A stretch of DNA of 14,230 nucleotides from Candidatus Aenigmatarchaeota archaeon (GTDB taxonomy: Archaea > Aenigmatarchaeota > Aenigmatarchaeia > GW2011-AR5 > WALA01): NCBI GenBank assembly GCA_015523085.1, contig WALA01000064.1:1-14230 (forward strand). Direction: 5' to 3'. Position numbers and translations under genes: made by a program. This document shows, piece after piece, positions 1 to 14,230 of the stretch. Within the stretch, counting starts at the first letter, position 1; each line of letters opens with the position of its first letter. Under the pieces are notes generated by a model. It saw only the letters and a program-made list of their open reading frames with translations. It had not been told where the DNA came from and did no database searches.

Positions 1-45
1 ATAATGTTCCTCTTCGGATACGCGACGATTTTGATAATGGGGTAA
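1..45 (+). CDS. C-terminal tail of a probable membrane protein (partial)
   Basis: Reading from base 1, fourteen sense codons run to a TAA at 43-45. They encode a very hydrophobic tail (IMFLFGYATILIMG), which would suit the last transmembrane helix of an integral membrane protein whose body lies before the window. The open frame is too short to prove coding. The promoter-like AT-rich stretch that follows directly fits a gene ending here. No family can be named. Confidence 0.4.
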   Translation: MMFLFGYATILIMG

Positions 46-53
46 TCAAAAGA

Positions 54-59
54 TTTAAA
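54..59 (+). promoter_or_regulatory. TATA box for the HExxH protein gene
   Basis: The box TTTAAA is preceded by an A-rich stretch (AAAAGA) that could be a BRE. It starts 29 nt before the ATG at 83. Archaeal transcription usually begins about 25 nt downstream of the TATA centre, which would put the start at or within 1-3 nt of the ATG. No Shine-Dalgarno sequence precedes the ATG, so a leaderless transcript is likely. Confidence 0.55.
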
Positions 60-82
60 CATTTATCTTTCAAATTATTTCT

Positions 83-742
83 ATGATGCAGGAACTTTCA
101 AATTACTTCAAGGCATACATGCCAAGCGTCGTTCCAAAAGACGCCAATTCGGACCGCGTTTCGCAGACATTAGACGTTATGTCGGACTTCGCAAAATACT
201 ACGGAATTCCAGAGACGTACGGAAAGGTTCCCGTTAAGGAAACGCCACTCGACGGAGCTCTCGGCGTGACAAAAATATCTCCTGTCGACGACAGAACGTA
301 CAAGGTGGAAATAAATCTCGACCCGAAGATATTTAGTCCGTACGCAAAAACATTCGGCGTTGACGAAATGGTCATATACCACGAATTCACGCACGTTCTA
401 TCCGTTCCTCTCACAAAATACTTTTTGGGTCTCGACGAAAAGGAGCAAACAACAATAATGGAAATGCTCGCAACATACGGTCTCAGCAAATACCTATCGG
501 ACAAAGGGCATGTGGAGAAGGCAATCAATGTGGCCGAGAGAAACCCGTACAAAGCGGCGTGGGACTTCGGACAATTGATCGATAAATATTATGGAAAAGA
601 GGAGCAAAGCAAAGAATCGGGACTCAAGAAGTTCATAAAAGATATGCAAAAATACGGAGCTCGGAAAGTTCTCGACGAACTTTACAGAATTGTCCCGGAA
701 ACGCGTGAGCTCACACAATCTCGAGAAGTTTCTTTTTCCTAA
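83..742 (+). CDS. Putative HExxH zinc metalloprotease (gluzincin-like)
   Basis: This 219-aa protein has HEFTH at residues 100-104, the zinc-binding and catalytic HExxH signature. A glutamate at 127 (in MEMLATYG) sits where gluzincins place the third zinc ligand, just after the motif helix. There is no signal peptide or membrane helix, so a cytoplasmic enzyme is expected. Residues 1-95 do not resemble a family I can name, and the C-terminal third is charged and helical. The start is one of two adjacent ATGs (83 or 86) next to a leaderless-type promoter. Its 3' end overlaps the convergent gene by 32 nt. Peptidase activity is inferred from the motif alone. It could instead be an archaeal minigluzincin relative with extra domains, or a catalytically altered member. 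Substrate is unknown. Confidence 0.7.
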   Translation: MMQELSNYFKAYMPSVVPKDANSDRVSQTLDVMSDFAKYYGIPETYGKVPVKETPLDGALGVTKISPVDDRTYKVEINLDPKIFSPYAKTFGVDEMVIYHEFTHVLSVPLTKYFLGLDEKEQTTIMEMLATYGLSKYLSDKGHVEKAINVAERNPYKAAWDFGQLIDKYYGKEEQSKESGLKKFIKDMQKYGARKVLDELYRIVPETRELTQSREVSFS

Positions 743-1268
743 GATTTATTTTCTTCTTCCTTTCAGAGAGGATATTCAAATACTTTTCAATCAGATGCCA
801 CCGCCAGAATATTCCGGCGTATTTTTTGAGGTCTTTCTCGCACGAATTTATTATTTTCATCTGCATCTTCAAATCGTTGTTGTACTTTTCACTCAGCATG
901 GGAACGCGCTGTATATCGTCATCGGAGCTCACCCCAAACGTATCACCGTGCTCGCTTATCTCCATGTAGTACTTCTTCCTCTTGTTAAAATAAATCAAAG
1001 AGTACATCTCGCCGAGCTTCACCAAGTATGATGTCGTGTAAGGAATGATTCGCTTCATCATTACCAACGGCCGCTTTTGATTCTTCACGAAAAGCCCATA
1101 GTAATTTTTCGTCTTCCCAGTGACGTCGAATTTCATCATTCTCCAAAACGGCCTTTCATTGAGACGATCACGCACTTCGTTTTCAAGCCTAAGTGGATTC
1201 AGAAGAAATATGAAAAAGTCCCTTGGAGAGCGTATACCCTTGAATGTCTTCCACGTGTAGTAACTCAT
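711..1268 (-). CDS. Hypothetical basic protein, last gene of the metal-cofactor operon
   Basis: This 185-aa protein matches no family I recognise. It is rich in Lys, Arg, Tyr and Phe. It has no clear transmembrane helix, only one cysteine (in INSCEKD), and a strongly basic C-terminus with Lys-rich runs. A central part (about residues 60-115) alternates hydrophobic and charged residues and looks like beta-strands. It starts 10 nt after the stop of the second MinD-like gene on the same strand, so it is probably co-transcribed. The ribosome-binding site is weak (AAGG about 14 nt upstream). Its last 10 codons overlap the end of the convergent HExxH gene. The operon position suggests an accessory role with the ATPases, but that is inference only. 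Confidence 0.7.
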   Translation of the reverse strand: MSYYTWKTFKGIRSPRDFFIFLLNPLRLENEVRDRLNERPFWRMMKFDVTGKTKNYYGLFVKNQKRPLVMMKRIIPYTTSYLVKLGEMYSLIYFNKRKKYYMEISEHGDTFGVSSDDDIQRVPMLSEKYNNDLKMQMKIINSCEKDLKKYAGIFWRWHLIEKYLNILSERKKKINLRKKKLLEIV

Positions 1269-1278
1269 AATTATATTT

Positions 1279-2142
1279 TCATCGCCTTAATTTAAAGATA
1301 TCATCGATTTTCTCAAAAATTCTTAACGCGTCCAATGAAGCAATGGCACTCGGGGAAACTTCGACGAGCGGTTTCATCTTTGAAATGGAAAACGGAACGG
1401 AATCGTCAAAATGGATTTTACCCAAAACGCGCCCTGAAAACACGCTCTCCAATTTTTTCGAGAACGATTCATCAAGGTCAAATTTGTTGATAATTATATA
1501 ATATTCTATGCCAAAGTGGTTCACAATTTTCAGCATTCTTTTCATGTCCGAGAGCGACTGTGGCGTTGGTTCAACCACACCCACGAACACATCTGAACCG
1601 GATATTGCTGAAATTGTCGTGCATTCTATTCCGGCGGGAACGTCAATCACGACCATATCCTCATTTTCCTCGTGCAAGATTTTCTCGACGATTTTTTTCT
1701 CCTCGTCAACAAGCATTCCCGAGCCCGAACGACCAAGTTCGAGAGCTGCGCTCACAACGTATCCGTACCTCGTCTTCCCCCAAAGAATGTCGCCCGTCTT
1801 TCTCGTCACGATGTTTATTGCGTTGACCGGACAAACGTAAGCGCATGCTCCGCACCCCTCACACAAGAATTTGTCGATCTTCGGGGGTCGCGCCGCACCA
1901 AAGTTGCACACTTCAACGCATCTCATGCACCGAATGCACGAATCATTTATCACGGCCGTTTTGGATATGCTCACGCTTTTACGGTTACGAAGTTCGACTC
2001 CGAGCGCGAGGGCTAGATTTGGAGCATCGACATCCGCATCCATGGAAACTAACTTGTACTTTTTCGAGAAATGCGATATCATGGACGACGCGAAGAACGT
2101 CTTTCCCACTCCGCCCTTTCCACTCCCGACCGAAATTCTCAT
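1279..2142 (-). CDS. MinD/Mrp-family ATPase with 2[4Fe-4S] ferredoxin insert (copy B)
   Basis: This 287-aa protein belongs to the SIMIBI deviant-Walker P-loop group. It has GKGGVGKT at residues 8-15, the DADVDAPN switch at 35-42 and VIDVPAG at about 165-171. Inserted in the ATPase is a two-cluster ferredoxin domain: C69, C72, C75, C79 and C94, C97, C100, C104, both in CxxCxxCxxxC spacing, enough for two [4Fe-4S] clusters. Such MinD-ferredoxin proteins usually occur as adjacent pairs, often with NifX/NifB-like small proteins, and are thought to load or move metal clusters by ATP hydrolysis. The precise reaction is not established. It overlaps the first copy by ATGA, giving translational coupling. 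The proteins probably form a heterodimer, since the two copies are clearly diverged. Confidence 0.93.
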   Translation of the reverse strand: MRISVGSGKGGVGKTFFASSMISHFSKKYKLVSMDADVDAPNLALALGVELRNRKSVSISKTAVINDSCIRCMRCVEVCNFGAARPPKIDKFLCEGCGACAYVCPVNAINIVTRKTGDILWGKTRYGYVVSAALELGRSGSGMLVDEEKKIVEKILHEENEDMVVIDVPAGIECTTISAISGSDVFVGVVEPTPQSLSDMKRMLKIVNHFGIEYYIIINKFDLDESFSKKLESVFSGRVLGKIHFDDSVPFSISKMKPLVEVSPSAIASLDALRIFEKIDDIFKLRR

Positions 2143-2981
2143 GAGCTCTCACCGCGTATGAAATTTGCGATCCTTTTTATTTCGGAATATGCGTCAACGT
2201 TTTCGTCCAAAAGTTTTTGGCTGATGTAATATTTAACGAGCTCCCTGTCGAACTTTATTCTTGAAATTATCTTCACGCCACGCTCGTTGCAAAGCCGTTC
2301 GATTTTTGAATTGTCTCCAATGTCGCTTCTGTTTATGACCACAAACGTTCTTTTGTTAAGTTGGGAAGTTATGTCAAGTATCAATTTCAAGTCGTGAGCT
2401 CCGAAAGGTGTCGGCTCTGTAACCGCAACAATAATGTCGGCGTCTTCGAGCACCGATACCACGGACGAGCCCGTTCCCGCGGATGTGTCGTAAATGTAAA
2501 AATCGTAGTCACCGCGAGCCAAACTTTTTGCCTTGTTTATTGCATGCAAGGATTCCTTCTCGCCCTCAACTATGGACGCGGTGAGTAAATTCAATCCACG
2601 TAGTTTCGAGAAATAGACGTACCCGACAACTTTTTTGCCGTTATCTATGGCATTTCTGGGGCAGACGATTTTGCACGTCCCGCACCCGTTGCACATGTTC
2701 GGGAAGACCTTTATTTTTCCATTGAGCTTGATGAGCGCGTTCTCAGGGCACGCATCGACGCATTTCTCGCACAAATCGCACCTGTCGTTGATTATTGGAA
2801 CAAAGAGTTCAACGGGTGTTCCGTTCCTGAGCTCCGCACCGAAGAAAATGTGATCGTTCGGACATCCTGCGTCCGCGTCTATGAGAACGGCCTTTCCGAA
2901 TTTGGAGAGAACGTTGGCTACATTGACCGCGATTGTCGATTTTCCCGTGCCACCCTTTCCGCCAGTAAACGCGACTTTCAT
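2139..2981 (-). CDS. MinD/Mrp-family ATPase with 2[4Fe-4S] ferredoxin insert (copy A)
   Basis: This 280-aa protein is built like its downstream neighbour: deviant Walker A GKGGTGKST at residues 8-16, switch DADAGCPN at 35-42, and DTSAGTG at 165-171. The ferredoxin insert has C68, C71, C74, C78 and C97, C100, C103, C107 as predicted ligands of two [4Fe-4S] clusters. Both the upstream junction (with the cation transporter) and the downstream one (with copy B) are 4-nt ATGA overlaps, so the three proteins are probably made in fixed ratio. A cytoplasmic role in Fe-S or metal-cofactor transfer is inferred from the family and from the NifX-like partners. Nothing in the window indicates nitrogen fixation. 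Relatives include the Mrp/ApbC/Nbp35 carriers and the paired MinD-ferredoxin proteins. Confidence 0.93.
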   Translation of the reverse strand: MKVAFTGGKGGTGKSTIAVNVANVLSKFGKAVLIDADAGCPNDHIFFGAELRNGTPVELFVPIINDRCDLCEKCVDACPENALIKLNGKIKVFPNMCNGCGTCKIVCPRNAIDNGKKVVGYVYFSKLRGLNLLTASIVEGEKESLHAINKAKSLARGDYDFYIYDTSAGTGSSVVSVLEDADIIVAVTEPTPFGAHDLKLILDITSQLNKRTFVVINRSDIGDNSKIERLCNERGVKIISRIKFDRELVKYYISQKLLDENVDAYSEIKRIANFIRGESS

Positions 2982-4198
2982 TCAACTTCCCTCGTCTCGT
3001 GTTCGAGCTTCTCCAATTTTCCCTCGATGAAATCCTTCACGACATCTGCAACAACGTCCGAGTTCGCTCTGTATATGTCAACAAAGTTGTCCCGAAGAAC
3101 GTGGAGCGATATCTCGCCTATGTTTTTTGTGACTACAACATCGGAATTTTGCGACAAGAACTTACCTATGGAAAGTCCGACCTTCACCTTTTTGTCCACA
3201 TAAGGGTTTGGAATCACCTTCATGCGCTCAACGCTCTTCTCCTTGACGAAGAACAGAGCAAAGTGCGGAGCTCTGGAAAGGTTTTTCGCAACTTTCTCGC
3301 CAGACTCGTCACTCACGGGGATTGCGACAACGTACTCGCTTTCCTTCTCGGGCTCGACGTGTATGCTGAGCTCATTGACTTGGGGAAACGCCTTCTTTAT
3401 CCTGCGCTCGATATCCTCAGATATTTCATTGGCTCGTTCAACGTTTATGCTTCCCTTGACGAGAATTGTCATGTCACCGAAAACGACCATTCCCGACTTC
3501 CTGAGTTTTATGGACTTTATGTTTTTCACGTAGTTTGTGGACATGACAAGTTCTTTTATTTTCTTCTCCATCTTTGGCTCTGGTGAAGCATCCATGAGTA
3601 TGAGCACGGATTCATAGAGTCCTTTGAGACCGTACTTCACGAGCAGAAACGATATGAATATTCCGACGGCGCCTTCAACGTACATCACTCCGAAATGTGA
3701 AGCGACAACACCGGCGAGAACCGCAAGCGATGTGATTATGTCCATTCTCGACTCATAGCCGTTCAACAAGAGGGCCGATGAGTTAATTTTCTTTCCCACT
3801 TTAATTTCATAAATTGATATGAAATAGGACGCTATCGCGGAAATCGCCGCCACGGACATCGCAGCGTAGTCGTAGCTTATTTCAACGCTTTTTAGCGAAT
3901 GCACGGAATCAAAGAACATGAACACGCCAGCAGCGACTATGAAAATCGACACGACAAACGTGGCAAAAGTTTCCGCCTTGTAATACCCGTATGGAAATTT
4001 TTCATCCGGCCTCTTCTCGGAGATTTTAAGCCCGATGAACGTGGCAAAAATTATGAAAATGTCCGATGTGGAATGCAACGCATCGGCTATCAGAGCCACA
4101 CTGCCGCTCAAAACTCCCACAATGCCTTTCAAAATAGCAAGAACCACCGTGGCAGCAGTGCAGTTCAAGGCAACTTTCTTTCCGCTGCTCACATCCAT
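2978..4198 (-). CDS. Cation diffusion facilitator (CDF) transporter fused to a C-terminal NifX-like domain
   Basis: This 406-aa protein has three parts. Residues 10-205 are a CDF membrane domain of about six helices. Residues 210-285 are the cytoplasmic metallochaperone-like CDF domain (ending in LSIHVEPE). Residues 290-400 resemble the dinitrogenase FeMo-cofactor (NifX/NifB) domain. CDF proteins export divalent cations by proton antiport. The helix 2 metal motif is intact (H42xxxD46 in ADALHSTSD). In helix 5 the usual histidine of HxxxD is a glutamate (E149xxxD153 in NGYESRMD), so metal preference may differ from ordinary zinc carriers. The third domain aligns by eye with the free NifX-like neighbour: VAIP starts, RAPxF, NP, VVVTKNIG against AVITREIG, and a LE-EH end. 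The start overlaps the NifX gene by 10 nt and the stop overlaps MinD copy A by ATGA. The transported ion is not known. Confidence 0.92.
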   Translation of the reverse strand: MDVSSGKKVALNCTAATVVLAILKGIVGVLSGSVALIADALHSTSDIFIIFATFIGLKISEKRPDEKFPYGYYKAETFATFVVSIFIVAAGVFMFFDSVHSLKSVEISYDYAAMSVAAISAIASYFISIYEIKVGKKINSSALLLNGYESRMDIITSLAVLAGVVASHFGVMYVEGAVGIFISFLLVKYGLKGLYESVLILMDASPEPKMEKKIKELVMSTNYVKNIKSIKLRKSGMVVFGDMTILVKGSINVERANEISEDIERRIKKAFPQVNELSIHVEPEKESEYVVAIPVSDESGEKVAKNLSRAPHFALFFVKEKSVERMKVIPNPYVDKKVKVGLSIGKFLSQNSDVVVTKNIGEISLHVLRDNFVDIYRANSDVVADVVKDFIEGKLEKLEHETREVE

Positions 4199-4590
4199 CT
4201 TCCACGACCTCCTCTGCCGAATCCGCGACCAAATCCACGTCCAAAAGCACGCGTATGCTCTTTGAATTCTTCCAATTCGCCACGCTTCAAGCGCTCAACA
4301 ACATCTCTGACTTTTCCGTCACCGGAAAATACTTTCACGCCTGCCTCGCGAAGTATCTCGTAAGAGTTCGGACCTATTTCTCGCGTTATAACGGCACTCG
4401 CGCCAGAGTTGAGAATTGCACGCGCCGACGCCACGCCGGCGGCATGTTGCGCAAGAGAACCGGGATTTCTCTTCGCAACAACGGACATTGAATCCAAGTC
4501 AACTATAGTGAAAAACGGAGCTCGGCCAAATATATTGGACACTTCCTCTTCAAGGCCGCGCTCACCGTTGGTAGGAATTGCAACTTTCAT
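4189..4590 (-). CDS. NifX/NifB-like dinitrogenase cofactor-domain protein with Gly/Arg tail
   Basis: This 133-aa protein has a NifX/NifB-type cofactor-binding fold at about residues 1-110 (MKVAIPTNGERG start, FGRAPFF, AVITREIGPNS). The tail at 114-132 is made of GRGF repeats ending in RWM. Members of this family carry or bind metal-sulfur cofactors. Many archaea and anaerobic bacteria encode them without nitrogenase, and their substrate there is unsettled. The domain has no cysteine. I chose the ATG at 4590, not 4596, because GGGAGG at 4604-4599 is 8 nt from the former and only 2 nt from the latter. That start overlaps the preceding stop as ATGA. It probably works with the fused transporter domain and the MinD pair. 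Confidence 0.9.
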   Translation of the reverse strand: MKVAIPTNGERGLEEEVSNIFGRAPFFTIVDLDSMSVVAKRNPGSLAQHAAGVASARAILNSGASAVITREIGPNSYEILREAGVKVFSGDGKVRDVVERLKRGELEEFKEHTRAFGRGFGRGFGRGGRGRWM

Positions 4591-4754
4591 TCCCATCGCC
4601 TCCCACGACCGAAACCGCGTCCGCGACCGCGCCCACCATCGACTCTATAAATGGCTGTCGAACCACATTTAGGGCATTTCGCAGGGCGTCCCGTTCCGTA
4701 GGGCTCTTCCCATTCGTATCCACATGAGCCGCACTTGAATTTCCTTCCTTCCAT
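4587..4754 (-). CDS. Small zinc-ribbon protein with Arg/Gly-rich tail (55 aa)
   Basis: This short gene has two CxxC knuckles (C8/C11 and C27/C30) around GYEWEEPYGTG, so it should bind one zinc. The rest is a tail at 40-55 of alternating Gly and Arg. The ribbon is closely similar to the C-terminus of the DUF134 protein encoded just upstream (CGYEWKEPFGTG, CPKCGS), so the two probably arose by duplication. It starts 4 nt after the DUF134 stop, behind a GAGGTGA ribosome-binding site, and its stop overlaps the NifX start. It may bind nucleic acid or pair with the NifX-like protein, which carries a similar Gly/Arg tail. No activity is known. Confidence 0.87.
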   Translation of the reverse strand: MEGRKFKCGSCGYEWEEPYGTGRPAKCPKCGSTAIYRVDGGRGRGRGFGRGRRWE

Positions 4755-4758
4755 AACA

Positions 4759-5160
4759 TCACCTCAACCTTACAACATCTTTGGAGCCGCACTTCGGGCA
4801 TTTGACAGCACCCGTTCCAAACGGCTCCTTCCACTCATAACCGCAATTTCTGCAATGCATAACCCTGTACTTGACCTCAAATGCTCCGCCACTTATTTCA
4901 AGCGCCTTGCCATTGAACACGGCGTCCACGACTTTCTTACGCGCATTCGTGAGCTCCGTCCACAGCGTCTTTCTCGATATGTTCATTATCTTCGCCGCTT
5001 CCTCCTGGCCGTGTCCGTCAAGATCAACGAGTTTCATCGCCATGAGCTCATCTGGCGTAATACTAACCGTTTCTATGTCGAGCAACCGGACTCCGCGCGG
5101 CTTGAAATAGTCGGTCTTCGGGAGCTCGTACAATCGACGAAGCTTTCTGGGTCTCGACAT
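4759..5160 (-). CDS. DUF134/UPF0251 helix-turn-helix protein with C-terminal zinc ribbon
   Basis: This 133-aa protein begins with the family signature (MSRPRKLRRL, then YFKPRGV). A sigma-like helix-turn-helix follows at about residues 36-82 (TPDELMAMKLVDLDG, then QEEAAKIMNISRKTLW). Residues 100-130 add a zinc ribbon with C103, C106, C121 and C124. UPF0251 proteins are presumed DNA-binding regulators and commonly precede NifX-like and MinD-ferredoxin genes. As first gene of the operon, directly behind a TATA box, it is the likely local regulator and may be autoregulatory. The zinc ribbon could be a metal-sensing or protein-contact element. Its near copy in the next gene supports a shared partner. 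The start ATG at 5160 has a leader of about 10 nt. Confidence 0.92.
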   Translation of the reverse strand: MSRPRKLRRLYELPKTDYFKPRGVRLLDIETVSITPDELMAMKLVDLDGHGQEEAAKIMNISRKTLWTELTNARKKVVDAVFNGKALEISGGAFEVKYRVMHCRNCGYEWKEPFGTGAVKCPKCGSKDVVRLR

Positions 5161-5190
5161 AAAAACACTAATTACTCATATGCGCAAAAA

Positions 5191-5201
5191 GTATTTAAGC
5201 T
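5191..5201 (-). promoter_or_regulatory. TATA box of the DUF134-NifX-CDF-MinD operon
   Basis: On the minus strand the sequence AGCTTAAATAC lies about 35 nt before the DUF134 ATG at 5160. Transcription would start near 5170, giving a leader of about 10 nt. The box overlaps the stop codon of the preceding membrane regulator gene (5200-5202), so the operon can have its own promoter despite a 39-nt gap. Confidence 0.5.
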
Positions 5202-5670
5202 ATTGTAGAAGCAGTTTTTCCATATCATCCGAGAGTTTCACGATGTACGTCTTCCCGTAGCGCTCACGCTTCACGAGTCCGCGGAGCTCAAGCCTCTTTA
5301 TCGTTCGGAACGTCTTGACCTTGTCGAACTTCGTTTCGCGCATTATCTTCGACTGGGTCGTCGGCCCGCGGACGAGTATTCTGACGACCGCACGCTCGCC
5401 TGGCGGAAGGAGTATAAGAATTTTATCCAAATTCTCCTCTACGAAGTCCTTCTTTGTCTCCACATTGATGAATATTAGATAGTACACAAGAACTCCTATA
5501 AAGAGCCCGAGCGAAGAGAGAAATGGAACGAACAAGTACAGCGGTATGGCACATCCACAGACGTTCCCCGTCTCAACGTGGTATTGAACGTAAAGTGAAC
5601 TCCCCGCGACAATAAGTATGAAAACGGTTATGATAAGCATCGCAAGTATTATTTTCTTCGAATGCTTCAT
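5200..5670 (-). CDS. Membrane-anchored winged helix-turn-helix regulator
   Basis: This 156-aa protein has two N-terminal transmembrane helices (about residues 6-28 and 42-69). They are joined by a short loop holding C38 and C40 (a CGC pair), which would face outside. A cytoplasmic linker leads to a winged helix at about 85-152: ERAVVRILV, then TTQSKIM, a recognition-helix region and a wing (LVKRERYGKTYIVKL). Two-helix membrane wHTH proteins are common in archaea and are thought to link envelope signals to transcription; few have known targets. It is transcribed divergently from the PLD-like gene across 55 nt, so that gene is a plausible target. The ATG at 5670 lies about 21 nt from the TATA box, consistent with a leaderless message. 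The loop cysteines could form a redox switch. Confidence 0.87.
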   Translation of the reverse strand: MKHSKKIILAMLIITVFILIVAGSSLYVQYHVETGNVCGCAIPLYLFVPFLSSLGLFIGVLVYYLIFINVETKKDFVEENLDKILILLPPGERAVVRILVRGPTTQSKIMRETKFDKVKTFRTIKRLELRGLVKRERYGKTYIVKLSDDMEKLLLQ

Positions 5671-5689
5671 AATTAGATTTGCCCGAACA

Positions 5690-5700
5690 GTTTAAAAATA
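5690..5700. promoter_or_regulatory. Shared TATA region between divergent wHTH and PLD-like genes
   Basis: The 55-nt spacer 5671-5725 holds one good AT box. TTTAAAAATA reads toward the PLD-like gene (ATG 5726), and its complement TTTTTAAACT reads toward the wHTH gene (ATG 5670). TTTAAA is itself a palindrome. Predicted starts are about 5720 on the plus strand (leader of a few nt) and about 5670 on the minus strand (leaderless). A single element may serve both directions, making expression of the pair competitive or co-regulated. Confidence 0.5.
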
Positions 5701-5725
5701 AATAATTTTCCCGTGAACTTAACGT

Positions 5726-6280
5726 ATGAAAAGCTCAAAGACGCTCGCAGTGATTTCGCTTGGAATCGTAATCGGCATCGCAGTCGGCTCATACGCATCT
5801 TACGTCTTCTACTACCGAAACATATTCTGCCCCAACGAAACCGTGACACTCTTCGACCGAGCATACTTCGCGTACGTTGACCGACTCTTGCGCTCGGCAA
5901 ACAACACGATTGACATCGCAATGTTTGAATTAAAGTACTACCCAACGTATCCGGACAGCAAGGAGAACGAGCTCGTCAACGATTTAATAGACGCGTCTGA
6001 GCGCGGCGTGAAGGTGCGCGCAATTGTCGACGAGTACGACAGGCACGCAAATGACACAATATCGCTTCTCCGTTCGCACGGCATAGACGCAAAGCTGGAC
6101 GAAAAGAATATAACCACTCACGTCAAAATTATAATAATCGACGGAAAGATTGTCATCGTTGGTTCGACAAATTGGAGCTACTACGCCCTTGAGAAAAACC
6201 ACGAGGCGTCCGTCGTCATATACTCAAAAGACGTTGCAAGACGTTTTGAGGAATACTTTTCAAAAATATGGAGGGAGTGA
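5726..6280 (+). CDS. Membrane-anchored phospholipase D-like protein, single HKD motif
   Basis: This 184-aa protein starts with a Lys-containing N-terminus and a hydrophobic segment (about residues 7-29), either an uncleaved anchor or a signal peptide. The PLD fold follows: ANNTIDIAMFEL at 58-69, DEYDRH, and the catalytic HKD motif H132-x-K134-x4-D139, followed by GSTNWS at 146-151. With one HKD motif it should act as a homodimer, as Nuc-type bacterial endonucleases of similar size do. The charge pattern places the catalytic domain outside the membrane. Substrate may be nucleic acid or a lipid phosphodiester; the Nuc-like length makes a nuclease more likely. It is first in a plus-strand operon and is separated by 1 nt from the kinase-like gene. 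No SD sequence is seen, in line with a very short leader. Confidence 0.87.
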   Translation: MKSSKTLAVISLGIVIGIAVGSYASYVFYYRNIFCPNETVTLFDRAYFAYVDRLLRSANNTIDIAMFELKYYPTYPDSKENELVNDLIDASERGVKVRAIVDEYDRHANDTISLLRSHGIDAKLDEKNITTHVKIIIIDGKIVIVGSTNWSYYALEKNHEASVVIYSKDVARRFEEYFSKIWRE

Positions 6281-6281
6281 A

Positions 6282-6830
6282 ATGGTTGTAATCGTGATTT
6301 CCGGACAGTCGACGTGTGGATCTACCACAACGGCGCGAACGCTCGCCGAAAAGCTCGGCCTCGAGTTTTTCTCCGTCGGGTTGAAGTACAAGGAGATAGC
6401 GAAGAAAATGTCATCAAAGGAGACAGAGGCCGTGGCGAAGTTCTTCTCGACGTCCGAGGGTAAGAGCAAGTCGCTCCACGAACGTCTTGACGAAATGCAG
6501 GTGGAGGCGGCGGAGCGCGGGAACGTGGTCATCGACTCGAAACTTGGCATAAGAATGATAAAGAACGCCGACCTGAAAGTTTATCTCAAGGCGCCACAGG
6601 GCATCCGCGCAGAGCGTGTCGCAAAGCGTGACGGAATCTCAATCGAAGAGGCACTTGACGTCCTGAAAAAGAAAGATGAGCTCGAGGAGAAGAACTTCTA
6701 CGATTTGTACGGATTCCACCCATCAGACCAAGAGAGGGAGGCGGACATTGTCATAGACACGTCAGACAAGACGCCGGAGCAAATAGTTGAGATTATAATA
6801 AATGAGCTCAAGCGGAGGGGAAAAATATGA
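6282..6830 (+). CDS. Archaeal cytidylate kinase-like P-loop protein
   Basis: This 182-aa protein aligns along its length with archaeal CMP kinases, which phosphorylate CMP/dCMP with ATP. It has a P-loop at 7-17, the LDEMQVEAAERGNVVID segment (69-85), the lid-like KAPQGIRAERVAKRDGIS (103-120), and FYDLYG at 139-144. The P-loop reads GQSTCGSTT. Many archaeal members already have Thr where the usual P-loop lysine stands (GSGTTT); here that position is Ser, and the preceding residues also differ. The IDSKLG segment replaces the usual E-G-R-L, so substrate or activity may have changed. The start ATG at 6282 follows GGAGGG (6270-6275) with 6-nt spacing. A longer in-frame reading from 6150 would run inside the PLD gene and is rejected. 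The stop overlaps the next gene by ATGA. Confidence 0.85.
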   Translation: MVVIVISGQSTCGSTTTARTLAEKLGLEFFSVGLKYKEIAKKMSSKETEAVAKFFSTSEGKSKSLHERLDEMQVEAAERGNVVIDSKLGIRMIKNADLKVYLKAPQGIRAERVAKRDGISIEEALDVLKKKDELEEKNFYDLYGFHPSDQEREADIVIDTSDKTPEQIVEIIINELKRRGKI

Positions 6831-7402
6831 AGTGTCACATATACCTGTTCCGCCACGGCCAGACATATTTCAACAAGAACAAAATTTTCACGGGGTGGAA
6901 GGATTCGAAGCTCACGAAAAAGGGTCGTAAGGACGCCGAGAAGGTGGCTCAAAAGTTGAAGGGCAAGCGCATTGACGTTGCGTTTCACTCCCACCTTTCA
7001 AGGTCAAAGGAGACGCTCGATATCGTTCTCAATTACCACCCGGAATGCCAAAACGTGTTTGAAGATGACAGGATAATAGAGCGCTCGTACGGATACCTCC
7101 AGGGGATGACGCACGCGTTTTTCATAAAGAACTACGGAAAAGTGCTTTACGATACGTACCACAGGAGCTACGACTTTCCGCCGCCCGGAGGAGAGAGCAT
7201 AAAGGACGTTGAAGAGAGGGTGAAAAGTTTTATAAAAGATCTCATCAAATTTATGAAAAGGCACAAAGTCAACGTGGCCATATCGGCGCATGGAAATTCG
7301 ATGCGCCCATTCAGGAGGTATTTCGAGCACCTCACGATTGACGAGATGATGGAGCTCGAGAATCCGTGGGACGATTACTTTGACTACGTTGTAGAGTGCT
7401 GA
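6827..7402 (+). CDS. Histidine phosphatase, 2,3-BPG-dependent phosphoglycerate mutase type
   Basis: This 191-aa protein has the RHG motif at 9-11 (FRHGQT) with H10 as phosphoryl acceptor. FTGWKDSKLTKKG at 21-33 is the dPGM signature region. R59 lies in SHLSRSKET, the acid E85 in IIERSYGYLQGM, PPGGES at 119-124, and the second catalytic histidine H155 in SAHGNSMR. These match dPGM more closely than general phosphatases, so the likely reaction is interconversion of 2- and 3-phosphoglycerate. It is shorter than E. coli GpmA (about 250 aa), mainly in the C-terminal part. Most archaea use the cofactor-independent mutase; dPGM types are known in Thermoplasma. The start sits in an ATGA overlap behind GGAGGGG. 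A related phosphatase with another substrate is possible. Confidence 0.85.
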   Translation: MKCHIYLFRHGQTYFNKNKIFTGWKDSKLTKKGRKDAEKVAQKLKGKRIDVAFHSHLSRSKETLDIVLNYHPECQNVFEDDRIIERSYGYLQGMTHAFFIKNYGKVLYDTYHRSYDFPPPGGESIKDVEERVKSFIKDLIKFMKRHKVNVAISAHGNSMRPFRRYFEHLTIDEMMELENPWDDYFDYVVEC

Positions 7403-7405
7403 AAA

Positions 7406-7479
7406 GGGCCGATGGTCTAATCTGGTAGGACGCCGCCTTCGCAAGGCGGAGATTCCGGGTTCAAATCCCGGTCGGTCCA
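7406..7479 (+). tRNA. tRNA-Ala (anticodon CGC)
   Basis: The 74-nt gene folds as a full cloverleaf. The acceptor stem is GGGCCGA with TCGGTCC. The D stem is GTCT with GGAC, the anticodon stem CCGCC with GGCGG around the loop TTCGCAA (anticodon CGC, reading GCG), and the T stem CCGGG with CCCGG around TTCAAAT. The third acceptor pair is G3:U70, the main identity element of tRNA-Ala, and the discriminator base is A. There is no intron and CCA is not encoded. It begins 3 nt after the stop of the phosphoglycerate mutase gene with no clear TATA box in between, so it may be released from the operon transcript by RNase P and tRNase Z. Confidence 0.97.
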
Positions 7480-7605
7480 TATGAATAATTTTTGAACGGA
7501 CTCTTTCAAAGGTCGTGAGAACTTGTAAAGATTTATTTGAATCTATTGTTCAAATTCTAAACTATTAAATGAATTTGAGTACAACTTTAAGAACCTATTT
7601 GAAGC
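7480..7605. other. AT-rich convergent spacer with alternative hairpins
   Basis: This 126-nt stretch lies between the tRNA and the end of the SufT-like gene and contains no convincing gene. ATTTGAA (7535-7541) and TTCAAAT (7549-7555) form a perfect 7-bp stem with a 7-nt loop. The second arm is also part of TTGTTCAAATTC (7546-7557), which can pair with 7571-7584 in a 12-bp stem with a 2-nt bulge and a 13-nt loop. The two structures exclude each other. They could slow or end transcription from either side, as expected between convergent operons. More copies of TTTGAA or its complement lie nearby (about 7491 and 7598). Confidence 0.45.
7489..7493 (+). terminator. Possible T-tract terminator after the tRNA
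   Basis: A run of five T residues lies 10 nt past the tRNA end, in an AT-rich spacer. Archaeal RNA polymerase can stop at short T runs without a hairpin, so this could end the plus-strand operon. The run is short and the call is weak. Confidence 0.3.
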
Positions 7606-7962
7606 TCAGAAAACTATTTCAACATCAACGTCCTTCACCCCAGGTATCTGGGAAACGCGGTACTTGACGTCGGCTACTATCATGTCCATCAACGGGCATC
7701 CTTGTATCGTCAGCGTCATCTTTATGAAAATGTGATAGCCATCGTCTTTTTTCTCGATTTTTATTCCGCGTAAAAGGTCCATCGATATTATGTCCTGTCC
7801 AACTTCCGGGTCAACAACCTCCTTCAACTTCTCTATCACGTCGCTTTCTGAAATCGGAGACTGAGAAGCTTCCTTTATCTTCTCATCTTCTTTCCTTTTC
7901 TGCACTATCTCCTCAACCTTTTCCTTGTTTCCGTTGCGCGCATTGTATATCAAGTCGTCCAT
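7606..7962 (-). CDS. MIP18/DUF59-family protein, SufT-like Fe-S assembly factor
   Basis: This 118-aa protein has a MIP18/DUF59 domain at about 38-118: VVDPEVGQDIISMDLL at 49-64 and the conserved cysteine C89 in LTIQGCPLMDMI. SufT-like proteins of this family help mature Fe-S proteins, and the place directly behind SufB supports that role. Residues 1-36 form a charged, probably helical extension not needed by the core fold. I chose the ATG at 7962, whose A is shared with the SufB stop (TGATG). A TTG at 7965 is also in frame, but GGAGGG at 7974-7969 is 6 nt from the ATG and only 3 nt from the TTG. It is the last gene of the suf operon. Confidence 0.88.
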   Translation of the reverse strand: MDDLIYNARNGNKEKVEEIVQKRKEDEKIKEASQSPISESDVIEKLKEVVDPEVGQDIISMDLLRGIKIEKKDDGYHIFIKMTLTIQGCPLMDMIVADVKYRVSQIPGVKDVDVEIVF

Positions 7963-9155
7963 CAAAATCCCTCCATCGTTTTGTCAATGAGCTCCTTGAC
8001 CGACTTCTTTAGGTACGGCGTGAGCTCCATTTCGTCGACATCAAGGAATCCGCGGACCATGAGAGCGACAGCGTCGTCTTCCGAGATTCCGCGCGACATC
8101 AGGTAATTGAGCTGCTCCTCGTCTATCTTGCCTATGGACGCCTCGTGCGTGAGCTCGGCATCCTTGTTGGACGATTCGAGAACGGGTATCGTCTTCATTT
8201 TCGCATTATCGGAAGCCATGAGCGCCCGACATTCAATGTGGCCTTTCGTCTTCGGCGCATTTGAAATTATTTCCGAGCGCGTTATGTTGTTGGACTCATC
8301 GGCCACAACGTTGTGCGAAATTATCTCTCCGCGACTTCCGGCACCATTGAGAATTATCCTCCCCCCAAGGTCGAGCATCGACTTCGCGCGCCCGTAAACT
8401 ATGCTCCGCAAAGTTGCGGATGAGTTCGCACCGTCACATCGCACGGTAGGAAACGTTTGAATGTCCTTTATCGGATAAAGCGTGACATAATTTGAGACGA
8501 ATTTCGCATCATCCGCTAAGACGACGCCTGTTCGCGGTCTCACGTAGCTTTCGGACGACCAATTGTGTATCATGTTGTAAATGAACTTCGATCCTTTCTC
8601 AAGGTATATTTCTGTCACCCCTATGTGAAGCGTGCGCTTGGCCTTGTACTGGGCTGTGCATCCGTTTATTATCTGGGCGCTTGCTCCCTCCTCAATTATT
8701 ATAATATTGTGCACATTTTGAATGGAGTTGTTCGTCGATATCAAGAAGCACGCCTGAATTGGTATTTCGACGTTCTCCCCCGCAAACACGCGCAGGAAGT
8801 ACCCACCCGGATTATTGAGCTCGGAAAACGCCGTAAATTTGTCCTTCATTTCAACGGCGTTGAAATAGTACCTGTCAATGTTGTACTTCTTCATTGCCTC
8901 CTGAAGTGGCATTCTTTCGAGCTTCCCGTTGAAAACCTTGTTTATGTTCTTGTAAAGTGACGCTTCGTTGTTTTGAATGAACGTCGCCGAGCGGTTGTTC
9001 TCGCTAAGGTCGATGCCCACCTTTTTCATGTCGTCTTCGGCGCCCGCAGGAAGGTCGTTCGTCCCTGACGGCATCTCGAACGTTGAGAAGTCTATGTCAT
9101 TCCCTATTGGATTCACGCTCAACAGACTTTCAAGGTATTTTCTGTCAAACTTCAT
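7962..9155 (-). CDS. sufB: SufB/SufD-family Fe-S cluster scaffold
   Basis: This 397-aa protein carries the SufB/SufD beta-helix core in its C-terminal two thirds. Diagnostic parts are GHIECRALMAS (305-315, with C309 at the SufB cysteine position), IPVLESSNKDAELTHEASIG (323-342) and EEQLNYLMSRGISEDDA (346-362). With SufC it should form the SufBC scaffold where Fe-S clusters are built. It is shorter than E. coli SufB (about 495 aa) and no separate SufD is present, as in many archaea, so a SufB homodimer on two SufC subunits is likely. No SufS or SufU gene lies in the window, so the sulfur donor is encoded elsewhere or sulfide is used directly. It is joined to SufC by an ATGA overlap. Confidence 0.95.
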   Translation of the reverse strand: MKFDRKYLESLLSVNPIGNDIDFSTFEMPSGTNDLPAGAEDDMKKVGIDLSENNRSATFIQNNEASLYKNINKVFNGKLERMPLQEAMKKYNIDRYYFNAVEMKDKFTAFSELNNPGGYFLRVFAGENVEIPIQACFLISTNNSIQNVHNIIIIEEGASAQIINGCTAQYKAKRTLHIGVTEIYLEKGSKFIYNMIHNWSSESYVRPRTGVVLADDAKFVSNYVTLYPIKDIQTFPTVRCDGANSSATLRSIVYGRAKSMLDLGGRIILNGAGSRGEIISHNVVADESNNITRSEIISNAPKTKGHIECRALMASDNAKMKTIPVLESSNKDAELTHEASIGKIDEEQLNYLMSRGISEDDAVALMVRGFLDVDEMELTPYLKKSVKELIDKTMEGF

Positions 9156-9814
9156 TGGTCATCACCATTAAAATTTATGTTGTTCAAAATATCCACTCCA
9201 CCACGGCGGATTATGCGCCCGTTCCCTATCACAACAATTTCATCAGGGCTGATTGATTTCACAACGCCTATGTTGTGCGTCACGACCATGACCGTGGCGT
9301 TCATCTTGCGGAGCTCATTTATGGCGTTAAGTATGTATTTTATGGAATCGATATCGACGCCCGAATCAGGCTCATCGAGAAGCGCAAGCTTCGGCCTCAT
9401 TGAGAGGACTTGAAGGAGCTCGCTTCGCTTCGTCTCGCCGCCGGAAAGCCCGCTGTTCAAGTCGCGCTCGAAAAAGCTGTCCGGAACGCCGACAACATCC
9501 GAAAACATCGGATTCCTCACGACATCGATAAGTTTCACGCCGTTCACAACTGGTGGTCTTTGGAATGCCATTGCAATTCCCATCTTCGCGCGCTCGTAGA
9601 CGCCGAGGTTCGTTATATCGGTGTCATTAAACAAAATTTTTCCCGATTCAATTTTGTACTTCGGAATTCCCATTATGCTCATGAGAAGCGATGTCTTCCC
9701 ACCACCGTTCTTCCCAAGAATGACATAAACCTTTCCATCTTCGGCTGTGAAATTAACGCCGTTTATTATCTTCCTTCCATTGACAGATACGTGTAGGTCT
9801 TCAATTTTTAGCAT
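9152..9814 (-). CDS. sufC: SufC, Fe-S assembly ABC-type ATPase
   Basis: This 220-aa protein is a soluble ABC ATPase. It has Walker A GKNGGGKT (34-41), the Q-loop Q85, the signature LSGGE (123-127), Walker B LALLDEPD (143-150) with E148, and an H-loop VTHN. The stretch after the signature (ELLQVLSMRPK, then DSGVDIDSI) is typical of SufC and not of transport ATPases. It drives conformational change in the SufB scaffold during cluster assembly. Walker B reads DEPDSGVD where many SufCs have DETDSGLD, a minor change. The start lies inside the end of the regulator gene (14-nt overlap), behind AAGGTGA, and the stop overlaps SufB. Confidence 0.95.
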   Translation of the reverse strand: MLKIEDLHVSVNGRKIINGVNFTAEDGKVYVILGKNGGGKTSLLMSIMGIPKYKIESGKILFNDTDITNLGVYERAKMGIAMAFQRPPVVNGVKLIDVVRNPMFSDVVGVPDSFFERDLNSGLSGGETKRSELLQVLSMRPKLALLDEPDSGVDIDSIKYILNAINELRKMNATVMVVTHNIGVVKSISPDEIVVIGNGRIIRRGGVDILNNINFNGDDQ

Positions 9815-10151
9815 TTCTATTCACCTTGCATTTTGAGCAGACGAACTCGCGGAATATCCCCATGAACATCTTGCTGAAATCCTCGCACATTATTTTCGCC
9901 GTTCGATCGCCTTTCTTCGTTATCGAATAAACTATCCGTTTTCCGTCTTTCTTCGATTTCAAAAGGCCGCTCTTTTCGAGTTTCGCAAGCGTCGGATACA
10001 CGGTGCCCTGCGTTATTTTCTTCCCCTTGAGCTCCGAAAGCGTTTTCATGAGCTCGTACCCGTATGACGGGTGTTTGTGAAGAACCCAGAGTATCTGCAT
10101 CTCCAGAAACCCGTGGTTGCGGTCGAACGAAATGTGTCGATTAGTAGACAT
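9801..10151 (-). CDS. PadR-like winged-helix regulator heading the suf operon
   Basis: This 116-aa protein has the PadR winged helix at about residues 15-85: FLEMQILWVL, PSYGYELMKTL, the recognition stretch ITQGTVYPTLAKLEKSGLL, and a wing RIVYSITKKG. The C-terminal part carries C89 and a CSKC pair (C105, C108), which could bind a metal or an Fe-S cluster or respond to oxidation. It is probably the operon's own regulator, but a sensing role is inference. I start it at the ATG at 10151: the TATA box at 10171-10180 predicts a transcription start at about that base (leaderless). A TTG in frame at 10169 lies too near the TATA box. The end overlaps sufC by 14 nt. Confidence 0.87.
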   Translation of the reverse strand: MSTNRHISFDRNHGFLEMQILWVLHKHPSYGYELMKTLSELKGKKITQGTVYPTLAKLEKSGLLKSKKDGKRIVYSITKKGDRTAKIMCEDFSKMFMGIFREFVCSKCKVNRNAKN

Positions 10152-10170
10152 AACTATAAAGAAGCACAAA

Positions 10171-10180
10171 AGTTTTTAAA
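10171..10180 (-). promoter_or_regulatory. TATA box of the PadR-suf operon
   Basis: On the minus strand TTTAAAAACT lies about 25 nt before the ATG at 10151, right after the MetRS stop at 10183. It predicts a leaderless transcript for the regulator-sufC-sufB-sufT operon. The short space between this box and the start leaves room for operator contacts only by overlap with the promoter or the coding start. Confidence 0.55.
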
Positions 10181-10182
10181 CG

Positions 10183-12213
10183 TTATCTGATTTTTGACCC
10201 GAGCTCGACGTCGCGGTCCACAGTGAGCAAGGACACCGTCTCACCGTCGTCCGCCGCAAGGAGCATTCCCTCGCTCTTTATACCGCGTATCTCCTTCTGT
10301 TCGAGGTTCATAACAACGATTATTTTCTTTCCGAGAAGCTCGTCCTTGGAGTAGTACTTCTTCAGCCCGGCGACAAGCCTTCTCTTCTCACTGCCAAAAT
10401 CAACCGTGACAAGGTACAGCCTTTCGGCGTTTGGATGGTCCTTGACAGAGATGACCTTTCCAACGCGAAGGTCCAACTTGGAAAATTCTTCAAATGGTAT
10501 TTCCATGCTACCGCCTCTTTTCTTTTTATCATCACTCTTTGAATATTTGCTCCTGTACTTTTTCGCCCTTTCTATCTCATCTTGGTTTATTGGTTCGAGC
10601 AAGTGCTCGACATTCGATATCTTGTGTCCGGGGCAAATCGTGAATTCCGTGAACCTTTTCCACTCGACGCCCTCCGTGTTTAGCATTTTCATCGCCCGAT
10701 CGGATATTGATGGAACGAAAGGCCTTAGGAGCTGCGTTATCATTCTCATGACATTTACCGAGAAGTAAAGTGTCCTTCTTGCGCTCTCATCATCGGAGGC
10801 CCACGGCTTTCTTTCCTGGAAGTACTGGTTTAGGTCGCGCGCCATGGACATGACTATGCGCAATGATTCACGGAGGCGAACGTTTGAAACGGACTTGACG
10901 AGTTCGTCGAGCCGATTTTCAAATGCTTCCACGAATTTCCTTTCGTCGTCGCCGAGCTCCGCATCCGGGACGATGCCACCGAATTTCGACTTTATGAAAT
11001 AAACTATCCTGTAAAACAAGTTCCCGTAATTCCCGAGGAGCTCGCCGTTTATTTTTTTCTTGAAATCATCCCAGGAGAAATTCGAGTCCTTCGTCTCAGG
11101 TAGTATTGACACCAGGTAGAATCTCCAGTAGTCGGTCGGGAAAAGTTCGAGCGCCTCGTCCGTGAAGAGCCCGTTTCCAAGCGACGTGGAGAATTTTCCG
11201 CCGTTCCAATTCAAATACTCGTATCCGGCAACGTAGTACGGCAGTGTGTACTTTCCGGCGGCCATGAGCATTCCTGGCCAGAATATCGTGTGAAACGGTA
11301 TGTTGTCCTTCCCGAGAAAATGATAAATCAGCGAATCTGAATTCCACCACTTCTCGAGCTCATCATCCGACTTGCACCATTCCTTCGTTATCGATATGTA
11401 GCCGATTGGAGCATCGAACCAAACGTAAAACACGAGGTCCTCGTATCCTTTCAACGGAACGTGTATTCCCCAGTTTAGGTTTCTCGTTATGCATCTCGGG
11501 CGAAGTCCCGACTTCATCCAGCCGAGGGCGAAATTCCTCGTGTTGCTCGGCCAGTGGTCGTTGGACTTTATCCACTCTTCGAGCCGACCTTGAAGCTTTG
11601 AGAAATCGAGGAACAGATGCTTCTTTTTCTTGAATACGATGTCCGTTCCGCCGCAAATTGTGCAGTGCGGATTAATGAGCTCCTCTGGGTCGAGAAGGTG
11701 TCCGCACTTCTCGCATTGGTCACCCTTGGCGTGCTCGTACCCACAGTAAGGGCACGTTCCTTCTATGAACCTGTCCGGAAGGTACATCTTGTCGTGATTG
11801 CAATATGGTATAGTCATTTCCTTCTCGAGTATGTAGCCGTTCTTGTACATTCGGAGGAAGAGATCTTGCGTTATCTCCTCATTTTCCTTCGTGGACGTCC
11901 GTCCAAAGTGCGTGAAATCAATGTTCCATTTTTTGTATATGCTCTTTTGAATTTCGTGGTACTTGTCGCAGTACGCCTTCACGTCCATTCCCTCTTTCAT
12001 GGCGGAGACCTCGGAGGGCGTCCCGTGCTCATCCGTACCGCATATGTAAATGTTCTCAACGTTGAAAAGGTCCAGGAATCTGTGAAAGACGTCGGCAGGA
12101 AGTATGGACCCTGTGAGATTTCCGAGATGCTTCACTCCGTTGACATATGGCAGCGCCGATGTCACGACAATTCGTTTTGCTTTTGTAACGTCAACCGACT
12201 TGATAACAATCAC
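10183..12213 (-). CDS. metG: Methionyl-tRNA synthetase with fused C-terminal tRNA-binding domain
   Basis: This 676-aa class I synthetase charges tRNA-Met. It has TSALPYVNGVKHLGN at 18-32 (the HIGH-type motif), a zinc region with CxxC knuckles C154/C157, C167/C170 and C184/C187, WFDAPIGYIS at 265-274, and KFSTS at 340-344 (the KMSKS-type motif). The anticodon-binding helical domain follows at about 390-545. After a Lys-rich linker (about 551-568) comes a Trbp111/EMAP-II-like OB-fold (570-676), which raises tRNA affinity. Some archaea encode that domain as a separate protein; here it is fused. The start is probably the GTG at 12213, overlapping the TrpRS stop. No in-frame ATG lies before the first motif and the ribosome-binding site is poor, so the exact start is uncertain. 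Confidence 0.96.
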   Translation of the reverse strand: MIVIKSVDVTKAKRIVVTSALPYVNGVKHLGNLTGSILPADVFHRFLDLFNVENIYICGTDEHGTPSEVSAMKEGMDVKAYCDKYHEIQKSIYKKWNIDFTHFGRTSTKENEEITQDLFLRMYKNGYILEKEMTIPYCNHDKMYLPDRFIEGTCPYCGYEHAKGDQCEKCGHLLDPEELINPHCTICGGTDIVFKKKKHLFLDFSKLQGRLEEWIKSNDHWPSNTRNFALGWMKSGLRPRCITRNLNWGIHVPLKGYEDLVFYVWFDAPIGYISITKEWCKSDDELEKWWNSDSLIYHFLGKDNIPFHTIFWPGMLMAAGKYTLPYYVAGYEYLNWNGGKFSTSLGNGLFTDEALELFPTDYWRFYLVSILPETKDSNFSWDDFKKKINGELLGNYGNLFYRIVYFIKSKFGGIVPDAELGDDERKFVEAFENRLDELVKSVSNVRLRESLRIVMSMARDLNQYFQERKPWASDDESARRTLYFSVNVMRMITQLLRPFVPSISDRAMKMLNTEGVEWKRFTEFTICPGHKISNVEHLLEPINQDEIERAKKYRSKYSKSDDKKKRGGSMEIPFEEFSKLDLRVGKVISVKDHPNAERLYLVTVDFGSEKRRLVAGLKKYYSKDELLGKKIIVVMNLEQKEIRGIKSEGMLLAADDGETVSLLTVDRDVELGSKIR

Positions 12214-13310
12214 CTCTCGTGAATAAGATAATCATCAACCTCATCTTTCGCTTTCTCGAATTTTTCGTGGAAGTTTATGAGGAACTTTTTCATGAGCTCC
12301 GCCGCTTCGCGTTTGCATTCTCCGCACGTCCTCTTGCCGCTCCTGCACTCGTCGTAAATCTTTTTGAGTTTTGCATCGTCGTGGACAAGGTGCATCTTGA
12401 AATAGTCGTAAACGCTGCAAACGTCCGGATTTCCCCCGTGTTCGCGGTGCTCCTTTATCGTCCCTCCACCGCCCGTTATTGCGCGCATTATCTTCTTCTC
12501 GGCAACTTCGGGAGCGTCTGTGAGGAATATGGCGCTATTCGGTTTCGAGCCGGACATCTTCGCGCCCGTCAGTCCGCGGATGAACTTGTGATACGTTGAC
12601 GACGGCTTTACAAATCCTTCTTTCACCGCAATGTCGCGCGACAGCCTCATGTAGGGGTCCTGGTCTATACCTATCGGAACGACCACCGGTTTCGGCCCAC
12701 CGAATCTCTCAATTTGGGGGAATAGTATGTGCGCCGTCTCGACAACCCCGTAAAATATCTTTCCGGGCGACGATTCGTTCGTGAATCCGAATATGTCCTT
12801 CATCATCGAGAACGTCGCGCGCTTTGACAGGCGAACGGAAAGCTCGTAAATGTCGCGACACTTCGTTGAAACGAATATGTGCGTCTTTCCTTTTTTGAGT
12901 CCGAGCGCGATAAGCGTTGGGATGACGTATTCATACGCGTTCTTCGTCGCCTCGTCGATCGTTTTCACCTTGTTGAAAACGTAGCTCTCGTCGTTTGATA
13001 TGGGAATGAACACATCGGCGCCGTTTTCCTGGTAGAACTTCGCCTGATCAACAAAGAGCTTGTTTCCGAAATGCAGCGAGCCGGATGGATTCGCCCCAGT
13101 CACAACGGCAAATTTCTTGTGGTTCTTAATGGCGTCTATTATGGCGTTGAGGTCGCGGTGCGCGAATATTATTCCGCGCCTGTAAAGCATACTGAGCTCT
13201 GTGACTTTTGAAAGCTCTTTTACGACATTATCAATCTTTGAAACCCCAAATTCGTCTATTATTTTGTTGTAATTTATTTCTCCGGACACTTCGTCAACCG
13301 TTATCGCCAT
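12210..13310 (-). CDS. trpS: Tryptophanyl-tRNA synthetase (archaeal type)
   Basis: This 366-aa class I synthetase charges tRNA-Trp. It has PSGSLHFGN at 75-83 (the HIGH-type motif), the GIDQDPYMRLSRD stretch at 214-226, and KMSGS at 251-255 (the KMSKS-type motif). ITGGGGTIKEHREHGGNP follows at 278-295, and a C-terminal CGECKREAAELM segment. This arrangement is that of the archaeal/eukaryal branch. I use the ATG at 13310: AAAGGTG at 13323-13317 is a good ribosome-binding site 6 nt upstream. A GTG at 13319 is in frame but forms part of that site. The stop overlaps the MetRS start, suggesting joint expression of the two synthetases. Confidence 0.96.
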   Translation of the reverse strand: MAITVDEVSGEINYNKIIDEFGVSKIDNVVKELSKVTELSMLYRRGIIFAHRDLNAIIDAIKNHKKFAVVTGANPSGSLHFGNKLFVDQAKFYQENGADVFIPISNDESYVFNKVKTIDEATKNAYEYVIPTLIALGLKKGKTHIFVSTKCRDIYELSVRLSKRATFSMMKDIFGFTNESSPGKIFYGVVETAHILFPQIERFGGPKPVVVPIGIDQDPYMRLSRDIAVKEGFVKPSSTYHKFIRGLTGAKMSGSKPNSAIFLTDAPEVAEKKIMRAITGGGGTIKEHREHGGNPDVCSVYDYFKMHLVHDDAKLKKIYDECRSGKRTCGECKREAAELMKKFLINFHEKFEKAKDEVDDYLIHER

Positions 13311-13339
13311 TAAAAACACCTTTCATTTTAATTTGTTGC

Positions 13340-14215
13340 TTATTTTTTTAAATGGATTCCATCGGAAGAAAATTCGTCCCACGGATATTTCAGGGCGCTC
13401 TCGAACGGCCAATTGATTTCAACGCCTTTCTTCTTCAAGACGGCGACTATCTGACGCTCTTCACCACCACTCTTGCCGTAAAAATGATTGTATAGCTTTA
13501 TCCACGTTGGAGTGTACGATGCGGAAACTATGTCATAAATTCCAAGTGTCGAAAACGTGTTGAAGAAGTTCCCAAATTCGTTCGCATAGTGCTTCTTGAC
13601 GTCATCATCGTTCAAATCGGAAAGAAGAACTTCCTTTGGGTCATCCGAATCCACGAGCGTTATGTACGCTCCCGCTATTCTCGGCGGTCCGGCGAGCACG
13701 ACGACTTTCGGGTTTATGAAAGGCACGTACAACATCGGATTGAGTCCGCGCGGAGGCCACGACAGAATTGCAACATCGACGCGCTCATTCCTCGATAAGA
13801 ACTCGCTCGACTTTTCAATGAAGTATTTCTGCATGTAATCAATCGTTTTTGTGGCGAGCTTGTCTTCAATGTCGTTAAGAGCGCGTTCTACGTCTTCAGA
13901 GAGCTCCGGATAAAAGTAATGGGAAATGTTTCTCGCGGTCGTGTGCACTATGTGAAATTTAACCGAGTCGTGCACAGGATACTTTATGGGGTCGAAACCG
14001 ATGACGTTGACACCGCCTTCGTTGTATATGAGCGATGATATTGCGCAGTTTCCGCACCCAATGTCTATTATGTTGGGATGTTCGGAAAGTTTCTTTGACA
14101 TTCCGACCACGCTTTTCACGTCGCTGTGGGTTATGGGCCAGTACATTGCCGGCGGCATCCCAAAGATGTAGCGAACGTCCCCGTTCAAATGTTCGAGTAT
14201 GTTAATCTGCTTCAT
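13340..14215 (-). CDS. SAM-dependent methyltransferase-like protein, unknown target
   Basis: This 291-aa protein has a Rossmann methyltransferase core. Motif I is NIIDIGCGNCAIS at 48-60. The second strand ends in VIGFDP (71-76) with D75 as the likely SAM-ribose ligand. VDVAILSWPPRG at 146-157 is the motif IV position, with SWPP where N6-methyltransferases have NPPY. About 65 residues (80-145) lie between the second strand and motif IV, a long helical insert that may shape substrate binding. The substrate cannot be named. It is not a standard rRNA or tRNA methyltransferase that I recognise, and methyl-transfer activity itself is inferred. The ATG at 14215 lies 15 nt from the window edge, so the promoter and any upstream partner are out of view. 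Confidence 0.75.
   Translation of the reverse strand: MKQINILEHLNGDVRYIFGMPPAMYWPITHSDVKSVVGMSKKLSEHPNIIDIGCGNCAISSLIYNEGGVNVIGFDPIKYPVHDSVKFHIVHTTARNISHYFYPELSEDVERALNDIEDKLATKTIDYMQKYFIEKSSEFLSRNERVDVAILSWPPRGLNPMLYVPFINPKVVVLAGPPRIAGAYITLVDSDDPKEVLLSDLNDDDVKKHYANEFGNFFNTFSTLGIYDIVSASYTPTWIKLYNHFYGKSGGEERQIVAVLKKKGVEINWPFESALKYPWDEFSSDGIHLKK
13341..13353 (-). promoter_or_regulatory. Possible TATA box for the TrpRS-MetRS unit
   Basis: ATTTAAAAAAATA on the minus strand is centred about 37 nt before the TrpRS ATG and overlaps the end of the methyltransferase-like gene (stop at 13340-13342). Predicted transcription starts near 13322, at the edge of the ribosome-binding site AAAGGTG. Read-through from the upstream gene is equally possible, as the gap is only 29 nt. 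Confidence 0.35.
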
Positions 14216-14230
14216 TGTGTATCCAATTAC

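Follow-up and report, generated by a model that had tools for sequence, protein, structure and literature searches.

The gene cluster

The window (the whole 14,230-nucleotide stretch of Aenigmatarchaeota DNA analyzed here) carries a compact cluster on its minus strand. From high to low coordinates this comprises a winged-helix protein of the DUF7343/MarR-like type (5200..5670, 156 aa, Pfam); a DUF134 helix-turn-helix protein with a C-terminal zinc ribbon of two CxxC motifs (4759..5160, 133 aa, Pfam DUF134 at 87 bits); a free small zinc ribbon with an RG-rich tail (4587..4754, 55 aa); a free NifX-domain protein with a basic, IssA-like Gly/aromatic tail (4189..4596, 135 aa, Nitro_FeMo-Co at 71 bits); a predicted CDF divalent-cation exporter fused to a NifX domain (2978..4198, 406 aa, Pfam); two MinD-type ATPases of the Pfam CbiA/ParA type, paralogue A with an inserted 2x[4Fe-4S] ferredoxin (2139..2981, 280 aa) and paralogue B with an inserted two-cluster ferredoxin (1279..2142, 287 aa); and an orphan ORF without family match, here called gene seven (711..1268, 185 aa).

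The original prediction described a seven-gene operon, and all seven minus-strand ORFs lie where it placed them, with the two ribbons, two NifX-like domains and two MinD-ferredoxin ATPases present as described (Pfam, ORFs). Its 4–10 nt overlaps between 4754 and 1279 were measured as 10 nt for free ribbon/free NifX (4587/4596), 10 nt for free NifX/CDF-NifX (4189/4198), 4 nt for CDF-NifX/MinD-A (2978/2981) and 4 nt for MinD-A/MinD-B (2139/2142). A 4-nt gap separates the DUF134 and free ribbon genes (4759/4754), and a 10-nt gap separates MinD-B from gene seven (1279/1268). Both ends of the predicted operon call for correction. Gene seven (711-1268), counted in by the prediction, is a co-directional orphan: it has no Pfam or NCBIfam match, it matched only itself when its own genome and 29 related genomes were searched (the genus-mate contig ends before the site), and since no relative was found in the 29 other genomes it was removed from the unit. 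The winged-helix gene at 5200-5670 had been left out, and recurs beside MinD-ferredoxin clusters.

Against the genus mate (L052/G084), dN/dS is about 0.06–0.15 for the five genes shared in full and for the portion of a sixth that is shared, so these genes are real, including that for the 55-aa ribbon (dN 0.024, dS 0.40); the DUF134 gene gives dN 0.033 and dS 0.228. This purifying selection, together with the one conserved clade of fusions, rules out chance or a broken gene as the source of the CDF-NifX fusion. A linked gene (NifX, MinD or DUF134/ribbon) lies at most 60 nt from the fusion gene in 29 of 44 fusion loci.

CDF fusions

The fusion protein (2978-4198) scores 154 bits for Cation_efflux, 67 for ZT_dimer and 33 for Nitro_FeMo-Co (cut-off 26.3), with six transmembrane segments and the ZT_dimer domain preceding a NifX domain at about residues 290–395. 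Its AlphaFold2 model (mean pLDDT 82.8) has six membrane helices, and sequence profiles and predicted secondary structure assign the fused domain to the NifX fold. All three domains are found in 44/44 rows of alignment A2, built from the window plus every fusion locus but the partial L059 (43/44). The CDF-NifX fusions form a single clade in our trees and were counted in 51 genomes, from DPANN, Thermoplasmata, Bathyarchaeota, Asgard and Parcubacteria-like bacteria. L074 is doubtful as a Methanosarcinales case, since its GTDB phylum is the one to which a Nanoarchaeota genome belongs.

The fusion CDFs have the two-by-two A-site in TM2 and TM5 that is a trait of the CDF family: H/E/N/D and D in TM2 of 44/45 (one gap), and E/D/H and D/H in TM5 of 45/45. 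The TM5 pair is mostly ExxxD, with Glu in 37/45, and Glu or Asp replaces the TM5 His in 44/45. An HD-ED A-site is known from CDF clade 8, and A-site and metal correlate only loosely among CDFs (PMC5703985; papers given by PMC number are cited from their available portions). Judged from sequence, these residues do not identify iron as the substrate. After the superfamily model, the best curated CDF models are the NCBIfam equivalogs for the magnetosome iron transporters MamB and MamM, a point in favor of iron, which the fusion matches at 171 and 164 bits, far below their cut-off of 350, placing it outside both. It resembles FieF/YiiP and MamB/MamM in its Cation_efflux and ZT_dimer domains and its six modeled membrane helices, and differs in its extra C-terminal NifX domain and its mostly ExxxD TM5. 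FmpB of Desulfovibrio magneticus belongs to an iron-mineral system in which the CDF MamB takes part as well; its NifX/NifB domain is likewise tethered, but to a magnetochrome domain rather than a transporter (PMC4287615).

A separate CDF subfamily, found in MinD-ferredoxin clusters of eight genomes, is fused to the small zinc ribbon of the cluster. These ribbon-CDFs are a clade apart from the NifX-fused one, with a single origin in the trees made; on these trees CDFs would therefore have been tethered twice to a soluble domain of the locus, by separate captures or by a swap. Their A-site has HxxxD in TM2 of 6/8 and in TM5 of 8/8. This ribbon-CDF fusion is new here and, like the tail of the free NifX protein, extends beyond the original prediction. 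Neither CDF-NifX nor CDF-ribbon fusions were found in the literature searched, in which few subscription papers were covered and some papers were available only in part.

Ribbons, regulators and the free/tethered pairs

The prediction saw each metal-handling part as a pair, one copy free and one tethered. This holds for NifX, with both kinds in 31/44 fusion loci, and is not supported for the other parts. The MinD pair consists of diverged paralogues that are told apart by profile scores, neither of them tethered; A and B occur together in 26/44 fusion loci. The ribbon at 4587-4754 scores below the cut-off of every Pfam model listed, and small ribbon genes are present in 14/44 fusion loci. Of the 20 fusion loci that include a DUF134 gene, 6 have a fused ribbon alone, 4 a free one alone, 4 have both and 6 have neither.

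The DUF134-ribbon protein (4759-5160) is presumed to be a transcription regulator; by eye, a TATA-like TTAAATA lies about 35 nt upstream of its gene. The winged-helix protein (5200-5670), in which two N-terminal hydrophobic stretches were seen by eye, is likely another. Its gene has 15 aligned homologues beside MinD-ferredoxin clusters, that of the window counted, and occurs in only 3/44 CDF-NifX loci. To our knowledge, sigma-54 control, as in the ORP systems discussed below, is not to be expected in archaea.

The free NifX protein

The tail of the free NifX protein (4189..4596) has 27 residues, with net charge +4, 8 Gly and 5 aromatic residues, and the protein has a pI of 10.1. A NifX-type globular domain followed by a cationic Gly/aromatic tail is the arrangement of IssA of Pyrococcus furiosus (IPR003731), which stores thioferrate and forms nanoparticles (PMC5524996). 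The tail of IssA is longer, at 70 residues. IssA is the only characterized thioferrate store in the literature searched, part of it available incompletely, and no exporter tied to IssA was found there. Many of the free NifX proteins, that of the window among them, end in basic Gly-rich, IssA-like tails, which the fused copies do not have; by a motif test, a free NifX with RG-type tail is present in 25/44 fusion loci. The best solved relative is MTH1175 (E 3.4e-18), described as an IssA-type protein (PMC5524996), and homology extends to the ORP structure 2wfb (E 1.5e-10). A tree on 113 columns, from which P. furiosus IssA was left out, puts the free NifX among tailed relatives and does not separate an IssA clade.

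Co-occurrence with MinD-ferredoxin genes

The prediction had made its functional unit depend on a neighborhood conserved in relatives, with the transporter fusion accompanying the MinD pair, and the search across genomes that it proposed has borne this out. A MinD-ferredoxin gene is present in 30/44 fusion loci (plus one truncated at a contig end, L084) and in 0/35 unfused-CDF loci of the same scan, a narrow control with 24/35 loci from Thaumarchaeota, mostly Nitrosopumilus-like; in 3/9 control genomes searched the gene was found elsewhere. The sequence examined at 14/44 fusion loci has no ferredoxin-bearing MinD gene, and this includes L061, L064, L069 and L093 with their long flanks. A 538-aa match at L078 was rejected; its P-loop reads GRNGIGKS, and it resembles a ferredoxin-bearing ABC protein, presumably ABCE1. 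Once whole genomes were searched, 43/44 fusion genomes had a MinD-ferredoxin gene, the one without being the L074 draft. Within Aenigmatarchaeota it is present in 18/18 fusion genomes vs. 23/138 others, and in a second group of genomes in 5/6 vs. 34/365. Paralogue A matches of at least 120 bits were found in 41/156 Aenigmatarchaeota genomes, and the exporter is optional among these, 23 of the 41 having no CDF-NifX fusion.

Possible function

The two MinD-ferredoxin paralogues and stand-alone NifX, genetically linked, recall the ORP complex, in which a NifX-domain protein joins two MinD-ferredoxin proteins, related to each other and each with two [4Fe-4S] ferredoxin motifs (PMC6345978). The archaeal cluster differs in its DUF134 and ribbon genes and in a CDF exporter that has either NifX or the ribbon attached; in the available text of PMC6345978 a CDF goes unmentioned. 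Strong Mrp matches in the genomes G000 and G084 lie on other contigs, so a linked MrpORP, an Mrp ATPase carrying a NifX domain, is not found there.

Taken together, the cluster points to a connection, not described before, between the export of metal and the storage of iron-sulfur in anaerobes. Our preferred reading, to which we give slightly less than an even chance, is an anaerobic iron-sulfur module of the ORP/IssA type with a tethered exporter. In the cytoplasm, the free NifX protein would use its domain and basic Gly-rich tail to retain iron sulfide or Fe-S units. MinD-A and MinD-B, probably joined as a heteromer and on the model of Orp3 and Orp4 as ORP partners in Desulfovibrio, would load or unload these units with ATP. 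The CDF pump would export a divalent metal, most likely Fe2+, and the fused NifX domain, which lacks the tail, could act at the membrane as a decoy or sensor: by docking with the partners of the free protein, or by binding its cargo, it would tie metal export to how full the store is. The DUF134-ribbon protein, and perhaps the winged-helix protein, would adjust expression. Where the prediction had an undefined cofactor, iron-sulfur is the most likely cargo.

A broader proposal, which we regard as doubtful, is a class of cargo-gated exporters, two CDF lineages having captured either NifX or the RG-linked ribbon as a cytoplasmic docking arm. If so, the arm would let the pump physically sense or drain a mineral-like iron-sulfide store, giving DPANN, Thermoplasmata, Asgard and Parcubacteria-like genomes an anaerobic counterpart of the ferritin-plus-exporter circuit. 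An exporter covalently fused to a storage or carrier domain, twice with different arms, makes the question of how strict anaerobes store iron and sulfur and dispose of the excess testable on single proteins. DUF134 and the MinD-ferredoxin pair, both unnamed parts, would also gain a candidate role under this reading, and very small archaeal and bacterial genomes would seem to retain iron-sulfur management.

The main rival is zinc homeostasis, which we think unlikely: the CDF would export Zn2+, the ribbons would read zinc occupancy, and the NifX and MinD proteins would be Fe-S machinery shielded from mis-metallation. It would account for ribbons that recur free, on DUF134 and on the CDF, and it suits at least as well the metal transporter genes near some fusions (ZIP-type at 5 fusion loci, ABC-3-type permease at 2, one of each Pfam-confirmed). 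The HxxxD quartet of the ribbon-CDFs is shared by zinc clades and an iron clade alike (PMC5703985). Against zinc stand the near-complete replacement of the TM5 His in the NifX-fused CDFs, the membership of the fused domain in an Fe-S family, and core partners that are ferredoxin-bearing ATPases; the ribbons, moreover, may be structural only.

A molybdenum or Mo-Cu cargo, as in the Desulfovibrio orange protein, is improbable. The homology of the free NifX to ORP favors it, while the closer solved relative, MTH1175, is of the IssA type. Searches of both genomes of the genus (81 and 94% complete) gave no nitrogenase (PF00148) and no molybdopterin oxidoreductase, though a Mo-Cu cluster could have a role outside these enzymes. 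The prediction had likewise seen no nitrogenase genes, and with both markers missing from these two genomes we set aside a nitrogenase link, including FeMo-co maturation of the NifX/NafY kind, and a molybdopterin link. There is only a slim chance of a MinD-like role in positioning or division, with the membrane-bound CDF-NifX recruiting the ATPases to the membrane; the ATPases belong to the MinD superfamily, and a putative part in cell division has been described for the ORP proteins of D. vulgaris (PMC6345978), but no division gene is among the recurrent neighbor groups that were named, and the ferredoxin inserts and metal transporters would be left unexplained. Least probable by far is a nickel/F430 cargo, with nickel handled by the CDF and F430 carried by NifX to methyl-coenzyme M reductase. 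A network study from 2025 proposed this for ANME-2a from genes of the same kinds (CDF, two 4Fe-4S, NifX-family and P-loop NTPase, closely numbered C5S33_05750 to 05780, with no fusion reported in the available text; PMC12622379). Against it, McrA (PF02249), detected in two methanogen controls, is in 0/156 Aenigmatarchaeota genomes, which excludes an F430 link for this lineage if those genomes are representative, and the fusion is also in records titled as bacteria.

Other neighbors

FeoB was considered as a matching importer and rejected: FeoB_N scores are only 26–40 bits, and none of the frames concerned (270, 282 and 409 aa) is a clear FeoB. Two observations on neighbors favor the iron-sulfur reading. 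Genes for SufBD/SufC, ferritin-like proteins or ferredoxin-thioredoxin reductase lie near a few clusters. The L058 cluster adds a gene for an Mrp/NBP35 Fe-S carrier, adjoining a NifX gene of the Cys/His type, which amounts to a split MrpORP.

Distribution and origin of the CDF-NifX fusion

We found matches to the NifX-type family PF02579 (Nitro_FeMo-Co) in 48 of 156 Aenigmatarchaeota genomes; in 18 of the 156 the match lies within a CDF-transporter open frame of 412–462 aa, and all 18 frames were read. These 18 genomes are distributed across 10 families. All are among the 41 genomes with MinD-ferredoxin matches of at least 120 bits, and the fusion occurs in none of the other 115 (Fisher p 1e-12, uncorrected for kinship).

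A scan of named genomes with the fusion's C-terminal region, from which the top 80 of 139 relatives were retained, yielded 44 CDF-NifX fusions, 35 CDFs lacking NifX by profile, and one distant proteobacterial fusion (locus L099) excluded from both sets. By record titles of metagenome bins, in which errors are possible, the 44 comprise 15 Aenigmatarchaeota, six Thermoplasmata/Thermoplasmatota, three Diapherotrites, two Bathyarchaeota, two unnamed archaea, one each of Pacearchaeota, Woesearchaeota, Nanoarchaeota, Micrarchaeota, Thermoprotei, Thaumarchaeota, Lokiarchaeia, Helarchaeota and Methanosarcinales, and seven bacteria (Parcubacteria, Portnoybacteria, a Syntrophorhabdaceae and four unnamed). 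The Methanosarcinales title (L074, AB_1215_Bin_111) is probably wrong, as this record is classed under a Nanoarchaeota phylum.

The phylum of the genome (G166) that holds the Nanoarchaeota locus L079 was searched as a second group. Of its 371 genomes six have the fusion, which in one case is truncated by the end of the contig. At E 1e-15 or better, 39 of the 371 gave MinD-ferredoxin matches, including five of the six fusion genomes (Fisher p 6e-5). The total is 51 genomes: the 44, the genome of the window (G000), G019, G145 and four from the second group, whose contigs are not of the same lengths as those in the named records.

Cation_efflux, ZT_dimer and Nitro_FeMo-Co were each matched in all 44 rows of an alignment of the window's fusion with those of 43 of the 44 loci (the partial L059 being excluded). 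In quick tree searches the 45 fusion CDFs fall together in one group (SH-aLRT 96), and in a tree of their own the 45 fused NifX domains likewise group together (SH-aLRT 98). These single groups, together with the linkage counts, argue that the fusion is probably old, of single origin, and kept together. The proteobacterial CDF with C-terminal NifX (L099, 8323–9582) falls outside the main clade of fusions, its branch being very long, and is perhaps a separate fusion event.

Linkage to MinD-ferredoxin and other cluster genes

A functional unit would have been unlikely, by the original proposal, had the transporter fusion never co-occurred with the MinD pair; the two do co-occur. A ferredoxin-bearing MinD gene is present in 30 of the 44 fusion loci, and also in L084, where the gene is truncated by the contig end; it is present in none of the 35 unfused-CDF loci of the same scan, a narrow control of which 24 are from Thaumarchaeota and all were detected with patterns from fused proteins. 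Whole genomes were searched for the 13 fusion loci without a MinD gene nearby and for L062 and L084, and 14 of these 15 gave a MinD-ferredoxin match of at least 128 bits, the exception being the genome of L074. Loci and genome searches together place MinD-ferredoxin in 43 of 44 fusion genomes; genome searches found it in three of nine unfused-CDF genomes, and the genome of L099 has two partial matches. MinD paralogues A and B occur together at 26 of the 44 loci and a free NifX gene at 31, and at 29 a co-oriented NifX, MinD or DUF134/ribbon gene lies no more than 60 nt away. At L059, a Pacearchaeota contig, the MinD-A gene (1050–1843) is broken across overlapping frames, through sequencing error or decay.

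The zinc ribbon, described as doubled (free and tethered), is indeed so in the window, but this is a minority arrangement. Small ribbon genes occur at 14 of 44 fusion loci; among the 20 with DUF134, the ribbon is on DUF134 only in six, free only in four, both in four and neither in six.

CDFs tethered to the zinc ribbon

In G125 and G126, two Aenigmatarchaeota genomes that have MinD-ferredoxin and no CDF-NifX, the cluster CDF ends in an RG-rich linker and a small zinc ribbon of the type found at these loci. Eight CDF frames were chosen from the second group: six have this ribbon as well (G321, G296, G414, G197, G448, G523); of the other two, one is a fragment and the second is ribbon-less. With those of G125 and G126 this gives eight ribbon-CDFs, which form a separate clade (SH-aLRT 100). 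In the locus segments examined, NifX and DUF134 genes lie beside seven of the eight and a MinD-ferredoxin gene beside six; seven of the genomes encode MinD-ferredoxin (all except G523) and none of the eight the CDF-NifX fusion. Because an earlier tree with only G125 and G126 placed ribbon-CDFs beside the NifX-fused clade (support 80), an arm swap on a tethered ancestor would be as possible as two separate captures. Under either history, CDFs became fused to each of the two small soluble domains of such loci. These domain fusions are evidence for a physical link and the strongest element of the finding, one out of reach of the original reading.

Structure of the fused protein and classes of NifX

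AlphaFold2 applied to the 44 alignment rows (mean pLDDT 82.8, pTM 0.57) modeled six membrane helices followed by the cytoplasmic domain typical of CDFs and, at about residues 288–391, an alpha/beta domain with pLDDT near 87. By profile search the fused domain matches solved NifX-family structures (E 1e-18). R309, N331, G341, G361, I363, D370 and Y376 are nearly invariant in it and H366 is conserved in 40 of 45; its GEISxHxLRD stretch was not found in the aligned free NifX copies.

By a fixed criterion, a basic Gly-rich tail is present in 41 of 104 free and none of 63 fused NifX-type ORFs, in counts that include some contigs twice; two fused lineages (L046/L068 and L071) end in short RG/W-rich stretches too slight for the criterion. 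The free NifX of the window bears a tail of this kind, 27 residues long, and the terminal RG pattern of the neighboring free ribbon matches it. IssA of Pyrococcus furiosus is proposed to bind thioferrate through its tail (PMC5524996). A second free NifX type has a C-terminal Cys/His motif and often HFGRC near its start, resembling motifs stated for MrpORP in PMC6345978. At L058 a NifX of this type lies downstream of an Mrp/NBP35-type ATPase gene with a 4-nt overlap, which makes the pair a split MrpORP. Nearly identical 114-aa NifX-type genes with HFGRC occur at two contig ends of the window's draft genome (L050, 10–354 of C13; L051, 3512–3856 of C52), either a recent duplicate or an assembly break. 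A further rearrangement, two NifX domains in a single protein of about 250 aa, was seen in at least five genomes (L133, L137, L152, L159, L160).

Possible function

The fusion is real and conserved, and adds to a cluster type already known; we found no description of such a CDF fusion in the open literature searched, whose coverage is incomplete. The most similar characterised parts are the ORP complex and MrpORP, for which Fe-S transfer in vitro is demonstrated (PMC6345978), and IssA, described as storing iron sulfide (PMC5524996). With these functions transferred by analogy, the economical reading of the window's cluster would be a system that stores and carries iron-sulfur, served by a MinD-ferredoxin pair driven by ATP and joined by a tethered exporter whose arm is itself a copy of the carrier. 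A serious rival has zinc as the exporter's substrate. Nickel and F430 delivery, the reading given to the same kinds of genes at neighboring loci of ANME-2a in PMC12622379 (2025), fits poorly with the absence of McrA from the 156 Aenigmatarchaeota genomes. A marker search found no nitrogenase or molybdopterin-enzyme markers in either genome of the window's genus.

The window and its neighborhood

The window is contig C64 of a draft genome of 431,682 bases in 65 contigs, 80.8% complete. The seven ORFs originally called in the operon (711–5160, minus strand) are all present, and Pfam and curated-family profile searches agree with their domain assignments. The junctions from 4754 to 1279 overlap as described; at the two outer ones the genes stand 4 and 10 nt apart. 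Within the reach of its 3,536-base contig, the genus mate (G084) carries these genes too, and the genes common to both are under purifying selection. By 150-base blocks, 3946–3047, from the middle of the CDF gene through the fused NifX domain, is 78–91% identical to the genus mate and the remaining operon blocks 91–99%; the divergent patch looks like a replaced or recombined segment.

A winged-helix gene (5200–5670) with two hydrophobic stretches recurs next to MinD-ferredoxin/NifX clusters, at 15 loci counting its own, and by a single-sequence profile has a homologue in only three of 44 CDF-NifX loci, so it tracks the MinD-ferredoxin cluster more than the fusion; its product is possibly a membrane-bound metal or redox regulator. 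Genes for a SufC-type ABC ATPase, a SufB/D-type protein and an Fe-S assembly protein (FeS_assembly_P) lie at 7606–9814 on the minus strand, and 9801–10169 encodes what we take to be a small PadR-like regulator. Across 45 loci, window included, recurrent neighbors, grouped by BLAST and each named from one scanned member, are DUF5320-type Gly/Arg-rich proteins (17), methyltransferases (10), DsbD-like membrane proteins (9, the scanned member scoring under the Pfam cut-off), metallo-beta-lactamase folds (7), radical SAM proteins (6), ZIP transporters (5), SufB/D (4), ferredoxin-thioredoxin reductase (3), ABC-3 permeases (2) and ferritin-like proteins (2).
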